Origin: Streptomyces sp. AM 2-1-1
Lineage (GTDB): Bacteria; Actinomycetota; Actinomycetes; Streptomycetales; Streptomycetaceae
DNA: 64,000 bases
Direction: 5' to 3'
NCBI RefSeq assembly: GCF_029167645.1
Contig: NZ_CP119147.1
Coordinates: forward strand, 3,986,501-4,050,500
Of this stretch, positions 1 through 64,000 are shown piece by piece. The position numbers were made by a program, and so were the translations under genes. Numbering within the stretch: the stretch's first letter is position 1; every line of letters begins with the position of its first letter. Below the pieces are notes generated by a model. That model was given only the letters and a program-made list of their open reading frames with translations. It made no database searches and was not told where the DNA came from.

Positions 1-2780
1 GAGTCGAAGGAGCCTCCCTTGATCAGGGATTCCACGGCCCGCTTGTTGAGGGCGCCGATGTCGGCCTTGTCGAGGAAGTCCGCGAAGGAGGTGAACTTCC
101 CCTGGGCCTTGCGCGTGGCGACCAGGGACTCGATCACGTTCTCACCGACGTTGCGGATCGAGCGCAGGCCGAAGCGGACGCTGTCGCCGATGGCGGTGAA
201 GTTGCCGATGGACTCGTTCACGTCCGGGGGGAGGACCTGGACGCCCATCTTGCGGGCGTCGGCCAGGTAGATGCCGGCCTTGTCCTTGTCGTCGCCCACG
301 GAGGTGAGGAGGGCCGCCATGTACTCGGCCGGGAAGTTGGCCTTGAGGTAGGCGGTCCAGTACGACACGAGGCCGTATCCGGCGGTGTGACTCTTGTTGA
401 ACGCGTAGCCCGAGAACGGGAGCATGACGTCCCACAGGGCCTTGATCGACTCCTCGGAGTACCCGTTGTCCCGCATGCCGCCGTGGAACTTCTCCCACTC
501 GGCGGCCAGCACCTCGGGCTTCTTCTTACCCATCGCCCGGCGCAGCAGGTCGGCGCCGCCGAGGGTGTAGCCGGCGAGCTGACGGGCGATGGCCATGATC
601 TGCTCTTGGTAGATGAGCAGGTGGAAGGTGTTGCCGAGGATGGGCTCCAGCGCCTCGCGCAGCTCGGGGTGGATGGGCGCGATCTCCTGGCGGCCGGTCT
701 TGCGGTGCGCGTAGTTGGTGTGCGCGTTGGCCGCCATGGGGCCGGGCCGGTAGAGGGCGAGGGCGGCCGCGATGTCTTCGAACCGGCTCGGTTCCATCAG
801 CTTCAGCAGGGTGCGCATACCGCCGCCGTCGAGCTGGAAGACGCCGAAGGTGTCACCCCGGGCGAGCAGCTTGTACGTGGTGGCGTCGTCCAGCGGGATT
901 GGCTTGTCGCCGTTCTGCGGGACGGTGTCCGTGGTGATGCTGAGGCCGCGGTTCTCGCGGACGTTCTGGAGCGCCTGGTCGATCACGCCGAGGTTGCGGA
1001 GGCCGAGGAAGTCCATCTTGACCAGCCCCATGTTCTCGCAACTGGGGTAGTCGAAGCCGGTGATCTTCACGCCGTCCTTGGCGCGCATGTGCAGGGGGAT
1101 GCGGTCGGTGAGCCGCGTCTTGGAGAGGATGACCGCGGCCGCGTGCACGCCGGTGTTGCGGATCAGGCCCTCGACGCCCTTCGCGCCGTCCACGACCCTC
1201 TTGACGTCGGGCTCGTTCTCGTAGAGGGCCCGGATCTCCCCGGCCTCGCCGTAGCGCGGGTGCGAGGAGTCGAAGATGCCGTTGATGGGGATGGACTTGC
1301 CCATCACGTCCGGCGGCAGGGCCTTCGTGATGCGCTCACCGTGGCTGAAGGGGTATCCCAGCAGGCGGGAGGTGTCCTTGATGGCGTTCTTGGCCTTCAA
1401 CTTGCCGAAGGTGTTCACCATGGCGGTGAACTCGTCGCCGTACTTGTCGACGACGTAGCGCACCATGCGGTCGCGGTGGCGGTCGTCGAAGTCGAGGTCG
1501 ACGTCCGGCGGGTTGATGCGCTCGGGGTTGAGGAACCGTTCGAAGAGCAGACCGTGTTCGAGCGGGCAGAGTTCGGTGATGCGGGTGGCGTACGCGACGA
1601 TCGAGCCGGTCGCGGAACCTCGGCCGGGGCCGACGGGGATCTTGTTGTCGCGGGCGTACTGGCAGATGTCGGCGACGACGAGGAAGTAGCTGCTGAAGCC
1701 CATCGGACCGATGACCTTCATCTCGGTCTCGAACCGCTCCATGACCGGGTCGGGGATGGGAGAGCCGTACCGCATCTCCAGGCCCCTGATGCACTCGCGG
1801 CGCAGGTAGCTCTCCTGGGACTCGCCCTCCGGGACCTCCGGGTACTGCGGCATCTCGTCCTCGGGAGCGAACACCTCCTCGTACGACTCGATGCGCTCGG
1901 CGATCAGGAGCGTGTTGTCACACGCCTCGGGGAGCTCCGAGAAGAGCTGCCGCATCTGCTGGGCGGTCTTGAGGTAGTAGCCGGTGCCGTTGAACCGGAA
2001 TCGGCCCGGGTCGTCCTTGTTCTTGCCCACGCCGATGCACAGGAGGTTGTCGTGCGCGTCGGCGTGCTCCTCCAGGACGTAGTGCGCGTCGTTGGTGGCG
2101 AGCAGCGGGATGTCCAGGTCCTTGGCGAGCCGGAGCAGGTCGGCCCGGACGTTGCGCTCCAGGTCGAGGCCGTGGTCCATCAGCTCCAGGAAGTAGTTCT
2201 CCTTGCCCAGGATGTCCTGGTAGGAGGCCGCCACCTCCCGGGCCTCGTCGTACTGGTTCAGCCGCAGCCGGGTCTGGATCGCTCCGGACGGGCAGCCGGT
2301 CGTACCGATGATCCCCTCGGCGTGCTCGGAGATCAGCTCCATGTCCATACGGGGCTTGCCGGCGGGGAACTGTCCCGTGTAGCTGGCCTCGGTCGACAGG
2401 AAGAAGAGGTTCCGCAGTCCCTGGACGTTCCGCGCCCACATGGTCATGTGGGTGAACCGGCCACCGCCGGAGACGTCCTTCGAGCCCTCGCCGTCGGCCG
2501 ACATGGCCCTGACGCCGCCGGGTCCCCAGAACTCCTGCTTACGGTTGCGGCGCGAGGAAGGCGCGACGTACGCCTCGATGCCGATGATTGGCTTCACGCC
2601 ATCGAAGCCCTTGGCCACCTGCTGGAACTCGTACGCACCGAACATGTTTCCGTGGTCGCTCATCGCGATGGCGGGCATGCCCTGGCGGGAGACCTCCTCG
2701 AACATCGGCTTGAGCCGCTGGGCCCCGTCGAGCATCGAGTATTCGGTGTGATTGTGCAGGTGAACGAAGGAATCAGGCAC
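1..2780 (-). CDS. dnaE: DNA polymerase III alpha subunit, C-terminus cut by window edge
   Basis: Replicative polymerase catalytic subunit, acting at the fork with the beta clamp. About 926 N-terminal residues lie in the window; the usual length is near 1180, so the C-terminal OB-fold and clamp-binding part is outside. I read a GTG start at 2778-2780 giving [20 protein letters not shown], preceded by a good GGAGG ribosome site at about 10 bases. The His-rich start is the PHP domain. The palm motif PDVDLDFDD is near residue 426 and the MDFLGL segment near residue 590. The last codons in view (around [10 protein letters not shown]) belong to the helix-hairpin-helix region. The start and motifs are those of the housekeeping DnaE1 rather than the mutagenic DnaE2. 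Confidence 0.96.
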
Positions 2781-3100
2781 CGGGTGCGCACCTCCAGAGA
2801 GGGATGGGGAAGAGCCCAGTTTATCCAGAGGGGCACCTTCCACGGCGGCTCCTCGTCCTCTCGCCGAGGGATCGGACCAAGCGAAACCGTGACCTCCCGG
2901 TATGACTCAAAGTCGCTTTCTCCCTCCCTTCAGTAGTGTGTGCGCGGCCACGCGCAGCGCGCTGGACGAGGCCCCGCGCATCCCGTAGGAGGGGGCGCCC
3001 GCCCGCGGGATGCGGCGGCCGTCCGGCCACTGATTTCCACGCCGGAGAGTGACCGGGGGCCGGCCAGGAGTCGCGGGCCTCGGCGCGTGGGTGGGCCGTC
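2781..3100. other. Intergenic region between dnaE and a membrane-protein gene
   Basis: No gene seen in 320 bases. It should hold the dnaE promoter (minus strand), but I found no convincing -35/-10 pair. A 9-bp hairpin (2977-3014) lies just after the stop of the upstream minus-strand gene. Confidence 0.5.
2977..3014 (-). terminator. Candidate hairpin terminator
   Basis: Perfect 9-base inverted repeat CGCATCCCG / CGGGATGCG with a 20-base loop, about 90 bases past the stop of the membrane-protein gene on the minus strand. No T-run follows, which is common for Streptomyces terminators. The long loop keeps confidence low. Confidence 0.35.
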
Positions 3101-4201
3101 CTACGTACGCGTCGCCCGGCCGCACTCCGTGGCCTCGCCCCGGTCGGCGGGGAGGGGGGAGCTCCGGTCGTACGGGTCCACCTCGGGCCCGCGGCCCTCG
3201 TGCCCGGTGGCGCGCTCGGCGGCGAACTCGGGGGTGAGGTACCCGGTGCCCGCCGTGCAGCCGCCGTTGGCGGTGTCCACGGAGTAGGAGAGGAGGGAGA
3301 AGGTCCCCGGCTCGATCAGCACCTTCGCCGGGTCGTCCCAGCTGACGACGGTGCCGCGGCGCACGATCGTACGGGCGACCTCCTCGCTCCCCGCGGCGGC
3401 GCGTACCAGCGGGTAGACGAAAGTGACGTCCGCCGTCACTTCGAGGGCGCCGCGCTTCCCCTCCGTGAAGGTGAGCTGCCCGCGGGTCTTGACGACGTCG
3501 CCGGCGGGGCGCACCTCGGAGGGGCGGAAACGGCTGAAAAGCAGGAGCGGGTCGGTCTTCTCGCCGGGCGTCCGCAACGAGCTCGCCACGTACTGCCGGA
3601 TGTCCGGCTGCCGGGGATTGATCAGCGCGATGGCGGCGGTCGGCCGCTCCCCGCGCAGCACCGCCGGATCGAGGTTGGAGGCGGCGAGGAAGTCCCGTGT
3701 GCGCTCCAGTGCGTCGGCCACCTGGGCCCGGGTCATCCAGCCGGTCGCCTTCGCGTCGGGCAGGTGGATGCCCGCCGTTCCGTCCTTCCACGCGACCGCC
3801 GGCGATCCCCTGAACGGCTCGTCCAGTGTGGGGTGTTCGCCGATCGGGCTGTCCGGGGGCGGGCCGGTCGGTCGGGCGGTCTCGGCGCCCGGCGGCGTGA
3901 CCGCGACGTCACCGCCGCCGCTTCCGGAGACCCAGTCGACGACCCGGCCCGGGGCGAGGGCGACGAGCGTCAGGGCGACGGCCAGCAGGATTCCGACGGC
4001 GTACCGGCCCTTCCGGCTGCGCCGGGTGGCCGGTTGGTACGAGCGCCAGGCGGCCGGCGGCTCCGGGGCTTCCTTCAGCCGCCGGGTGACCATCCGGGCC
4101 CGCGCGGACGGCTCCTGGGGGGCGTCCCGCGACCCGGCCCCGGACTCCCGCAGGAAGCGTTCCCACTCCTCGTCCGGTATGGATGCCCCGTTCTTGCCCA
4201 C
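3101..4201 (-). CDS. Single-pass membrane protein of unknown function
   Basis: 366 residues, not recognised as a named family. The N-terminal ~65 residues are basic and probably cytoplasmic (MGKNGASIPDEEWERFLRES start). One hydrophobic helix spans about residues 67-84, then a Pro/Gly-rich linker and an extracytoplasmic domain of about 250 residues. The C-terminal part has two cysteines in the stretch GGCTAG...TECG. The start is an ATG at 4199-4201. It lies upstream of dnaE in the same direction with a 320-base gap and a possible terminator between, so it is probably a separate unit. Function not inferred. Confidence 0.8.
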   Translation of the reverse strand: MGKNGASIPDEEWERFLRESGAGSRDAPQEPSARARMVTRRLKEAPEPPAAWRSYQPATRRSRKGRYAVGILLAVALTLVALAPGRVVDWVSGSGGGDVAVTPPGAETARPTGPPPDSPIGEHPTLDEPFRGSPAVAWKDGTAGIHLPDAKATGWMTRAQVADALERTRDFLAASNLDPAVLRGERPTAAIALINPRQPDIRQYVASSLRTPGEKTDPLLLFSRFRPSEVRPAGDVVKTRGQLTFTEGKRGALEVTADVTFVYPLVRAAAGSEEVARTIVRRGTVVSWDDPAKVLIEPGTFSLLSYSVDTANGGCTAGTGYLTPEFAAERATGHEGRGPEVDPYDRSSPLPADRGEATECGRATRT

Positions 4202-4377
4202 GCCGCTCTCCCCCCCTCGCGCCCCGGTCCCCCCGGAGCCGCTTCCGATGCCCGCGCATCATCACACGGAGGAGTGACAGCAGAATTTTCCGTCGGGCGG
4301 TGGTCCGGGGAGCGGACGGGTGGGCGGGACGCGGGGCAGTTCCCTGTTCGGTCGGGCGCGTGCGGTGTCCCGCCCGG

Positions 4378-5607
4378 TCAGGCGCGGACGGGGGTGGCGG
4401 TGAGGTAGTCGGCCAGGGCGTCGAGCAGGCGGTCGGCGTCCTCCTCGCTGCTGTACGGCGCCAGGCCGACGCGCAGCCCGCCGCCGTCGCCGAGGCCGAG
4501 GTGGCGGCTGGCCTCCAGGGCGTAGAAGGAGCCGGCGGGCGCGTCGACCCCGCGTGCGGCGAGGTGGCGGGAGGCGTCCGCGGCGGAGCGGCCGGGGAAG
4601 GTGAGCAGCAGGGTCGGGGTGCGCAGGGCCGCGCGGGAGCGCACGGTGATGCCGTCGAGTGCGGCGAGGCCGGTCTCGATGCGGACGCGCAGGGCGTCCT
4701 CGTGGGTCTCGATCGCCTCGAAGGCGGCGGCCAGGCGCTCGCGCCGGGAGGCGGTGGCGGGGGTGGCGGCGGGCGCGAGGGTGGCGAGGAAGTCCACGGC
4801 GGCGCGGGCGGCGGCCAGCGACTCGTAGGGCAGGGTGCCGAGTTCGAGGCGTTCGGGGACCGCGTCGGTCGACGGCAGCAGCTTGTCGGGGTGGAGGGTC
4901 TCCAGCAGCTCGGGCCGGCTCGCCAGGACGCCGAGGTGCGGGCCGAGGAACTTGTACGGGGAGCACACCAGGAAGTCGGCTCCGACGGCGGCGAGCTCGA
5001 CCGGGGCGTGGGCGGCGAGGTGCACGGCGTCCACGTGCAGCAGCGCGCCCGCGCGGTGCACCAGGTCGGCGATCGCGGGCAGGTCGGGGCGGGTGCCGAC
5101 GAGGTTGGAGGCGCCGGTGACGGCGACCAGCCGGGTGCGGTCGCTGAGCGCGTCGGCGACGTGGTGGGCCGTCAGTTCTGTGCTGTACGGGTCGAATTCG
5201 GCCCACCGGACGCTCGCGCCCACCGCTTCCGCGGCCTGGATCCACGGGCGGATGTTGGCGTCGTGGTCGAGGCGGCTGACCACCACCTCGTCCCCGGGGC
5301 CCCAGTTCTTCGCGAGGGTGCGGGCGAGGTCGTAGGTGAGCTGGGTGGAGCTGCGTCCGAAGACGATGCCGCGCGGGTCCGCCCCGAGCAGGTCCGCGAG
5401 TGCGGAGCGGGCACCGAGGACGATGGCCTCGGCGTTGCGCTCGCCTTCGTTCTGGGTGCCCCGTACGGCGAGCGGGTGGGCCAGCGCGTCGACGACTGCG
5501 TCGATCACCGGCTGCGGGGTCTGCGTACCCCCGGGGGCGTCGAAGCGGGCCGAGCCGGACTTCAGGGCGGGGATCTGCGCGCGGACCGCGTGGACGTCGT
5601 AGGACAT
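4378..5607 (-). CDS. Cysteine desulfurase-like class V aminotransferase
   Basis: 409-residue PLP-dependent fold-type I enzyme. Residues GASNLVGTRPDL, HVDAVHLAAH and CSPYKFLGPH are the class V signature; Lys219 in SPYKF is the predicted PLP Schiff-base lysine. It resembles the CsdA/SufS-like subgroup of unknown substrate rather than a true desulfurase, since I see no mobile-loop RSGxHCA motif. I chose the ATG at 5605-5607 (MSYDVHAVRAQIPAL) because a GGAG lies 5 bases upstream; the open frame runs further but has no coding character. It is divergent from the next gene across a 181-base shared promoter region. Confidence 0.88.
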   Translation of the reverse strand: MSYDVHAVRAQIPALKSGSARFDAPGGTQTPQPVIDAVVDALAHPLAVRGTQNEGERNAEAIVLGARSALADLLGADPRGIVFGRSSTQLTYDLARTLAKNWGPGDEVVVSRLDHDANIRPWIQAAEAVGASVRWAEFDPYSTELTAHHVADALSDRTRLVAVTGASNLVGTRPDLPAIADLVHRAGALLHVDAVHLAAHAPVELAAVGADFLVCSPYKFLGPHLGVLASRPELLETLHPDKLLPSTDAVPERLELGTLPYESLAAARAAVDFLATLAPAATPATASRRERLAAAFEAIETHEDALRVRIETGLAALDGITVRSRAALRTPTLLLTFPGRSAADASRHLAARGVDAPAGSFYALEASRHLGLGDGGGLRVGLAPYSSEEDADRLLDALADYLTATPVRA

Positions 5608-5788
5608 GCGTACTCCGGTGGGTGGGGCGGTGGGCGACGGGCCCGCTGGGCCCGGGGGCGGCGTACGGGTGGCGCCCCGGACATCGATGGTGCCTGGTGG
5701 GGGCGGGGTCCGCGCGGGCGGGTCGGCGGCGCCCCCCGGGAGCTGCCATCCTGACCTGCGGAACATCTGAGCGGGAGGGGCGGCGCCA

Positions 5789-6535
5789 GTGGTGACCGAC
5801 GAGGGGCGGGCGATCGGCGATGCGCGAGGAAGCGGAGCCGGAGACGGAGCCGCGGACGGGCGGGCGACCGGCAGGGCGTGCGGCGCCGGGGGAGAACCCA
5901 CGGGGGCGGCGGGACCGCGTACGGGCGCCGATCCGCACGCCCTCGTGCCGCCGACCCGGGCCCGCGGCACGGTCGTCCTGCTGAACGGGGCCTCCAGCTC
6001 GGGCAAGTCGAGCATCGCCCGCGCGCTCCTCGCCTCGCTCGACGGGAGCTGGTTCCACCTGCCGGTGGATGCCTTCCACGCGATGCGCGGCGGCAGCCCC
6101 CTGGCGGCGGAGGACCTTCCGGCGGAGATCGACCGGACCGTCAAGGGGTTCCACCGCGCGGTGGCCGGGATGGCGGCGGCGGGGAACAACCTCGTCGTCG
6201 ACCTCCCCCTCAGCCGTCGCTGGCGCCTGCTGGACCTGCTCGCGCTGCTGGTGCCGCAGGACACGGTGCTGGTGGCGGTCCGCTGCCCGCTGCCGGAACT
6301 CGAGCGCCGGGAGGCGGCGCGCGGCGACCGCACGCCGGGGCTGGCGGCGCTCCAGTTTCCCGTCGTCCACGCGCACGGTCCGCACGACCTCGACGTCGAC
6401 ACCGAGGCGTACGGCCCCGAGGAGTGCGCCCGGCGCGTCCGTGACTTCCTGCTGGTCCGCCCGCGCCCCACGGCCTTCGAGAGCCTGCGGCGTACGTACC
6501 TGCCCGGGCCGGCGCCGACCGGACCGGCTCAGTAG
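5789..6535 (+). CDS. Chloramphenicol phosphotransferase-like P-loop kinase
   Basis: 248 residues. The P-loop GASSSGKS at residues 67-74, the VDAFHAMRGG motif with Asp94, and the RCPLPELERRE stretch match the CPT family, which phosphorylates the C3 hydroxyl of chloramphenicol. The family is normally about 180 residues; here a Gly/Ala-rich 60-residue N-terminal extension precedes the core, so translation may begin later. The GTG start at 5789 has GGGAGGGG at about 9 bases. The true substrate is unknown; many CPT-like proteins are not chloramphenicol enzymes. Its 3' end overlaps the convergent HAD gene by 7 bases. Confidence 0.8.
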   Translation: MVTDEGRAIGDARGSGAGDGAADGRATGRACGAGGEPTGAAGPRTGADPHALVPPTRARGTVVLLNGASSSGKSSIARALLASLDGSWFHLPVDAFHAMRGGSPLAAEDLPAEIDRTVKGFHRAVAGMAAAGNNLVVDLPLSRRWRLLDLLALLVPQDTVLVAVRCPLPELERREAARGDRTPGLAALQFPVVHAHGPHDLDVDTEAYGPEECARRVRDFLLVRPRPTAFESLRRTYLPGPAPTGPAQ

Positions 6536-7182
6536 CCGGCGGCCAGCAGCGCCGGCAGGGCGCGCATGTCGTCGAAGACGACGGTGCCGGGGCCTTCGAG
6601 GCGGGCCGCCGGGGTGAGCCCGCCGCTGTAGCCGAAGGACCGCATGCCGGCGGCGCGGGCGGCGGCGACCCCGTACGCGCTGTCCTCGATCACCGCGCAG
6701 CGTGCCGGGTCGGCGCCCAGGGTGCGGGCCGCGTGCAGGAACAGGTCGGGGGCGGGCTTGCCCCGGGCGACGTCGGCGGCGCTGAAGACGCGGCCCTCGA
6801 AGTGGTGGCCCAGGGCGGTGGTGGTCAGGCTGCGGCGGATGGAGCGGTGGGAGCCGTTGGAGGCGAGGCAGTACGGGATGGTGAGCGCCGCCAGTACCTC
6901 GGGAATGCCGTCCACCGGGGTCAGTTCGGCGAGCGCCGCGTGGTAGAGGTGCGTGTAGGGCTCGTCCCAGTCGTCGGCGAGCGTCCTGCCGAGCCGTTCC
7001 TCCAGCGCCGCCCGCAGCACCTCCACCGAGGAGCCCACGAACCGTTCGATGATCTCGGCCTCGGTGAACGGCGCGCCCAGCTCCGCCATGACGGCCGCGT
7101 CCACCGTGACGTAGATGCGCTCGCTGTCCACCAGGACGCCGTCGCAGTCGAAGATCACCAGGTCGAAGGGGTTCGTGGTCAT
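6529..7182 (-). CDS. HAD-superfamily phosphatase, beta-phosphoglucomutase-like
   Basis: 217 residues with all HAD motifs: FDCDGVLVDS (nucleophile Asp12, acid/base Asp14), CLASNGS (motif II), GKPAPD (motif III lysine) and VIEDSAYGV (motif IV). An alpha-helical cap between residues 20 and 85 places it in the beta-phosphoglucomutase/phosphoglycolate-phosphatase-like group; the substrate cannot be told. The ATG at 7180-7182 follows a repeat-rich region that must hold its promoter. The last 7 bases overlap the convergent kinase gene, so no terminator separates the two. Confidence 0.9.
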   Translation of the reverse strand: MTTNPFDLVIFDCDGVLVDSERIYVTVDAAVMAELGAPFTEAEIIERFVGSSVEVLRAALEERLGRTLADDWDEPYTHLYHAALAELTPVDGIPEVLAALTIPYCLASNGSHRSIRRSLTTTALGHHFEGRVFSAADVARGKPAPDLFLHAARTLGADPARCAVIEDSAYGVAAARAAGMRSFGYSGGLTPAARLEGPGTVVFDDMRALPALLAAGY

Positions 7183-7226
7183 GGCGGCAGCCTACGGCCG
7201 CCCCCGGCGGCCGCCCAGGCTCTCCC

Positions 7227-7305
7227 CGCGACAGGAATCGCGACAGGAATCGCGACAGGGATCGCGAGAGGTCGGAGCGCGACAGGGATCGCGGGAGGTC
7301 GGAGC
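7227..7305. repeat. Tandem repeats of 12 and 27 bp
   Basis: Three copies of a 12-bp unit (CGCGACAGGAAT; the last reads CGCGACAGGGAT) at 7227-7262. The third copy also starts a 27-bp unit present twice (7251-7277 and 7278-7304: CGCGACAGGGAT followed by CGCGRGAGGTCGGAG). It sits directly upstream of the HAD gene start on the minus strand, so it may overlap that promoter or leader. Confidence 0.9.
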
Positions 7306-7340
7306 GCGAGCGCGGATCGGACACCCGTGCGGCCCTTCAC

Positions 7341-7500
7341 GACCTCCGGCCCCTCACCACCGCCTCCGGCCCCTCACCACCGCCTCCGGCCCCTCACCAC
7401 CGCCTCCGGCCCCTCACCACCGCCTCCGGCACCTCACCACCGCCTCCGGCACCTCACCACCGCCCTCGGCCCTTCACCCCCGCCCCGGGCACCTCACCAT
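7341..7500. repeat. 20-bp minisatellite, about 8 units
   Basis: Head-to-tail 20-bp units of the form CGCCTCCGGCCCCTCACCAC starting at 7341, 7361, 7381, 7401, 7421, 7441, 7461 and 7481. The middle five are near identical and the ends are degenerate; similar sequence continues to about 7550. It lies between the HAD gene start and the FAD-oxidoreductase stop, both on the minus strand. Confidence 0.95.
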
Positions 7501-7548
7501 GCCCGGGGCTTACCCCACCGCCCCCGGCACCTGACCACCCCCGGACCT

Positions 7549-8970
7549 TCAGCGCACCCCCGCGATCCGGTCCGCCACCCGCGCCAGCGGGTCCGAGTCC
7601 GCGCGTGAGGTGGCGGTCTCCCGGCGGTCGGCGGCGCGCCGGGCCGCGTCCGCTCCGTGGACGGTGAGCCAGCGCAGCGGTTCGGGCTCCCAGCGGCGGA
7701 CGCGGTGGTTCACCCACGGCAGCGCGGTCAGGCCGGTCGGGCCCGCCTGGCCGGAGTCCTGCTGGATCAGGTCGCGCAGGGTGCGGGCGGCGAGGTTGGC
7801 GGTGGTGACGCCGGAGTCGACGTAACCGCCCGCCCAGCCGAGGCCGGTGGAGCGGTCCAGGCCGACCGACGCGCACCAGTCGCGCGCGGCGCCGGTCACG
7901 CCCGACCAGGCGTGGTCGACGGCGGCCCCCGCGGTGGCGGGGAAGAGGCGGACGAGGTGTCCGCGCAGCGCCTCGACGGTCGCGGGCCGGGTGCGCCCGT
8001 CGTCGTCGGTGCGCGAACCGTAGCGGTACGGCACGCCGCGGCCACCCAGCGCGATGCGATCGTCGGCGGTGCGTGTGGCGTGCGGGCCGGTGTGGGCCAG
8101 GTCGCCGAGGATTTCGCGGCCCTCCCAGCCGAGCGTCTCCCAGAGGGCGGCGGGCAGCGGCTCGGTGACGATCATCGAGGAGTGGAGCGGGATCCAGGTG
8201 CGCCGGTGGCCCTTGACGCCGGCGGTGTACCCCTCGGTGCAGCGCAGGACGTACGGGGCGCGGACCGTGCCGTAGGGGGTCACGGCGTGCTTGGGCCGGA
8301 TCTCGGTGACCGGCGTCGACTCGTGGACGGTGACGCCGAGCGCCTCGACGGCCGCCGCGAGGCCGGTGACGAGCTTCACCGGGTGGAGGCGGGCGCCGTG
8401 CGGGGTCCAGGTGGAGCCGACCGCGCCCCTGACCCCGATCCGTCCGGCGGTCTCGCGGGCGCCGCGCAGCACCCGGTCCCGCTCGCCGAAGGCGATCTCG
8501 ACGGAGTGGTGGTCCTTGAGCCGGGCGAGCTGGGCGGGGGTGTACGCGACGTCGAGGGCGCCGCCCCGGTGGACGTCGGCGTCGATCTTCTCCTCGGTGA
8601 CGTCCCGGACGACCTCACCGACCGTGTCGTTCATGGCCCGTTGGAGCCGTACCGCCGCGTCGTGGCCGTGCAGTCGCGCGTAACGGTCGCGGCCCGCGAC
8701 GCCGTTGGAGAGCCGTCCGCCGTGACGGCCGGATGCGCCGTAGCCGCAGAACGCGGCTTCCAGCACGGTGATGTGGAGGAAGGGGACGGCCTTCTTCAGG
8801 TAGTACGCCGTCCAGAGCCCGGTGTAACCGCCGCCGACGATGCACACGTCGGCGTGGGTGTCGCCGGGCAGGGGTTCGCGGGGGGCGGGGATGCCCGCCT
8901 GTGCGAACCAGAACGATATGCCGCCGTCGGTGGTCTCCCGGCGGGGCTCGGCGGATCTGCCGCTGCTCAT
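7549..8970 (-). CDS. DadA-family FAD-dependent oxidoreductase
   Basis: 473 residues. The FAD-binding Rossmann motif VCIVGGGYTGLWTAYYL begins near residue 42, followed by the second dinucleotide contact GASGRHGGRLSNG and a C-terminal GWAGGYVDSGV FAD-closing motif. This is the glycine/D-amino-acid oxidase (DAO, PF01266-type) family; the substrate is probably an amine or amino acid but is not identifiable. I use the ATG at 8968-8970 (MSSGRSAEPRRET); an upstream in-frame start at 9036 adds 22 low-complexity residues. It lies about 100 bases downstream of the rhomboid-like gene on the same strand and may be co-transcribed with it. Confidence 0.9.
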   Translation of the reverse strand: MSSGRSAEPRRETTDGGISFWFAQAGIPAPREPLPGDTHADVCIVGGGYTGLWTAYYLKKAVPFLHITVLEAAFCGYGASGRHGGRLSNGVAGRDRYARLHGHDAAVRLQRAMNDTVGEVVRDVTEEKIDADVHRGGALDVAYTPAQLARLKDHHSVEIAFGERDRVLRGARETAGRIGVRGAVGSTWTPHGARLHPVKLVTGLAAAVEALGVTVHESTPVTEIRPKHAVTPYGTVRAPYVLRCTEGYTAGVKGHRRTWIPLHSSMIVTEPLPAALWETLGWEGREILGDLAHTGPHATRTADDRIALGGRGVPYRYGSRTDDDGRTRPATVEALRGHLVRLFPATAGAAVDHAWSGVTGAARDWCASVGLDRSTGLGWAGGYVDSGVTTANLAARTLRDLIQQDSGQAGPTGLTALPWVNHRVRRWEPEPLRWLTVHGADAARRAADRRETATSRADSDPLARVADRIAGVR

Positions 8971-9070
8971 GTTGCCTCTGCTGTCCGTGGAGTTGGGGGA
9001 GAGAGGGCCGGCGGCGCGGGGTGGCCGCCTCGCCACCCGCCCGGTGCGGTGCGCCGCTCGATGCGGGACG

Positions 9071-9721
9071 TTACTGCGCCGGGGCCCGTCCCGTCTCGGG
9101 GGCCCGCCGGGTCAGCGGGTAGCAGGCCAGGCCGGCGAGGGCCGCCGTGAAGCGGGCGAGGTCGGTGACGTCGGGGCCGGCGCCCAGCGGCACCCCGCAG
9201 AAGACGAGGACCCCGAAGGCGTACGCGTACCGCCAGACGCGCGGCAGCCGGTAGGTGAGCACCGCGGCGACGCCCGCGAGGCCTTGATCGGAGGCGTACA
9301 CCAGGGAGTTGGTGGCCGAGGGGGGTGCGTGGCCGTGGCGTGCGGCCCAGAGCAGGGCGGTCTCGGCGAGCAGTCCGGCGGGCACGTACGCGGCGGCGAC
9401 CGCGGCGCACCACCGCAGGGTCCCCAGCCAGTGTTCGGCGGGTGCGTGGAAGAGGGTGAACAGCACCGCGCAGAGCACCCAGTGGCCGCCCTGCGGCAGC
9501 CACAGCAGGCCGGCGAGGAAGATGCGGAACGGCCGGTCGGCGAGGGCGTCGAGGCCGGTGGGCGCGGGCAGCCGGACGTACTCCTCGGCGGCCGGGAGCA
9601 GCGGGCCCAGCAGGTGGGTGGTGACGAGGAGGACCGTCAGCCAGACGTACGTGCCCGGGGCTCGGGCGATCCAGCGGCCGGCCGCGGAGGCGACGGCTGC
9701 TGCCGGGCGGTTTCGCTCCAT
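9071..9721 (-). CDS. Rhomboid-like multi-pass membrane protein
   Basis: 216 residues with about five hydrophobic helices (for example near residues 23-40, 68-95, 103-125 and 175-190). It looks like the actinobacterial rhomboid-like family: a HWVLCAVLFTLFHAPAEHWLG loop and a TNSLVYASDQGLAG segment where rhomboids carry the catalytic serine. I cannot confirm a Ser/His dyad, so protease activity is only a possibility. The ATG at 9719-9721 faces the divergent phosphotransferase gene, with 35 bases between the chosen start codons. Confidence 0.75.
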   Translation of the reverse strand: MERNRPAAAVASAAGRWIARAPGTYVWLTVLLVTTHLLGPLLPAAEEYVRLPAPTGLDALADRPFRIFLAGLLWLPQGGHWVLCAVLFTLFHAPAEHWLGTLRWCAAVAAAYVPAGLLAETALLWAARHGHAPPSATNSLVYASDQGLAGVAAVLTYRLPRVWRYAYAFGVLVFCGVPLGAGPDVTDLARFTAALAGLACYPLTRRAPETGRAPAQ

Positions 9722-9756
9722 GGTGCCGATTGACGCACGGTCCTACGATCGTCGGC

Positions 9757-10674
9757 GTGATCGACATCCCCGAAGAGCTGATCGCCACCCAGACCATGTT
9801 CCGGGGGGCCGCCGGAAAGGCGTTCACCGATGCTCTCCCCGGGCTCGCCGCCCGCTACCTGCGGGAGTGGGGGCTGCGGACCGACGGGGCGCCGATGTAC
9901 GGGATGTGTGCCCTGGTCCTGCCGGTCGTCCGGGAGGCGGACGGCCTCCCGGGCGCGCTCAAACTCCAGTTGCTGGACGAGGAGTCGGCGGGGGAGGCGT
10001 GGGCACTGCGGGTGTGGGGCGAGGCGGGGGCCGGGACGGTCGCGCTGCTCCGCCACGACCCGGAGACCGGCGCGATGCTGCTGGAGCGCCTGGACGAGAG
10101 CCGTCCGCTCTCGGCGGTGCCCGACGCCCGGGAGGCGGTGGGCGTCCTCGCCGAGGTGCTGGCCCGGCTGGTGGCGGTTCCCGCGCCGCAGGGGCTGCGC
10201 ACGCTGGGGGAGATGGTCGCGCGGATGCTGGAGGAGACGCCCCGGGCGCTCGCGGTCCTCGCCGACGAGCGGGAGCGGCGGCTGGTCGCGGACTGCGCGG
10301 CCGCGGTGCGGGAGGTGGCCGGCGAGCCGGGCGACCGGCTGCTCCACTGGGACCTGCACTACGACAACGTGCTGGCCGGCCGCGCCGGCACGGACCGCGC
10401 CCACGCGTGGGTCGCCCTGGACCCGAAGCCGCTCGCGGGCGACCCGGGGTTCGAGCTCTTCCCCGCTCTCGACAACCGCTTCGACCCGGCGGAGATCCTC
10501 TGGCGTTTCGACGCCCTCAGCGAGGCGCTCGGCCCCGCCTGCGACCGGGAGCGGGCGCGCGCCTGGACCCTGGGCCGGGTCCTGCAGAACGTGCTGTGGC
10601 ACAGCAGGGAGGGCACGCACACCCTCGCCCCGGACCATGCCGAGATCGCCCGGCGGTTGCTGGGCCGGTCGTAG
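9757..10674 (+). CDS. APH(6)/hydroxyurea-type phosphotransferase
   Basis: 305-residue kinase of the aminoglycoside/hydroxyurea resistance family. It has the Brenner-type catalytic loop HWDLHYDNVL and the metal site ALDPKPLAGDPGFEL, typical of streptomycin 6-phosphotransferases and hydroxyurea kinases. The substrate may be an endogenous metabolite. I prefer the GTG at 9757 (MIDIPEELIATQTMF); a TTG at 9730 is also in frame. A -10-like TACGAT (9743-9748) ends 8 bases before the GTG and there is no ribosome site, so the mRNA is probably leaderless. The stop codon lies in a 19-bp tandem repeat. Confidence 0.85.
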   Translation: MIDIPEELIATQTMFRGAAGKAFTDALPGLAARYLREWGLRTDGAPMYGMCALVLPVVREADGLPGALKLQLLDEESAGEAWALRVWGEAGAGTVALLRHDPETGAMLLERLDESRPLSAVPDAREAVGVLAEVLARLVAVPAPQGLRTLGEMVARMLEETPRALAVLADERERRLVADCAAAVREVAGEPGDRLLHWDLHYDNVLAGRAGTDRAHAWVALDPKPLAGDPGFELFPALDNRFDPAEILWRFDALSEALGPACDRERARAWTLGRVLQNVLWHSREGTHTLAPDHAEIARRLLGRS

Positions 10675-10721
10675 CGGGCCGTGCGGGTCGTAGCGGGTCG
10701 TGCAGGTCGTAGGGGGGCGTG
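10665..10721. repeat. Three 19-bp tandem units spanning the stop codon
   Basis: Units CCGGTCGTAGCGGGCCGTG, CGGGTCGTAGCGGGTCGTG and CAGGTCGTAGGGGGGCGTG at 10665, 10684 and 10703. Each carries the TAG that ends the phosphotransferase gene in the first unit. Confidence 0.9.
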
Positions 10722-10983
10722 GCGGGTTGCGGACGCGGGCGGGACGGCAGGTCGCAAGCCCGGTGGGGAGCGGTCGGGCCTTCCCCGCGCGGCCGACTCC
10801 CGCGCGGGCAGCGGGCCTTCCTCCGCACCCGCACCGAACTGCGTTCATCCGTCGCACCGTTATGGACACCGTGCGGGGGGCCGTGTTCTGCTGCACACCG
10901 AGCAGAGATTTTGCAACGTGAGAAAAAGGGTCGGTGCGGCAGGGACGAGCCGCGGGCCGGCGCAGAGGAGAAGGGAGTCGCGT
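10722..10983. other. Upstream region of the GH31 gene
   Basis: About 260 bases without a gene, part of a 309-base gap. It contains a short A/T-rich stretch (10905-10927: GATTTTGCAACGTGAGAAAA) in an otherwise GC-rich context, which is the best place for a promoter or a LacI-type operator. I could not define a clear palindrome. Confidence 0.4.
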
Positions 10984-13900
10984 GTGAGAACCGCATCGAT
11001 GAGCCGGGGCGGCAGCCCACGGCGTGCGCGCCGGAGAGTGGGTGCCGTCGCCGCGCTGGCCGTGGCCGCGTCGACGACCCTGACCGGTACCGCCACCGCC
11101 ACCGCCACCGAGAGCCACGGCGCCAGGATCCCGACGGTCACCTCCGGGAACGCCCGCTTCGAGATCCTCTCGCCGACGCTCGTCCGTACCGAGTACGCCG
11201 GCGACGGCGCCTTCACCGACGCCCCCACCTTCAACGCGATCGGGCGCGACGGGTTCACCCCGACCGCCTACACCGCGCGGACGGAGGACGGGTGGCTGAC
11301 CGTCCGGACGAGCGCCATGACCCTGCGCTACCGGGTCGGCTCCGGGCCGTTCGACGCGGAGAACCTCTCCGTCCGGCTCGACGCGGGCGAGCGGCCGGTG
11401 ACCGCAGCCCCCTGGCAGCGGCTCGTCTGCGCGCTGGGCGCGCTCTGCGAGGCGGAGGATCTCCGGCTCGAAGGGCTCGGGACGGCGTCCGACCACCGCG
11501 ACCACACCGGCGCCGCCTTCGCCGCCGGCTTCGAGGCCACCGGCAGTTCGGTCGCCGCTGACATCGATGTCAAGGCAGCCGGGAGCTACCGCTTCGCCCT
11601 GAAGTACGCCAACTCCACCGGCGGCGACGGCAAGACGGAGACCCGCACCCTCTCGCTCTCCGTGGACGGCGGTGCGCCGCGGAAGGTGGAGCTCCCCGCC
11701 ACCGCGAACTGGGACACCTGGGCCGAGGCCACCGCCCAGGTGGAGCTGGGCGCGGGGCAGCACACCGTCGCGCTGACCCGGACCGCCGCGGACTCCGGCT
11801 CGGTGAACCTCGACAGCGTCGCCCTGCTCCGCGCGGACGACGACACCTACCCCTCCGCCACCACCACCGCCATCAAGGACTGCCGTTTCGGGACGAGTTG
11901 CGAGGCGGAGTCCGCCCGGATCGCCGGCACGGCCACCGGTGCACTGGACCACCCGGGGTACGCGGGCCACGGCTTCGTCGCCGAGCTCAACCAGCACGCG
12001 AGCCTGACCACGCACCTGGTCGGCGTCCCCGCCGACGGCGTCTACACGCTCCGGGTGCGGTACGCCAACGGGCAGGGCGGCGACGGCCTGCACCGGACGC
12101 GCACCGCCTCCGTGACGAGCACCGGCACGGACGTGACGAGCGGCGGCAGGGACCTGACGAGCACCGGCCCGGACGTGACGAGCGCCGGCCCGGACTCCGC
12201 CCCCGGCTCCACCGCCACCCTGGAGCTGCCCGCCACGAAGGACTGGAACGACTGGCAGGAGGCGGCGGTCCCGGTCAGCCTCCGGGCGGGCGCCAACGAC
12301 ATCACCCTGGGCTGCCCCGACCCGGCCAGCTGCCACGTCAACGCCGACACCCTCTCCGTGGCCTCCCCGGAGTCGGCCGCCCCGCAGCCGCACCTCGCGC
12401 TCGGCGGGTACCGCCGTGGTCTGGACGGCGTCTCCGGCCAGGGCAACGACCCCGTCACCACGCCGGGCCTGCTCAGCCGGGACGGCTGGTACCTCCTCGA
12501 CGACACCCCGTCCGCCCTGTACGACCCGGAGTCGAAGAAGGTCCGCCCCCGTCCCGCCCGGGGCGGTGCTCCCTACCAGGACGGTTACCTCTTCGGGTAC
12601 GGCCACGACTACAAGCGGGGCCTCACCGACCTGGCCACCCTGACCGGACCGCCCGCCCTGCTGCCCACCTGGGCCTACGGCGTCTGGTACTCCGAGTACA
12701 TCGACCGGACGGCCGCCGACTACCAGGACGAGATCCTGCCCGCCTTCCGCGCGGAGGGGGTCCCGCTCGACGTCCTGGTGACCGACACCGACTTCAAGGC
12801 CGGTGACACCTGGCGCGGTTGGGAGATCGACCCGGCCAAGTTCCCTGACGCGAAGGGCTTCTTCGACTGGTCCGAGGCGCAGGGACTGCACAACACGCTC
12901 AACACGCACCCGAGCATCCAGGGCTCCGACCCCCAGTTCGCGCGGGCCCAGGCGACCGCCAGGGGCAAGCTGGTCAAGGGCGGTTGCCGTGCCGACTGCT
13001 ACGTCTTCGACTTCGGTGACGCGGACCAGCTCAGGGCGTACATGGATCTGCACCGGACCATGGACGAGCAGGGCGTCGACTTCTGGTGGCTCGACTGGTG
13101 CTGCGACGCCTCGCAGTCCTCGCTCGCCGGCGTGACCCCGGACGCGTGGATCAACCAGCAGTACGCCGACGACTCCGCCCGGGCCGTCGGCCGGGGCTTC
13201 GTCCTCTCCCGTGCCTACGGCTCGCTCCAGGCCGGCGGGTACAGCGGCCAGCAGGCCCTGCCGACCGGCCCCTGGGCCGACAAGCGCTCCACCGTCCACT
13301 TCACCGGCGACACCGCCTCCACCTGGGGCACCCTGCGCTTCGAGGTCGGCTACACCCCGGGTGAGTCCGCGGCGACCGGCATGGCGTCGATCACCCACGA
13401 CATCGGCGGCCACAACGACACGACGGGTCTGCCCGGTGCGGAGGAGGGCACCCACAAGCTCCCCGACGACCTGTACGCCCGGTGGGTTCAGTTCGGCACC
13501 TTCCAGCCCGTCGACCGCCTGCACAGCAACCACAGCGACCGGCTGCCGTGGCAGTACGGCCCCGCGGCCCGGAAGTCCGCCGACGCCTTCCTCAACCTCC
13601 GCGAGAACCTGGTGCCGTACACCTACACCCTCGCCGAGGAGGCGAACCGGACCGGCGTACCGATCGTCCGCCCCGCCTACCTGGAGTACCCCGAGGAGCA
13701 GGCGGCGTACGCGGCCGCCGGCAGCGAGTACTTCTACGGCTCCGACGTCCTGGTCGCCCCGGTGACCACCCCCGGTGAGTCCGCCACCACCCCGGTCTGG
13801 TTCCCGCCGGGCCGGTGGACCGACTACTTCACCGGCGCGACCTACACGGGCGGGGAGGGCGGCACCACGCGGGACGTCACCACCACCCTCGACACGATGC

Positions 13901-14331
13901 CCGTCTTCATCAGGTCCGGCGGCATCATGCCGACCCGCAGCGAGAACGTCACCGACAACGCCCGCAATCCGCTGACCGACGTCACCCTCTCCGTCGCCGC
14001 CGGCGCCTCCGGTTCGTACACGCTGTACGAGGACGACGGCACCACGGCGACGGGGAAGGTCCGGAGCGCCACGACGGCCGTCTCCTACCGGGAGAAGGGC
14101 TCGCTCAGGACCGTGACCGTCGCCGGGACCAAGGGCTCCTACGACGGCCAGGTGAAGAACCGCCGCTGGACCCTCTCCCTCCTGGGCACCACCCACGCCC
14201 CCACCGAGGTGACCGCACGCGGCAAGCGGCTCGCCCGCGACGCGTACACCTGGGACGAGGCGACCGGCGTGCTCACCGTCACGCTCCCGAAGCAGTCGGT
14301 GCGCACACCGGCCGTGGTGACCGTGCGGTAG
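10984..14331 (+). CDS. Secreted GH31 glycosidase with two CBM-like insertions
   Basis: 1115 residues; GTG start with a GGAG/GGGAG ribosome site 6-10 bases upstream. The N-terminus MRTASMSRGGSPRRARRR plus a hydrophobic core and Ala-rich cleavage region is a signal peptide. Order: GH31 N-terminal domain (from ~50), two CBM35/CBM6-like modules (~140-280 and ~300-460, each with the W-x-x-W pattern DWNDWQEA), the GH31 barrel (~540-900), a proximal beta domain and a DUF5110-type module (YTLYEDDGT). The nucleophile is probably Asp704 in FWWLDWCCD and the acid/base Asp776 in HFTGDTAST. The family covers alpha-glucosidases, alpha-xylosidases and related enzymes; the substrate is not known. It acts outside the cell. 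Confidence 0.92.
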   Translation: MRTASMSRGGSPRRARRRVGAVAALAVAASTTLTGTATATATESHGARIPTVTSGNARFEILSPTLVRTEYAGDGAFTDAPTFNAIGRDGFTPTAYTARTEDGWLTVRTSAMTLRYRVGSGPFDAENLSVRLDAGERPVTAAPWQRLVCALGALCEAEDLRLEGLGTASDHRDHTGAAFAAGFEATGSSVAADIDVKAAGSYRFALKYANSTGGDGKTETRTLSLSVDGGAPRKVELPATANWDTWAEATAQVELGAGQHTVALTRTAADSGSVNLDSVALLRADDDTYPSATTTAIKDCRFGTSCEAESARIAGTATGALDHPGYAGHGFVAELNQHASLTTHLVGVPADGVYTLRVRYANGQGGDGLHRTRTASVTSTGTDVTSGGRDLTSTGPDVTSAGPDSAPGSTATLELPATKDWNDWQEAAVPVSLRAGANDITLGCPDPASCHVNADTLSVASPESAAPQPHLALGGYRRGLDGVSGQGNDPVTTPGLLSRDGWYLLDDTPSALYDPESKKVRPRPARGGAPYQDGYLFGYGHDYKRGLTDLATLTGPPALLPTWAYGVWYSEYIDRTAADYQDEILPAFRAEGVPLDVLVTDTDFKAGDTWRGWEIDPAKFPDAKGFFDWSEAQGLHNTLNTHPSIQGSDPQFARAQATARGKLVKGGCRADCYVFDFGDADQLRAYMDLHRTMDEQGVDFWWLDWCCDASQSSLAGVTPDAWINQQYADDSARAVGRGFVLSRAYGSLQAGGYSGQQALPTGPWADKRSTVHFTGDTASTWGTLRFEVGYTPGESAATGMASITHDIGGHNDTTGLPGAEEGTHKLPDDLYARWVQFGTFQPVDRLHSNHSDRLPWQYGPAARKSADAFLNLRENLVPYTYTLAEEANRTGVPIVRPAYLEYPEEQAAYAAAGSEYFYGSDVLVAPVTTPGESATTPVWFPPGRWTDYFTGATYTGGEGGTTRDVTTTLDTMPVFIRSGGIMPTRSENVTDNARNPLTDVTLSVAAGASGSYTLYEDDGTTATGKVRSATTAVSYREKGSLRTVTVAGTKGSYDGQVKNRRWTLSLLGTTHAPTEVTARGKRLARDAYTWDEATGVLTVTLPKQSVRTPAVVTVR
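12112..12195 (+). repeat. Four 21-bp repeats coding a heptapeptide inside the second CBM
   Basis: Units at 12112, 12133, 12154 and 12175, in frame, encoding VTSTGTD, VTSGGRD, LTSTGPD and VTSAGPD (residues 377-404 of the GH31 protein). They sit inside the second carbohydrate-binding-like module, where the first module has only a short loop, so this is an expanded loop. Confidence 0.9.
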
Positions 14332-14391
14332 CCGGTAGCCGGAATCCGGCACCCGGAAGGCGGTGGGGCGGTGGGGCGGGGGCCCACCGCC

Positions 14392-14415
14392 GCCCGCACC
14401 CGTCCGGGTGCGGGC
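14392..14415 (+). terminator. Hairpin terminator after the GH31 gene
   Basis: Perfect 10-bp stem GCCCGCACCC / GGGTGCGGGC with a GTCC tetraloop, 60 bases after the GH31 stop and 30 bases before the GNAT start. Confidence 0.7.
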
Positions 14416-14444
14416 CCTCCACCCGCCGCGTCTACGCTGCCCCC

Positions 14445-14924
14445 ATGATTCGTACCGCCACCGCAGCAGACGTCCCCGCCCTCCACGCCATGGTCCGTGA
14501 GCTGGCCGCGTACGAGAAGGCGCTCGACGAGGTGCGGGCCACCGAGGCCCAGTTGCACGAGGCCCTCTTCGGTGAGCGGCCCGCCGCCTACGCCCACGTC
14601 GCCGTCTCCGACGAGGACGGCGAGACCGTCGGCTTCGCGCTGTGGTTCCTCAACTTCTCCACCTGGCGCGGTGTCCACGGCATCTACCTCGAAGACCTCT
14701 ACGTGCGCCCCGAGCGCCGCGGCGGCGGCCACGGCAAGGCCCTGCTGACCGAGCTCGCCCGGATCTGCGTGGACCGGGGGTACGGCCGCCTGGAGTGGTC
14801 GGTGCTCGACTGGAACACCCCCTCCATCGCCTTCTACGAGTCCCTCGGCGCCCGCCCGCAGGACGAGTGGACCGTCTACCGGCTCACCGACGACGCGCTG
14901 GGGCGGCTGGGCGGCGTGCGGTAG
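14445..14924 (+). CDS. GNAT acetyltransferase, diamine-acetyltransferase-like
   Basis: 159 residues with the full GNAT fold: YLEDLYVRPERRGGGHGKALL is the acetyl-CoA pyrophosphate loop (R/Q-x-x-G-x-G/A), and WSVLDWNTPSIAFYESLGA is motif B. The YLEDLYV and NFSTW segments match the spermidine/spermine and thialysine acetyltransferase subgroup, so a small amine substrate is plausible. The ATG at 14445 has no ribosome site but a TACGCT -10-like box 7 bases before it (14433-14438), suggesting a leaderless mRNA. Confidence 0.9.
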   Translation: MIRTATAADVPALHAMVRELAAYEKALDEVRATEAQLHEALFGERPAAYAHVAVSDEDGETVGFALWFLNFSTWRGVHGIYLEDLYVRPERRGGGHGKALLTELARICVDRGYGRLEWSVLDWNTPSIAFYESLGARPQDEWTVYRLTDDALGRLGGVR

Positions 14925-15007
14925 CCGACCCCGTCGGCGGTCTGGCCCGGGACGGCCGACCGCCGTGCGGACGCGTGGCTGTCGGACGCGTACGACACGA
15001 TGGGCGC

Positions 15008-15709
15008 ATGGCAACGAGCGCGGGCAGGGGCAGGGGCAGGACCACCGGCAAGCCGAAGGACGTGGCACCGGCGAGACGGCCGCAGGTGCGGCTGCCACCG
15101 CTCGTCCCGTACGCGGACGCCGGGCTGGAGGCGGACGGGGACTACGACGGGCTGCGGTTCGAGGCCGTGGACCTCGCCGACCAGTCGGGGCGCGGCGCCC
15201 GGTTCATGGACTGCGCGCTGGACGGCTGCGCCCTGGACCGTACGGAGCTGGTGCGGGCCCGCTTCCTCGACTCGGTGCTGACCGGCGTGCGGGGTGTGGC
15301 GACCGAGCTGGCCGAGGCGTCGCTGCGCGACGTGGAGATCGTGGACGCACGGCTCGGCGGGGTGCAGATGCACGGGGCGGTGCTGGAGCGCGTGGTGGTG
15401 CGCGGCGGGAAGATCGACTACCTCAACCTGCGCGCCGCCCGCCTCACCGACGTCGTCTTCGAGGGCTGCGTGCTCGCCGAACCGGACTTCGCGGACGCCC
15501 GGCTGGTACGGGTGGAGTTCCGCGACTGCGTGCTGCGGCGGGCCGACTTCACCAACGCCACCATGGATGCGGTGGATCTGCGGGCCGCCGCCGAACTGGA
15601 CATCGCCCGGGGTGTGGAACGCCTGGCGGGCGCGGTCATCAGCCCGGTGCAGCTGATGGAGCTGGCCCCGGCGTTCGCGGCGCAGATCGGGGTGCGGGTG
15701 GAGGCGTGA
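15008..15709 (+). CDS. Pentapeptide-repeat protein
   Basis: 233 residues. From about residue 50 to 190 the sequence follows A(D/N)LXX-type repeats (for example ARFMDCALDGCALDRTELV and DADFTNATMDAVDL), which form a right-handed quadrilateral beta helix. The first 35 residues are basic and disordered. Some family members protect DNA gyrase by mimicking DNA, but most have no known role and nothing here decides it. The ATG at 15008 lacks a clear ribosome site. Confidence 0.88.
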   Translation: MATSAGRGRGRTTGKPKDVAPARRPQVRLPPLVPYADAGLEADGDYDGLRFEAVDLADQSGRGARFMDCALDGCALDRTELVRARFLDSVLTGVRGVATELAEASLRDVEIVDARLGGVQMHGAVLERVVVRGGKIDYLNLRAARLTDVVFEGCVLAEPDFADARLVRVEFRDCVLRRADFTNATMDAVDLRAAAELDIARGVERLAGAVISPVQLMELAPAFAAQIGVRVEA

Positions 15710-15722
15710 GACCGGTTGGACC

Positions 15723-15744
15723 CCCCCGCGCTCAGACGCGGGGG
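15723..15744. terminator. Bidirectional hairpin between convergent genes
   Basis: 8-bp stem CCCCCGCG / CGCGGGGG. The stop codon of the minus-strand gene (15732-15734) lies in its loop. Confidence 0.6.
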
Positions 15745-16229
15745 AAGCGCGCCTGGAGGTCCCAGATCACCGGGTTGTCGGCGAGTCCGTCGTGCAGGTC
15801 CGAGAGGTCGGCGATCAGGTCCTGGAGGAAGTCGCGGGCCTCGCGGCGCAGCAGGGAGTGGCCGAAGGTGAGCGGCGGCTCGTCGGCGGCCATCCAGTCC
15901 GCCTCGATGTCCACCCATCCGAAGCGGCGGGCGAAGAGCATGCGGTCGGCGGACTCGGTGAAGTCCAGCTCGGCGAAGTGCTCGCGGCTGGAGCGGTTGC
16001 CGCGCGGGTCCTTGTCCAGCTGCTCGACGATGTCGCAGAGCGCCCACGCGAAGTCGAGCACCGGCACCCATCCCCAGGCCGTGGAGACTTCGCGGTCCGC
16101 CTTGGTGTCCGCGAGGTACACGTCACCGGAGAACAGGTCGTGCCGCAGCGCGTGGACGTCCGCGCGGCGGTAGTCGGTCTGCGGCGGGTCGGGGAAGCGA
16201 CGGGAGAGGGAGTAGCCGATGTCGAGCAC
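15732..16229 (-). CDS. Conserved protein of unknown function
   Basis: 165 residues, acidic and soluble, not assigned to a named domain. Aromatic-rich motifs (TAWGWVPVLDFAWALCDIV, FGWVDIEADWMAADEPPLTF) and the lack of signal or membrane segments suggest a folded cytoplasmic protein. It starts with a GTG (16227-16229) without a clear ribosome site. It converges on the pentapeptide-repeat gene, with a hairpin over its stop codon. Confidence 0.75.
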   Translation of the reverse strand: MLDIGYSLSRRFPDPPQTDYRRADVHALRHDLFSGDVYLADTKADREVSTAWGWVPVLDFAWALCDIVEQLDKDPRGNRSSREHFAELDFTESADRMLFARRFGWVDIEADWMAADEPPLTFGHSLLRREARDFLQDLIADLSDLHDGLADNPVIWDLQARFPRV

Positions 16230-16329
16230 GGTTCGATGGTGTCATGCCCGGGGCGGGCGCCGGTACGGACGGCCGCCCGGACCGGGGTGACCTGCGGCAC
16301 CGGCCGGGCGCCGGGCCGGCCGCCCCGGT

Positions 16330-16989
16330 TCAGGGCAGCAGGCGTTCCTCGTTGGCTTTGGCGACCGCTCCGGCACGGGTCTCGACGCCGAGCTTGTCGT
16401 AGATGCGTCCCAGGTGGGTCTTGACCGTCGCCTCGCTGATGAAGAGCGCGCGGGCGATGTCCCGGTTGCCGAGCCCCCGGGCGAGCTGCCCGAGGATGTC
16501 CCGCTCGCGGTCGGTGAGGACGGGCGCGGGCGTACGCAGGCGGGCCATCACCCGGTCCGCGACGGGCGGCGAGAGCGTGGTGCGGCCCACCGCGGCGGCC
16601 CGGATCGCGGCGAACAACTCCTCGGGGCGCTCCGCCTTCAGCAGGTAGCCGGTGGCTCCGGCCCCGATCGCCCGTGTGATGTCGGCGTCGGTGTCGTACG
16701 TCGTGAGGACGAGGACGTGCGGCGCCGGCCCGCGTTCTTCCGCGCCGTCTCCGGCCGCGTGGGCGGTGATCCGGCGGGTGGCTTCGACGCCGTCGATGCC
16801 GGGCCCGAGCTGGAGGTCCATCAGGACGACGTCCGGGGCGAGCCGGGCGGCCAGTACCACCGCCTCCTCGCCGCTGCCGGCTTCGGCCACGACGTCGAGG
16901 TCCGGTTCGCTGCCGAGGAGGGCGAGCAGCCCGGCGCGCACGACGGCGTGATCGTCGCAGACCAGGACGCGTACGGTACGGCGGTTCAT
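16330..16989 (-). CDS. LuxR-type response regulator, SenR-like
   Basis: 219 residues: a receiver domain with the acidic pair CDDH (residues 11-14) and phospho-acceptor Asp58 in VVLMDLQLG, then a NarL/LuxR helix-turn-helix (LTDRERDILGQLARGLGNRDIA...ISEATVKTHLGRIYDKLG). It should bind DNA after phosphorylation by the kinase encoded just upstream. The ATG overlaps the kinase stop as ATGA, which indicates translational coupling. With the kinase and the divergent heme-binding protein it matches the SenS-SenR-HbpS layout of streptomycetes. Confidence 0.93.
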   Translation of the reverse strand: MNRRTVRVLVCDDHAVVRAGLLALLGSEPDLDVVAEAGSGEEAVVLAARLAPDVVLMDLQLGPGIDGVEATRRITAHAAGDGAEERGPAPHVLVLTTYDTDADITRAIGAGATGYLLKAERPEELFAAIRAAAVGRTTLSPPVADRVMARLRTPAPVLTDRERDILGQLARGLGNRDIARALFISEATVKTHLGRIYDKLGVETRAGAVAKANEERLLP

Positions 16990-18386
16990 CCGGACTCCTG
17001 TGGGGTGACGGGTTCCCGCGTGAGGGCGGACCGGGTGCCCGGCAGCGGGATCTCCGCCGACAGCACGGTGCCCTCGCCGGGGGACGACTCGATGGTCAGC
17101 CGTCCGCCGAGCTGCCGTACCCGGGCGCGTATCGCGGGCAGCCCGTGACCGCGGCCGGACACGGTGCCGTCGGGTGCTCCGCCCGCCGCCGGGCCGTCCG
17201 TGGCGAAGCCGCGACCGTCGTCCGCGACGTCGAGGACGACCCGGTCGTCGAGGTGGGTGAGGGTGAGCCCGGCGGTGGCCGCACCGGCGTGCTCGGTGAC
17301 GTTGGCCAGCGCGCCCTGGGCGATGCGCAGCAGCGCCGACTGCACCCGGTCCGGCAGGGGGCTCCGCGCGGATCCCTCCACGTGGCAGCGCACGGCCGGC
17401 CCGCCCGTCGCGGTGGTCCGGGCGGCGAGCGCGCCGAGGGCCGCCTCCAGCCCTTCGCCCGCCGCGAGGTCGGCCGGTGCCAGGTCGTGGACGAAGCGCC
17501 GGGCCTCGGCGAGGTTGCGGGCCGCGATGCCGGCCGCCGTACGGACGTGGGCGCGGGCGGTGCCCGGCTCGGTCTCCCAGGTGCGGTCGGCCGCCTGGAG
17601 CAGCATCCGCTGGCTGGAGAGACCCTGCGCGAGGGTGTCGTGGATCTCCATGGCGAGCCGCTGGCGCTCGGCGAGGGTGCCCTCGCGGCGTTCGGTCGCG
17701 GCCAGTTCGCGCCGGGTCAGGACCAGGTCGTCGATGAGTTGGCGCTGGCGTACGGCGAGTTCCTGCTGCCGGTCGGCCTGGCGGCGTACGTGGACGAGCA
17801 CGGCGGTCGCCACGGCGGCGACGGCGGGCGGCGCCAGCACGAGGTTGGGGTCGAAGCCGGTCGCCAGCCGCAGCTGTGCGGCCACCACGAACGCGGTGAG
17901 CAGGGTGACCAGGACGAGTGCGGCGCGGGGCGGGAGCAGTCGCAGCCCGGTGGAGAAGAGCGGTACGGCGCACCACGCGAAGCTCGGCGCCAGGACGACC
18001 AGCACCATCCAGACGGCGACGAGCCCCGCGAGCCAGGCGAACCGGCGCGGGGTGGGCCGCGAGCCGAGCACCGGGCCGAGGGCGTACACGAGGGCGAGGG
18101 CGGCGGAGAGCCCGACGATCCACGGCGTCCGGGCCTCCCCGGGATGGCGCATCAGGAACCGGGTGAGCGAGGCGCCCAGCAGCAGGAAGAAGGCGGCGTG
18201 CAGCAGCAGCGCCAGCCACCGGGCATCGGGGTCCGGGGTGTGCGCCACGGACGATCCGGGTCCGCGCGGGTCCGCCGCGAGCCTCTCCGCCGGGCTCTCC
18301 CGCCCCGGGACGTCGTGCGCCGGGCCGTCGTGCGCCGGGCCGTCGCGCTCCGGTTCCCCGTGCGCCGGGCCGCCTCTCCGCCGCAC
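16986..18386 (-). CDS. Sensor histidine kinase (HisKA_3 type), SenS-like
   Basis: 466 residues. After a Pro/His/Asp-rich N-terminus with repeats of GPAHD come five predicted membrane helices (about 57-79, 89-108, 116-135, 150-172 and 183-200). A coiled region follows, then the DHp motif AMEIHDTLAQGLSSQ with phospho-His249 and an ATPase domain (DVADDGRGF, GHGLPAIRARV). Five membrane helices and the NarL-family partner agree with SenS, which senses redox stress through the secreted HbpS. The GTG start at 18384-18386 has AGGTGG 5 bases upstream. The 15-bp DNA repeats behind the N-terminal GPAHD copies suggest length variation. Confidence 0.9.
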   Translation of the reverse strand: MRRRGGPAHGEPERDGPAHDGPAHDVPGRESPAERLAADPRGPGSSVAHTPDPDARWLALLLHAAFFLLLGASLTRFLMRHPGEARTPWIVGLSAALALVYALGPVLGSRPTPRRFAWLAGLVAVWMVLVVLAPSFAWCAVPLFSTGLRLLPPRAALVLVTLLTAFVVAAQLRLATGFDPNLVLAPPAVAAVATAVLVHVRRQADRQQELAVRQRQLIDDLVLTRRELAATERREGTLAERQRLAMEIHDTLAQGLSSQRMLLQAADRTWETEPGTARAHVRTAAGIAARNLAEARRFVHDLAPADLAAGEGLEAALGALAARTTATGGPAVRCHVEGSARSPLPDRVQSALLRIAQGALANVTEHAGAATAGLTLTHLDDRVVLDVADDGRGFATDGPAAGGAPDGTVSGRGHGLPAIRARVRQLGGRLTIESSPGEGTVLSAEIPLPGTRSALTREPVTPQESG

Positions 18387-18665
18387 CGTCCACCTGCCTC
18401 GCGCTCGCTGCCCTCGGTGCTCCCGGCCGTGTGCGGCGGCTCGTGCCGCCTACGCCGTGAGCTGGGCGGATGCGCCCATGCCCTCCATGGTGGCCCGGGC
18501 GGGCCACCCCCGCATCAACCGATCGGCCGACAGCGGGGTCCACCGGGTGGCACCGCGGTGCGAGCCGGTCCGACGACCGTACGGGCCGGGTTCCGGCCGG
18601 AGCATCGATACAGGAGCGCCACCGCCGACCGGCCGGGCGCCACGATCCCCCCGGAGGAACCCGCC

Positions 18666-19271
18666 ATGAACGTCACTCCCCCCGTCACCCCCACCCCCTC
18701 GTCCTCCGCTCCCACCGGCCGCGGGTTCTCGCTGCGGGCCCGGGTCCTGACCGGCGCGGTGGCCGTCGCCGCACTGGGGGCGGGCACGTTCGGCGCGGTC
18801 TCCGCCAGCGCCTCGGCTCCCACGTCGTCGGCCGCCGCCGTCTCGGCCGACACCGCGGACCGGAATCTCCGGCAGAGCACCCACCTCACCGTCGCCGCCG
18901 CCACGAAGGCCGCGCAGGCCGTGCTCGACGCCGCGCGGAAGGAGAACCAGCGGGTCTCGGTCGCGGTCGTCGACCGCGACGGCACCACGATCGTCAGCCT
19001 GCGCGGCGACGGCGCCGGGCCGCAGGCGGCCGCCTCCGCCGAGAGGAAGGCGTACACGGCGGTCTCCTGGAACGCCCCGACCTCCGAGCTGGTCGAGCGC
19101 CTGGACGGGGCCCCCACGCTGAAGGACATCCCCGGCACGCTCTTCCTCGCGGGCGGCGCCCCGGTCCGGGCCGAGGGCGCCCCCGTCGCGGCGGTCGGTG
19201 TCGCCGGCGCCCCGAGCGGCGACCTGGACGAGAGGTTCGCCCGCGCGGGGGTGGCCGCCCTCACCCGGTGA
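18666..19271 (+). CDS. Secreted heme-binding (HbpS/GlcG, DUF336) protein
   Basis: 201 residues: a signal peptide (about residues 1-50, with RARVLTGAVAVAALGAG) then a GlcG/HbpS domain, shown by LTVAAATKAAQAVLDAA, VSVAVVDRDGTTIVSLRGDGA and the end-motif APVAAVGVAGAPSGDLDE. HbpS of Streptomyces reticuli is an extracellular octamer that binds heme or iron and controls the SenS kinase. The start has a strong GGAGGAA 6 bases before the ATG. The gene is divergent from the kinase-regulator operon across 279 bases, so it is probably the sensory partner. Confidence 0.88.
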   Translation: MNVTPPVTPTPSSSAPTGRGFSLRARVLTGAVAVAALGAGTFGAVSASASAPTSSAAAVSADTADRNLRQSTHLTVAAATKAAQAVLDAARKENQRVSVAVVDRDGTTIVSLRGDGAGPQAAASAERKAYTAVSWNAPTSELVERLDGAPTLKDIPGTLFLAGGAPVRAEGAPVAAVGVAGAPSGDLDERFARAGVAALTR

Positions 19272-19338
19272 CCGCGGCCCCCCACCCGCCCCGCGCGGTA
19301 CCCGGCCCGCCCCGTGCTCGGTACATAGGATCGGCGCC

Positions 19339-20841
19339 GTGAAACCGCGCCTCCCCGTACGCCGACGGCCCTCCCGACTACGGTTCCCGGCCCGCCCCGG
19401 CCGTGCCGCCGCATCCCTGCTCGCCTGCGCCGTTCTCGGTTCCACCGCGTCGGCCTGCACGGGCGGGGGCGCGGAGGCGGGGGCCGGGGCGACCGGGACA
19501 CCGGGTGCGGCCGGGGTGGGCGATCCGTACTTCCCGAAGCTCGGGAACGGCGGGTACGACGTCACCCACTACGACCTCCGGCTCGCCGTCGACCGGAGCG
19601 CAGACCGCCTGACGGGTACGGCGACGATCACCTCCCGGGCCACCCAGGACCTGAGCGCCTTCGACCTCGACCTCCTCGGGCTCGACGTCGCCGGGGCCAC
19701 CGTCGAGGGGCGGCCCGCCGCCGTGAGGCGGACGGGCGGCGAACTCGTCCTCCGCCCCGACGCGGAGGTGGCCGACCACCTCCGCGGGGGCCGGACCTTT
19801 ACGACGGTCGTGCGCTACTCCGGGGCGCCCCGCACCCTGACGGACGCGGACGGCTCCCGCGAGGGCTGGGTGCGGACGGCGGACGGGGCCGTCGCCCTCG
19901 GCGAACCGGCGGGCGGTCCGGCCTGGTTCCCCGGCAACCACCACCCGAGCGACAAGGCGACCTACACCGTCGCGGTCACCGTCCCCGAGGAGCTGACAGC
20001 CGTCTCCAACGGCGAACTCACCTCCCGCCGCACCGGCGGCGCTCCTGGTTCCCGCACCACCACGTACACCTGGCGCACCGCCCAGCCCATGGCGAGCTAC
20101 CTCGCGACGGTCGCGATCGGCCGCTTCCGTACGAAGGAGTCGCGCACCGGCGACGGCCTCACGGTGTTCACGGCCGTCGACTCCGAGGTGGCCGCCGAGG
20201 CGGAGCCCCGACTCGCCCGGATTCCGGAGATCGTGGCGTGGGAGGCCGGGAAGTTCGGTCCCTACCCGTTCCGTTCGACGGGCGCGATCGTCGACCGGGC
20301 GGAGGATTCCGACTACGCCCTGGAGACCCAGAACCGGCCTTACTACCCGGGGCCGCCGACACCCGGGCTGCTCGTCCACGAGATGGCGCACCAGTGGTTC
20401 GGTGACTCCGTCACCCCGGCCGACTGGCGGGACATGTGGCTGAACGAGGGGTTCGCGACGTACGCGGAGTGGCTCTGGAGCGAGGAGAAGGAGGGCGTGC
20501 CGGCGGAGCGGAGCTTCGACGAGGCGTACGCCGACGACGCGAACTGGGCCTTCCCGCCCGCCCGCCCCCCGGATGCCACCGACCTCTCGCAGCCCCCGGT
20601 GTACGGGCGCGGCGCCATGGTCGTGCACCGGCTGCGCCGCGCGGTCGACGACGACGAGGCGTTCTTCGCGCTGCTCGCGGGGTGGACGGGGGCGCACCGC
20701 TACGGCAACGCCTCGACGGCCGACTTCACGGCCTACGCGGAGAAGGCGACGGGCCTGGATCTCTCCCGGCTCTGGTCGGTCTGGCTGTACGGCGACGGCC
20801 GCCCGGAGGACCCGGCGGCACCGGACCTGCCCGCCCGCTGA
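19339..20841 (+). CDS. M1-family zinc metallopeptidase lipoprotein
   Basis: 500 residues. The lipobox STASACTGGG after a basic, hydrophobic leader marks a lipoprotein anchored outside the membrane. The N-terminal domain is the M1 saddle-like beta domain. The zinc site is HEMAH (His347, Glu348, His351) with Glu370 in WLNEGFATYAEW, giving the classic HExxH-x18-E. The usual GxMEN exopeptidase motif is replaced by DYALETQNRP, which still supplies a Glu. It probably trims peptides at the cell surface. The GTG start has TAGGAT (19326-19331) 7 bases upstream, so it is probably leaderless. The stop lies in a tandem repeat. Confidence 0.92.
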   Translation: MKPRLPVRRRPSRLRFPARPGRAAASLLACAVLGSTASACTGGGAEAGAGATGTPGAAGVGDPYFPKLGNGGYDVTHYDLRLAVDRSADRLTGTATITSRATQDLSAFDLDLLGLDVAGATVEGRPAAVRRTGGELVLRPDAEVADHLRGGRTFTTVVRYSGAPRTLTDADGSREGWVRTADGAVALGEPAGGPAWFPGNHHPSDKATYTVAVTVPEELTAVSNGELTSRRTGGAPGSRTTTYTWRTAQPMASYLATVAIGRFRTKESRTGDGLTVFTAVDSEVAAEAEPRLARIPEIVAWEAGKFGPYPFRSTGAIVDRAEDSDYALETQNRPYYPGPPTPGLLVHEMAHQWFGDSVTPADWRDMWLNEGFATYAEWLWSEEKEGVPAERSFDEAYADDANWAFPPARPPDATDLSQPPVYGRGAMVVHRLRRAVDDDEAFFALLAGWTGAHRYGNASTADFTAYAEKATGLDLSRLWSVWLYGDGRPEDPAAPDLPAR

Positions 20842-21040
20842 GGGACTGCCCGCCTGCTGAGAGACCGCCCGCCCGCTGAGGGACTGCCCGCCCGCCGCAG
20901 GGCCCGCCCGCGTGCTGAGGGACCGCCCGCCCGCCGGAGGGCGCGTCCCCGCACACCGGAGAGCCGCCCGCACGCCGGAGAACGCGCCCGTACGCCGGGA
21001 GACGCTCCCGCACGCCGGAGCACGCGCCCCGTACGCCGGA
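20830..21040. repeat. 19-20-bp minisatellite starting over the M1 stop codon
   Basis: Three clear 19-bp units (CCCGCCCGCTGAGGGACTG at 20830, a variant at 20849, the same again at 20868) pass into degenerate units of 17-22 bp of the form CGCACGCCGGAGAACGCGCC up to about 21040. The first unit contains the TGA that ends the M1 gene; the next two carry it as well. Confidence 0.9.
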
Positions 21041-21072
21041 CGCCGCGCCGCGCGGAGAAGAGCCCTCGCGCG

Positions 21073-21112
21073 GCGCAGGGCCCCGGCCGCGTGTGCGGCC
21101 GGGGCCCTGCGC
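21073..21112. terminator. Very strong bidirectional terminator
   Basis: Perfect 18-bp stem, left arm 21073-21090 (GCGCAGGGCCCCGGCCGC), GTGT loop, right arm 21095-21112. It lies between the convergent M1 peptidase and terD genes. Confidence 0.85.
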
Positions 21113-21198
21113 TCGGGTCCCACCCATCCGGCGTCGGAGGGCTGCCGTCAGGCTGCCGCCCCGGTGTGCGCCGGGCGCGCGGGATGTGGCGCGCTCGG

Positions 21199-21774
21199 TC
21201 AGAGGTTGACGCCGAAGTCCTGCGCGATGCCGCGCAGACCCGAGGCGTAGCCCTGGCCGACCGCGCGGAACTTCCACTCGGCGCCGCTGCGGTAGAGCTC
21301 GCCGAAGACCATGGCGGTCTCCGTGGCGGCGTCCTCGCTGAGGTCGTACCGGGCGATCTCGGTGCCGCCGGCCTGGTTGATGATGCGGATGAAGGCGTTC
21401 CGCACCTGGCCGAAGTTCTGGCTGCGGTTCTCGGCGTCGTAGATCGAGACCGGGAAGACGATCTTGTCCACGTCGGCCGGCAGGCCCGCCAGGTTGACGT
21501 TGATCTGCTCGTCGTCGCCCTCGCCCTGGCCCGTGACGTTGTCACCGGTGTGGACGATGGTCTGGTCCGGCGTCGACTTGTTGTTGAAGAAGACGAAGTG
21601 GCCGTCGGAGACGACCTTGCCCGTCGGGTTGACCGCGATCGCCGAGGCGTCGAGGTCGAAGTCGGTGCCGGTGGTGGTGCGGACGTCCCAGCCGAGGCCG
21701 ACCGTGACGGCGGTCAGGCCCGGTGCCTCCTTGGTGAGCGAGACGTTGCCGCCCTTGGACAGGCTTACTGCCAT
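21199..21774 (-). CDS. terD: TerD-family stress protein
   Basis: 191 residues, the normal TerD length. [20 protein letters not shown] is the typical start; [11 protein letters not shown] and the [19 protein letters not shown] segment carry the Ca2+-binding acidic residues. TerD proteins are cytoplasmic calcium-binding proteins linked to tellurite and other stress; in streptomycetes they affect development. The ATG at 21772-21774 has GGGA 7-8 bases upstream. The 263 bases upstream, shared with arfB in divergent orientation, contain its promoter. Confidence 0.96.
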
Positions 21775-22037
21775 GGGAAGTCCCTTTCCTCGTCGTGTGC
21801 GGGCTTCGTGCCATCACGAAAGCTACCGTCACCCGTCCTAACGCGAGGGGGAGGCCACGAGGTTCCAGGTCCCTTTACTTTCTTTGCCGAACTTTCGTCC
21901 CGGTACGTCCCCACGGCCACGGGGCACCGTACTCAGGGGGTACATACCACCTGAAAACACCCTCCTGGCCTCCCTGCCCCCGGACCGCCGTCAAAAGAAG
22001 GTGACGGGCGGTCCGGGGGGCGGGGAGACTGGGTGTC

Positions 22038-22463
22038 ATGTCCGGGCCCTATGTCATCCGCGGTGCGGTCTCCCTGCCGGAGGCCGAGCTCATGTGGCGT
22101 TTCTCGCGGTCCTCCGGGCCCGGGGGGCAGCACGTCAACACCAGCGACACCCAGGTGGAGCTGCGCTTCGACCTCGCCGCGACCGACGCGCTGCCCGAGG
22201 TGTGGAAGGACCGCGCGCTGGAGCGGCTGGCGGGACGCTTGGTCGACGGCGTGGTCTCCGTACGCGCCTCGGAGCACCGCTCCCAGTGGCGCAACCGCGA
22301 GACGGCCGCCGTACGGCTGGCGGCCCTGCTGGCGGAGGCGACGGCGCCGCCGCCCGCGCCGCGCCGCAAGCGCAAGATCCCGCGGGGGATCAACGAGCGC
22401 CGGCTGCGGGAGAAGAAGCAGCGGGGCGACACCAAGCGGGGCCGCTCCGGCCGCGACTGGTGA
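22038..22463 (+). CDS. arfB: ArfB-type peptidyl-tRNA hydrolase for ribosome rescue
   Basis: 141 residues. RSSGPGGQHVNTSDTQVELRF holds the release-factor GGQ motif (Gly29-Gly30-Gln31) that hydrolyses peptidyl-tRNA. The protein lacks codon-recognition domains and ends in a basic tail (RRKRKIPRGINERRLREKKQ), which in ArfB/YaeJ enters the empty mRNA channel of stalled ribosomes. Length fits ArfB (about 140). It is divergent from terD, a conserved neighbourhood in streptomycetes as far as I recall. Confidence 0.95.
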   Translation: MSGPYVIRGAVSLPEAELMWRFSRSSGPGGQHVNTSDTQVELRFDLAATDALPEVWKDRALERLAGRLVDGVVSVRASEHRSQWRNRETAAVRLAALLAEATAPPPAPRRKRKIPRGINERRLREKKQRGDTKRGRSGRDW

Positions 22464-22534
22464 AACGGTCCGGCCGGAGCCGGGTGACGGGGGCGGTCCG
22501 GCCGTCCGGCCGGCGGGGCCGTGAGCGCCGGACC

Positions 22535-23098
22535 TCAGCCCAGCGTCCGGTAGTTCCCCTTGAAGTACAGCAGTGGCTCGCCGTCGCCCGTCGGCAGTGC
22601 TGCGGTGAGCACCCGCCCGATCACCAGGGTGTGGTCGCCGGCCACCACCCGCTGCTCGGTACGGCACTCCAGCGTCGCGAGCGCCCCGTTCACCAGCGGT
22701 GCCCCGGAGACCTCGCCGCGTACGTGCGGGAGGTCCGCGAAGAGCAGCCGGTCGCTGATCCGGCCCTTCATCGAGAACCGGGACGCGATCTGCCGCTGCC
22801 CGGCCGCCAGGACGGAGACGGCCCAGAGCGGCTGCTCGGCCAGCAGGTCGTCCATGCGGGAGTCGTTGCGCAGGCTCACCAGCACCAGGGGCGGGTCGAG
22901 CGACACCGAGAGGAAGGCGGTCGCGGTCATCCCCGCCTCCTCGCCCCGCTCGTCCGGGTCGTCGGTCGGCTCCTCGGCGGTGACCAGCACCACACCTGCG
23001 GCCAGCCGCGCGAGAGCGGCCCGGAACTCGTCGTTGCTCACCCCCTCAGCATGGGGGACGGCGTCGGGGCGTGGGGTGGGGGTCTTCGTCTGGGGCAC
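22535..23098 (-). CDS. Flavin reductase domain protein
   Basis: 187 residues. The FMN-binding split-barrel pattern is seen: RLAAGVVLVTA, GMTATAFLSVSLDPPLVLVSLRNDS and GDHTLVIGRVL. Such proteins use NAD(P)H to make reduced flavin for a partner monooxygenase, or carry out small reductions; the partner is not adjacent. The first 20 residues are Pro/Thr-rich and may not be translated; a start at the GTG before SNDEFRAAL is possible. It converges on arfB with a 71-base gap. Confidence 0.9.
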   Translation of the reverse strand: MPQTKTPTPRPDAVPHAEGVSNDEFRAALARLAAGVVLVTAEEPTDDPDERGEEAGMTATAFLSVSLDPPLVLVSLRNDSRMDDLLAEQPLWAVSVLAAGQRQIASRFSMKGRISDRLLFADLPHVRGEVSGAPLVNGALATLECRTEQRVVAGDHTLVIGRVLTAALPTGDGEPLLYFKGNYRTLG

Positions 23099-23356
23099 AC
23101 GGGCACGCTAGCCGCGGCGGGTGCGGGCCCGCATCGGGCCAGGGGACCAGCCGCGACCTAGGTCTCCGGGCCGAGAAGGTGCATAGCCCACGTATTGCCC
23201 TGCGGATCCCCCGCGTATCCGCGCACGTATCCGCCTGCGTGCCCTCCCGCGCATCAGTACGGCCCCGTCCCGCCGGGAGAGTCCGGGTGCGCCGGGCGTG
23301 CGCCGGAGCGGATGGGACACCATGGGGAATGATCTGACATACCTTCACGTTCTGTT

Positions 23357-23372
23357 GTGACATGACTCACAG
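23357..23372. promoter_or_regulatory. Crp-type palindrome upstream of cdgB
   Basis: TGTGA-CATGAC-TCACA: a perfect TGTGA-N6-TCACA palindrome, the consensus bound by Crp-family proteins. It also fits the older, looser BldD description (AGTGA...TCAC). It lies 126 bases before the cdgB start in a 400-base gap that has nothing else coding. Confidence 0.6.
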
Positions 23373-23386
23373 AGAGCGATATTTGT

Positions 23387-23401
23387 TGACCCTGTGTACC
23401 G
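23387..23401 (+). promoter_or_regulatory. Candidate BldD box / -35 region of cdgB
   Basis: TTGACCCTGTGTAC plus the next base fits the BldD palindrome pattern NTNACNC(A/T)GNGTNAN with one mismatch, and its TTGACC can serve as a -35 hexamer. BldD-c-di-GMP repression of cdgB is established in Streptomyces; the exact site here is my reading. Confidence 0.55.
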
Positions 23402-23498
23402 GCCGCACAGCTCACTGTGATTCAGTGGCGAGGACACTGCGATAAGTACGTCGATATGACATCTGGAGTTGCTGTCGAGGTCTCGGGGAGAGCGAGCA

Positions 23499-25154
23499 AT
23501 GGAGGCCGAGTCGGAGCCCTACGTCCGTCTTGCGACCATGCGGCAGCTGCACCAGGCCGTCGCTGATCTCAATTCGGCGCGCAGTCTTGCCGACACGCTG
23601 CAGACCGTGGCGGACGGAATCGTCAACGGTCTCGGCTACGAGCTGGGTTGTGTGAATCTGGTCCAGCCGGACGGTGACCTCGTCGTGGCCGCCTTCGCGG
23701 GCAACAACGCCGCCGAGGCGCTCATCACCGGCCGCACCGGCTCCCGCGACGCCTGGGAGCGCCGGCTGAACATGGGCGAGGCGTGGGAGGACCTGCGGTT
23801 CATCCCGTACACCGAGGGCTGGGTCCTCCTCGACGACGACGTCCCGCAGTGGCACACCGAGGGTCCCGAACCGCGCTTCGAGGACGAGTGGCACCCGTTG
23901 GACCGCCTCTACGCCCCGATGTACGCCAACAGCAACGGCCGGGACTCCCGGGACCGGCGCGACCTGCTCGGGGTGCTCTCCGTGGACCGCCCGCGCAACG
24001 GCCGCCGCCCCGGCGCCTGGGGCCGGGAGGCGCTGCGGATGTACGCCTCGCAGGCGGCGATAGCGATAGGCAACGCCCGCCTCCGCGCCAACATGCAGCG
24101 CGCTCTGGTCCGCCTCGAACGCGAGCAGCAGGCGCTGAGGGCCAGCGAGGAATCGTTCCGCCAGGCCTTCGAGTACGCGCCCAGCGGGATGGCCATCGCG
24201 GAGGTGGGCGGCGAGCAGCACGGGCGGCTGCTCCGCACCAACGACGCGCTCTGCCGGCTGCTGGGCCGCCCGGCCTCGGTGCTGCGGCGCCACTCCTTCG
24301 CCGATCTGGTCCACCCCGAGGACATCGGCACCCTGCTCCGTACGTCCGCCGAGGGCGGCCGGGCCGAGCTGCGGCTCGGTCGGCGGGACGGCACCTACCT
24401 CTGGGTCTCGCTCCGCAACTCCGTCGTCGCGGACACCGCCGACGGGCCGCGTTTCCTCCTCACGCACGTCGAGGACATAGAGGAGCGCAAGCGGCACGAG
24501 CTGAACCTCGCGCACCGCGCCTCGCACGACGCCCTCACCGGCCTGCCCAACAGCGCGGAGCTCCGCTCCCGGCTCAGTGAGCGGCTCTGCGAGCGCCCGC
24601 ACGCCGCGGCGGCCACCGCGATCGAGGCGCTCGACGCGGCGTACGGCGACGGGGAGGCCCGGGGGCACGGCTACGACCTCGATCCGGGGTCCGGCGGGAT
24701 CCCGTACGACCACCACGTCCACACGGCGGCGCCGGACCCGGCGCGCGACGACGGGGCGAAGGGCCTCGCGGTCCTCTTCTGCGACCTCGACGGCTTCAAG
24801 TCCATCAATGACCGGTTCGGCCACACCACGGGTGACGAGGTGCTGATCGAGGTGGCGCGCCGTCTCAGCCAGTGCGTGCGCGACGGGGACACGGTCGCCC
24901 GGCTCGGGGGTGACGAGTTCGTCGTGCTCGCCGACGGGCTCGGCGCCGCGGACGCCGCCGACCTGGCGGTGCGGCTGCGGAACGCGATCATCCCGCCCAT
25001 CCGGGTGGACGGCAGGGCGGTCCGGGTCGGTGCGAGTTTCGGCATCGGCTGGGCGGAGTGCGGGATGAGCGTGGAAGAGGTCCTGGCCTCGGCGGACCAG
25101 CGGATGTACGTGGAGAAGCGGTCGCGGGCGAAGGTTCACCGCAGGGCCGGATGA
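23499..25154 (+). CDS. cdgB: Diguanylate cyclase CdgB (GAF-PAS-GGDEF)
   Basis: 551 residues making c-di-GMP from two GTP. A GAF-like domain covers about residues 20-195, a coiled linker (MQRALVRLEREQQALRASE) about 200-220, a PAS domain 222-335 and the GGDEF domain 345-545. The active motif GGDEF is at 470-474 and is preceded by RDGD, the RxxD product-inhibition site, so the enzyme should be active and feedback-limited. The ATG at 23499 has GGGGAG 8 bases upstream. In S. coelicolor CdgB is a BldD target controlling development; gene order here agrees. An insertion between the first GGDEF strand and the core (residues ~365-425) is low-complexity. Confidence 0.95.
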   Translation: MEAESEPYVRLATMRQLHQAVADLNSARSLADTLQTVADGIVNGLGYELGCVNLVQPDGDLVVAAFAGNNAAEALITGRTGSRDAWERRLNMGEAWEDLRFIPYTEGWVLLDDDVPQWHTEGPEPRFEDEWHPLDRLYAPMYANSNGRDSRDRRDLLGVLSVDRPRNGRRPGAWGREALRMYASQAAIAIGNARLRANMQRALVRLEREQQALRASEESFRQAFEYAPSGMAIAEVGGEQHGRLLRTNDALCRLLGRPASVLRRHSFADLVHPEDIGTLLRTSAEGGRAELRLGRRDGTYLWVSLRNSVVADTADGPRFLLTHVEDIEERKRHELNLAHRASHDALTGLPNSAELRSRLSERLCERPHAAAATAIEALDAAYGDGEARGHGYDLDPGSGGIPYDHHVHTAAPDPARDDGAKGLAVLFCDLDGFKSINDRFGHTTGDEVLIEVARRLSQCVRDGDTVARLGGDEFVVLADGLGAADAADLAVRLRNAIIPPIRVDGRAVRVGASFGIGWAECGMSVEEVLASADQRMYVEKRSRAKVHRRAG

Positions 25155-25296
25155 CGTTCACGCGCCGGTTCCCGGCCCCTCGCCGTACGGGGCGCGGGCG
25201 GCCGGCGGTGACCGCCTCACCGTCGGCGGATGCTCCGTACGAGGTAGGCTCGCCCGGTCGGCGACGGCTGGCGACATGGTGAGGAGTGACCCAGGG

Positions 25297-26349
25297 ATGA
25301 CGGCCGGAAACAACGGCGAGAGCAAGCCCGAGGACGACGATCCGTTCGGCTATCTGTACGCGGACGGGCAGGCGGCAGGCGCCCAGGCGCCCGGGCAGGG
25401 CGGCTACGGCTACCCGGGACCGGCCGCCCAGCCGGGGGTGCCCCGGACCTCCTACAACCAGGTGCGGGCCGTCGGAGAGCGTCAGTACGGGCAGGTGCCG
25501 CAGCAGTACGGCCAGCCGCAGCCGCCCTACGGTCAGCAGCCCTCCCAGCAGCCTTACGGTCAGCAGCCCTACGGCCAGCCCCAGCAGCAGCCCTACGGCC
25601 GCCCCCACACCCAGTACGCGGCTCCGGAGACGCTCCCCGGCGGTGCGTCCGCCGTGACGGCGTCCGGTTCGGTCGGCCACGGGGGCGGTGGTTCGGGACG
25701 GGCCGGCAACGGCGGCCACGGCGGGCGGGGCGGCCCCAACACCAAGGCCATTCTCGGTGGCGCGATCGCGGTCGTCGCGGTGGTGCTGATCGGTATCACC
25801 GCCGCCCTGACCACGGGCGACGACGCCGACGGGAACGACAAGAAGAACGAGGCGTCGGCCTCGTCGTCCCCCAGCTCCGACACCGGCGGTTCCGCGTCGC
25901 CCAAGCCCACGGGACCGGCCGAGCCGGCCGAGCTGCCGAAGCAGGACGCGGCGGCGCTCACCCTCGGTGGTACGGCCGCCGTGGAGAACTCCGTCAAGGG
26001 TGCCGAGGGGACGAACGAGTCGTACGTCGCCGGGTTCAACCAGGTCGGTTCGTCGGTGACCTGGCAGGCGAAGATGGAGAACGGGGGCTCGTACCGCCTG
26101 ACGGTGCGGTACGCGATCCCCGCCGCGGACGCCGATGCCACGCTGACGGTGAACGGGAAGCAGAACACGCAGCCCATCGGGCTGAAGAACTTCATCAGCT
26201 CGTCCGACCCGGACCTGGCCAAGAACTGGCAGACCACGTGGGCCCCGGTCACCCTGCAGAAGGGCGAGAACGAGATCAAGCTGTCGTGCGAGACCGGTAA
26301 CCAGTGCAACGTCATCCTCGACTGGGTCGAGGTCACCGCGTCTTCCTGA
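25297..26349 (+). CDS. Membrane-anchored CBM-like extracellular protein
   Basis: 350 residues. A Gln/Tyr/Pro-rich cytoplasmic N-terminus with PYGQQP repeats (residues ~55-110) and a Gly-rich stretch lead to one membrane helix (KAILGGAIAVVAVVLIGITAA, ~148-170). A Ser/Pro linker then leads to a C-terminal CBM35/CBM6-like beta sandwich (SYRLTVRYAIPAADADATLTVNG ... CETGNQCNVILDWVEV). It probably binds a glycan outside the cell; no catalytic domain is present. The chosen ATG at 25297 has GGAG 10 bases upstream; an in-frame ATG at 25276 exists. It follows cdgB by 142 bases. Confidence 0.85.
   Translation: MTAGNNGESKPEDDDPFGYLYADGQAAGAQAPGQGGYGYPGPAAQPGVPRTSYNQVRAVGERQYGQVPQQYGQPQPPYGQQPSQQPYGQQPYGQPQQQPYGRPHTQYAAPETLPGGASAVTASGSVGHGGGGSGRAGNGGHGGRGGPNTKAILGGAIAVVAVVLIGITAALTTGDDADGNDKKNEASASSSPSSDTGGSASPKPTGPAEPAELPKQDAAALTLGGTAAVENSVKGAEGTNESYVAGFNQVGSSVTWQAKMENGGSYRLTVRYAIPAADADATLTVNGKQNTQPIGLKNFISSSDPDLAKNWQTTWAPVTLQKGENEIKLSCETGNQCNVILDWVEVTASS
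25488..25612 (+). repeat. Degenerate Gln/Pro/Tyr-coding repeats
   Basis: Repeats of CAGCAGCCCTACGGCCAG type encode the YGQPQ/PYGQQP tract of the membrane-anchored CBM-like protein. Such tracts are usually disordered. Confidence 0.8.
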
Positions 26350-26363
26350 CGTACCCGTGTCAA

Positions 26364-26418
26364 GAAGCCCCCTGCCCCGGAGATCCCGCGATCCGGTGAG
26401 ATCCCGGCAGGGGGCTTC
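26364..26418. terminator. Bidirectional hairpin terminator
   Basis: 13-bp perfect arms GAAGCCCCCTGCC / GGCAGGGGGCTTC with a 29-base loop that can pair internally. It lies between the convergent CBM-like and GNAT genes. Confidence 0.8.
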
Positions 26419-26468
26419 CGCACGGCCGGGGAGCCGCGGGAGCCGTGGGGCGGGTGGCGCGGACGGTC

Positions 26469-26957
26469 TCAGAGCCTCAGGTGCATGATGTGCAGCCCGA
26501 CGTACCCCTCCTTCGGATGGCGGAAGCCCTCCGGCAGGGTGCCGATGACCTCGAACCCGAGGGAGCGGTAGAGCGCCACGGCGTGGACGTTGGTCTCCAC
26601 CACCGCGTTGAACTGCATCGCGCGGTACCCCTCGGCGCGCGCCCACTCCACGCTGTACGCGCACAGCGCGCGGCCCACGCCCCGTCCGGAGTGCGCCGGG
26701 TCGACCATGTAGCTGGCGCCCGCTATGTGCGAGCCGTTGCCCTGGTGGTTGCGGTTCATCTTGGCGGTGCCGAGCACCCTCCCTGCTCCGTCCACGGCGA
26801 CCACCGTGCGGTAGGGGCTCGGCAGCAACCACCAGTCGCGGCCCTGCTCTTCGTCGAGGTCGGTCGGAAAGGTGAAGGTCTCCCCGGCGGCGACGACGGT
26901 GTGGAAGAAAGGCCAGATGGCCGGCCAGTCCTCTGCGGTGGCTTCCCTGATCAGCAT
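26469..26957 (-). CDS. GNAT acetyltransferase, phosphinothricin-acetyltransferase-like
   Basis: 162 residues. ASYMVDPAHSGRGVGRALCAYSVEWA is the acetyl-CoA binding motif and FNAVVETNVHAVALYRSLGFEVIG is motif B. It resembles the PAT/RimI-like branch acting on small amines or amino acids. The chosen ATG at 26955-26957 (MLIREATAEDWP) fits the family start; an upstream GTG adds six residues. No ribosome site is seen. Confidence 0.88.
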   Translation of the reverse strand: MLIREATAEDWPAIWPFFHTVVAAGETFTFPTDLDEEQGRDWWLLPSPYRTVVAVDGAGRVLGTAKMNRNHQGNGSHIAGASYMVDPAHSGRGVGRALCAYSVEWARAEGYRAMQFNAVVETNVHAVALYRSLGFEVIGTLPEGFRHPKEGYVGLHIMHLRL

Positions 26958-27081
26958 GGGAACAGCGTCGCGCACGGTCGCGGCGCCGCCAACGGTGTTT
27001 CGCGGTCAGCGATGTTCCGTCACCGGTACGGGTGGTGCGGGTGTGCGGCGCGCGCCGCGGGCGTGGACGCGCGCCCCCGGC

Positions 27082-28236
27082 TCACGCCCCCTTGGGCTCG
27101 ACGACCCACTCGCCCTTGCGCATGACGCCCTTGAGGGCGAACGCCTCGTCCAGCACCACCAGGTCGGCGTCCTTGCCGGTCTCCAGCGAGCCGATCCGGT
27201 CGTAGAGGCCGAGCAGCCGGGCCGGGTTGACGGAGATCGAGCGGACGACGTCCTCGACGGGAATGCGGTCGATCGTGACGGCCCGCCGGAACGCGGTGTC
27301 CAGGGTGAGCGTGGAGCCGGCGATCGAGCCGCCCTCCACCAGCCGGGCCACCCCGTCCTCGACATCGACCGCGAGGGGGCCGAGCTGGTACCGCCCGTCG
27401 CCGAAGCCGGCCGCGTCCATCGCGTCGGTGATCAGCGCGACCCGGGCGGCGCCCGCGTGGTGGTAGGCCATCTCCAGCGCCGCCGGGTGCAGATGGGTGC
27501 CGTCGTTGATCAGCTCGACGGTGATCCGCTCGTCCTCCAGCAGGGCCGCGATCGGGCCGGGGGAGCGGTGGCCGAGGGCGGGCATCGCGTTGTAGAGGTG
27601 GGTCGCGACGGTGGCGCCCGCGTCGATCGCCTCGACGGTCTGCTCGTAGCTGGCGTCGGTGTGGCCGATCGCGGCGATGACGCCCTGGTCGGCGAGGAGC
27701 CGCACCGAGTCGAGTCCGCCGGGGAGTTCGGTGGCCAGCGTCATCATCTTCGCGGTGCCGCGCGCCGCCTTGAGCAGGGCACCGACGGCGGCCGGGTCGG
27801 GATCGCGCAGCAGCCCCTCGCTGTGCGCGCCCTTGCGGCACGGGGAGATGAAGGGGCCCTCGAAGTGGATGCCGGCGATCTCGCCCTGTTCGGCCAGTTC
27901 GGAGAGGACCCCCGCCCAGCGGCCGAGGAATTCCAGGCTGTCGGTCACGGTGGAGGCGACGACCGTGGTGGTGCCGTGCTCGCGGTGCGTCCGTACGCCC
28001 GTCAGTACCTGGTCCACCGAGCCCGCGGTGAAGGACGCGCCGCCGCCGCCGTGGTTGTGCAGGTCCACGAAGCCGGGGACGACCCAGTGGCCGGTCAGGT
28101 CGATGGTCCGGGCGTCCTCGGGCGCCCCGTCGGCGATCCGTGTGCCCGTGACGGCCAACCGGCCGTTCTCCTCCGTGCCCCCGGGCCGTACGACCCGGGC
28201 ACCGGTGAGAACTGTGCTGTCTGCGCGTCCGGCCAT
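27082..28236 (-). CDS. nagA: N-acetylglucosamine-6-phosphate deacetylase
   Basis: 384 residues of the amidohydrolase superfamily, converting GlcNAc-6-P to GlcN-6-P and acetate. Metal and substrate motifs are all present: FVDLHNHGG, GIHFEGPFISP (metal Glu), AAIGHTDAS, THLYNAM, NDGTHLHP and ITDAMDAAG (catalytic Asp). Its ATG overlaps the nagK stop as TGATG, so the two are translationally coupled. The pair sits behind a DasR-type operator. The product feeds NagB and glycolysis or cell-wall synthesis, and GlcN-6-P is the DasR inducer. Confidence 0.96.
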   Translation of the reverse strand: MAGRADSTVLTGARVVRPGGTEENGRLAVTGTRIADGAPEDARTIDLTGHWVVPGFVDLHNHGGGGASFTAGSVDQVLTGVRTHREHGTTTVVASTVTDSLEFLGRWAGVLSELAEQGEIAGIHFEGPFISPCRKGAHSEGLLRDPDPAAVGALLKAARGTAKMMTLATELPGGLDSVRLLADQGVIAAIGHTDASYEQTVEAIDAGATVATHLYNAMPALGHRSPGPIAALLEDERITVELINDGTHLHPAALEMAYHHAGAARVALITDAMDAAGFGDGRYQLGPLAVDVEDGVARLVEGGSIAGSTLTLDTAFRRAVTIDRIPVEDVVRSISVNPARLLGLYDRIGSLETGKDADLVVLDEAFALKGVMRKGEWVVEPKGA

Positions 28237-29168
28237 CAGACGGATACCTCCGTGGCGAGTAGATCCCAGGCGAGCAGCCCCGCGCCCAGGCATCCGGCGG
28301 TGTCCCCGAGGGCCGCCGGGACGATGTGGGGCAGCTTCTGGAACGTGACGCGTTCCTCGACGGCCGCACGCAGTGGTACGAACAAGGTTTCCCCCGCCTC
28401 GGCGAGACCGCCACCGATGATGAGCGTGCGCGGGTCCAGCAGGGTGATCGCGGTGAGGAGCCCGGCGGCCAGGGCGTCGACGGCGTCGGCCCAGACGCGC
28501 AGGGCGGCCGGATCGCCCGCCTCCACGGCCCGCGCGCAGTCCGCCGCGTCCTGTGCGGGGTCGCCGCAGGCGGCGGCCCAGGCGCGGCTGACGGCGGCGG
28601 CGGAGGCGAGTGTTTCCAGACACCCGCGCTGGCCGCAGCCGCACTCCGGGCCGTCCGGCCGGACCACGACGTGCCCGATCTCGCCGGCGTTGCCGTGCGC
28701 ACCCGCCTCGATGACCCCGTCGATGCCGATCGCCCCGGCGATGCCGGTGCCCAGCGCGAGGAAGAGGAAGCGGTCGGTGCCGCGTCCGGCCCCGCCGCGG
28801 CCCTCGGCGAGCCCTCCGGTACGGACGTCGTGGCCGAGCGCGACGGGGATGGAGCCGAGCCGTTCGCCGAGCAGGTCGCGCAGCGGCAGGTCGCGCCAGC
28901 CGAGGTTGGCGGCGTAGACCGCGATGCCCCGCTCGGCGTCGATGATGCCGGGGACGGCCACCCCGGCCGCGACCGCGGCTTCGCCGAAGTGCTCCTCGCC
29001 GTACGCGCGCAGCTCGGCGGCGAACGCGAGGATGGTCTCGACGACCGCTTCGGGACCGCGTTCCCGGTCGGTGGCCCGCCGCGCCTCGTGCAGGAGGGTG
29101 CCGTCGGCTCCGACCAGTGCGGCCTTCATTCCTGTGCCGCCCACATCGAGGGCGATGACATGTCTCAC
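28236..29168 (-). CDS. nagK: ROK-family N-acetylglucosamine kinase
   Basis: 310 residues. The ATP phosphate loop ALDVGGTGMKAALV, the ROK substrate motif with AGAHGNAGEIGHVVV, and the zinc loop CGCGQRGCLET are present. With nagA directly downstream and coupled, it is the kinase for GlcNAc that enters or is released without phosphorylation. The GTG start at 29166-29168 lacks a clear ribosome site. The dre element lies 28 bases upstream. Confidence 0.93.
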   Translation of the reverse strand: MRHVIALDVGGTGMKAALVGADGTLLHEARRATDRERGPEAVVETILAFAAELRAYGEEHFGEAAVAAGVAVPGIIDAERGIAVYAANLGWRDLPLRDLLGERLGSIPVALGHDVRTGGLAEGRGGAGRGTDRFLFLALGTGIAGAIGIDGVIEAGAHGNAGEIGHVVVRPDGPECGCGQRGCLETLASAAAVSRAWAAACGDPAQDAADCARAVEAGDPAALRVWADAVDALAAGLLTAITLLDPRTLIIGGGLAEAGETLFVPLRAAVEERVTFQKLPHIVPAALGDTAGCLGAGLLAWDLLATEVSV

Positions 29169-29195
29169 GGGGGACAGTTTCGCCCGCCGGGCCCA

Positions 29196-29211
29196 AAAGG
29201 TCTAGTCCACT
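29196..29211. promoter_or_regulatory. DasR-responsive element (dre)
   Basis: AAAGGTCTAGTCCACT matches 13 of 16 positions of the DasR consensus ACTGGTCTAGACCACT. It lies 28 bases before nagK. DasR control of nagKA is known in S. coelicolor. Confidence 0.85.
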
Positions 29212-29300
29212 ATTCCGCTTTGTTTCGTGTGCATACAAAAAGGTGCGGGGGCCGTGGCGGCCCGGTGGCACTGTCCGGGGTGCGCGTTAGGTTGGTCGAC

Positions 29301-29627
29301 ATGACCGCCCCCGAGAACGGAAACGGAACCGCCGACGACGAGCCCACCCCCGCCGACGCGAGCGACGGGGGCGCCGGCGGTGCGGATGGCGGCGCGGACG
29401 GCGGCACTCTATCCGGCCGGGACCGCGCACTGCTGGCCCTGGAGCGGCGTTCGTGGGCGGGCCCCGGGGCGAAGGAACGGGCCATCCGCGAGGAGCTGGG
29501 ACTCTCGCCGGTGCGCTACTACCAGCTGCTGAACGCCCTGATCGGCGACCGCCGCGCCCTCGCCGAGGACCCCGTGACCGTCAACCGCCTGCGCCGCGTA
29601 CGGGAGGCCAGGCGGGAGCGGCGCTGA
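29301..29627 (+). CDS. DUF3263 protein, small HTH-like
   Basis: 108 residues. After a Gly/Asp/Ala-rich first 37 residues the DUF3263 core follows: LSGRDRALLALERRSWAGPGAKERAIREELGLSPVRYYQLLN and the basic end [11 protein letters not shown]. The AKERAIREELGLSPVRYYQ part looks like a sigma-4-like helix-turn-helix. The role is unknown. A TAGGTT -10-like box (29288-29293) 7 bases before the ATG and no ribosome site suggest a leaderless mRNA. Confidence 0.85.
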   Translation: MTAPENGNGTADDEPTPADASDGGAGGADGGADGGTLSGRDRALLALERRSWAGPGAKERAIREELGLSPVRYYQLLNALIGDRRALAEDPVTVNRLRRVREARRERR

Positions 29628-29699
29628 AGCGGTGGCCCGGGCCGTAACGTCCGGCGCCGGTCACCCGCACGAGCTACCGGTACGCGGCTCCGCGCGGAT

Positions 29700-30155
29700 T
29701 CACGGCCGGGGCCAGGGCCGCCCCGACAGCCGCTCGATGTCCGTGTTGAACCGTTTGAGGTAGCCGGCGAAGGTCTCCACGTCCTCCCGGGACCACGCGT
29801 CCATCACCTGCCCGAGCCCGCTCGCGTTCTTCTCCCGCTCCTCGTCCAGGCGCTGCGCACCCGCCGCCGTGATCCGGAACTTGCGGGCCATGCCCCCCGA
29901 CGGGTCCGGGATGCGCTCCACCAGCCCGGCGTGCATCGCGGCGGCGGTCTGCCGGTTGAGGGTGGACGCGTCGAGCCCGAAGGCGTCGCTCAGTTCCTTG
30001 ATGGACATCGGGCCCTGGACGCGGATGCGACTGAGCAGGACGTAGGCGCTCCGCTCCAGTACGTCGTCCTTGCGTCGTCCGTTCGCGGTGCGCAGGAAGA
30101 TGTGGCGGCTGAGCAGCATCTGTTCGTACTCGACCTGGTGGATGGGGTCGTCCAT
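29700..30155 (-). CDS. MarR-family transcriptional regulator
   Basis: 151 residues with a winged helix: ELSDAFGLDASTLNRQTAAAMHAGLVERIPDPSGGMARKFRITAAG. It binds DNA as a dimer; the ligand is unknown. The ATG at 30155 has GGAG at about 8 bases. It is divergent from otsB across 127 bases and so could control otsB, but I found no clear operator there. Confidence 0.92.
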   Translation of the reverse strand: MDDPIHQVEYEQMLLSRHIFLRTANGRRKDDVLERSAYVLLSRIRVQGPMSIKELSDAFGLDASTLNRQTAAAMHAGLVERIPDPSGGMARKFRITAAGAQRLDEEREKNASGLGQVMDAWSREDVETFAGYLKRFNTDIERLSGRPWPRP

Positions 30156-30282
30156 GCGTCTCGCTCCTCGTCACAGTCCCTCGGTCCGAGCGTACGGGGC
30201 CGCCGCCGGGGCCGGGCCCCGGGCCGGGGCACCGGCGGGAGCGGCCTCGGCACGGCCGCCCCTCCCCCGTTAGGGTCGGAGC

Positions 30283-31134
30283 ATGGGCAGCCAGAAGAAC
30301 CACGTGCCGACTCCGACCACCGAGGCGGGCCGCGCCGGCCTCGCCGCGATCCTGGCCGATCCGGGCCGCGCCGTCGTGGCGGTCGACTTCGACGGCACCC
30401 TCGCCGACATCGTGCCCGACCCCGAGCAGGCCCGGGCCCACGCCGACGTGCTTCCCGCACTCGCCGCGCTCGCCCCGAAGGTCGCCTCCGTCGTGGTGAT
30501 CACCGGCCGTCCCGCCGCCGTCGCGGTCGCGCACGGCGGTTTCGCGGGGGTTCCCGGCCTGGAGCACCTGGTGGTGCTCGGCCACTACGGCGCCGAGCGC
30601 TGGGAGGCGGGCTCGGGCGAGGTGGTCGCGCCACCGCCGCACCCCGGCCTCGCCGCGGTCCGCGCGGAACTTCCGGCCCTGCTGGACGGGCCGGCGACCC
30701 TGCTGGGCACGTGGGTGGAGGAGAAGGGGCAGGCGGTCGCGGTCCACACCCGCCGTGCCGCCGATCCGCAGGCCGCCTTCGAGCTGCTGCGCGAGCCCCT
30801 CAACCGGCTCGCCGACCGCCACGGGCTGATCGTCGAGCCGGGCCGCCAGGTGCTGGAGCTGCGTCCGCCCGGGGTGGACAAGGGCGTCGCGCTCACCGCG
30901 TACGCGGCCGAGGTGGGGGCCGGGTCGCTCCTCTACGCGGGCGACGACCTGGGTGACATCGCGGCCTTCGCGGCCGTCGAGAAGCTGCGCTCGGGCGGTC
31001 CGGGCGCGGTGCCGGGCCTGCTGGTGTGCAGCGGGGGCGCCGAGGTGCCGGAGCTCGCCTCGCGCGCCGACCTGATCGTGCCCGGTCCGGCCCAGGTCGC
31101 GGCGCTGCTGGCCGCGGTGGCCGCGAGCGTCTGA
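30283..31134 (+). CDS. otsB: Trehalose-6-phosphate phosphatase
   Basis: 283 residues. HAD motifs [15 protein letters not shown] (nucleophile Asp), VITGRP, the lysine-containing [10 protein letters not shown] and [12 protein letters not shown] mark trehalose phosphatase. It dephosphorylates the OtsA product to trehalose, an osmo- and spore protectant. A TAGGGT box lies 6 bases before the ATG (leaderless type). It converges with otsA through a 13-bp hairpin, so the two pathway genes are transcribed toward each other rather than as an operon. Confidence 0.95.
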
Positions 31135-31140
31135 GAACGG

Positions 31141-31183
31141 GAGGGCCTCACCCGCGGCCGGCGCCGGGAGGGGTGAGGCCCTC
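31141..31183. terminator. Bidirectional terminator between otsB and otsA
   Basis: Perfect 13-bp arms GAGGGCCTCACCC / GGGTGAGGCCCTC, 17-base loop. Confidence 0.85.
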
Positions 31184-31188
31184 GGGGA

Positions 31189-32574
31189 TCACCCCTCCCG
31201 CAGCGCGTCCAGCTGCTGGAGGAACCACTCCTGCGGCGGCAGCGCGGTGGCTGCCTCGGCGAGCCGCGCCGACCGCTCGGCCCGCTCCGTGTCGTCCATG
31301 GTCAGTGCCTCGTGCAGGGCCTCGGCCGTGGCGCTGACGTCGTACGGGTTGACCACCAGCGAGTCGGCGCCCAGCTCCTCGTACGCGCCGGCCTCCCGGG
31401 AGAGCACCAGGGCGACCCCGTGGTCGGAGACGACCGGGACCTCCTTGGCGACCAGGTTCATGCCGTCTCGGATGGGGTTGACCAGGGCCACGTCGGCGAG
31501 CCGGTAGGCGGCCAGCGAGCGGGCGAAGTCGTCCCTCACGTGCAGGACGACCGGCGTCCAGGTGTCGGAGCCGTACGCCTTGTTGATCTCGTCGGCCAGC
31601 TCCCGCACCGCTGCCGTGTACTCGCGGTAGACCGCGAGGTCCTGGCGCGAGGGGTAGGCGAAGGCGACGTGCACGACGCGTTCGCGCCACTCGGGGTGGT
31701 TGTCGAGGAGGGCGCGGTAGGCGTGCAGCCCGCGCACGATGTTCTTGGACAGCTCGGTGCGGTCCACCCGGACGATCGTCTTGCGGCTGCCGTCGCCACC
31801 GATCTGCTCGCGCAGCGCGGCCATCCGCTCGTCCACGTCCGGTTCGTGCGAGCGGGCGAGCAGGAAGTCGCCGTCCGCGCCCAGGCCGTGCACACCGATG
31901 CGCGTCCCACTCGTGCCGCCGAGGATCTCGGTGCAGCAGCCGATGAAGGCGTCCGCCCAGCGGCGGGTGAGGAACGCCGCCCGGTCCGCGCCGAGGATGC
32001 CGCGCAGCAGCTGCTCGCCGATGTCGTCCGGCAGCAGCCGGAAGTAGTCCACCGGCGCCCACGGGGTGTGCGAGAAGTGGCCGATGCGCAGGTCGGGCCG
32101 GAGCTCGCGGAGCATCCCGGGGACCAGCGCCAGGTGGTAGTCCTGCACCAGCACGGCGGCGCCCTCTCCCGCCTCCTCGGCCAGCGCCTGGGCGAAGGCC
32201 CGGTTGTACGTCTCGTACGCGGCCCACTGGCGCCGGAACTCGTCGTCGAAGACCGGCTCCACCGGGGTCTGGTAGAGGAGGTGGTGGACGAACCAGAGCA
32301 CGGAGTTGGCGATGCCGTTGTACGCGTCGGCGTGCACCGAGGCGTCGATGTCGAGCATCCGGACGCCCTCTTCGCCGACCCCGCGGCGGACCGCCTCGCG
32401 GTCGCCGTCGCCGAGTGCGGCGCAGACCCACATCTTGTCGTCGACGGCGCTCAGCCCGGAGACGAGCCCGCCCCCGCCCCTGCGCGCGTCGAGGGAACCG
32501 TCCTTGTTCAGCGTGTACGAAACGGGGCCGCGATTGGACGCGACGAGAACCTGGGCGGCGTGCTCGGAGACCAT
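31189..32574 (-). CDS. otsA: Trehalose-6-phosphate synthase
   Basis: 461 residues, GT20 family, joining a nucleotide-glucose and glucose-6-phosphate. [58 protein letters not shown] and [14 protein letters not shown] are diagnostic. The ATG at 32572-32574 is preceded by TAGGTT on the coding strand (32582-32587), again a leaderless layout. gpgS lies 83 bases upstream in the same direction. Confidence 0.96.
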
Positions 32575-32657
32575 GTAGCGGAACCTAGCCCGATACGTAA
32601 CCCTCCAAACGTGTCCGAGCGCAGCCCGCCGGGCACTCCGTGCGCTCGGTGGCGGCG

Positions 32658-33632
32658 TCAGGCCGCCGACCGGGCCGCGTACTCCGCGATCTCCCGCACC
32701 GGGGGCCGCTCTTCGGTGTCCACGGCGTAGGTGCGTGGCCGGAAGCCGTCCTCGTACCGCTCGAACTGGGTCAGCTCCGGGCGTACCAGGTGGCCCCGGG
32801 AGAGCCGTAGCTGCGCGGTCCGGTAGATCGTGGCGGCCATCCGCCCGAGCGCCTGCCCGTCCTGGTGGCGGTGGCGGCGGACCCCGACGTCCACCTGGGC
32901 CAGCGCGTCGAGCCCCACGGTGTGCAGCGCGTCCACGAGGAGACCCAGCTCGACGCCGTACCCGACGGGGAAGGGCAGCTGCTCCAGGAGGGGGCGGCGG
33001 ACCGCGTACTCGCCGCCCAGCGGCTGGACGAAGCCGGCCAGTTTCGGCCAGTGCAGATTGAGCAGGGGGCGCGCGACCAGTTCGGTGACGCGGCCGCCCT
33101 GGGCGGGGGTTCCGGCGGGGACCTGGCCGTCCGCCGTCTCCAGCGGCCGGTCGTACATCGCCTTGACGAAGTGGACGTCCGGGTCGGTGAGCAGCGGGCC
33201 GACGATGCCGGAGACGAAGTCGGCGGAGAAGTCCTTGAGGTCCGCGTCGACGAAGCAGACGATCTCGCCACTGGTCACGAAGAGCGACCGCCACAGGACC
33301 TCGCCCTTGCCGGGCAGGGCCGGTATGCGGGGGAGGATCGCGTCGCGGTGCACCACCCGGGCTCCGGCCGCGCGGGCCACCGCGGAGGTGGCGTCGGTGG
33401 AACCGGAGTCGATGACCACGAGTTCGTCGACGAGCGGCACCTTCTCCATCAGCTCGCGGCGGATGGTGCGCACGATGTCGCCGACCGTCTCCTGCTCGTT
33501 CAGCGCGGGGAGCACGACGCTCACGGAGGAGCGGCGGGGGTCCCGGGCGCGGGCGGCCAGGAGCCGTTCCAGAGGGCGGTCACCGGCACCCCAGGAACGA
33601 CTGCTCAACCAGCTGTCGACCTCTTCCAGCAC
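32658..33632 (-). CDS. gpgS: Glucosyl-3-phosphoglycerate synthase
   Basis: 324 residues, GT-A fold. SVVLPALNEQETVGDIV, CFVDADLKDFSADFV (metal DxD) and QPLGGEYAVRRPLLEQLPFPVGYGVELGLLVD match GpgS, which transfers glucose to 3-phosphoglycerate at the start of glucosylglycerate or methylglucose-polysaccharide synthesis. The GTG at 33632 has GGGAG 8 bases upstream and gives VLEEVDSWLSSRSW. It lies upstream of otsA on the same strand and is divergent from thrC. Both products are compatible-solute related. Confidence 0.93.
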   Translation of the reverse strand: MLEEVDSWLSSRSWGAGDRPLERLLAARARDPRRSSVSVVLPALNEQETVGDIVRTIRRELMEKVPLVDELVVIDSGSTDATSAVARAAGARVVHRDAILPRIPALPGKGEVLWRSLFVTSGEIVCFVDADLKDFSADFVSGIVGPLLTDPDVHFVKAMYDRPLETADGQVPAGTPAQGGRVTELVARPLLNLHWPKLAGFVQPLGGEYAVRRPLLEQLPFPVGYGVELGLLVDALHTVGLDALAQVDVGVRRHRHQDGQALGRMAATIYRTAQLRLSRGHLVRPELTQFERYEDGFRPRTYAVDTEERPPVREIAEYAARSAA

Positions 33633-33786
33633 GGGCGAACTCCCTGTATGTGATCCATCTCGCGGGTCGGACGACTGCCTCACCCGTCGGGTGCTTCGGT
33701 TACAGTCTTGAACAACGCTCGCCGCCTTCGCATCTCGGGGTCGGGGGGCGGACAAACGCCTGGACCGCACGGTCCAGTGCCATAGC

Positions 33787-33912
33787 GCTCATCCAGAGGG
33801 ACTGAGGGAACGGCCCGTTGAAGTCCCGGCAACCCTCCCGCCGGCCGCGAGGCCACGGTGGGGAAGGTGCCAATTCCGTCTTGCGGCGAAACGCGTCGCG
33901 AGGAAGATGAGG
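33787..33912 (+). promoter_or_regulatory. SAM-I (S-box) riboswitch upstream of thrC
   Basis: The P1 arms CTCATC (33788-33793) and GATGAG (33906-33911) close the aptamer. Conserved SAM-I segments lie between: AGAGGGACTGAGGGAACGGC, CCGTTGAAGTCCCGGCAACC, GGTGCCAATTCC and GCGAGGAAGATGAG. The 3' P1 strand runs directly into GAGGAGAAAGG, so SAM binding may hide the ribosome site (translational control); GAGG can also pair with CCTC at 33921-33924. A -10-like TACAGT (33701-33706) gives a start near 33713. Confidence 0.93.
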
Positions 33913-33931
33913 AGAAAGGGCCTCCGCCATC

Positions 33932-35224
33932 ATGGCTGTTCAGACCGTCGCAGCTTCTTCCGGAACCTCTGTGGACCTCGGTCCCGCCACGGCACTCTCC
34001 TGCCGCGAGTGCGGTGAACGCTTCGCACTCGGGCCGATCTTCGCCTGCGCGTCGTGTTTCGGGCCGCTCGAAGTGGCCTACGACCTGCCGAGCGGCTCCC
34101 CGGACGAGCTGAAGAAGCGCATCGAGGCCGGACCGGACAACATCTGGCGCTACGCGCCGCTGCTGCCGGTCCCCGCCGACGTCGCCGACAAGCCCAACAT
34201 CAACCCCGGCTTCACCAAGCTGGTCAAGGCCGAGAACCTCGCCCGTGAGCTGGGCGTCACCGGCGCCCTGTACGTCAAGGACGACTCCGGCAACCCGACG
34301 CACTCCTTCAAGGACCGCGTCGTCGCGATCGCCGTCGAAGCCGCCCGCGCATTCGGCTTCACCACCCTCTCCTGCTCCTCCACCGGCAACCTCGCCGGCG
34401 CGGTCGGTGCCGCCGCCGCGCGGGCCGGCTTCCGCTCCTGCGTGTTCATCCCGCACGACCTGGAAGAGGGCAAGGTCGTCATGGCCGCGGTCTACGGCGG
34501 CGAGCTCGTCGGCATCGACGGCAACTACGACGACGTCAACCGCTTCTGCTCCGAGCTGATCGGCGACCCGCTCGGCGAGGGCTGGGGCTTCGTCAACGTC
34601 AACCTCCGCCCGTACTACGGCGAGGGCTCGAAGACGCTCGCGTACGAGATCTGCGAGCAGCTCGGCTGGCAGCTCCCCGACCAGCTGGTCATCCCGATCG
34701 CGTCCGGCTCCCAGCTCACCAAGATCGACAAGGGGCTGCAGGAGCTGATCAAGCTCGGCCTCGTCGAGGAGAAGCCCTACAAGATCTTCGGTGCCCAGGC
34801 CGAGGGGTGCTCCCCGGTCTCCACCGCCTTCAAGGCCGGTCACGACGTGGTCCGTCCGCAGAAGCCGCACACGATCGCCAAGTCGCTCGCGATCGGCAAC
34901 CCGGCCGACGGCCCGTACGTCCTGGACATCGCCCGCCGCACCGGCGGAGCGGTGGAGGACGTCGACGACGAGCAGATCGTGGACGCGATCAAGCTGCTCG
35001 CCCGCACCGAGGGCATCTTCGCGGAGACCGCGGGCGGCGTGACCGTCGGCGTGACGCGCAAGCTGATCGAGGCCGGTCTGCTCGACCCGGCGCTGACCAC
35101 CGTCGTCCTCAACACCGGCGACGGCCTCAAGACCCTGGACGCGGTCTCCCCGACGACCGGTCTCACGGCGACGATCCGCCCGAGCCTGGACGCGTTCCGC
35201 GCCGCGGGCCTCGCGGCCCACTGA
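33932..35224 (+). CDS. thrC: Threonine synthase
   Basis: 430 residues, PLP-dependent, converting O-phosphohomoserine to threonine. The PLP lysine is Lys127 in NPTHSFKDRVV; SCSSTGNLAGAVGAAAARAG is the phosphate-binding loop. A Cys-rich start (CRECGERFALGPIFACASCFGPLEV) is a zinc-ribbon-like element seen in this class. The ATG at 33932 follows the riboswitch. moaD/thiS-like follows by 29 bases and is probably co-transcribed. Confidence 0.96.
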   Translation: MAVQTVAASSGTSVDLGPATALSCRECGERFALGPIFACASCFGPLEVAYDLPSGSPDELKKRIEAGPDNIWRYAPLLPVPADVADKPNINPGFTKLVKAENLARELGVTGALYVKDDSGNPTHSFKDRVVAIAVEAARAFGFTTLSCSSTGNLAGAVGAAAARAGFRSCVFIPHDLEEGKVVMAAVYGGELVGIDGNYDDVNRFCSELIGDPLGEGWGFVNVNLRPYYGEGSKTLAYEICEQLGWQLPDQLVIPIASGSQLTKIDKGLQELIKLGLVEEKPYKIFGAQAEGCSPVSTAFKAGHDVVRPQKPHTIAKSLAIGNPADGPYVLDIARRTGGAVEDVDDEQIVDAIKLLARTEGIFAETAGGVTVGVTRKLIEAGLLDPALTTVVLNTGDGLKTLDAVSPTTGLTATIRPSLDAFRAAGLAAH

Positions 35225-35253
35225 CCACCCCAGAACCGAGGAAGGCAACCCCC

Positions 35254-35532
35254 ATGAGCGTCAAGGTCCGCATCCCCACCATCCTGCGCACGTACACCGG
35301 CGGCCAGGCCGAGGTCCCGGCCGAGGGCACCGTTCTCTCCGAGGTCATCGAGTCCCTGGAGAAGGACCACCCGGGCATCGCCGCGCGCGTCCTGGACGAC
35401 CAGGGCAAGCTGCGCCGCTTCGTCAACGTGTACGTCAACGACGACGACGTCCGCTTCGAGGGCGGTCTCCAGGCGGCCACGCCGGACGGCGCCGGCGTCT
35501 CGATCATCCCGGCCGTCGCGGGCGGCTGCTGA
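35254..35532 (+). CDS. MoaD/ThiS-family sulfur carrier with C-terminal GGC
   Basis: 92 residues with a ubiquitin-like fold: VKVRIPTILRTYTGG start and SIIPAVAGGC end. Sulfur carriers act after their C-terminal Gly-Gly is activated to a thiocarboxylate; here a Cys follows, so one residue would have to be removed, as a JAMM peptidase does for QbsE. The ending PAVAGG resembles CysO of mycobacterial cysteine synthesis. It is probably in one transcript with thrC. ATG 35254 has GAGGAAGG about 8 bases upstream. Confidence 0.88.
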   Translation: MSVKVRIPTILRTYTGGQAEVPAEGTVLSEVIESLEKDHPGIAARVLDDQGKLRRFVNVYVNDDDVRFEGGLQAATPDGAGVSIIPAVAGGC

Positions 35533-35598
35533 CCCGTTCGCCGGGTGAGGGTGCCCGCCGCACGCCGACGGCCCCGACAGCCTTTCCTCCGCACACCG

Positions 35599-35631
35599 TT
35601 GCCCCCTCCGCGTCAGACGCGGAGGGGGCAA
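35599..35631 (+). terminator. Rho-independent terminator of the thrC operon
   Basis: Perfect 15-bp stem TTGCCCCCTCCGCGT / ACGCGGAGGGGGCAA, CAG loop, followed by TTT. Confidence 0.9.
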
Positions 35632-35848
35632 TTTCGCAGGGTTGAGCGCGGTACAGTTGGGGAAGCCCCCTCCGCTGCCCGAGCCGCGCGCCTACGAGAT
35701 CGCGCCGCGGCGCGACAAGATGCAGCCAAAGTACGGATGCCCTCTGCGCCTTAAGTGGCCTTTGTCTGGCCCGGCTTGCCCAGGAATCTCAGCAAATACT
35801 CATGTTCGGGCGTTCCGGCACGCCCAGATTTATCGCCCGATTGCCCTG

Positions 35849-35989
35849 TTGCAGAGGGCAGTTGGGCAGATACATTCGGCCGCGGTCGACGCGTTCCGGC
35901 GCACGCACCCTCTCCTGTCGGAGGGTGAGTTCTGACCCGGGTCCGCGAAGTGCGGGCCTGTGCAGGGGCCAGAAATAGGGGAGTTAGGC
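35849..35989 (+). promoter_or_regulatory. Candidate promoter and leader of the cold-shock gene
   Basis: TTGCAG (35849-35854), 16 bases, TACATT (35871-35876) gives a start near 35883 and a leader of about 107 bases. The leader holds a 7-bp hairpin CACCCTC / GAGGGTG (35906-35927) and a GGGGAG ribosome site. The upstream 35632-35848 has no gene; a TACAGT near 35651 is another possible -10. Confidence 0.5.
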
Positions 35990-36196
35990 ATGGCTCAGGG
36001 CACCGTCAAGTGGTTCAACGCGGAGAAGGGGTACGGCTTCATCGCGGTCGACGGTGGTGCGGATGTTTTCGTCCACTACAGCGCGATCCAGATGGACGGG
36101 TACCGCACCCTCGAAGAGGGTCAGCGAGTTGAATTCGAGATCTCGCAGGGCCAGAAGGGGCCGCAGGCGGACATGGTCAAACTCGCCGTCGGCTGA
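35990..36196 (+). CDS. Cold-shock-domain protein
   Basis: 68 residues, normal CspA length. [33 protein letters not shown] contains both RNA-binding motifs, KGYGFI (RNP1) and DVFVHY (RNP2). It is an RNA chaperone of the cytoplasm; streptomycete SC 7.0/ScoF-type. It lies just upstream of groEL2 but is separated from it by a very strong terminator and a separate promoter. Confidence 0.97.
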
Positions 36197-36225
36197 GGTC
36201 GGACGCGGTCGGCAACGACACTACT

Positions 36226-36274
36226 CACGCACGCAGGGCCCGTCCCCGTCAGGGGTACGGGCCCTGCGTGCGTG
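36226..36274. terminator. Very strong terminator after the cold-shock gene
   Basis: 18-bp arms (left from 36226, CACGCACGCAGGGCCCGT; right ending 36274) with an added CCCC/GGGG inner stem and one bulged T. Confidence 0.85.
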
Positions 36275-36348
36275 GGCGTCCGGGGGGCTCCGAGGGCCGG
36301 TGGACGGCTCGGAGCTTGTCCGAGCTTGTCCCCAGGACGAGGGAGACG

Positions 36349-36411
36349 CTTGCACTCGCAGGGGTCGAGTGCTAATCATTGGCGTTAGCACTCTCCAGGT
36401 GAGAGTGACAG
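36349..36411 (+). promoter_or_regulatory. Double CIRCE (HrcA) operator over the groEL2 promoter
   Basis: CIRCE 1: CTTGCACTC-N9-GAGTGCTAA (36349-36375). CIRCE 2: TTAGCACTC-N9-GAGTGACAG (36385-36411). The consensus is TTAGCACTC-N9-GAGTGCTAA; the two inner arms are perfect and the outer arms degenerate. TTGCAC (36350-36355), 17 bases, TAATCA (36373-36378) forms the promoter inside CIRCE 1; CIRCE 2 covers the transcript start. Confidence 0.93.
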
Positions 36412-36432
36412 AAACTTGGACCGGGCCGGTGA

Positions 36433-38160
<1,728 letters not shown>

Positions 38161-38207
38161 TCCCCGCCAGGGATCGGTGGTTCCACCCCCCGCAGCGTCA
38201 GCTGTAG

Positions 38208-38241
38208 CTTCGGCCCCCGGGATTCTTCCCGGGGGCCGAAG
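38208..38241 (+). terminator. groEL2 terminator
   Basis: Perfect 15-bp stem CTTCGGCCCCCGGGA / TCCCGGGGGCCGAAG with a TTCT loop; GTTTT follows two bases later. Confidence 0.9.
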
Positions 38242-38347
38242 TGTTTTCGGTGTGTGGGTGCGCTTGGTGCGCGCGTCGCGGGGTGCGGGCCGCGGGTGTG
38301 CGGTCGGCGCGTCGCCGGTGTACGGGCCGCGGGTGCGGGCTCCGGGC

Positions 38348-38578
38348 CTACCCCTCGTCGAGCGTCGTCAGGTGGCGGACGAGGTCGTCGACGATCCGGC
38401 CGAGCAGGCGGCCCGGTTTGCGCCGGTCCTCCTCGGACCAGTCGGCGAGCGCGCCGCCGAACCAGCCGAGCAGGGTGCGCATGCAGCGGTCGGCCCCGGC
38501 CGTTCCCCGCGGGGTCGGTTCGATGAGCCGGGTGCGCTGGTCGTCCGGATCAGTCACCCGGCGGACCGGCCCATGGCC
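38348..38578 (-). pseudogene. C-terminal remnant of a MarR-family regulator
   Basis: On the minus strand the stretch VRRVTDPDDQRTRLIEPTPRG is the MarR wing, and the following helices GWFGGALADWSEEDRRKPGRLLGRIVDDLVRHL are the C-terminal dimer helices. The DNA-recognition helix and N-terminus are missing: beyond about 38578 the frame runs into antisense of a monooxygenase fragment. It is a broken gene without its start. Confidence 0.8.
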
Positions 38579-38587
38579 GGACAGACC

Positions 38588-38995
38588 CTCTGCCCGCGCT
38601 GCTCGACGGGCCGGGTCGGGCTCGTCGGCGACGCCGCGTACGCACCGTCCTTCTTCTCGGGGCGGGGTTCGGGCATCGCGCTGGTCGGCGCGTACGTCCT
38701 GGCCGGCGAACTGGCCGAACGGGAGGACCACACGGCCGTCTGCGCCGCCTACGAGAGCGGGCTGCGGCAGTTCGTCGAGGAGAACCAGGCCCTTCCCCAC
38801 AGCGGGCTCGCGGTCCTCGCGCCGCGCACGGCGGAGGAGCTCGCGGCGCGTAACGAGGCCCTGGCCCGGGCGACGCTCGCCTCGGGCCGGGAGGGCCGGC
38901 CGCAGCGTCAACGCCTCGCTCCGGCTCCGCGCCTACTCGGCGGGGGCGGGGTCACCAGCCTGACCGTCGGGGTGGGCGGGGGGCGTGGTGGATGA
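38588..38995 (+). pseudogene. C-terminal remnant of an FAD-dependent monooxygenase
   Basis: The frame shows STGRVGLVGDAAYAPS and GSGIALVGAYVLAGELAE, the GD motif that closes the FAD site in PHBH-type monooxygenases, followed by a helical end. The FAD-binding N-terminus (GxGxxG) and about 280 residues are absent. It starts within about 10 bases of the MarR stump on the other strand, so one deletion seems to have removed both 5' halves and the shared promoter. The last third after EGRPQRQ may also be out of frame. Confidence 0.8.
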
Positions 38996-40000
38996 GAGGT
39001 GCGTGGTGGGGGCGGTCCGCGGCGCCGGGGTGGGGTGTGCGGGCGGCGTGGGGTGGGGGAAGGAGGTGGGCCGCAGCGGCTTGGGCGAGCGACGGACGGT
39101 CACCCCCGCACGGCCCCGGGGGCGGTCCTGGCGGGGGATCAGGCCCGCACGGACCTGGGACATGCGGCTGCGGACGTCGTCGTGGGGGATCGCGCCGGAA
39201 GGGTTGTCCGGGAGGGCGAGTTCGCCCCGGCAAGGGCGGCAGAGCCCGTCGAGCAGGGCGCCTTCGGGGCCGGGAGCCCGGCATTCACGGCACTCGGCGG
39301 TCAGCGGCGCGGGCGTCGCCGACGGGGGCGGCGGGGCGAACCGGACGGGCGGCACCTTGTCCCTCAGACGGGCTGCGACGAGGGAGGCCGGGGAGTGGAC
39401 GACACTCGGCAGCCCGGCGGTGAGTGCGTGGAGCAGCTCGTTCTCGTCGGCGCCACGCTCGAACCACTCGGCGACCTGCGGTTCCAGCCGCGCGCAGTCG
39501 GCGGCCGACAGGGAGAGCGCCGGGTTGGCGCGGCCGAGTGCCGCGAGCAGGATGAAGGAGCGTGAGCGCGTCGGCCGTCGGTGTTCCACCGGAGCCTCGC
39601 CCCGGGCGAACGTGCTCCACCACTCGGCGTCGCGCGCGGTACGGGAGAAGTGGGTGCGCGTCACCCAGAGCAGGGTGGTCTCGTTCGCGACGACGATTTC
39701 GTCCCGGTGCAGGTGCCCGGCGGCCTGGAGGCGCCTGAGCGCGGTGCCCATGGCGCACTGGCCGTAGGGGAGCACCCGGGCGAGCGTCTTCACGGAGATG
39801 TCGGAGCCGTCCGGCAACTGGTCGATGTAGGCGGCGATGGCGGCCTCGCGCGGCGGCAGATGTGCGAAATCACGTGCGGAAGACGGCCTTTGGTTCGGGG
39901 CGGAGCGCTTGCCGTAGCCCGGATTGGACATCGGGTGCGCGGTGCGCGCCGAGGAGACGTGCGGGGTACGAGGGGCAGCATTAAGCTGGCCGACAGCCAT
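38933..40000 (-). CDS. Helix-turn-helix protein with a zinc-ribbon-like motif
   Basis: 355 residues. Residues ~45-100 (AIAAYIDQLPDGSDISVKTLARVLPYGQCAMGTALRRLQAAGHL) form a winged-helix-like HTH of a type found in many streptomycetes. A C-x2-C-x12-C-x2-C zinc ribbon (CRECRAP ... LCRPC) lies near residue 240, and the C-terminal 80 residues are Pro/Thr-rich and disordered. The function is unknown; it is probably a DNA-binding regulator. The ATG at 39998-40000 is preceded by a structured leader. The N-terminal 23 residues before MSNPGYGK may be dispensable. The 3' end overlaps the monooxygenase remnant. Confidence 0.8.
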   Translation of the reverse strand: MAVGQLNAAPRTPHVSSARTAHPMSNPGYGKRSAPNQRPSSARDFAHLPPREAAIAAYIDQLPDGSDISVKTLARVLPYGQCAMGTALRRLQAAGHLHRDEIVVANETTLLWVTRTHFSRTARDAEWWSTFARGEAPVEHRRPTRSRSFILLAALGRANPALSLSAADCARLEPQVAEWFERGADENELLHALTAGLPSVVHSPASLVAARLRDKVPPVRFAPPPPSATPAPLTAECRECRAPGPEGALLDGLCRPCRGELALPDNPSGAIPHDDVRSRMSQVRAGLIPRQDRPRGRAGVTVRRSPKPLRPTSFPHPTPPAHPTPAPRTAPTTHLSSTTPPAHPDGQAGDPAPAE

Positions 40001-40005
40001 GGGGA

Positions 40006-40066
40006 TCGCTTCTTTCGATCTTCGTTGGTCAGACCCCTGGTGGTGTGGGAAGCACCGTCAGGGGTC
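40006..40066 (-). promoter_or_regulatory. Two hairpins in the leader of the HTH gene
   Basis: A small hairpin GATCG / CGATC flanks AAAGAAG just before the start codon. A second, larger one has 8-bp arms GACCCCTG (40032-40039) / CAGGGGTC (40059-40066) with an inner GGTG / CACC stem. Their position in the 5' leader suggests RNA-level control, but no known riboswitch is recognised. Confidence 0.5.
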
Positions 40067-41380
40067 AACTTGTGTGGTCTGGGTGAAGCGAACGCTAGAT
40101 CTTCACCACCCTGCGTGGCAAGTCGGTCACGAACTGTCAACTTCGCGAGTGAAACGGGCTGCTGGGTTGACGCGGAGGGGCACCGAGTAACCGGCGCCTG
40201 GGCGGCGCGCGGGGGCCGGCGGGTCCGTCGGAACGCTTGGTGAGCGCCGGGGAAGGTGCTCGGTCGCGTGGCTGCTGGGGCAGCCGGTCGGGCGGTTCGC
40301 CGGGCCGCCGTCCGGGCGTCCGATCTCCCTGCTGGAGGGGCGCCGACGGGGTGGCTGGTGGGGTGCCGTCGCGGCGGGAAACCGGCGGCAGGGCATGGGC
40401 GGCTCTTTGCGAATGGCTCTTTGCTGGGAACCGTTCGGGCGGTGGCTTCCTCGTCGCTGTGGCTGTGGCTGTGGCTGTGGCTGTGGCCGTGACAGCGGTG
40501 CCGGTGCCGGTGCCGCCGCCGTCGAGTTGCGCCGGAGGGTGGCTGCGAGGGCGCGTGGCGTGCGTGGCGGGTCGGCTCTCAGGGTGGGTGGGTGGGAAAG
40601 AAATCCCTTCCGCCCATTCCAAGTAAAGAGCGCTCGAATCTCGACGCTTGAGCTCCGGGGCGGAGGTGCGGAGGTGTGGAGGTGCGGAGAACCGTCTCCC
40701 CCGATCGGAGCAGCGCACAACGGGGCGAACGGAGTGCGCGGGCGCTGGCGTGGGCGGGGGGCGCTGTCGGCGCGCACGGGTCGTCTCTGCGGGGGTTGAG
40801 AGAGAAGCCCGGAATCATCAGATGGGGGCCATTTCACGGAGAGTTATGGTGACTCTATGGAGTTGCTTGCTACGTTCTGTCATCAGGAGCTGCTGCTGGG
40901 CAGCTCGGCGGCGCGTCAGCAGGAGGTGGGTCATGCGGGGCATGCGGGGCGGCGAAGACACGCGGGGTGGCGAAGACACGCGAAACGGCGTGGTCGGGGC
41001 GCGGGCGCTTGAAGCGGGCGGGGCGGGACCTGCCGGTGGAAGGGCATCTCCTGCCCGTCCGGAGTCGTCGCGGTCCCTGGCGAAGGGGTCTCCGCCTCGG
41101 GGGCCTCCCGATGAAGACCGCACTGGGCAACGCGTCGGAAGCGCCCGGCGCTCGGCGCACCGCTCCCCGGCAGCGAACGGGGCGGCCGGATCACCGCGGC
41201 GAGCCTCAGCCACCCTGATGAGCTGTACGCCTGCATCGGCGTCAGTTCGGCCGCGCCGACCGAGGACCGGCGACTGATCCCAGCTGCGCGGCAACGACGG
41301 TCTCCGCCGCGTTGACCCGCCGGGTGCTCGTCGCGCTGAGACCGAGCAGGCGCAAGGCCGTCCCGGGCCCGAGCACTGGG
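40067..41380. other. Long region without a recognisable gene
   Basis: About 1.3 kb (1.7 kb with the next repeat). Long stop-free frames exist on both strands but are low-complexity Pro/Arg/Ala and match nothing I know. A short A/T-richer patch at 40815-40885 (GTTATGGTGACTCTATGGAG) and a duplicated 18-bp unit near 40937-40975 (GCGGGGYGGCGAAGACAC) are the only notable points. Confidence 0.6.
40456..40515. repeat. Hexanucleotide repeats
   Basis: GCTGTG five times perfectly plus one GCCGTG (40456-40491), followed after 6 bases by GTGCCG x3. Slippage-prone DNA in a gene-free stretch. Confidence 0.95.
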
Positions 41381-41510
41381 TTTCTCGGGTCCCGGGTCTC
41401 GGGTTCCGAGCACCGGGGTCTTGGGTCTTGGGTCTCGGGCCCCGGGTTCCGGGTTCCGGGTTCCGAGCACCGGTGCTCTCGGGTCTCGGGTCTCGGGGTC
41501 CGAGCACCGG
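41381..41510. repeat. Heptamer repeat tract
   Basis: Many head-to-tail copies of a 7-bp unit (GGGTTCC, GGGTCTC, GGGTCTT variants), interrupted by three copies of CCGAGCACCGG. It lies 190 bases upstream of the SMI1/KNR4 gene. Confidence 0.9.
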
Positions 41511-41699
41511 TGCGGGCGATCCGTTGATCCGGCGCTCGGGTCCCGGGTCTCGCGTCTCTGGACCCAGCGCTCGGTCCGTGGCGCCCGGTTCGTGGACGCC
41601 GTGCGTCGAGAACCGGTCTCGGCCGGCTCCGCAGGAGAGCGGGTTCACTGCCCGCCCGCGCCACCTACCCGCACGACCCGGAGAGGCAGACTGACCGTC

Positions 41700-42314
41700 A
41701 TGACAGCAGCGGAGAACGACGTCCGGGCCGCCTGGCACCGTGTGGGCAGATGGCTCGCGGCCCACCTCCCCGCACGCGCGGCCAGACCGACAACCGATGA
41801 GGCGCGCCTGGACGCGTTCGAGGCGGACCTCGGCCTTCCCCTGCCGGCCGACCTGCGGGCGTGGTGGCTGCTGCCCGACGTCGACGCGGGCTTCTGGATC
41901 CCGGGCACCTTCGCTCCTTGCTCTCTGGAAGAGGCGCTGGAGACCCACGAGATCTGGTTGCTGGTCGCGGAAGAGGAGGGGGAATCCCTCGACGAGCACG
42001 GGCACCCTGAGGCCCGCTACCTACGCACGTTCCTGCCGATCGCGCTCAGCCCCGGCGGTGACGGGCTGATCGTCGATCTCCGGCCCGGTGACACCCACGG
42101 CTCCGTGTTCCTCTGGGACCACGAGACCTGGGACCTTGACGTTCCCCAGTGGGCTTCGGTCACCTCGATGCTTCACGACATCGCCCACGCGCTGGAGACC
42201 GGGACACCGGCTCTCCTGGACCACGCGTCCCTCGGCGGCTCCGCACCGCCCCGCACGGCCTCGGTCGAAGACGCCCATGACCTCACGTGGCGGACCACCG
42301 GCCCAGGGAAGTGA
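41700..42314 (+). CDS. SMI1/KNR4 (SUKH)-family protein
   Basis: 204 residues. LDAFEADLGLPLPADLRAWWLLPDVDAGFWIPGTFAPCSLEEAL is the SUKH core (LG..LP.dlr...), ending with GDTHGSVFLWDHE. Many bacterial SUKH proteins are immunity proteins for polymorphic toxins, others are free-standing. No toxin gene is next to it. The ATG at 41700 has GGAGAGG about 12 bases upstream. A second SUKH gene lies 2.7 kb away (44985-45416). Confidence 0.88.
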   Translation: MTAAENDVRAAWHRVGRWLAAHLPARAARPTTDEARLDAFEADLGLPLPADLRAWWLLPDVDAGFWIPGTFAPCSLEEALETHEIWLLVAEEEGESLDEHGHPEARYLRTFLPIALSPGGDGLIVDLRPGDTHGSVFLWDHETWDLDVPQWASVTSMLHDIAHALETGTPALLDHASLGGSAPPRTASVEDAHDLTWRTTGPGK

Positions 42315-42450
42315 TCGGTCCCGCCCGGGGACCCCGGAACGCGACGTTCGCGCAGACGTACGGCTCGGACCGACGGCCCGGCGGGAGCAAGGCGCCCGGT
42401 GCGCCACTTGGGCGCTACCGCTGCCTGGGCGCTACGGCTACCTGGGCTCC

Positions 42451-42540
42451 GCTCCCGCCGGGCCGGGCACCCAACCCCCGCTCCCTCCGGGCCCGGCACT
42501 CCAACCTCCGCTCCCTCCGGGCCTGGCACGCCGGTCCCGT
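42451..42540. repeat. Three 30-bp repeats
   Basis: Units beginning CTCCCTCCGGGCCCGGCAC at about 42451 (degenerate), 42481 and 42511, in the gap between the convergent SUKH and SDR genes and ending 14 bases from the SDR stop. Confidence 0.8.
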
Positions 42541-42554
42541 GCCGGCCTCGCTTT

Positions 42555-43301
42555 TCAGCCCAGTCCGCCGGTGGCGCGGATGTTCTGGCCGGTGATCCAG
42601 CGGCCCTCGTCCCCGGAGAGGAAGACGATCACGGCCGCGATGTCGGCCGGCGTACCGAGGCGCCCGAGCGGGGTCATGGCCGGGATCGTGGCCACCGCCT
42701 CGGCCGGGTTGGTGCCGCGCAGGAGGTCGGTGTCGGTGGCGCCGGGGGACACCGTGTTGACGGTGATCCCGCGCGCCCCCAGCTCGGCCGCAGCTCCTGC
42801 GGTGAGCTGCTCCAGGGCACCCTTGCTGACCAGGTAGGGCACGATGCCGGGCGCCGGACGCAGGGTGTTGAGCGTCGAGATGTTGATGATGCGGCCACCG
42901 TCCGGCATGTGCCGGGCCGCGTACCGCATGGTGAGGAACGCGGCCTTCGTGTTCACCGTGAGCGCCTGCTCGAAGACCTCCTCCTCGATCGCGGCGAGCG
43001 GTGCCGGGGTGAAACTCAGCGCCGCGTTGTTCACCAGGATGCTCACGCCCCCGGACGACTGCTCCTCCGCGGTCTCCATCAGCTTCTCGGCCGTCCCGGC
43101 CTCCGCCAGGTCCAGCCTCAACGCACGGGCCCGGCCACCGGCTTCTTCGACGGTACGGACGACGTCCTCGGCCGCCTCGGTGTTCCGCGCGTAATTGAAC
43201 ACGACCTGGGCGCCCTCGCGCGCGAGCCGTTCCACGATGCCCCGGCCGATTCCCCGTGAGCCTCCTGTGACGACGGCGGTTCTGCCTTCCAGCGTTCCCA
43301 T
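42555..43301 (-). CDS. Short-chain dehydrogenase/reductase
   Basis: 248 residues, classical SDR. Cofactor motif TGGSRGIG near residue 12, NNAAL near 90, catalytic serine in NISTLNTL, and Y-x3-K in VPYLVSKGAL; the C-terminal end NIRATGGLG is typical. An Arg at the second glycine-loop position and NYARN after beta-2 suggest NADP(H). The substrate is unknown (FabG-like group). The ATG at 43299-43301 has GGGGA upstream. Confidence 0.93.
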   Translation of the reverse strand: MGTLEGRTAVVTGGSRGIGRGIVERLAREGAQVVFNYARNTEAAEDVVRTVEEAGGRARALRLDLAEAGTAEKLMETAEEQSSGGVSILVNNAALSFTPAPLAAIEEEVFEQALTVNTKAAFLTMRYAARHMPDGGRIINISTLNTLRPAPGIVPYLVSKGALEQLTAGAAAELGARGITVNTVSPGATDTDLLRGTNPAEAVATIPAMTPLGRLGTPADIAAVIVFLSGDEGRWITGQNIRATGGLG

Positions 43302-43814
43302 GGTGGTCCCCTGCCTCCCCCGCACTTCGGACATTGCAGTTCAGTGGTCCGAAGCTAAGGTCGTGCCACCGCCCCGGAGCCGGGTCACGCCGACAGCGAA
43401 ACGCCCCGCACCGCCCAGCGGAACCTGATGCCGGCACCGCGAACCGGCACGTCGGAGCCCCCACGCGCCCCGAAGACCGTGCGGGCGGGGCGGAGGAGGC
43501 CGACAGGGTCAGGAGGGGCTCCGGAGAAGGGCCGGCGAGCCGTCGTCGGACCACATCGAGGAGCGCGCGCGAAGGGGATGAGGCGACATCTTTCACTCGT
43601 TCGTGTCGTGGAGGGAGGGCGCGTTCGAGGGTGGTGTGTCGGTCCTCCCCGCCCAGCCCGCAGGGCACTGGGCGTGGTCAGCTGACATGGGCGGTGAACA
43701 CGCGGCCCGAGTACGGAGGGGAGGCCGCTGTCGACCGTGCGGCGCCGCCGACCGGTGGCGCTCCGCCGGCCATTGCCGATTCGTCCGGCCGGGTGGGCCC
43801 ACAGCGGAAACGTG
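43302..43814. other. Region without a recognisable gene
   Basis: About 510 bases upstream of the SDR gene. No family is recognised in any frame; codon pattern is weak. It contains the SDR promoter region but I see no clear boxes or palindromes. Confidence 0.5.
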
Positions 43815-44150
43815 ACCCCCGTCAGCTCCTCGGAGACGGTCCGGAGCGGCGGGCGGCGCTGCACCCCTGCGTCGTAGGACGCCTGGCCGGCCACCTGCCG
43901 GAACTCGGCTACGGCGCACAGGCGTTCTGCCCGCACGCCATGGTCCTGGCCGGCGCGCTCTCCTGCCTCCTGCCCGCCCTCGGCTGCCGTGCTCGCCGTG
44001 TACGAGGCCGACCCCTCACCGGCGGCCCTGGGCCACGACCTGCGCGACGCCCTGGGGCTCTCCCTCCACGCGGCGCTGTGGGGCGCTCTGCCCCGAGCCG
44101 ACCAAGGCAAGTGCCGTAAGCGGACGTTGGGCTTGGCGAGTCCATGAAAT
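43815..44150 (+). pseudogene. Probable frameshifted coding fragment, family unknown
   Basis: Two neighbouring plus-strand frames read as protein in succession: first RRAALHPCVVGRLAGHLPE and FCPHAMVLAGALSCLLPALG, then, after a shift near 43985, VLAVYEADPSPAALGHDLRD and LGLSLHAALWGALPRAD. The break and the lack of a start suggest a decayed gene. I cannot name the family. Confidence 0.4.
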
Positions 44151-44180
44151 TACTCAACTGTCGAAGTCGTTGCTCCCTTC

Positions 44181-44639
44181 ATGACCCAACGACCAGCACC
44201 TCGCCCCCTGTCCGACGAAGCCCTCTCCACGTTGCTCGGCCGGCAGCAGTTCGGCACGCTCGCCACCATCAAGCGCAGCGGTCACCCCCACCTGACCACC
44301 ATGGTGTACGGATGGGACCCCGAAGCCCGCATCGTGCGGTTCTCGTCCACGGCCGACCGGGTCAAGGTCCAGCACCTGCGGCGCAATCCACGGGCGGCGC
44401 TGCATGTGCAGGGCGGGGACGTGTGGTCGTTCGCCGTCGCCGAAGGCGAGGCCACCGTCTCGGAGAGTACGACGGTGCCGGGGGACGCGGTCGGGCAGGA
44501 ACTGCTCGGGATGATCCCGAAGGCAGCAAGACCCGGAGACGAAACTGCGTTCCTGGAGGAGTTGGTCACCGAGCGCCGGGTGGTCATCCGGCTGAAAGTG
44601 GACCGCCTGTACGGCACGGTGCTCGACGTGGACGGCTAG
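44181..44639 (+). CDS. PPOX-class (F420-type) split-barrel oxidoreductase
   Basis: 152 residues. ALSTLLGRQQFGTLATIKRSGHPHLTTMVYGWDPEARIVRFSSTADRVKVQHLRRNPRAALHV is the pyridoxamine-oxidase-like fold of actinobacterial F420-dependent enzymes (TIGR03618-type). These reduce quinones, biliverdin or other small molecules with F420H2; the substrate here is unknown. The ATG at 44181 has no strong ribosome site. Confidence 0.9.
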   Translation: MTQRPAPRPLSDEALSTLLGRQQFGTLATIKRSGHPHLTTMVYGWDPEARIVRFSSTADRVKVQHLRRNPRAALHVQGGDVWSFAVAEGEATVSESTTVPGDAVGQELLGMIPKAARPGDETAFLEELVTERRVVIRLKVDRLYGTVLDVDG

Positions 44640-44984
44640 GAAGTACCGGGTCCGTGGTGGTCGCAGCCATTCGTTGATGACCGCGACCAGCACGGTCGCC
44701 TCGTAGCGCACAGCGAGTCTGTCGTGCCTCGTCGTCACGGGCCGGTGCCGCTTGAGGCGGTTCGTTCCGTGCGTCCGCCGGTGTCCCTGTTGTGACGCCC
44801 CGGTCGCGCGACGGGCCGTTCCGCAGCCGCAGCCTCTTCGGACCCTGAGGTCAGGTCGAGGCGGTCGTCGGGCGCCGGGGTGTCCGGCGGGAGGCCGACG
44901 GATGCGAGGACCGGTCTCTTCGCGAGGCGCTGCACGCGCGGAGCACCGACCGGCAGCGGTCCGGTGATGCCGGGGGTGAGCCGG
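44640..44984. other. Gap with a transposase remnant
   Basis: 345 bases between the PPOX and second SUKH genes. Apart from the transposase tail at 44664-44738 I recognise nothing. Confidence 0.5.
44664..44738 (-). pseudogene. C-terminal remnant of an IS5-type transposase
   Basis: The minus strand reads TTRHDRLAVRYEATVLVAVI then NEWL, a close match to the usual end of streptomycete IS5/IS4-like transposases (HDRLAVRYEAT...INxWL). The rest of the element and its inverted repeats are not seen. Confidence 0.6.
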
Positions 44985-45416
44985 TCAGCCGAGGTGTCTC
45001 GGGCTGTAGCTGCCATCCGTCAGGTGGGCGACGACGTCGCTGAAGGTGTGGAAGACCATGGAGTCTCCCTCTCCCGTCCACCAGAAGCGCTCCAGCGTGT
45101 CATCCCCGTGGTGGAGCATCAGGACGCCGGCCGAACCGCCGCAGTCGACGTACATCGGGAAGACGCGTGTTCCTTCCGGTAGCCCGCTCTCGGCCAAGGG
45201 ATCGTCGGCCATGGTGTCGCGGAAGGCCGTGGCCCATCCGCTCAGCTCCGGGTCCTCCCAGTCGCGACACCCGAGGAGCGGCATCGAAAGCTGGAATCCG
45301 TCGAACCCGTCGGTCAGGGAGAGAAAACTCCGGTACTCCGGGTCCAGCGGCTGACCCGCGAAAGCCTCGAGGCGATCGATCTGCGCCTGAGTCGCCGGGG
45401 CTCGGAGTCCGGGCAT
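44985..45416 (-). CDS. SMI1/KNR4 (SUKH)-family protein
   Basis: 143 residues: AQIDRLEAFAGQPLDPEYRSFLSLTDGFDGFQLSMPLLGC is the SUKH start and GDSMVFHTFSDVVAHLTDGS the end. I chose the ATG at 45414-45416 because a GGAG lies 9 bases upstream; starts at 45470 or 45539 are in frame and would add an N-terminal helix. Possible role as an orphan immunity protein; no toxin neighbour. Confidence 0.85.
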   Translation of the reverse strand: MPGLRAPATQAQIDRLEAFAGQPLDPEYRSFLSLTDGFDGFQLSMPLLGCRDWEDPELSGWATAFRDTMADDPLAESGLPEGTRVFPMYVDCGGSAGVLMLHHGDDTLERFWWTGEGDSMVFHTFSDVVAHLTDGSYSPRHLG

Positions 45417-45575
45417 CGTGAGCGGCTCCAGGGGTGAGCAGGAGAGGTACTCACGCGTTCTCGCCCGCATCAGTTCGCCGAGGAGCATCCACGTGGTCAC
45501 GAGCGGTTTCTCCCTGAGCAGGATGAGGAAACAGCTCACGATACGGGGGCCGTCGGCGCCTCGTTCGGCTGCTCC

Positions 45576-46511
45576 TCAGTGCGCGATGGAATCGATCAGT
45601 TCCCGGGCGCCCTGGCGGAGGAGGGTGACCGCGACCGAGGTGCCGAGGGTGGCGGGGTCGAGCGGGCCGGCCCACTCGTGGGCGTTCAGCACGGTCTTGC
45701 CGTCCGGGGTGAAGACGCAGGCCCGCAGGGAGAGTTCGCCGTTTCCGCGAGCGGTGGCGTACCCGGCGATCGGGCTGTTGCAGTGGCCCTGAAGCACGTG
45801 GAGGAACATGCGCTCCGCAGTCATCTCCCGGTAGGTCCCCGGGTGGTTGAGGCCGCTGACCGCGTCGATCGTGGCGTGGTCGTCCTCGCGGCACTGGAGC
45901 GCGAGCACTCCCGCTCCGATCGGCGGGCACATCGTCTCCGCGGACAGCACCTCCGAGATCACGTCGGAGCGTCCGATCCGGGCCAGCCCCGACGCGGCGA
46001 GCAGCAGCGCGTCGGCCTCGCCCGCCGCCAGCTTCTCCAGCCGGCGGTTGGCGTTCCCCCGGAACGGTACGCACTCCAGATGCGGGTGCGAGGCCGACAA
46101 CTGCGCGATGCGTCGTACGGACGACGTGCCGATCCGCGTACCTGCCGGAAGCTCGTCGAGCGTGAGGCCGTCCAGGTGGACCAGGGCGTCGCGTACGTCG
46201 TCGCGCTTCAGGAACGCCGCGAACACCGTCCCGGTCGGCAGCGGCCGGTCCGCCGGTACGTCCTTCACGCAGTGCACCGCGAGATCGGCCTCCCCGGCGA
46301 GCAGCGCCGCGTCGACCTCCTTGGTGAACGCGCCCTTCCCCTCCACCTGGGAGAGGGCACCCATCCACTTGTCCCCGGTCGTCTTCACCGGGACGACCTC
46401 GGTGGCGATGCCGGGGTGCAGGTCCGCCAGTTCGGCCCGTACGCGCTCCACCTGGGCGAGGGCCATCGGCGAGTCGCGGGAGACGATACGGATGAGTTCG
46501 GGAGTGGCCAT
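45576..46511 (-). CDS. hemC: Hydroxymethylbilane synthase (porphobilinogen deaminase)
   Basis: 311 residues. [57 protein letters not shown] and the cofactor-binding [13 protein letters not shown] (Cys244 carries the dipyrromethane) are all present, so it should be active. It polymerises four porphobilinogens in tetrapyrrole synthesis. In streptomycetes hemC normally sits with hemA and hemD; this one stands alone next to regulators, so it may be a second copy. The ATG at 46511 has TATCGT 6 bases upstream (leaderless type). Confidence 0.93.
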
Positions 46512-46607
46512 GCTTTCACGATAGACCCGCCCGACGGCCTGCCGGAGCACGACGCGTAAGGGCGCGGCGCCCGGCCCCGCGGTGCCGGAGGGCCTCGGTG
46601 GCCGGAT

Positions 46608-46820
46608 TCAGCCGGCCTTGAGATCGGTGACGAACGCCGCCCACACGTCGGCACGGAAGACGAGGACGGGGCCGCCGCCCCTCAGCTTGGAGTCGCGGAC
46701 GGGAACGACGCCGGGGTGCTGGTCGGAGGTCTCCAGACAGTCGCCGCCGCTGGCACCGCTGTAGGTGGACGTGCGCCAAGTGGTGGTGGTCAGGTCGTAC
46801 TCAGTCCTGAAGATCTTCAT
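46608..46820 (-). CDS. DUF397 protein, partner of the XRE regulator
   Basis: 70 residues. TTWRTSTYSGASGGDCLETSD and GVVPVRDSKLRGGGPVLVFRADVWAAFVTDLK are the diagnostic DUF397 pattern. Such genes follow XRE/DUF5753 regulators in many copies per streptomycete genome and can act as their partner (WhiJ-like pairs, toxin-antitoxin-like behaviour suggested). Its start overlaps the XRE gene end by 20 bases. Confidence 0.95.
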   Translation of the reverse strand: MKIFRTEYDLTTTTWRTSTYSGASGGDCLETSDQHPGVVPVRDSKLRGGGPVLVFRADVWAAFVTDLKAG

Positions 46821-47643
46821 GGCTGTAATCCTCCGCCACCGACTCGACCATGGCCAAAGACGCATCCGGTGACATCGCGCTGGCCGCCAACAGATCGTAG
46901 GTCAGTTCGTATTGGCGCACAGCGGCTGGGCTGTCCTCCAACCGACCTGTGCCGAGTCCCTGGAGATAGGCAAGCGGTGGTGCATCGGCGAAAGACATGA
47001 GCTTGAGCGATCCCTCCAGTGCGGTGTGCGACCCGGCAGAGAACGGCAGGACCTGAACGATGACGCGGTTCGTCCGTGCAAGCGTCACCACGTGCCGGAG
47101 GGCCTCTGCCATGACCGCACGACCGCCGGTTTCTCTCCGGAGAACCGCCTCATCGAGAATCGCCCAAAACAGTGGGGTTGTTGGATCGTCCAGCAGTGCG
47201 GAGCGTTCGAGCCTGGCCCTTACGAGATGGTCGATCCGTTCCTGAGGTGCCGTGGGCAGCCCACCACGGAAGACGGCATACGCGTATGCCTCCGTCTGGA
47301 GAACCCCCGGGATCAGCAGAACCGCGTACTCCCTGATCTCCACCGCCACAGCCTCCGCCTCGGCGGCCTCCGCGAAGTGGTCCGGGTACTTCGACTTCTG
47401 GAGCGCCGCGCAGTTGCGGGCGAAGAAACCGTCCTTCGTGAGGATCTCGTCCAGCCGCCGGGCCTGGTCGAGCTGCATGCGCCGGGTGCCCGATTCGAGC
47501 TGGCCGATGAACGAGCCGGAGACGAAGAGCGGGGCGCCCAGATCCTCCTGGGTCAGGCCCGCCGCCTCCCGCCGGTGGCGGAGTTCCGCGCCGAGGAAGG
47601 CGCGGGGTGAGGACGACGGGTCGAGCCTCTTGGGACCGGGCAT
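46801..47643 (-). CDS. XRE-family regulator with DUF5753 domain (WhiJ-like)
   Basis: 280 residues. An N-terminal HTH (LGAELRHRREAAGLTQEDLGAPLFVSGSFIGQLESGTRRM, ~15-60) and a C-terminal DUF5753 domain (LLIPGVLQTEAYAYAVF, RQERI-type segment, LDEAVLRRETGG, VQVLPFSAGSHTALEGSLKLMSF). This is the standard actinobacterial architecture. It overlaps the DUF397 gene downstream, and two small plus-strand genes are divergent from it across 122 bases. Confidence 0.95.
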   Translation of the reverse strand: MPGPKRLDPSSSPRAFLGAELRHRREAAGLTQEDLGAPLFVSGSFIGQLESGTRRMQLDQARRLDEILTKDGFFARNCAALQKSKYPDHFAEAAEAEAVAVEIREYAVLLIPGVLQTEAYAYAVFRGGLPTAPQERIDHLVRARLERSALLDDPTTPLFWAILDEAVLRRETGGRAVMAEALRHVVTLARTNRVIVQVLPFSAGSHTALEGSLKLMSFADAPPLAYLQGLGTGRLEDSPAAVRQYELTYDLLAASAMSPDASLAMVESVAEDYSHEDLQD

Positions 47644-47765
47644 GGCAACTCTCCGTCACACACGTGAGGTTGTTGGGGCGGCGCGGCTACCAGGCTAGCC
47701 GCGCCTCGGACACTCTGGGTGTGCAATGGCATGACACAGCGTAGGAGTGTGGAAGGAATGAGCCC

Positions 47766-48056
47766 ATGACGGTGACGGAACAGCGCAAGGCTGCCGAGGG
47801 GAACATGCGGGTGGCCGAGGAAGCCGTGGCGCGGCTCAAAGCCGGGTTGGCGGGTGTGGGTGCCACGCTGCCGTCGCTCCGGATCGACCTGGTGTCCTGC
47901 GCGGGCGACGCTACGCCGCCGCTCGTCGACCTCGGCCGGTGCACCGTCGAAACGGCGCTGCGGCTCAGTGAGGCGCTGGAACGCGTGAAAGAGGAGCTGG
48001 ACGGGGAGAACGCCCAGGTGAAGGAGGGTGTGGAAGATGCCGGTCGAAGGGCTTGA
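47766..48056 (+). CDS. Small helical protein of unknown function
   Basis: 96 residues, mostly helical: MTVTEQRKAAEGNMRVAEEAVARLKAGLAGVG start and CTVETALRLSEALERVKEELDGENAQVKEG end with possible coiled coil. No named family. It is divergent from the XRE/DUF397 pair and overlaps the next gene by 20 bases, so it probably belongs to the same module. Confidence 0.7.
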   Translation: MTVTEQRKAAEGNMRVAEEAVARLKAGLAGVGATLPSLRIDLVSCAGDATPPLVDLGRCTVETALRLSEALERVKEELDGENAQVKEGVEDAGRRA

Positions 48057-48273
48057 GCCGTGTGTGCCGGAACGTGGGTCGTTCGCGATCGACGCCCGGT
48101 CGGGGAAGGTCGGGCGCGTGATGGGCCGGGTCGGCCCGAATGTTCAACTGAGGCCGCCGGGGGGCGGCCTGGAGTGGGACTGCCCGCCCGATGCCGTACG
48201 GCCGGCGTCACCCGGGGTGGTGCTCCGCGCACGGGTGACGGAGATCAACCGGGAAGGTCAGCTGCCCCGTTGA
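48037..48273 (+). CDS. Small conserved protein of XRE/DUF397 neighbourhoods
   Basis: 78 residues. FAIDARSGKVGRVMGRVGPNVQLRPPGGGLEWDCPPDAVRPA is a pattern common in small streptomycete proteins next to XRE/DUF397 pairs; I know of no assigned function. The ATG at 48037 has GGAGGG 9 bases upstream inside the preceding gene, so the two are coupled. Confidence 0.75.
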   Translation: MPVEGLEPCVPERGSFAIDARSGKVGRVMGRVGPNVQLRPPGGGLEWDCPPDAVRPASPGVVLRARVTEINREGQLPR

Positions 48274-48498
48274 GGGACCGTCCGGCGGCCGCCGTGCCCC
48301 GTCGCCCCACCACCCGCCGCTCGTCACCGCGTGTGACGTCGGGCCGTACGCAGAGGGCTCCCGCAGCCGCCTGAGCGGTTCGCGGGCGCACGCGTCGCGG
48401 GGCGAACCCTCTTCGGGCCCGCCCCGCTCTGTGCGACGTGCTCTGTTCGTTGCGCTGTACCGCTTCTGCTCTTCACACGGTGGTGGTGATCGGAGGCG
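48274..48498. other. Intergenic, nothing recognised
   Basis: 225 bases between convergent genes; no clear hairpin or repeat beyond GC-rich background. Confidence 0.4.
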
Positions 48499-48852
48499 TC
48501 AGATCAGACGGTGCATTCCGTAGTAGGCGGCCAGGTCCGTGTAGTAGGCCGGGTCGCCCGAGTGCGTCCGGCGTTCGAACTCCGGCGCTCCCTTGATCTG
48601 CTCCTTCGTCAGGTTCACGTGGACCTGACGCTCCTCCGTGTCGATCCGGGTGACCGTGCCCGCGGGCAACAGGATCTCCCGTCCGAAGATCCACACTCCG
48701 GTGTCCACCAGCAGATGGGCGGAGCCCACCTCCTCCGAGTGGCTGTCGACCTTGCCGACGTGCCCGTCGGTCGCTTCGACCGCGAATCCGGTCAGGTCGA
48801 TGCCGGACATGTGGCCGCTGGCAGGGTGGTAACCCCACGGGTCGGTGCTCAT
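48499..48852 (-). CDS. PRC-barrel domain protein
   Basis: 117 residues. FAVEATDGHVGKVDSHSEEVGSAHLLVDTGVWIFGREILLPAGTVTRID is the PRC-barrel fold (as in RimM and photosynthetic reaction-centre H subunit). Stand-alone forms are common in streptomycetes; the role is unknown, sometimes stress-linked. The ATG at 48850-48852 has GAGGAG 7 bases upstream. Confidence 0.9.
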   Translation of the reverse strand: MSTDPWGYHPASGHMSGIDLTGFAVEATDGHVGKVDSHSEEVGSAHLLVDTGVWIFGREILLPAGTVTRIDTEERQVHVNLTKEQIKGAPEFERRTHSGDPAYYTDLAAYYGMHRLI

Positions 48853-49028
48853 GGGTCGCTCCTCACTCGGCGGTCCTTCGGTGGCGCTTCCCGACCGGCC
48901 GTTCGAGCTACCGGGGAGATGCGCTCTCCAGTTCGCCTGCCCGCCCTCCCCGGCTTCACACACCCGTGTCCGGACGGCCGGGGCTGCGGGGGAGCGGACC
49001 GTCCGAACGCGGCTCCGCCCCCTCCCCG

Positions 49029-49058
49029 TTGACGTGCGGTCCGGGCTGCCGGTCTCAT
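49029..49058 (+). promoter_or_regulatory. Leaderless-type promoter of the GNAT gene
   Basis: TTGACG (49029-49034), 18 bases, TCTCAT (49053-49058), with the ATG 6 bases after the -10: transcription should start at or next to the start codon. Confidence 0.65.
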
Positions 49059-49064
49059 GCCGCC

Positions 49065-49520
49065 ATGAGTGAACTCCGTGTGGATCACGTCGACGACGAC
49101 TCCCGGGCCGAGGAGTGGCGGTACGTCCACAACCTCGTCATCCCGACCGCGCCCCTCACCGCCGACGAGGTACGGGAGCGGCGGACCCGTAACCGGCTCT
49201 TCGTCGCCCGCGCGGCCGGCGTGCTCGTCGGGTGCTCCACGGTGCGCCCGCCGACCGGCGAGGACGGGGTGGCCACGGTCATCGCGCGCGTCCTTCCCGA
49301 CCACCGGAGGAAGGGGTACGGCACCGAGTTGTACCGGCACGGGCTGCTCGTCGCACGGGAGTGGGGGGCGGCAGAGGTGGAGACGGTCGTGTCGGGCAGC
49401 AACCCGGAGGGGCTGGAGTTCGCGCGGGCGCGGGGGTTCGTGGAGGTGGAAACGTATTTGCTGCCGGGGGACACGGTCCCGTTCACCGATCTCCGCCTGG
49501 CGGAGCGGGCGGCCGGCTGA
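49065..49520 (+). CDS. GNAT acetyltransferase
   Basis: 151 residues. ATVIARVLPDHRRKGYGTELYRHGLLVAREWGA carries the acetyl-CoA motif RRKGYG and VVSGSNPEGLEFARARGFVEVETYLLPG the second motif. Substrate unknown. The ATG at 49065 follows a leaderless-type promoter. Upstream ATG at 49057 is out of frame. Confidence 0.88.
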   Translation: MSELRVDHVDDDSRAEEWRYVHNLVIPTAPLTADEVRERRTRNRLFVARAAGVLVGCSTVRPPTGEDGVATVIARVLPDHRRKGYGTELYRHGLLVAREWGAAEVETVVSGSNPEGLEFARARGFVEVETYLLPGDTVPFTDLRLAERAAG

Positions 49521-49523
49521 GCC

Positions 49524-49580
49524 GGGTCCCCCCGTGTCCGGGTCCCCCCCGTGTCCGTCCGGGTCCCCCCGTGTCCGGGG
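49524..49580. repeat. Three 18-21-bp repeats after the GNAT stop
   Basis: CGGGTCCCCCCGTGTCCG repeated three times with small length changes, starting 4 bases after the stop codon. Confidence 0.85.
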
Positions 49581-49598
49581 CCGCTTACTCAGTACGTG

Positions 49599-49616
49599 AT
49601 GAGCATTCGTGCTCAT
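49599..49616. promoter_or_regulatory. Palindrome upstream of the DUF5707 gene
   Basis: ATGAGCA-TTCG-TGCTCAT, perfect 7-bp arms, 86 bases before the DUF5707 start. It could be an operator or a UUCG-capped hairpin ending the GNAT transcript. Confidence 0.5.
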
Positions 49617-49701
49617 GTTCGGGACGCTCACCCCGGCGAGTATCGGTGCAACGGCGCAGTCGAAGGCGCCGGTCCCGCCGACCCGATGATGGAGACCTCC
49701 C

Positions 49702-50157
49702 ATGTCCCGACGTATCGCCCTGTCCGTAGTCGCCGGTGTCGTCGCCCTCGGGGGTGCCGGAGCCTTCGCCCTCGCGTACGCCGGCGAACCGCAGGCGCCC
49801 ACCCTGACGCACAGCGAGGCGCGTTACGTCGCCCCGGCCGGCGACCGCGACGGCTCGCTGACCTTCACCACGGACGTCTCGTCGGGCACGAAGGTGAAGA
49901 GCGTGAAGGTGCTGGCCTGGCCGGAGGACTCGTCCTTCGCACGGCAGAGGCTGACCGAGAAGGACATGGCCGCCGTCGAGTCGGCCGTCTGCGTGCCCGC
50001 CGGTAAGGACACCGTGCGCTGCTCCTACGGGGCAGCCGTCACCCGCGACGACGCCGAGGGCTCCCCGCGCGGTCTCTGGCACTTCGCGGTCATGGCCACC
50101 ACGACGGACGGGACCCGGACCCTGGACACGGAGGCCGCCGACTTCACGATCGGCTGA
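49702..50157 (+). CDS. Secreted DUF5707-type protein
   Basis: 151 residues: signal peptide (ALSVVAGVVALGGAGAFALAYAG, residues ~4-28) and an extracytoplasmic domain with VKSVKVLAWPEDSSF, AAVESAVCVPAGKDTVRCSYGAAV (two cysteines, probable disulfide) and WHFAVMATTTDGT. I match this to the streptomycete DUF5707 secreted family from memory. Function unknown. The ATG at 49702 follows GGAG by 7 bases. Confidence 0.78.
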   Translation: MSRRIALSVVAGVVALGGAGAFALAYAGEPQAPTLTHSEARYVAPAGDRDGSLTFTTDVSSGTKVKSVKVLAWPEDSSFARQRLTEKDMAAVESAVCVPAGKDTVRCSYGAAVTRDDAEGSPRGLWHFAVMATTTDGTRTLDTEAADFTIG

Positions 50158-50180
50158 CCCGCCGCACCCTCCCCGCAGAC

Positions 50181-50215
50181 CACGAGCCGCCCTTCACGGA
50201 GAAGGGCGGCTCGTG
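50181..50215. terminator. Bidirectional terminator
   Basis: Perfect 15-bp arms CACGAGCCGCCCTTC / GAAGGGCGGCTCGTG with a five-base loop, between the convergent DUF5707 and PTS genes. Confidence 0.9.
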
Positions 50216-50244
50216 GGCGTGAGGGGGCTGGTCCGGGGCCGGCC

Positions 50245-51888
50245 TCAGACCTTCGCGGGCGCGGGCGGCCGCTGCCCCGGGTCTGTGGAACCCGGGTCTG
50301 CGGAGCCCGGCTCGGCGCTACCCGGCTCGGCGGTACCCGGCTCGGCGGTACCCGGCTCGGCCGGGGACGGTGAGCCCGCCACCACGGTGCTGCCGGCCGC
50401 CGCCTCCTGGGACACGTTGAACTCCGCCAGCAACTCCTTGCCGAAGCCGAAGCAGTAGGTGGCGACGAAGCCGGCGACGTATCCGACGAGGAGCCCGCCC
50501 GCGTAGATCGCGATCGTTCCGCCGAGACCGTGGTTGCCGTCCAGCAGCGGGAAGAGGGCCCAGCCGGACGGCCCGATCGCGGTCGAACCGACCGAGGTGC
50601 CGAGCTGGTTGAAGAGACCGACGAAGCCGCCGCCGAACGCGCCGCCGACGCACGCCGTGATGAACGGGCGGCCCAGCGGCAGCGAGACGCCGTAGATCAG
50701 TGGTTCGCCCACGCCCAGCAGACCGGCGGGGAGCGCCGACCTGATGGTGCGGCGGATCGACTGGTTACGGGGGAGGCGCACGTACACGGCCGCCGCAGCG
50801 CCGACCTGGCCGGCGCCCGCCATGGCAAGGATCGGCAGCAGGACGGTGTAACCCTGCTGCTCGATGAGGGTGGTGTGGATCGGGATCAGCGCCTGGTGCA
50901 GGCCCAGCATCACCAGCGGCAGGAAGAAGCCGCCGAGCAGGAACCCCGCGCCCGCGCCGCCGTGGGAGAGCAGCCAGTCGGCCGCCGTACCGATCGCGGA
51001 GGAGACCTCACCGGCGACGTACATCAGGCCGAAGATGGTGACCAGTCCGGAGATCAGCACCGTGAGCGTCGGAGTGACCAGCACGTCCAGCGCCTCGGGC
51101 ACCCAGCGGCGGCACCACTTCTCCACGTACACCGCGAGCACCGCCGCGCCCAGTGCGCCGAGCACGCCACCCTGGCCGGGCGAGAGCTCCTGCCCGAACG
51201 CGGTGATGCGGGCGACCCCGGGGAACACGATGATCGCGGCGACCGCACCTCCGAGAATGGGCGTGCCGCCGAACTCCTTCGCCGTGTTGTAGCCGACGAA
51301 GACCGCGATCAGGGCCATGAACCCGGAGGCGATCGAGGCCAGCGCGGGCGTCACCCCGGGCAGCAGCCCGAGGTTGACCAACAGGCCGTTGAGCCCGGCG
51401 ATGATGCCGCAGCCGATGAGCGCCGGGATCAGCGGGACGAAGATGTTGGCGATCTTCCGCAGGAAGAGCTTGAACGGAGTGGCGTTCTTCGCCTTGCGCG
51501 CCGCCTTCAACTCCGCACCCTGAGCGGCGAGTCCATCGGCGCCGACGGGGACGGGGGTGACGGGTGCGGGGGCGCCGGGCGCGGGCGCGGCGGGTGCCGT
51601 GGAGGCGGCGGCCGGGGCGGCGGACCGGGCGGTGGCCACCATCGCCTCGAACTCCGGGGTGACCCGGGCGACGGTGCCCGGGCCGAGGACGATCTGGTAC
51701 GTGTCGTCCTCGACCACGCCCAGGACGGCGGGCAGCGCCTTCAGCGCCTCGTCGTCCACGAGGGAAGGGTCGAGCAGACCCAGCCGGAGCCGGGTCATGC
51801 AGTGGGCGACGGTACGGACGTTGGCCGCGCCACCGACGAGCGGAAGGATCGCGGCGGCGGTGGCGCGGTGCTTGTCATCAGTTGCCAT
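50245..51888 (-). CDS. PTS EIIBC permease, probably for N-acetylmuramic acid
   Basis: 547 residues. An N-terminal EIIB domain with phospho-Cys30 in TVAHCMTRLRLGLLD, an Ala/Pro linker (~95-150), and an EIIC domain with about ten membrane helices and the substrate motif GxGEPLIYGVSLPLGRP. It imports and phosphorylates a sugar using PEP through HPr and an EIIA encoded elsewhere. The MurQ etherase directly upstream points to MurNAc (MurP-like). The C-terminal tail is six EPG-containing pentapeptides coded by a 15-bp repeat. The ATG at 51886-51888 lies 73 bases after murQ. Confidence 0.9.
   Translation of the reverse strand: MATDDKHRATAAAILPLVGGAANVRTVAHCMTRLRLGLLDPSLVDDEALKALPAVLGVVEDDTYQIVLGPGTVARVTPEFEAMVATARSAAPAAASTAPAAPAPGAPAPVTPVPVGADGLAAQGAELKAARKAKNATPFKLFLRKIANIFVPLIPALIGCGIIAGLNGLLVNLGLLPGVTPALASIASGFMALIAVFVGYNTAKEFGGTPILGGAVAAIIVFPGVARITAFGQELSPGQGGVLGALGAAVLAVYVEKWCRRWVPEALDVLVTPTLTVLISGLVTIFGLMYVAGEVSSAIGTAADWLLSHGGAGAGFLLGGFFLPLVMLGLHQALIPIHTTLIEQQGYTVLLPILAMAGAGQVGAAAAVYVRLPRNQSIRRTIRSALPAGLLGVGEPLIYGVSLPLGRPFITACVGGAFGGGFVGLFNQLGTSVGSTAIGPSGWALFPLLDGNHGLGGTIAIYAGGLLVGYVAGFVATYCFGFGKELLAEFNVSQEAAAGSTVVAGSPSPAEPGTAEPGTAEPGSAEPGSADPGSTDPGQRPPAPAKV
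50276..50365 (-). repeat. Six 15-bp repeats coding the PTS protein tail
   Basis: Units at 50276, 50291, 50306, 50321, 50336 and 50351 (CCCGGCTCGGCGGTA type), read on the minus strand as PAEPG, TAEPG, TAEPG, SAEPG, SADPG, STDPG. In frame, so copy number can change without breaking the gene. Confidence 0.95.
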
Positions 51889-51961
51889 GGTGCGTGGCGC
51901 CTTGCTGTGCGGGGGTGGGGGGAGGGGTCCCCCGGCGTGGGGCCGGGGGGAGGGGTGGGAA

Positions 51962-52909
51962 TCAGGGGGAGGGGACGGCCGCGAGCGCGGCGCGCAGATG
52001 ACCGTCCGCATCGGCCAGCAGGGCGGTGGCCGTCGGGCCGTCGACCTGGCCGAGCAGGGTGAGGATCGCGGGCTTCACCTCACCACCCGTGGCGGCGAGG
52101 GCTTCCTCGATCTCCTGGTCGGCGGCTCCGGTGGCGAGCGCGACGATCCGGCGCGAACGGGCGTGCAGCTTCTCGTTGGAGGCCCGCACGTCGACCATGA
52201 GGTTCCCGTACGTCTTGCCCAGCCGGATCATCGTGAGCGTCGAGATCATGTTCAGCACGAGCTTCTGCGCCGTACCGGCCTTCAGCCGGGTCGAACCCGT
52301 CAGCAGCTCCGGGCCGGTGACGACCTCCACGCCGTGCTCGGCGGCGGCGGCCAGCGCCGAGCCCGCGTTGCAGGAGAGGCCGACGGTGAGCGCGCCCCGG
52401 GCGCGGGCGTGTTCGACGGCGCCGATCGCGTAGGGGGTACGGCCCGAGGCGGAGATGCCGACGACGGTGTCCTCGGCGGTGAGGCCGAGCCCGTCCAGGT
52501 CGGCGGCGGCCAGTTCCTTGCTGTCCTCCGCGCCCTCGACGGCGGTCACCATCGCGGTCGGGCCGCCCGCGATCAGCCCGACGACCTCGTCCGGGTCGGT
52601 GTTGAAGGTGGGCGGGCACTCGCTCGCGTCCAGCACCCCCAGGCGCCCGGCGGTGCCCGCACCCAGGTAGATCAGCCGGCCGCCCCGCGCCATGCGTGCC
52701 GCGATCGCGTCGATCGCGGCGGCGATCCGCGGCAACTGCGCGGCGACGGCGTCGGCCACGGAGCGGTCCTCGCCGTTCATGAGCCGTGCGATCTCCAGCG
52801 TGGGCAGCCGGTCGATCTCGGCCAGCTCGGGGCGGAACTGCTCGGTGGTGAGAGTGGCGAGCTGGGCGAGGAGGTCGTCGCGGTCGGCGGCGGAAGAGGA
52901 GGAGGACAT
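51962..52909 (-). CDS. murQ: N-acetylmuramic acid 6-phosphate etherase
   Basis: 315 residues, SIS fold. GGRLIYLGAGTAGRLGVLDASECPPTFNTDP (catalytic Glu97) and AMVTAVEGAEDS plus TVVGISASGRTPYAIGAV are the MurQ signatures. It splits MurNAc-6-P to GlcNAc-6-P and D-lactate; the product then needs NagA, also in this window. It is followed by the PTS EIIBC gene and preceded by an RpiR-type regulator on the same strand. Confidence 0.96.
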   Translation of the reverse strand: MSSSSSAADRDDLLAQLATLTTEQFRPELAEIDRLPTLEIARLMNGEDRSVADAVAAQLPRIAAAIDAIAARMARGGRLIYLGAGTAGRLGVLDASECPPTFNTDPDEVVGLIAGGPTAMVTAVEGAEDSKELAAADLDGLGLTAEDTVVGISASGRTPYAIGAVEHARARGALTVGLSCNAGSALAAAAEHGVEVVTGPELLTGSTRLKAGTAQKLVLNMISTLTMIRLGKTYGNLMVDVRASNEKLHARSRRIVALATGAADQEIEEALAATGGEVKPAILTLLGQVDGPTATALLADADGHLRAALAAVPSP

Positions 52910-53067
52910 GAGGTGCGGCTCTGCTTTCTCGTCGTGCTCGTGCGGAGTGCGGGAGGTGGGGAGGCGGGGACACGGACGGCGGGACAGGGATGGCGGGGGT
53001 GGCGGGGAAACGGACGGAGGTGGCCCGGACGGCGGCGACGCGGACGCCGGTGACCCCGACGGCGGGA

Positions 53068-53985
53068 TCAGCGGCGGCGCTGGGTGTGGCGGTGGGCGAG
53101 TGCCTCGTACGACGCGGAGAGGGCGGGCGCCGCCGTCTCGTAGGTGCGCTGCGCGACGCCTATGAACAGGCAGTCGACGACGAGCAGTTGGCTCGTCCGG
53201 CTGGACATGGCGGCCGGGCGCAGCTCGCTCTCGCGGGAGGTGGCGGTGGTCAGTACGTGGTCGGCGTACTGGGTGACCGCCCCGCCGGGGCGGCCGGTGA
53301 TGGCTACCGTGGTGGCGCCCCGGTCGAAGGCGGCCCGCAGCGGTTCGATGACGTCGCTGGTCGAACCGGAGTGGGTGATCGCGATGGCGAGGTCCCCGGG
53401 GCGCAACTGCACGGCGTTGGTGACCGCGAGGTGCGGATCGGCGTGGGCGTGCGCGATGAGACCGATCCTCAGCAGCTTCTGCGCCAGGTCCTGACCGACG
53501 AGCGAGGAGGCGCCCGCACCGTAGATGTCGATCCGGCGGGCGGAGGCCGCGGCGGTCACGACGGCGGAGAGCTGCCCGGTGTCGAGCCCGGCGGCGGTGT
53601 CCGCGAGGGTCTGCTGCTCGTCCTGGGCGAGCTTGGCGACCACGTCGGCGAGCGGGTCGTCCACGGCTATGTCGGCGGTGACGGCGGGGGCCCGGCCCGA
53701 CTGCTGGTGGGCGGCGAGCCCGGCGAGGGCGAGGCGCAGATCGCGGTAGCCCGGGTAGCCGAGCAGCCGCGCCGTGCGGACCACGGTGGCCTCGCTCGTA
53801 CCCGTCCGCTCGGCGAGACCGGTGACGGTGAGAGCGGCGCATCCGGCGGGGTCCCCGGCGACGGTCTCGGCGACGCGTTGCATGGAGCGGGTCATGGAGG
53901 GGGCGAGCGTACGGACCTTGGCGGCGAGGGCGGCCGGAGCGGGTGGAGAGTCGCCGCTGAAACTTTCCTTCAGTTCACTGGTCAC
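53068..53985 (-). CDS. RpiR/MurR-family regulator
   Basis: 305 residues: N-terminal HTH_6 (LTVTGLAERTGTSEATVVRTARLLGYPGYRDLRLAL, ~50-88) and a C-terminal SIS sugar-phosphate domain (RRIDIYGAGASSLVGQDLAQKLLRIG, AIAITHSGSTSDVIEPLRAA). Expected to sense MurNAc-6-P and control the murQ-PTS genes. The GTG start at 53983-53985 has AGGA directly before it, too close for a ribosome site; TACCTT lies 6 bases upstream, so the mRNA may be leaderless. It is 158 bases upstream of murQ on the same strand. Confidence 0.93.
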   Translation of the reverse strand: MTSELKESFSGDSPPAPAALAAKVRTLAPSMTRSMQRVAETVAGDPAGCAALTVTGLAERTGTSEATVVRTARLLGYPGYRDLRLALAGLAAHQQSGRAPAVTADIAVDDPLADVVAKLAQDEQQTLADTAAGLDTGQLSAVVTAAASARRIDIYGAGASSLVGQDLAQKLLRIGLIAHAHADPHLAVTNAVQLRPGDLAIAITHSGSTSDVIEPLRAAFDRGATTVAITGRPGGAVTQYADHVLTTATSRESELRPAAMSSRTSQLLVVDCLFIGVAQRTYETAAPALSASYEALAHRHTQRRR

Positions 53986-53988
53986 TCC

Positions 53989-54003
53989 TGAAAGGTATTT
54001 TCA
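53989..54003. promoter_or_regulatory. RpiR-type operator over its own promoter
   Basis: TGAAA-GGTAT-TTTCA, perfect 5-bp arms, 4 bases upstream of the regulator start and covering its -10. A related half-site TGAAACTTTCC lies at 53958-53968 inside the gene. Autoregulation is likely. Confidence 0.6.
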
Positions 54004-54072
54004 TCACACTCGCCCGTCAACCCCCCATTGATCCCGCTTCCGTGTGTCGTCCGTGCGGGCGTGGACGCACGA

Positions 54073-54108
54073 GAACGGCTCCTCCTCCGGACGGAGGGGG
54101 AGCCGTTC
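54073..54108 (-). terminator. Terminator of the GlsB-type gene
   Basis: 16-bp stem GAACGGCTCCTCCTCC / GGAGGGGGAGCCGTTC with one T-G pair and a GGAC loop. Confidence 0.85.
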
Positions 54109-54147
54109 TGTGGTGCGGTCGCGATCCGTGGCCCGGGGGCCGCCGGA

Positions 54148-54426
54148 TCAGGCGTGGCGGTGCGAGTGACGGTTGCCGACGACCACCCGGTAGATGGCCA
54201 GCAGGATCACCGAACCGATGATCGCGGCGATCCAGGTGGACAGGTCGAAGAAACCGTCGATCGAGTCGACGCCGAAGAGGACCTTGCCGAGCCAGCCGCC
54301 GAGGAGGCCACCCGCGATACCGATGAGCATCGTGATGATGATGCCGCCCGGGTCCTTGCCCGGCATGAGTGCCTTGGCGATGAGGCCAGCGAGCAACCCT
54401 ATGAGGATCCAAGCGATGATGCCCAT
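54148..54426 (-). CDS. GlsB/YeaQ/YmgE-family membrane protein
   Basis: 92 residues, three membrane helices: IIAWILIGLLAGLIAKALMPG, IIITMLIGIAGGLLGGWLG and TWIAAIIGSVILLAIYRVVV, with the family motif PGKDPGGII. Small stress-linked inner-membrane proteins of unknown mechanism. The His-rich end GNRHSHRHA is unusual and might bind metal. The ATG at 54426 has AGGAG 7 bases upstream; the A/T-rich region before it (TATATAAAG near 54449) is its promoter. Confidence 0.93.
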   Translation of the reverse strand: MGIIAWILIGLLAGLIAKALMPGKDPGGIIITMLIGIAGGLLGGWLGKVLFGVDSIDGFFDLSTWIAAIIGSVILLAIYRVVVGNRHSHRHA

Positions 54427-54578
54427 GATGCGTCTCCTACCTCGTCGTATATAAAGCCGGTGTCAAAGCTTCGTATTTACCGGTTCGGCCGGACCAAACC
54501 TGCTTGTTTCCAGGGAACTTCGCCCGGCAGAACCTTGTCTTCGAAGGGCATACGGACGGTGTGGCGGGGCATACGGGT

Positions 54579-54612
54579 GCGCCCCGCATGCCCGGGCGGG
54601 CGTGCGGGGCGC
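54579..54612 (-). terminator. Terminator of the second cold-shock gene
   Basis: 15-bp stem GCGCCCCGCATGCCC / GGGCGTGCGGGGCGC (one T-G pair), GGGC loop. Confidence 0.8.
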
Positions 54613-54630
54613 GGGCTGTTCCGGACGACG

Positions 54631-54834
54631 TCAGACGGAACGGACCTGCTCGGCCTGCGGACCCTTGGGGCCCTGCGAGGTCGAGAACTCCACCCGCTGG
54701 TTCTCGTCCAGCGAGCGGTATCCGGAGGAGTCGATCGCGGAGAAGTGCACGAAGACGTCCGGAGTGCCGTCGTCCGGCGCGATGAACCCGAACCCCTTCT
54801 CCGAGTTGAACCACTTCACAGTCCCCTGAGCCAT
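54631..54834 (-). CDS. Cold-shock-domain protein
   Basis: 67 residues. [20 protein letters not shown] with KGFGFI (RNP1) and DVFVHFSAI (RNP2). Second CSD gene in the window; about two thirds of residues equal those of the copy at 35990. The ATG at 54832-54834 has AGGAAAGG 6 bases upstream. A GACAC-ATGATC-GTGTC palindrome (54860-54875) lies in the leader. Confidence 0.96.
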
Positions 54835-55079
54835 GCCATGCCTTTCCTGGTGGGCGCCGGACACATGATCGTGTCGGCGATGCGGCGATCCTCTCCCAGC
54901 CGACGGGAGGAAAAACGGATCGGCACGCGCGGCACACGGACGAGTGACCGGCCCCGCGCACCCTTCCGGTGGCCCGTCCGGTCCACCGGCCCGCGGCCCC
55001 CGACGCCTACCGCGCGGAGTCGCGGTCGGGGCGGTGGGCGCCGTGGGAGGGGTTCAGCGGGTGGGGTGACAATGGAGCC

Positions 55080-55448
55080 ATGGAGCCGAACCCCCTGGAA
55101 CAGGCGTTGCACACCGCCCGAGCCCTCGTCGTGGCCGACCTGGCGGCGGGCGACGTCGCGGACGCCGACATCGTCTCCCTCGTGGAGGACGCGGTGACCC
55201 AGCGGCGCTGGTGGGTGGAGCAGTGGCCGGACGGCATGGACTTCCTCGTCGGGCTGATCGCCCAGGACGTCCAGGACGCCCTGCTCGAACGGTACGGACG
55301 GTGGCCGCTCTGCCCCGTCTGCGACGAGGGCGGCCCGCACGCGCTCGACGTCGAGCCCGAACTCGGCGCCGACCCGCACTGGGTCTGCACCCGCGCCACC
55401 GTCTCCGTGGCCCCGGTCGGCGCGCTCGCCGGAGTGCTGCGACGGTGA
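55080..55448 (+). CDS. Small protein of unknown function with Cys pairs
   Basis: 122 residues. An acidic helical N-terminus, then LCPVCDEGGPHALDVEPELGADPHWVCTRATV, a possible partial zinc site (CPVC and a distant Cys). Not recognised. A GACAAT box (55068-55073) lies 6 bases before the ATG, a leaderless layout. The stop overlaps the next start as GTGA, so it is coupled to the DUF4031 gene. Confidence 0.78.
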   Translation: MEPNPLEQALHTARALVVADLAAGDVADADIVSLVEDAVTQRRWWVEQWPDGMDFLVGLIAQDVQDALLERYGRWPLCPVCDEGGPHALDVEPELGADPHWVCTRATVSVAPVGALAGVLRR

Positions 55449-55732
55449 CCGTCTACATAGACCCGCCGACCTGGCCGGGCCACGGCCGGCTCTGGTCGCA
55501 CCTGGTCAGTGACGAGTCGTTCGACGAGCTCCACGCCTTCGCCGCCGCCATCGGCTGCCCGCCCCGCGCCTTCGAACGCGACCACTACGACGTCCCGCAG
55601 ACGCGTTACCAGGACGCGGTGCGCGCCGGAGCACGGGAGATCGGCTCCAAGGAACTGGTCCGCCGCCTCACCGAGGCCGGCCTGCGCCGCCCGAAGGGCC
55701 GCCCCGCACCGGGCCCCGCGGCCACGGCCTGA
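55445..55732 (+). CDS. DUF4031 protein
   Basis: 95 residues. MTVYIDPPTWPGHGRLWSHLVSDESFDELHAFAAAIGCPPRAFERDHYDVP and AREIGSKELVRRLTEAGLRR are the DUF4031 pattern. His/Asp-rich, possibly metal-binding; function unknown. The GTG start overlaps the stop of the preceding gene by 4 bases. Confidence 0.92.
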   Translation: MTVYIDPPTWPGHGRLWSHLVSDESFDELHAFAAAIGCPPRAFERDHYDVPQTRYQDAVRAGAREIGSKELVRRLTEAGLRRPKGRPAPGPAATA

Positions 55733-55768
55733 ACGTAAGGCGAACGTACGGCCGGCCCGGACGCGAGA

Positions 55769-55801
55769 CCGCCCCCGGAGGACGGGCGTCTCCGGGGGCG
55801 G
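55769..55801. terminator. Bidirectional terminator
   Basis: 12-bp arms CCGCCCCCGGAG / CTCCGGGGGCGG, 9-base loop, between the convergent DUF4031 and efflux genes. Confidence 0.8.
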
Positions 55802-55821
55802 CTTCCCGCGTGCGGGCGGGC

Positions 55822-57144
55822 TCAGGCGCAGGGGGAGTCCGCGCGCTCGCCCGTGCGCTCGTCCGCGAGCGCGGCCCGGGGACGTACGACCGTCACGCTC
55901 TCCACCGGCACCGGCACCGGCACCGGCCCCCCGCCCGTTCCCGCTCCCGCGACCACGCGGGAGCGGGAACCACCGCGCTGGACGCGGAGGGCGAGGGCCA
56001 CCGCCGCCAGGCCGGCGACCAGCATCGCGGCACCTCCCCAGGCGGGGGAGGCGTAGCCGAGGTCGGCGTCGATCACCGCGCCGCCGAGCCACGGGCCCGC
56101 GGTGTTGCCCAGGTTGAACGCGGCGGTCGCGGTCGCGCCGGCGAGCGTCGGCGCGGCACCGGCCACGTCGAACATGCGGGCGTTGAGCGCGGGGGCCGTG
56201 TAGAACGCCGAGAAGCCGAGGAGGAAGGCGATGAGGACCACGGCGACCGGGCTCGACGCGAAGAGCGCGAGCGCCACCAGGAAGACCGTGGAGGCAGCGA
56301 TGCCGCTCAGCAGCACGCCGAAGAGGTGGGCATCGGCGACCCGGCCGCCGACCGTCGTACCGACCAGAGCGCCGGCTCCGAAGAGCGCCAGCACCCACGG
56401 CACCCACCCCGAGCTCAGCCCGGCGACGTCGGTCAGCAGCGGGGAGAGGTAGCTGAACGCGCAGAAGACGCCCCCCGCGGCCAGCGCGGTGATCACGATC
56501 GCCAGCCACACGTGACGGTCGCGGTAGATCGCGAGCTCCTGCCGCAGCAGCGGGCGCTGTTCCGGTACGGGGATGCGGGGAATCTTCAGGACCACGCCGA
56601 CCAGCGCCACGGCGGACGCGGCACCCACCGCCCAGAACGCCGACCGCCAGCCGAGCCCCTCACCGAGGAACGCTCCGAGCGGTACGCCCATCACGTTCGC
56701 GATGGAGAGTCCGCCGATCATCACGGCCATCGCCCGGGCCCGGGCGTTCTTCGGCACCATCGCGATCGCCACCGCCGCGCCCACCGCCCAGAACCCGGCG
56801 CAGGCGAGCGCACTCACCACCCGGGAGATGAAGAGCACCTCGTACGTCGGTGCCAGCGCGCCCGCGACCTGGCCGAGGCCGAAGACGGAGATCAGCGCGA
56901 TGAGGGTGGTGCGCCGCGGCAGGCGGAGCGTGGCCACGGCGAGCAGCGGGGCACCGACGACCATGCCGATCGCGAACGCCGATATGAGGAGGCCGGCCCG
57001 CGGAATCGATACGCCCATGTCGTCGGCGATCGGCGGGAGCAGGCCGGAAAGCATGAATTCGCTGGTGCCGAGAGCGAAGACCGAGAGGCCCAGGATGTAT
57101 ACGGCCAAGGGCATACGGAGTCGGCCGGTGTCGGTTTCAGGCAT
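55822..57144 (-). CDS. MFS efflux pump, Cmx/CmrA chloramphenicol-exporter family
   Basis: 440 residues, about 12 membrane helices. YILGLSVFALGTSEFMLSGLLPPIADDMGVSIPRAGLLISAFAIGMVVGAPLLA is the start typical of the DHA1 Cmx/CmrA group, with the motif-A loop LRLPRRTTLIAL. Likely proton-driven drug export; chloramphenicol is the family archetype, not proven here. The ATG at 57142-57144 is preferred; further in-frame starts upstream add 26 hydrophilic residues. The C-terminal 60 residues are Val/Pro/Arg-rich and cytoplasmic. Confidence 0.9.
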   Translation of the reverse strand: MPETDTGRLRMPLAVYILGLSVFALGTSEFMLSGLLPPIADDMGVSIPRAGLLISAFAIGMVVGAPLLAVATLRLPRRTTLIALISVFGLGQVAGALAPTYEVLFISRVVSALACAGFWAVGAAVAIAMVPKNARARAMAVMIGGLSIANVMGVPLGAFLGEGLGWRSAFWAVGAASAVALVGVVLKIPRIPVPEQRPLLRQELAIYRDRHVWLAIVITALAAGGVFCAFSYLSPLLTDVAGLSSGWVPWVLALFGAGALVGTTVGGRVADAHLFGVLLSGIAASTVFLVALALFASSPVAVVLIAFLLGFSAFYTAPALNARMFDVAGAAPTLAGATATAAFNLGNTAGPWLGGAVIDADLGYASPAWGGAAMLVAGLAAVALALRVQRGGSRSRVVAGAGTGGGPVPVPVPVESVTVVRPRAALADERTGERADSPCA

Positions 57145-57350
57145 GACTGTGCCCAACGGGCGCCCGGCCCCGCACATTCCCGTACGTGAGTGTTGATCCA
57201 CGTTTGTTATCACGGCGTTCACGCCGGACGCCGGAGGTGTGCCTCGATGTGCCGCGAACGGCTCGCGGGGTTCTCGTGGGGTTTGAGATCGCGCGGGGCG
57301 GTCACACGAACACTGTTCCTGAAGTCGAGCACAGCAAGGTGGGAGTGATC

Positions 57351-57524
57351 ATGGCTGCCGATGAGAAGACCCAGGCCAAGGTGGAGCAGACCAAGGGCAA
57401 GGTCAAGGAGACGGCCGGCCGGACCGTGGGCAACGAACGCCTCACCGCCGCGGGCCGCGCCGACCAGGCCAAGGGCGATGCCCGCGAGGCCAAGGAGAAG
57501 ACGAAGGACGCGTTCAAGCACTGA
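57351..57524 (+). CDS. CsbD-family stress protein
   Basis: 57 residues, hydrophilic and helical: QAKVEQTKGKVKETAGRTVGNERLTAAGRADQAKGDAREAKEKTKDA is the CsbD pattern. Usually under general-stress sigma control; function unknown. The ATG at 57351 has GGGAG 6 bases upstream. Confidence 0.95.
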   Translation: MAADEKTQAKVEQTKGKVKETAGRTVGNERLTAAGRADQAKGDAREAKEKTKDAFKH

Positions 57525-57612
57525 GCGTCCCCCGGAGACCCGCATCGAGCGGATCTCGCGCAGTGAGTGCCCTCCGTGCCGCACCCCTTCCCCCCTCAGG
57601 TGTGGCGCGACC

Positions 57613-57639
57613 GTGGCCCGGCCGATACGGCCGGGCCAC
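57613..57639 (+). terminator. Terminator after csbD
   Basis: Perfect 12-bp stem GTGGCCCGGCCG / CGGCCGGGCCAC with an ATA loop, 78 bases before the next gene start. Confidence 0.85.
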
Positions 57640-57716
57640 ACGCACGCCCACCGGGCGGGGTTCCTCGGAGGGTGCTCGCATGGAAGAGGACGTGCAGGCC
57701 GACCGAAGGAGTACGC

Positions 57717-58751
57717 GTGGGCACGATCGCCGGCCCCCCTCAGCAGTCCGCCCCCGGGATACCGGAAGCACCGGACGGCGCCGCGCTGCGCGCCGTCGCG
57801 GCCGAGCGCTTCGCGTCCTGGGTGCGCGACAGCGCGACGGAGGTCCCGCTGCCCGGGTCCGGGCGCACCTGGGAGAGGTTCCAGGCGCTGCACGGACTGG
57901 GCCGGGAGGATCTGGCCCTGGCCCGGCTGGCGGAGGGCCACGCCGACGCGGTGGCCATCCTCGCCGAACTCGGCGCGACCGCCCCGGCCCCGGGTGAGCG
58001 CTGGGGCGTGTGGGCCGCCCAGCCCCCGGGCGCCCGGCTGACGGCACGGCCCCGCTCCGACGGACTCTGGTCGCTGGACGGGGTGAAGCCCTTCTGCTCG
58101 GGCGCCCACAGCTGTACCCACGCGCTGGTCACCGCCGACACCGAGGAGGGCCGGCGGCTCTTCGCCCTCGCCACGGCCGTACCCGGTTACGCCCCGGTGC
58201 CCGGCACCTGGCAGGCGATCGGGATGGCGGGCAGCGACACACCCGACGTGCGGTTCACCGACGTGCCGGCCGTGCCGGTGGGCGAGGTCGACGCGTACGT
58301 CCGGCGGCCCGGGTTCGCCCACGGGGGCATCGGGGTGGCCGCCTGCTGGCTGGGCGGTGCGCGCGGGGTCGCCGACGCCCTGTTCGCCTCCGCCGGCCGC
58401 CGCGCACCCGACCAGCTCGCCGCCGCCCACCTGGGCGCGGTGGACGTCGCCCTGCACGGGGCGGAGTGCGTGCTGCGGGTCGCCGCCGCCGAGATCGACG
58501 CCGATCCTGCGGACCGCGGCGGCGACGCGGCGCTGCGCGCCATGCGGGCCCGGGCGGCCGTGGAACGGGTCGGCGCTCTGGTGCTCGACCACGTCGGACG
58601 GGCGCTGGGTGCCGGACCGCTCTGCCACGACGCCCGGCACGCCCGGCGGGTCGCCGACCTCACCGTCTACCTGCGTCAGCACCACGCGGACCGCGACCTC
58701 GCCGCCTTGGGCACCGCGCTGGTCGCACCGGAAGGGAGCGCGGGCCGATGA
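57717..58751 (+). CDS. Acyl-CoA dehydrogenase-like protein (cassette gene 1)
   Basis: 344 residues. A helical N-terminus, the middle beta domain (LDGVKPFCSGAHSCTHALVTAD, FTDVPAVPVGEV) and a C-terminal helical domain (GGARGVADALFA, AAAEIDADPADRGGDAALRAMRARAAVERVG) follow the ACAD fold. The usual catalytic Glu cannot be placed with confidence, so it may be a hydroxylase- or oxidase-type relative acting on a carrier-bound or glycosylated substrate. The GTG at 57717 has GGAG 6 bases upstream. Its stop overlaps the next start as ATGA. Confidence 0.85.
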   Translation: MGTIAGPPQQSAPGIPEAPDGAALRAVAAERFASWVRDSATEVPLPGSGRTWERFQALHGLGREDLALARLAEGHADAVAILAELGATAPAPGERWGVWAAQPPGARLTARPRSDGLWSLDGVKPFCSGAHSCTHALVTADTEEGRRLFALATAVPGYAPVPGTWQAIGMAGSDTPDVRFTDVPAVPVGEVDAYVRRPGFAHGGIGVAACWLGGARGVADALFASAGRRAPDQLAAAHLGAVDVALHGAECVLRVAAAEIDADPADRGGDAALRAMRARAAVERVGALVLDHVGRALGAGPLCHDARHARRVADLTVYLRQHHADRDLAALGTALVAPEGSAGR

Positions 58752-59569
58752 CCGCCCCGACCGGCCCCGGCACGGGGGCGGCGCCGAGAACCGGCCCGGA
58801 CGCGGCGGCCGGACGGGAACGGGCCGCCGCCCTCCTCCGCGCCGACGGCACCCCCGAGGCGGAGTGGGCGCGGTGGGACGGCTGGAAGACGATCGGTACC
58901 GCTCCGCGGATCGAGGGGCCGGTGGTCGTGGTCGCCGCCCACCCCGACGACGAGGTGCTGGGGGTCGGCGGCACCCTGGCCCGGCTCACCGCAGCCGGTA
59001 CCGAGGTGCACGTCGTCACCGTCACCGACGGCGAGGCGTCCCATCCGGGCAGCCGCCGCGTACCCCCGGACGCCCTGGCCCGCCTGCGCGCCGGGGAACT
59101 CGCCGTCGCCCTGGACGACCTGGGCGTCGACCGGGGGCGGCGCACCCGCCTCGGAGTGCCGGACACCCGGGTGGACGCGTACGAGGACGAGGTCGCCGGG
59201 CGTCTCGCGGACGCGGTGCGGGCCGGCGGGGCCCGGCTCTGCCTGGCGCCGTGGACCGGCGATCTGCACGCCGACCACGAGGCGGCGGGCCGGGCGGCGC
59301 GCACGGCCGTACGGGACACCGGGGCCGCGCTCTGGTACTACCCGGTGTGGACCTGGCACTGGGCCGCGCCCGGTGACGACCGGGTGCCCTGGGACTCCGT
59401 GCGCCGCCTGCCCCTCACCGCCGGCGAGCAGGCCCGCAAGGCGCGGGCGATCAGCCGGTTCCGCACCCAGACCGCCCCGCTGGCGGACGATCCCGACGAC
59501 CCCACCGTCATCCTGCCGCCGGCCGAACTGCTCCACCACCGACGCCCCTTCGAGGTGATCCTGCTGTGA
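58748..59569 (+). CDS. PIG-L (LmbE)-family deacetylase (cassette gene 2)
   Basis: 273 residues. The zinc motif AAHPDDEVLGVGG (His65, Asp67/Asp68) and the distal LCLAPWTGDLHADHEAAGRA with the third His are intact, so N-deacetylation of an acetylated amino sugar or similar glycoconjugate is likely. Known relatives are MshB, Mca and GlcNAc-PI deacetylase; this one differs and carries a 45-residue N-terminal extension. It is translationally coupled on both sides (ATGA with gene 1, GTGA with gene 3). Confidence 0.92.
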   Translation: MTAPTGPGTGAAPRTGPDAAAGRERAAALLRADGTPEAEWARWDGWKTIGTAPRIEGPVVVVAAHPDDEVLGVGGTLARLTAAGTEVHVVTVTDGEASHPGSRRVPPDALARLRAGELAVALDDLGVDRGRRTRLGVPDTRVDAYEDEVAGRLADAVRAGGARLCLAPWTGDLHADHEAAGRAARTAVRDTGAALWYYPVWTWHWAAPGDDRVPWDSVRRLPLTAGEQARKARAISRFRTQTAPLADDPDDPTVILPPAELLHHRRPFEVILL

Positions 59570-60234
59570 CGTCCGACCCGACCGGACCGGACACCGGGGC
59601 GGCCACCGGACCCGACGTCTCCACGCCGGCGTCGTACTTCGCCCGGATGTACACCGGCACGGCGGACCCCTGGGACCTCGCCGGGCGCTGGTACGAACAG
59701 CGCAAGTACGCGCTGACCCTGGCGGCACTGCCCCGCCGCCGCTACCGCAGGGCCTTCGAACCGGGCTGCTCGGTGGGCGTCCTGACCCGGCTGCTCGCCG
59801 ACCGGTGCGACGCGGTGCTCGCCACCGACCGGGTGCCCGCCGCCGTCGCCGAGGCCGCCGCCCGCACCCGCGACCTGCCGCACGTGGAGGTACGCGCCCT
59901 CACGGTGCCCGAGGAGTGGCCCGAGGGCACCTTCGACCTGGTCGTCCTCTCCGAGCTGCTCTACTACTTCGACGGGGCCGCGTTCACCGAGATCCTGACG
60001 CGCACGGTCGGCTCGCTGGAACCGGGCGGCACCCTGGTGACCGTGCACTGGAACCACCCGGTGCCCGAACACCGGCTCACCGGCACCCAGGTGGCGCCCC
60101 TGCTGCGGGAGGTGCCGGGCCTGGTCGCCGGGCCGGAGTTCCACGACCCCGACTTCGTCCTCACTCTCCACCACCGCCCCCTGGCGGACGGTTCGGCGCC
60201 GCCCTCCCCGGCCCGCGCCGAGGGGCTGGTGTGA
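59566..60234 (+). CDS. NodS-like SAM-dependent methyltransferase (cassette gene 3)
   Basis: 222 residues. SYFARMYTGTADPWDLAGRWYEQRKYALTLAALP precedes the SAM loop FEPGCSVGVLT (64-73), and FDLVVLSELLYYFD is the post-II motif. This is the NodS/nodulation-type N-methyltransferase group, which in rhizobia methylates the free amine made by NodB. GTG start overlaps gene 2 by 4 bases. Confidence 0.92.
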   Translation: MTSDPTGPDTGAATGPDVSTPASYFARMYTGTADPWDLAGRWYEQRKYALTLAALPRRRYRRAFEPGCSVGVLTRLLADRCDAVLATDRVPAAVAEAAARTRDLPHVEVRALTVPEEWPEGTFDLVVLSELLYYFDGAAFTEILTRTVGSLEPGGTLVTVHWNHPVPEHRLTGTQVAPLLREVPGLVAGPEFHDPDFVLTLHHRPLADGSAPPSPARAEGLV

Positions 60235-61013
60235 AGCGGCGCGTCACCGGGCTGGTGGTCGCCATCCCGGCGCACGACGAGGCGGAAGACCTGCCGGAGG
60301 CGCTGCGGGCCGTCCGGGCGGCCGACGCCCACGCCCGCCGGCGCCTGGCGGGCGTACCGCCGCTGACCCTGATGGTCGCCGCCGACGCCTGCTCCGACTC
60401 CACCGCGGCGGTGGCCCGCCGGGAGGGCGCCGAGGTGGTGGTGACCGGCCACCGCTCGGCCGGCGCGGCCCGGGCGGAGGCCGTCGCGCGCGGGTTGCGG
60501 AAGGCGGACACGCCCGCCGCGCACACCTGGATAGCCACCACCGACGCCGACAGCCGGGTCCCGGCCGACTGGCTCGCCCACCAGCTGACCTGCGCCCGCG
60601 ACGGCTGGGACTGCGTGCTTGGTACCGTCCGCCTCGCCCCGCCCCGCTCACTGGAGGAGTCGGTCGTACGGGACCTGCACCGCGCGCACTACTTCGCCGA
60701 GCGCCCGGCCGGCACCGGACGCGACTGGGAGCACCCGCACGTGCACGGTGCCAACTTCGGAGTCGCGGCCGCCGCCTACCTGCGCGCCGGGGGCTTCCCC
60801 GCCGTGCCGCACGGCGAGGACCACGCGCTGGCCCGTGCGCTCGCCGACGGCGGAGCGCGTGTACTGCGGACGAACGCCTGTGCCGTGGAGACCTCCGGCC
60901 GGCTGACGCCCCGCGCCCCGCACGGCTTCGGCGCGTTCCTCCACGCGCTCCGGACCGGGGCGGCGCTCGCGGGCGACGCGGTGGGAGAGCCGGTGCGCCC
61001 CGGAGGCGGCTGA
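60231..61013 (+). CDS. Family 2 glycosyltransferase (cassette gene 4)
   Basis: 260 residues, GT-A fold: VVAIPAHDEAEDLPEALRAV, the metal motif TTDADSRVP (105-107 DAD), and HGANFGVAAAAYLRAGGFPAVPHGEDHALARAL with the acidic ED motif. No membrane helices, so cytoplasmic. GTG start overlaps gene 3 as GTGA. It ends the cassette; a 10-bp terminator follows 30 bases later. Donor and acceptor unknown. Confidence 0.93.
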   Translation: MKRRVTGLVVAIPAHDEAEDLPEALRAVRAADAHARRRLAGVPPLTLMVAADACSDSTAAVARREGAEVVVTGHRSAGAARAEAVARGLRKADTPAAHTWIATTDADSRVPADWLAHQLTCARDGWDCVLGTVRLAPPRSLEESVVRDLHRAHYFAERPAGTGRDWEHPHVHGANFGVAAAAYLRAGGFPAVPHGEDHALARALADGGARVLRTNACAVETSGRLTPRAPHGFGAFLHALRTGAALAGDAVGEPVRPGGG

Positions 61014-61043
61014 GCCCTCCCGGCCTCCGCGCGGGTCCGGCCC

Positions 61044-61074
61044 CCCCCGGGACGGTGAGGTGCTGTCCCGGGGG
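61044..61074. terminator. Bidirectional terminator
   Basis: 10-bp arms CCCCCGGGAC / GTCCCGGGGG, 11-base loop, between the cassette and the ADP-ribosyltransferase gene. Confidence 0.8.
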
Positions 61075-61218
61075 TCCGGCGTGCGGGGGCCCGGCGTGGT
61101 CGGCGCCCAGGTCGGTGCGGGGCCGGAGGGGGACCGGTGCGTGGTCGGCGTCGACGCGCGCCGGGTTCGTTCGCGGGGCGGGGCGGGGCGGGGCGGGGGA
61201 GCGTGGCGCCGCCGGGCG

Positions 61219-62067
61219 CTACTTCGCGCTCAGCGAGAAGGCGCCCGAGGGTGTCAGGGAGACGGCGCCGGTCGGGACCGGCGAGAGGGCGTTCGCAGGC
61301 GCGGTGGAGGTGGTGCCCGCCGGGGCGGGGGCCGCAGTGGTGCCCGCCGGGGCCGGGGCGGTTCCGGTCGCGGTCTCCCCGGCGTGCTCGACGGGGCGGA
61401 AGTCCGGGTTGGTGACGCAGCCCAGGTTCTCGTAGACGTCCACGTTCGTCTGCGGGTTCTGCCCCGCCCAGTGGTACTGGCACGCCCCCTCGATGAAGCG
61501 GCCCTGGATCCCGCCGGGGAAGTCGATCTCCTTGTTCCACAGGTACTGCGACTGGATACCGGTCATCCGCGCGGTGGCGTTGACGTCGATGCCGCCCGGC
61601 GCCTGGATGGCGTAGACCCAGCCGTTCTTCCCGCCGCCCGTGGCGAAGCCCTGCGCCACCCAGCGGTCGCAACTGGTGCTCAGGTGCGCGGTGTTCTGCC
61701 CGCCACCGCCGATGATCCACTTCGACAGCGGGGTGAGGTCCGTCCCGAGGGGCGTGAAGCCGCTCCGGAAGATCGCCCGGGGGTCCGGCCGGGTGTCCCC
61801 GCGCCACAGCGTGTTGTCGTCGTGGCGCCAGTACCAGCCCTCGCTGATCGCGGTGGTGTCCACCTGCGCCCGGAGCGCGCGGTTCGTCGTCGTCCGCTCC
61901 CAGTCCGACGACCGGTAGCCGCCGGTCGGTCCGCAGGGACCGGTGTCGCGGACCTGCTCCGGGGTGCCGGGGAGCGGGTCGGTGTCGGCGTTCGCCGAGG
62001 AGGCGAAGGTCAGCGAGGTGACGACGAAGCAGGCGGCGGATGCGATCCGCAGCGCGGTCTTGAACAT
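61219..62067 (-). CDS. Secreted pierisin/Scabin-like ADP-ribosyltransferase
   Basis: 282 residues. Signal peptide MFKTALRIASAACFVVTSLT followed by FASSANA cleavage. The three pertussis-toxin-like motifs are visible: Arg89 in TLWRGDTRPDPRAIFRSGF, the STS motif at 130-132, and Glu180 in WNKEIDFPGGI; the residue two before the Glu is Asn178, where Scabin has Gln and many toxins Glu. Four cysteines (45, 133, 196, 217) could form two disulfides. A 55-residue Ala/Thr/Pro tail follows. Homologues modify guanine bases or proteins using NAD+. ATG at 62065-62067 with GAGGGG about 11 bases upstream. Confidence 0.88.
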   Translation of the reverse strand: MFKTALRIASAACFVVTSLTFASSANADTDPLPGTPEQVRDTGPCGPTGGYRSSDWERTTTNRALRAQVDTTAISEGWYWRHDDNTLWRGDTRPDPRAIFRSGFTPLGTDLTPLSKWIIGGGGQNTAHLSTSCDRWVAQGFATGGGKNGWVYAIQAPGGIDVNATARMTGIQSQYLWNKEIDFPGGIQGRFIEGACQYHWAGQNPQTNVDVYENLGCVTNPDFRPVEHAGETATGTAPAPAGTTAAPAPAGTTSTAPANALSPVPTGAVSLTPSGAFSLSAK

Positions 62068-62112
62068 GGTCGGGGCAGCCCCTCAGTCGGCGTACACGGC
62101 CCACGTTTCATA

Positions 62113-62133
62113 GCCCGGACCCAGGGTCCGGGC
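62113..62133. promoter_or_regulatory. 21-bp perfect palindrome
   Basis: GCCCGGACCC-A-GGGTCCGGGC. It is between the tetR stop and the start of the ADP-ribosyltransferase gene, 46 bases before the latter. As RNA it gives an 8-bp stem with a five-base loop, so it is either the tetR terminator or an operator. Confidence 0.6.
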
Positions 62134-62231
62134 GGGCGAAGACCGGGCCGACCACCCCACCGGTACCGCGTGGTTCACCCGTCCGGCGCAGACCGGCGCG
62201 GGTTTCCCGCGGGGGCCCGCGCGCGTGCCGG

Positions 62232-62855
62232 TCAGGCGGGCGCGCCGGGCGCCTCCGCGTCCCCGGGGACGCCCGCACCCGTCCGCCCCGGCGACGGGAC
62301 GAGCCGGTGGGCGATGTCGCGGGCCACCTCGGCGATCTCGGCGTCGGAGGCCTCCAGCCCCTGGGAGGCGAGCAGTGCGACGTTGACGCTGAGCAGCGCG
62401 GACCGCAGCCGGAGCTGCTCCTTCTTCGAGGCGCCGGGACCGCCCATGATGCGGCTCAGCTCGCCGAACCTCTCGAGGGCGCCCTCCTTGTCGGGGCGCA
62501 GATCGCGGATCACGCGGTGGTTGGCGGTGGCGAACCGCATGGCGGGCATGCCCTCGGCGATGACGACGTCGACCATCCGGTCGACGATCCGGTTGGCCAG
62601 GTCCGGACCGGGAGGCTGCTCCCTGGCCCACTCCACCAGGTCCGCGACGGCGTCCAGATAGGTGGTGAAGAGGGAGCGGACGATGTCGTCCTTGCTCTTG
62701 AAGTGGTAGTAGAGGGCGGCCTTGGTGATTCCCAGCCGCTCGGCGATCTCCCGCAGCGAGGTCGCCTCGTACCCCTGCTCGGTGAAGAGCTCCAGGGCGA
62801 CCGCTCGGATCTCGGTGCGCGTGTCGATGCCCCGTCGGCGTCCTGCGGCTGTCAT
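62232..62855 (-). CDS. TetR-family repressor
   Basis: 207 residues. HTH: ALELFTEQGYEATSLREIAERLGITKAALYYHFKSKDDIV (~20-60); the rest is the helical ligand domain, with a Pro/Gly/Ala-rich C-terminal tail. It is divergent from an MFS exporter with two matching palindromes between the genes, so it most likely represses both. ATG at 62853-62855. Confidence 0.95.
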   Translation of the reverse strand: MTAAGRRRGIDTRTEIRAVALELFTEQGYEATSLREIAERLGITKAALYYHFKSKDDIVRSLFTTYLDAVADLVEWAREQPPGPDLANRIVDRMVDVVIAEGMPAMRFATANHRVIRDLRPDKEGALERFGELSRIMGGPGASKKEQLRLRSALLSVNVALLASQGLEASDAEIAEVARDIAHRLVPSPGRTGAGVPGDAEAPGAPA

Positions 62856-62930
62856 GGTTGCGCGTTCCTCTCGCTCCGGGTGTCCCGGCCCGGGAGCGCC
62901 CTGCGTCGATCGTGGTCCGCCCGGCCCCCT

Positions 62931-62977
62931 TTGCCAACTTACCGTACGGCAAGTAATCTACTGACCGGCCGGTAAGT
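62931..62977 (+). promoter_or_regulatory. Exporter promoter with two TetR operators
   Basis: TTGCCA (62931-62936), 17 bases, TAATCT (62954-62959). Operator 1, ACTTACCGTACGGCAAGT (62937-62954), fills the spacer; operator 2, ACTGACCGGCCGGTAAGT (62960-62977), covers the transcript start. Centres are 23 bp apart. Consensus ACTKACCGKMCGGYAAGT. Confidence 0.88.
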
Positions 62978-63096
62978 GGGTGGAGATCGTCCGCCCTCCC
63001 GTCGTACCGATGACCCGCCGTCGCTCGACGTGGGTCCCCGCCCCGTACTGTCCGGGTCCGCGTGCGACCCGTCCCCTTGACCGAAAGGCATGCGCC

Positions 63097-64000
63097 GTGA
63101 CGCAGACCTCCCCCGAAGCGGCCGCCGCGGAGGCGACCCCGGAGCCCTCGCGCTTCACCCACCGCGAGATCATGGTGACGATGAGCGGTCTCGTCATCGC
63201 GATGCTCCTCGCGATGCTGGACAACATGATCGTGGCGCCCGCGCTGCCCACGATCGTCGGTGACCTCGGGGGGCTCAAGCACCTCGCCTGGGTGACCACC
63301 GGCTACATCCTCGCCTCCACCGTCGCCACCCCGATCTGGGGCAAGCTCGGCGACCTGCTCGGTCGGCGCGTCACCTTCATCGCCTCGATCGTGATCTTCC
63401 TCGTCGGCTCCGCGCTCTGCGGGCTCTCGCAGAACATGGGCGAACTGATCGGCTTCCGCGCGATCCAGGGCCTCGGCGCCGGTGGCCTGATGGTCGGCGT
63501 GATGGCCGTGCTCGCCGAGATCGTGCCGCCCCGCGACCGCAGCAGGTACCAGGGCGTGATGATGGCGGTCATGCCCGTCGCCATGATCGGCGGCCCGCTC
63601 GCCGGTGGCTTCATCACCGACAACCTCAACTGGCGCTGGGCCTTCTACGTCAACCTGCCGCTGGGCGTCGTCGCCCTGGTCGTCTGCTGGTTCGTCCTCG
63701 CCAAGCTCCCGCGCAAGACCGCCGCCAGGGTCCGCATCGACTGGACCGGGACCGCGCTGCTGAGCGTCTGGATCACCACCCTGGTCCTGATCACCAGCTG
63801 GGGCGGGAGCGAGTACGACTGGGACTCGGGCGTGATCCTCGGCCTGATCGCGGTCACCGTGACCGCCTTCGTCGCGTTCGTCCTCGTCGAGCGCCGCGTC
63901 GACGAGCCGATCATGCCGCTGTCGGTCTTCGCCGACCGCAACTTCAGCCTCGCCGGCGCGCTCAGCTTCATCGTCGGCTTCGCCATGTTCGGCGGGATCA
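63097..64000 (+). CDS. MFS multidrug exporter (DHA2, EmrB/QacA type), cut by window end
   Basis: 301 residues in view. GTG start at 63097 (MTQTSPEAAAAEATPEPSRF) with GAAAGG about 9 bases upstream. LAMLDNMIVAPALPTIVGDLGG is helix 1 with the D-x-T/I-I-V motif D1; WGKLGDLLGRRVTF is motif A; RAIQGLGAGGLM is motif B; PVAMIGGPLAGGF is motif C. About 9 of 14 helices are inside the window. It is divergent from tetR and controlled by the operators described. Probably exports a toxic hydrophobic compound that is also the TetR ligand. Confidence 0.95.
   Translation, partial: MTQTSPEAAAAEATPEPSRFTHREIMVTMSGLVIAMLLAMLDNMIVAPALPTIVGDLGGLKHLAWVTTGYILASTVATPIWGKLGDLLGRRVTFIASIVIFLVGSALCGLSQNMGELIGFRAIQGLGAGGLMVGVMAVLAEIVPPRDRSRYQGVMMAVMPVAMIGGPLAGGFITDNLNWRWAFYVNLPLGVVALVVCWFVLAKLPRKTAARVRIDWTGTALLSVWITTLVLITSWGGSEYDWDSGVILGLIAVTVTAFVAFVLVERRVDEPIMPLSVFADRNFSLAGALSFIVGFAMFGGI

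Follow-up and report, generated by a model that had tools for sequence, protein, structure and literature searches.

What do four tightly packed genes of Streptomyces sp. AM 2-1-1, encoding an acyl-CoA-dehydrogenase (ACAD)-like protein, a PIG-L deacetylase, a NodS-like methyltransferase and a family-2 glycosyltransferase (GT2), make together? They lie in the stretch of 64,000 nucleotides that was analysed here (the window; NZ_CP119147.1, positions 3,986,501 to 4,050,500). The first-pass annotation had read four ORFs at 57717-61013 with ATGA, GTGA and GTGA junctions, and both ORF and domain calls bore this out (Table 1). The ACAD-like ORF starts with GTG, preceded by AAGGAG. Overlaps of four bases were found for 5 of the 32 same-strand neighbour pairs in the window by our own gene calls, and the cassette overlaps exceed chance since three of these five are cassette junctions. 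The overlaps suggest coupling of the genes, in agreement with the initial proposal; the fixed product ratio also proposed would be a further step, because overlaps do not set stoichiometry. A GC-rich inverted repeat was seen by inspection between the CsbD gene and the cassette. We estimate a probability of about one half that the genes form an accessory, stress-linked biosynthetic cassette for an N-methylated, probably oxidised amino-sugar conjugate, made through GT2, deacetylase, methyltransferase and ACAD-fold steps.

Table 1. Cassette genes, junctions and upstream neighbour, in window positions. Conservation of overlaps was counted in 41 distinct loci of the same gene order, window included (40 for NodS-like/GT2).
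Feature	Position	Strand	Remarks
ACAD-fold flavoprotein, predicted flavin-dependent monooxygenase, 344 aa	57717..58751	+	shortened N-terminal domain
PIG-L/LmbE (CE14) N-deacetylase, 273 aa	58748..59569	+	metal site H65, D67, D68, H177 intact
NodS-like SAM-dependent, probably N-, methyltransferase, 222 aa	59566..60234	+	
Short soluble GT2, 260 aa	60231..61013	+	DxD D105/D107, ED E196/D197 kept
ATGA stop-start overlap, ACAD-like/PIG-L	58748..58751	+	4-base overlap in 33/41 loci
GTGA stop-start overlap, PIG-L/NodS-like	59566..59569	+	4-base overlap in 34/41 loci
GTGA stop-start overlap, NodS-like/GT2	60231..60234	+	4-base overlap in 37/40 loci
CsbD-family stress protein, direct upstream neighbour	57351..57524	+	PF05532, 56.5 bits (scan from 57345)

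For the linkage of these genes, the methyltransferase and ACAD-like profiles were each run against the same 198 Actinomycetota genomes, the thresholds being chosen after the scores were known. All 19 genomes with a NodS-like methyltransferase of at least 130 bits carried an ACAD-like gene at most 0.9 kb away, and the methyltransferase was linked in 19 of the 21 genomes with an ACAD-like match of at least 90 bits. A broader count covered 119 distinct loci with an ACAD-like match of at least 140 bits, after 26 loci repeating longer stretches were left out and the identical L151 and L056 were merged (120 to 119). A deacetylase was found within about 4.5 kb in 105 of these loci (94 PIG-L, 11 CE4), and all four functions occurred together in 89, in several gene orders. 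The cassette was found in Actinomycetota and Pseudomonadota, for which a neighbourhood search had been proposed, and also in Deinococcota and Cyanobacteriota, thus in at least four phyla, the order being shuffled and the linkage kept. These observations indicate that the four-gene cassette is a real unit, as first proposed, its members being nearly always neighbours and not a set of rarely adjacent genes. One locus (L144) carries an apparently true fusion of PIG-L and methyltransferase; stop-free frames suggestive of a glycosyltransferase-ACAD fusion (L137) and of another PIG-L-methyltransferase fusion (L072) were dropped, their linkers resembling out-of-frame sequence.

The cassette is accessory: besides the source genome, one of seven other genomes of the same genus carries one, and some copies are plasmid-borne. 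Streptomyces albidoflavus (L052) is among the carriers. Seventeen annotated plasmid loci (L006-L013, L015, L016, L127, L129, L130, L132-L135) were hand-picked for breadth and are thus a non-random sample. Not counted as cassettes were L128 (a solo ACAD), L131 and L136 (SfnB-like ACADs beside an FMN reductase) and the fusions L014 and L139; L137 and L138 are without annotation. In Novosphingobium (L129) and Sphingobium (L135), the cassette is preceded by three extra glycosyltransferase genes. By blastn at the DNA level, no cassette match was found among 50,697 phage records. A defence system was also considered and rejected, the sole PADLOC hit being that of the methyltransferase against mads_2 (47.2 bits).

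Exchange of the deacetylase was observed among the 19 linked genomes, of which seven carry PIG-L, 11 carry a CE4 enzyme of the NodB family and one carries neither. As CE4 replaces PIG-L in 11 of the 12 genomes lacking PIG-L, deacetylation is the conserved step of the cassette. One of the CE4-type cassettes is that of Rubrobacter. In the CE4-type operons, an FAD reductase gene is next in all ten with enough contig, and a glycosyltransferase is present in nine of nine.

The ACAD-like protein had been proposed to stand in for an acyltransferase. The comparisons do not support this: it has the ACAD fold, assigned with high confidence, and no acyl-transfer fold, and its nearest structures lean to flavin monooxygenases. 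Its ACAD middle domain scored 25.4 bits, below the cut-off of 33.3. By Foldseek, ranks 1 to 14 were all ACAD-fold (class D) monooxygenases, with KijD3 first and DnmZ also near the top, and a profile search leaned toward flavin monooxygenases, with KijD3, ORF36 and DnmZ all among the matches. A narrower profile leaned the same way only slightly, and by VIA Z the monooxygenases were tied with the ACADs. The motif C-S-G-[AS] is common to the ACAD-like protein and DszC/TdsC. In acyl-CoA dehydrogenases, the Glu of the YEGT segment is catalytic; IVD-type enzymes have an alternative Glu position. After hhalign alignment with four plain ACADs this Glu falls at column 319, where 54 of 54 sequences have L, I, V or C, the alignment being of low confidence there; an acidic residue occupies column 325 in all but one of the 54. 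For the N-terminal 420 residues of the D. radiodurans ACAD-like protein, neither a solved-structure match nor a Pfam family was found. Altogether the comparisons lean modestly toward flavin monooxygenases, including the aminosugar N-oxygenases KijD3 and DnmZ, which are called 'glycoside-modifying N-oxygenases' in a passage of PMC5481743. KijD3 has been solved with a dTDP-sugar (title of 4kcf). KijD3, ORF36 and DnmZ differ from the cassette protein in belonging to antibiotic pathways, with about 20% identity to it, and in that its N-terminal domain is shortened.

The strongest competing explanation, although still an unlikely one, leaves the rest of the scheme standing and takes the ACAD-fold enzyme as an oxidase or dehydrogenase, like nitroalkane oxidase, that acts either on the N-methylated amine or on a carbon of the sugar. 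The fold itself and the VIA tie agree with it, the conserved acid at column 325 could act as a base, and PIG-L-type cassettes have no visible flavin reductase among their genes. Against it stand the profile and Foldseek rankings, the motif common with DszC/TdsC and the FAD reductase of the CE4-type operons.

The deacetylase, N-methyltransferase and glycosyltransferase had been likened to the NodB-NodS-NodC logic of Nod factor synthesis. The NodS Pfam domain was detected in the methyltransferase at 45.7 bits, above the cut-off, and NodS was its nearest characterised solved relative (106 bits). Against the NCBIfam NodS equivalog it scored 64.4 bits, with a cut-off of 300; as judged by these scores, the enzyme is related to NodS but is not NodS itself. 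The GT2 domain scored 37.9 bits, above the cut-off; D105, D107, E196 and D197 are invariant in seven of seven sequences, and the predicted model matches GT2 structures of the GT-A fold. The motif QxxRW is a mark of processive GT2 enzymes. In the cassette GT2 neither a membrane helix nor, by inspection, QxxRW was found, so the NodC part of the analogy was not supported, while its NodS part and, through the PIG-L/CE4 exchange, its NodB part were. The cassette thus resembles the rhizobial NodC-NodB-NodS(-NodA) core in having a GT2, an N-deacetylase and a NodS-family methyltransferase in one operon, and the NodB (CE4) family is common to the Nod-factor system and 11 cassette genomes. It differs in the short, soluble GT2, in the deacetylase, which is PIG-L (CE14) and not CE4 here and in the majority of loci, in the added ACAD-fold flavoprotein, and in its spread over four phyla, where plasmid and mycobacterial copies often lie next to stress genes. 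Nor was a NodA acyltransferase present among the four genes or named among the products of the annotated neighbourhoods viewed.

A lipo-glycan or surface glycoconjugate like the Nod factors is also improbable. The GT2 would build an oligosaccharide whose end would be altered by PIG-L and the NodS-like enzyme, and an acyl chain, attached by an enzyme encoded outside the cassette, would be desaturated by the ACAD-like protein. Kinship with NodS, replacement of PIG-L by CE4 and the additional glycosyltransferases in Novosphingobium and Sphingobium speak for such a product. The form of the GT2 speaks against it, as do the lack of acyltransferase, flippase and polymerase among the four genes and the finding that acyl-CoA dehydrogenases are not the closest relatives of the ACAD-like protein.

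With still lower probability, the cassette serves to degrade or detoxify a compound of the amino-sugar kind rather than to make one. Its accessory nature and plasmid copies would agree with this, and DszC and its relatives degrade foreign compounds, according to a passage of PMC5481743. However, a glycosyltransferase was present in 93 and a methyltransferase in 99 of the 119 ACAD-like loci, which fits synthesis better.

Cassette PIG-L was examined in the same way. Its domain scored 94 bits, above the cut-off, and among solved structures the archaeal diacetylchitobiose deacetylase (CE14) was the best match of the cassette profile (93 bits, against 49-50 for MshB). The two have the metal-site residues in common, and chitobiose would be only the nearest analogue for the cassette substrate. 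The residues H65, D67, D68, H174, D176 and H177 are conserved in 10 of 10 sequences, giving an intact HxDD...H metal and catalytic motif, with residue roles taken from Table 1 of PMC4101496. Also conserved in all ten are R114 and D139; judged by position alone, these are probably the Arg and Asp that bind the substrate.

Mycothiol and bacillithiol synthesis (MshA-MshB, BshA-BshB) likewise proceeds through a glycosyltransferase, PIG-L deacetylation and modification of the free amine. That the cassette is a pathway of this type, with PIG-L as a thiol-pathway deacetylase, is very improbable and largely refuted by the scores: 38.5 bits against the NCBIfam MshB equivalog (cut-off 224.35) and 61.1 against BshB1 (cut-off 182). 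The source genome encodes MshB (406.8 bits) and the Mca amidase (473.8 bits) in separate genes, so the mycothiol-type role that the first-pass annotation had named as a possible better fit belongs elsewhere. The four genes also include no cysteine ligase; the amine, coupled to cysteine in mycothiol and bacillithiol, would here probably be methylated and oxidised.

A link to stress is suggested by A. baumannii, in which ACICU_02432-02435, listed as a glycosyltransferase, a SAM-methyltransferase, LmbE and an ACAD-related protein and marked as one operon (PMC5660220, Table 2), fall 31-62-fold in expression together with otsBA and a catalase. Section 8 and other passages of that paper deal with expression only and give no function for the operon. 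The likeness to the cassette is one of listed products and gene order; A. baumannii records carry the four cassette genes in the matching order. A catalase gene was found near 7 of the 17 annotated plasmid cassettes, compared with 620 places in 7.3 Gb. In a set of 80 loci, at least one stress marker was near 11 of the 38 Streptomyces-like cassettes, 24 of the 27 from Mycobacterium and 5 of the 15 others, the Mycobacterium count being non-independent as the loci are closely related and several marker queries were derived from them. Around 17 actinobacterial cassettes no enrichment was observed relative to 19 control stretches taken from genomes that carry the cassette (2 vs 1; L188, of the same species as L133, and L150 were left out), and CsbD was near none of 38 Streptomyces-like relatives. 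A loose SigB/SigF-like promoter motif was detected upstream of 9 of 81 cassettes (2.4 sites expected); the window had none, only sites with two mismatches being seen there, and the EcfG motif was absent from four of four alpha/Deinococcus loci. That the genes are merely passengers of the same stress or plasmid islands is extremely improbable. It would fit the genes for catalase, trehalose and CsbD that were often neighbours in the plasmids and mycobacteria examined. Against it, the genes stay linked through several changes of order and between distant lineages, with 4-base overlaps and the fusion in L144. In the 198 genomes, moreover, the methyltransferase is linked to the ACAD-like gene in 19 of 19, while no enrichment of stress markers was seen around the cassette.

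For a cassette that makes an N-methylated, probably oxidised amino-sugar conjugate, we infer the following order of steps. The GT2 would attach an N-acetylhexosamine, which is probably GlcNAc, to an acceptor; the acetyl group would be stripped by PIG-L or, in other lineages, by a CE4 enzyme; the NodS-like enzyme would methylate the freed amine; and the ACAD-fold flavoprotein would oxygenate the product, most likely at the methylated nitrogen. In full-text literature searches no description of the cassette or of a named product was found, in line with the first-pass annotation, which had assigned no product to the set; papers returned by these searches may still contain a description.

The pathway can be tested directly with four purified proteins, and it would correct the database names 'acyl-CoA dehydrogenase' and 'nodulation' on cassette genes. 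Two unrelated deacetylase families in one slot pin down one chemical step without any experiment. A set kept together in four phyla and, in A. baumannii, expressed alongside genes for trehalose and catalase suggests a widespread metabolite; no name for it was found. Tentatively, the cassettes of at least four phyla, with CE14 and CE4 enzymes interchangeable, may make an undescribed class of small molecules linked to stress, namely amino-sugar conjugates that are both N-methylated and N-oxygenated (hydroxylamine- or nitrone-like), which might serve as redox or desiccation protectants beside trehalose and catalase.

The first-pass annotation had described four overlapping genes in the window, and this observation was correct: open reading frames and domain search identified four plus-strand genes in this part of the 7.2-Mb source genome, each neighbouring pair sharing a 4-base overlap. 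By protein similarity, the nearest relatives of this genome belong to Streptomyces. Among relatives with the same gene order, the overlap was kept at 33 of 41 ACAD-like/PIG-L, 34 of 41 PIG-L/NodS-like and 37 of 40 NodS-like/GT2 junctions. A gene for CsbD, a stress-protein family, lies directly upstream of the cassette. By gene calls, only two other 4-base overlaps occur in the window, and these are listed together with a convergent neighbour outside the cassette.

Coordinates of the cassette genes and of side features in the window and in collected loci
Feature	Sequence	Position	Strand	Basis
ACAD-like gene, 344 aa	window	1st of four in 57717-61013	+	ORFs, domain search
PIG-L gene, 273 aa	window	2nd of four in 57717-61013	+	ORFs, domain search
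NodS-like methyltransferase gene, 222 aa	window	3rd of four in 57717-61013	+	ORFs, domain search
Family-2 glycosyltransferase (GT2) gene, 260 aa	window	4th of four in 57717-61013	+	ORFs, domain search
Other 4-base overlap	window	16330-18386	-	gene calls
Other 4-base overlap	window	54969-55732	+	gene calls
Scabin-like ADP-ribosyltransferase-family protein	window	61219-62067	-	PF22596, 62.1 bits
Second NodS-like methyltransferase, beside a CE4 deacetylase	L160 (G130:C22)	5218-6536		
Long protein	Sulfitobacter indolifex L014	3375-6455		annotated trifunctional glycosyltransferase/methyltransferase/polysaccharide deacetylase
Long protein	Sinorhizobium L139	4477-7479		annotated glycosyltransferase; methyltransferase match to cassette profile
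ACAD-like protein, extra N-terminal domain	Deinococcus radiodurans L016	6543-8882		

The linkage of these genes was examined in 198 Actinomycetota genomes, searched separately with the methyltransferase and ACAD-like profiles. At score thresholds chosen after the scores were seen, an ACAD-like gene was located within 0.9 kb of the methyltransferase in all 19 genomes carrying the latter (at least 130 bits), and the methyltransferase was present in 19 of the 21 genomes with an ACAD-like match (at least 90 bits). The two exceptions carry ACAD-like and PIG-L genes only (G096) or a broken ACAD-like frame (G008). The cassette is accessory, because of seven other genomes of the genus in the sample only one has it. 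At least 446 relatives were confirmed in a genome scan that used six ACAD-like proteins, and 80 loci were kept. When all sources were pooled (ACAD-like match of at least 140 bits), 119 distinct loci were obtained: a deacetylase was detected within about 4.5 kb of the ACAD-like gene in 105, a methyltransferase near it in 99, a glycosyltransferase (GT) in 93, and all four functions together in 89. The gene order was ACAD-PIGL-MT-GT in 41 loci, GT-ACAD-PIGL-MT in 32 and CE4-ACAD-MT-GT in 9; single cases included PIGL-MT-GT-ACAD, ACAD-MT-PIGL-GT, GT-PIGL-ACAD-MT and GT-MT-PIGL-ACAD, and one locus (L144) carries a true-looking PIG-L-methyltransferase fusion. Named carriers belong to Actinomycetota, alpha-, beta- and gammaproteobacteria, Deinococcus and Nostoc. 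Since the linkage outlasts reshuffling over this wide phylogenetic distance, it points to one pathway. The proposal of a cassette is strongly supported.

Five loci with ACAD-like and methyltransferase genes in which PIG-L was absent at first look (L027-L031) all carry instead a polysaccharide deacetylase of CE4, to which NodB belongs. Among the 19 methyltransferase-positive genomes, 7 have PIG-L, 11 have CE4 (G076, G163, G109, G058, G065, G041, G053, G130, G152, G184 and G195) and one, G139 (L149), has neither. The CE4 protein of G076 is identical to one from Rubrobacter indicoceani. CE4-type cassettes carry an FAD-dependent oxidoreductase after the methyltransferase in 10 of 10 cases with enough contig (with a split frame in L157 and L163), and a GT also follows in 9 of 9. 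Of these, three had CE4 and four the FAD reductase confirmed by Pfam; the other assignments were made by similarity to Rubrobacter proteins. Most known chito-oligosaccharide deacetylases are described as members of CE4 and CE14, the PIG-L family (PMC6415152). As two unrelated deacetylase families occupy one slot, the step is fixed as N-deacetylation, with an amino sugar as the most likely substrate. The sole nearby PIG-L gene in Cupriavidus (L007) is displaced and divergent. The G130 genome also carries a second NodS-like methyltransferase beside CE4, without an ACAD-like gene.

We propose that GT2 would put an N-acetylhexosamine onto a small or peripheral acceptor, that the deacetylase would then expose the amine, and that the NodS-like enzyme would methylate it, N-methylation being suggested by its relation to NodS. 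The ACAD-like flavoprotein may oxidise the amine, most likely at nitrogen. The roles of GT2 and deacetylase are well based on family and chemistry; the oxidation step, acceptor and product we infer. The logic is similar to that of Nod-factor synthesis, but the cassette is not a member, being without NodC-type processivity, NodA and, in the window, CE4. The chemistry suggested at first pass is half right: the NodB/NodS-like logic is supported by the relation to NodS and the CE4 swap, but NodC and an ACAD-like protein replacing the acyltransferase are not supported. Mycothiol and bacillithiol synthesis, which comprises glycosyl transfer, PIG-L deacetylation and amine modification, is equally similar, but again the cassette is not a member. 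A mycothiol-type deacetylase as the better-fitting role for PIG-L was rejected, as the protein missed the MshB and BshB cut-offs by far and MshB and Mca are separate genes in the source genome.

Several relatives are partial or fused. In Mycobacterium, an ACAD-like gene (L089, L090, L099, L107 and L111, the last near a contig end) or an ACAD-like gene with PIG-L (L080, L081, L088, L091, L108 and L123) was found, and methyltransferase, GT or more were not found in nearby open frames; the pattern looks like either decay of the cassette in certain mycobacteria or a second role for the ACAD-like protein. The long proteins of L014 and L139 lie in glycan-type gene clusters and represent a Nod-like fusion without an ACAD-like gene. 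The extra domain of the Deinococcus protein (about 420 aa) matched no Pfam family and no solved structure; by eye it resembles a glycoside hydrolase. In P0159 (Streptomyces sp. NPDC088725), a HATPase_c_2 domain (43.7 bits), of the kind seen in stress sigma-factor control (RsbW), is fused to a cassette-type GT2; the fusion could be a gene-calling artefact.

Within 6-8 kb flanks of 17 annotated plasmid cassettes, a catalase gene was detected in seven and a trehalose gene in four, and in Comamonas the cassette sits between otsA and otsB. Across the whole plasmid collection (7.3 Gb), 620 catalase and 369 OtsA places give a background of about 0.001 per 17 kb. There is a real excess, but it is no clean test, because the loci were hand-chosen, sphingomonads account for three of the seven catalase-bearing ones, and such genes are commoner on large soil plasmids. 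Near 27 Mycobacterium cassettes, small Rho_N-like proteins (24), CsbD (20), topoisomerase IB (14) and catalase (12) were observed. Pointing the other way, a controlled comparison gave no stress-gene enrichment (2 of 17 actinobacterial cassettes versus 1 of 19 controls). The best support for a stress link is published A. baumannii expression: ACICU_02432-02435 is listed as one operon of glycosyltransferase, SAM-methyltransferase, LmbE and ACAD-related genes (PMC5660220, Table 2), and two colistin-dependent mutants showed a 31- to 62-fold drop in all four, alongside a catalase gene and the genes for trehalose-6-phosphate synthase and phosphatase. These data show co-expression, not stress induction. 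A. baumannii records contain the cassette in matching order, and it was equated with ACICU_02432-02435 by species, gene order and the names of the products. The hypothetical neighbour ACICU_02436 has a far higher expression level than the cassette and decreases 138-227-fold alongside it (PMC5660220, Table 2).

No description of the cassette was found in the open-access full-text literature searched. These observations are best read as an uncharacterised amino-sugar pathway that is widely spread and stress-linked.
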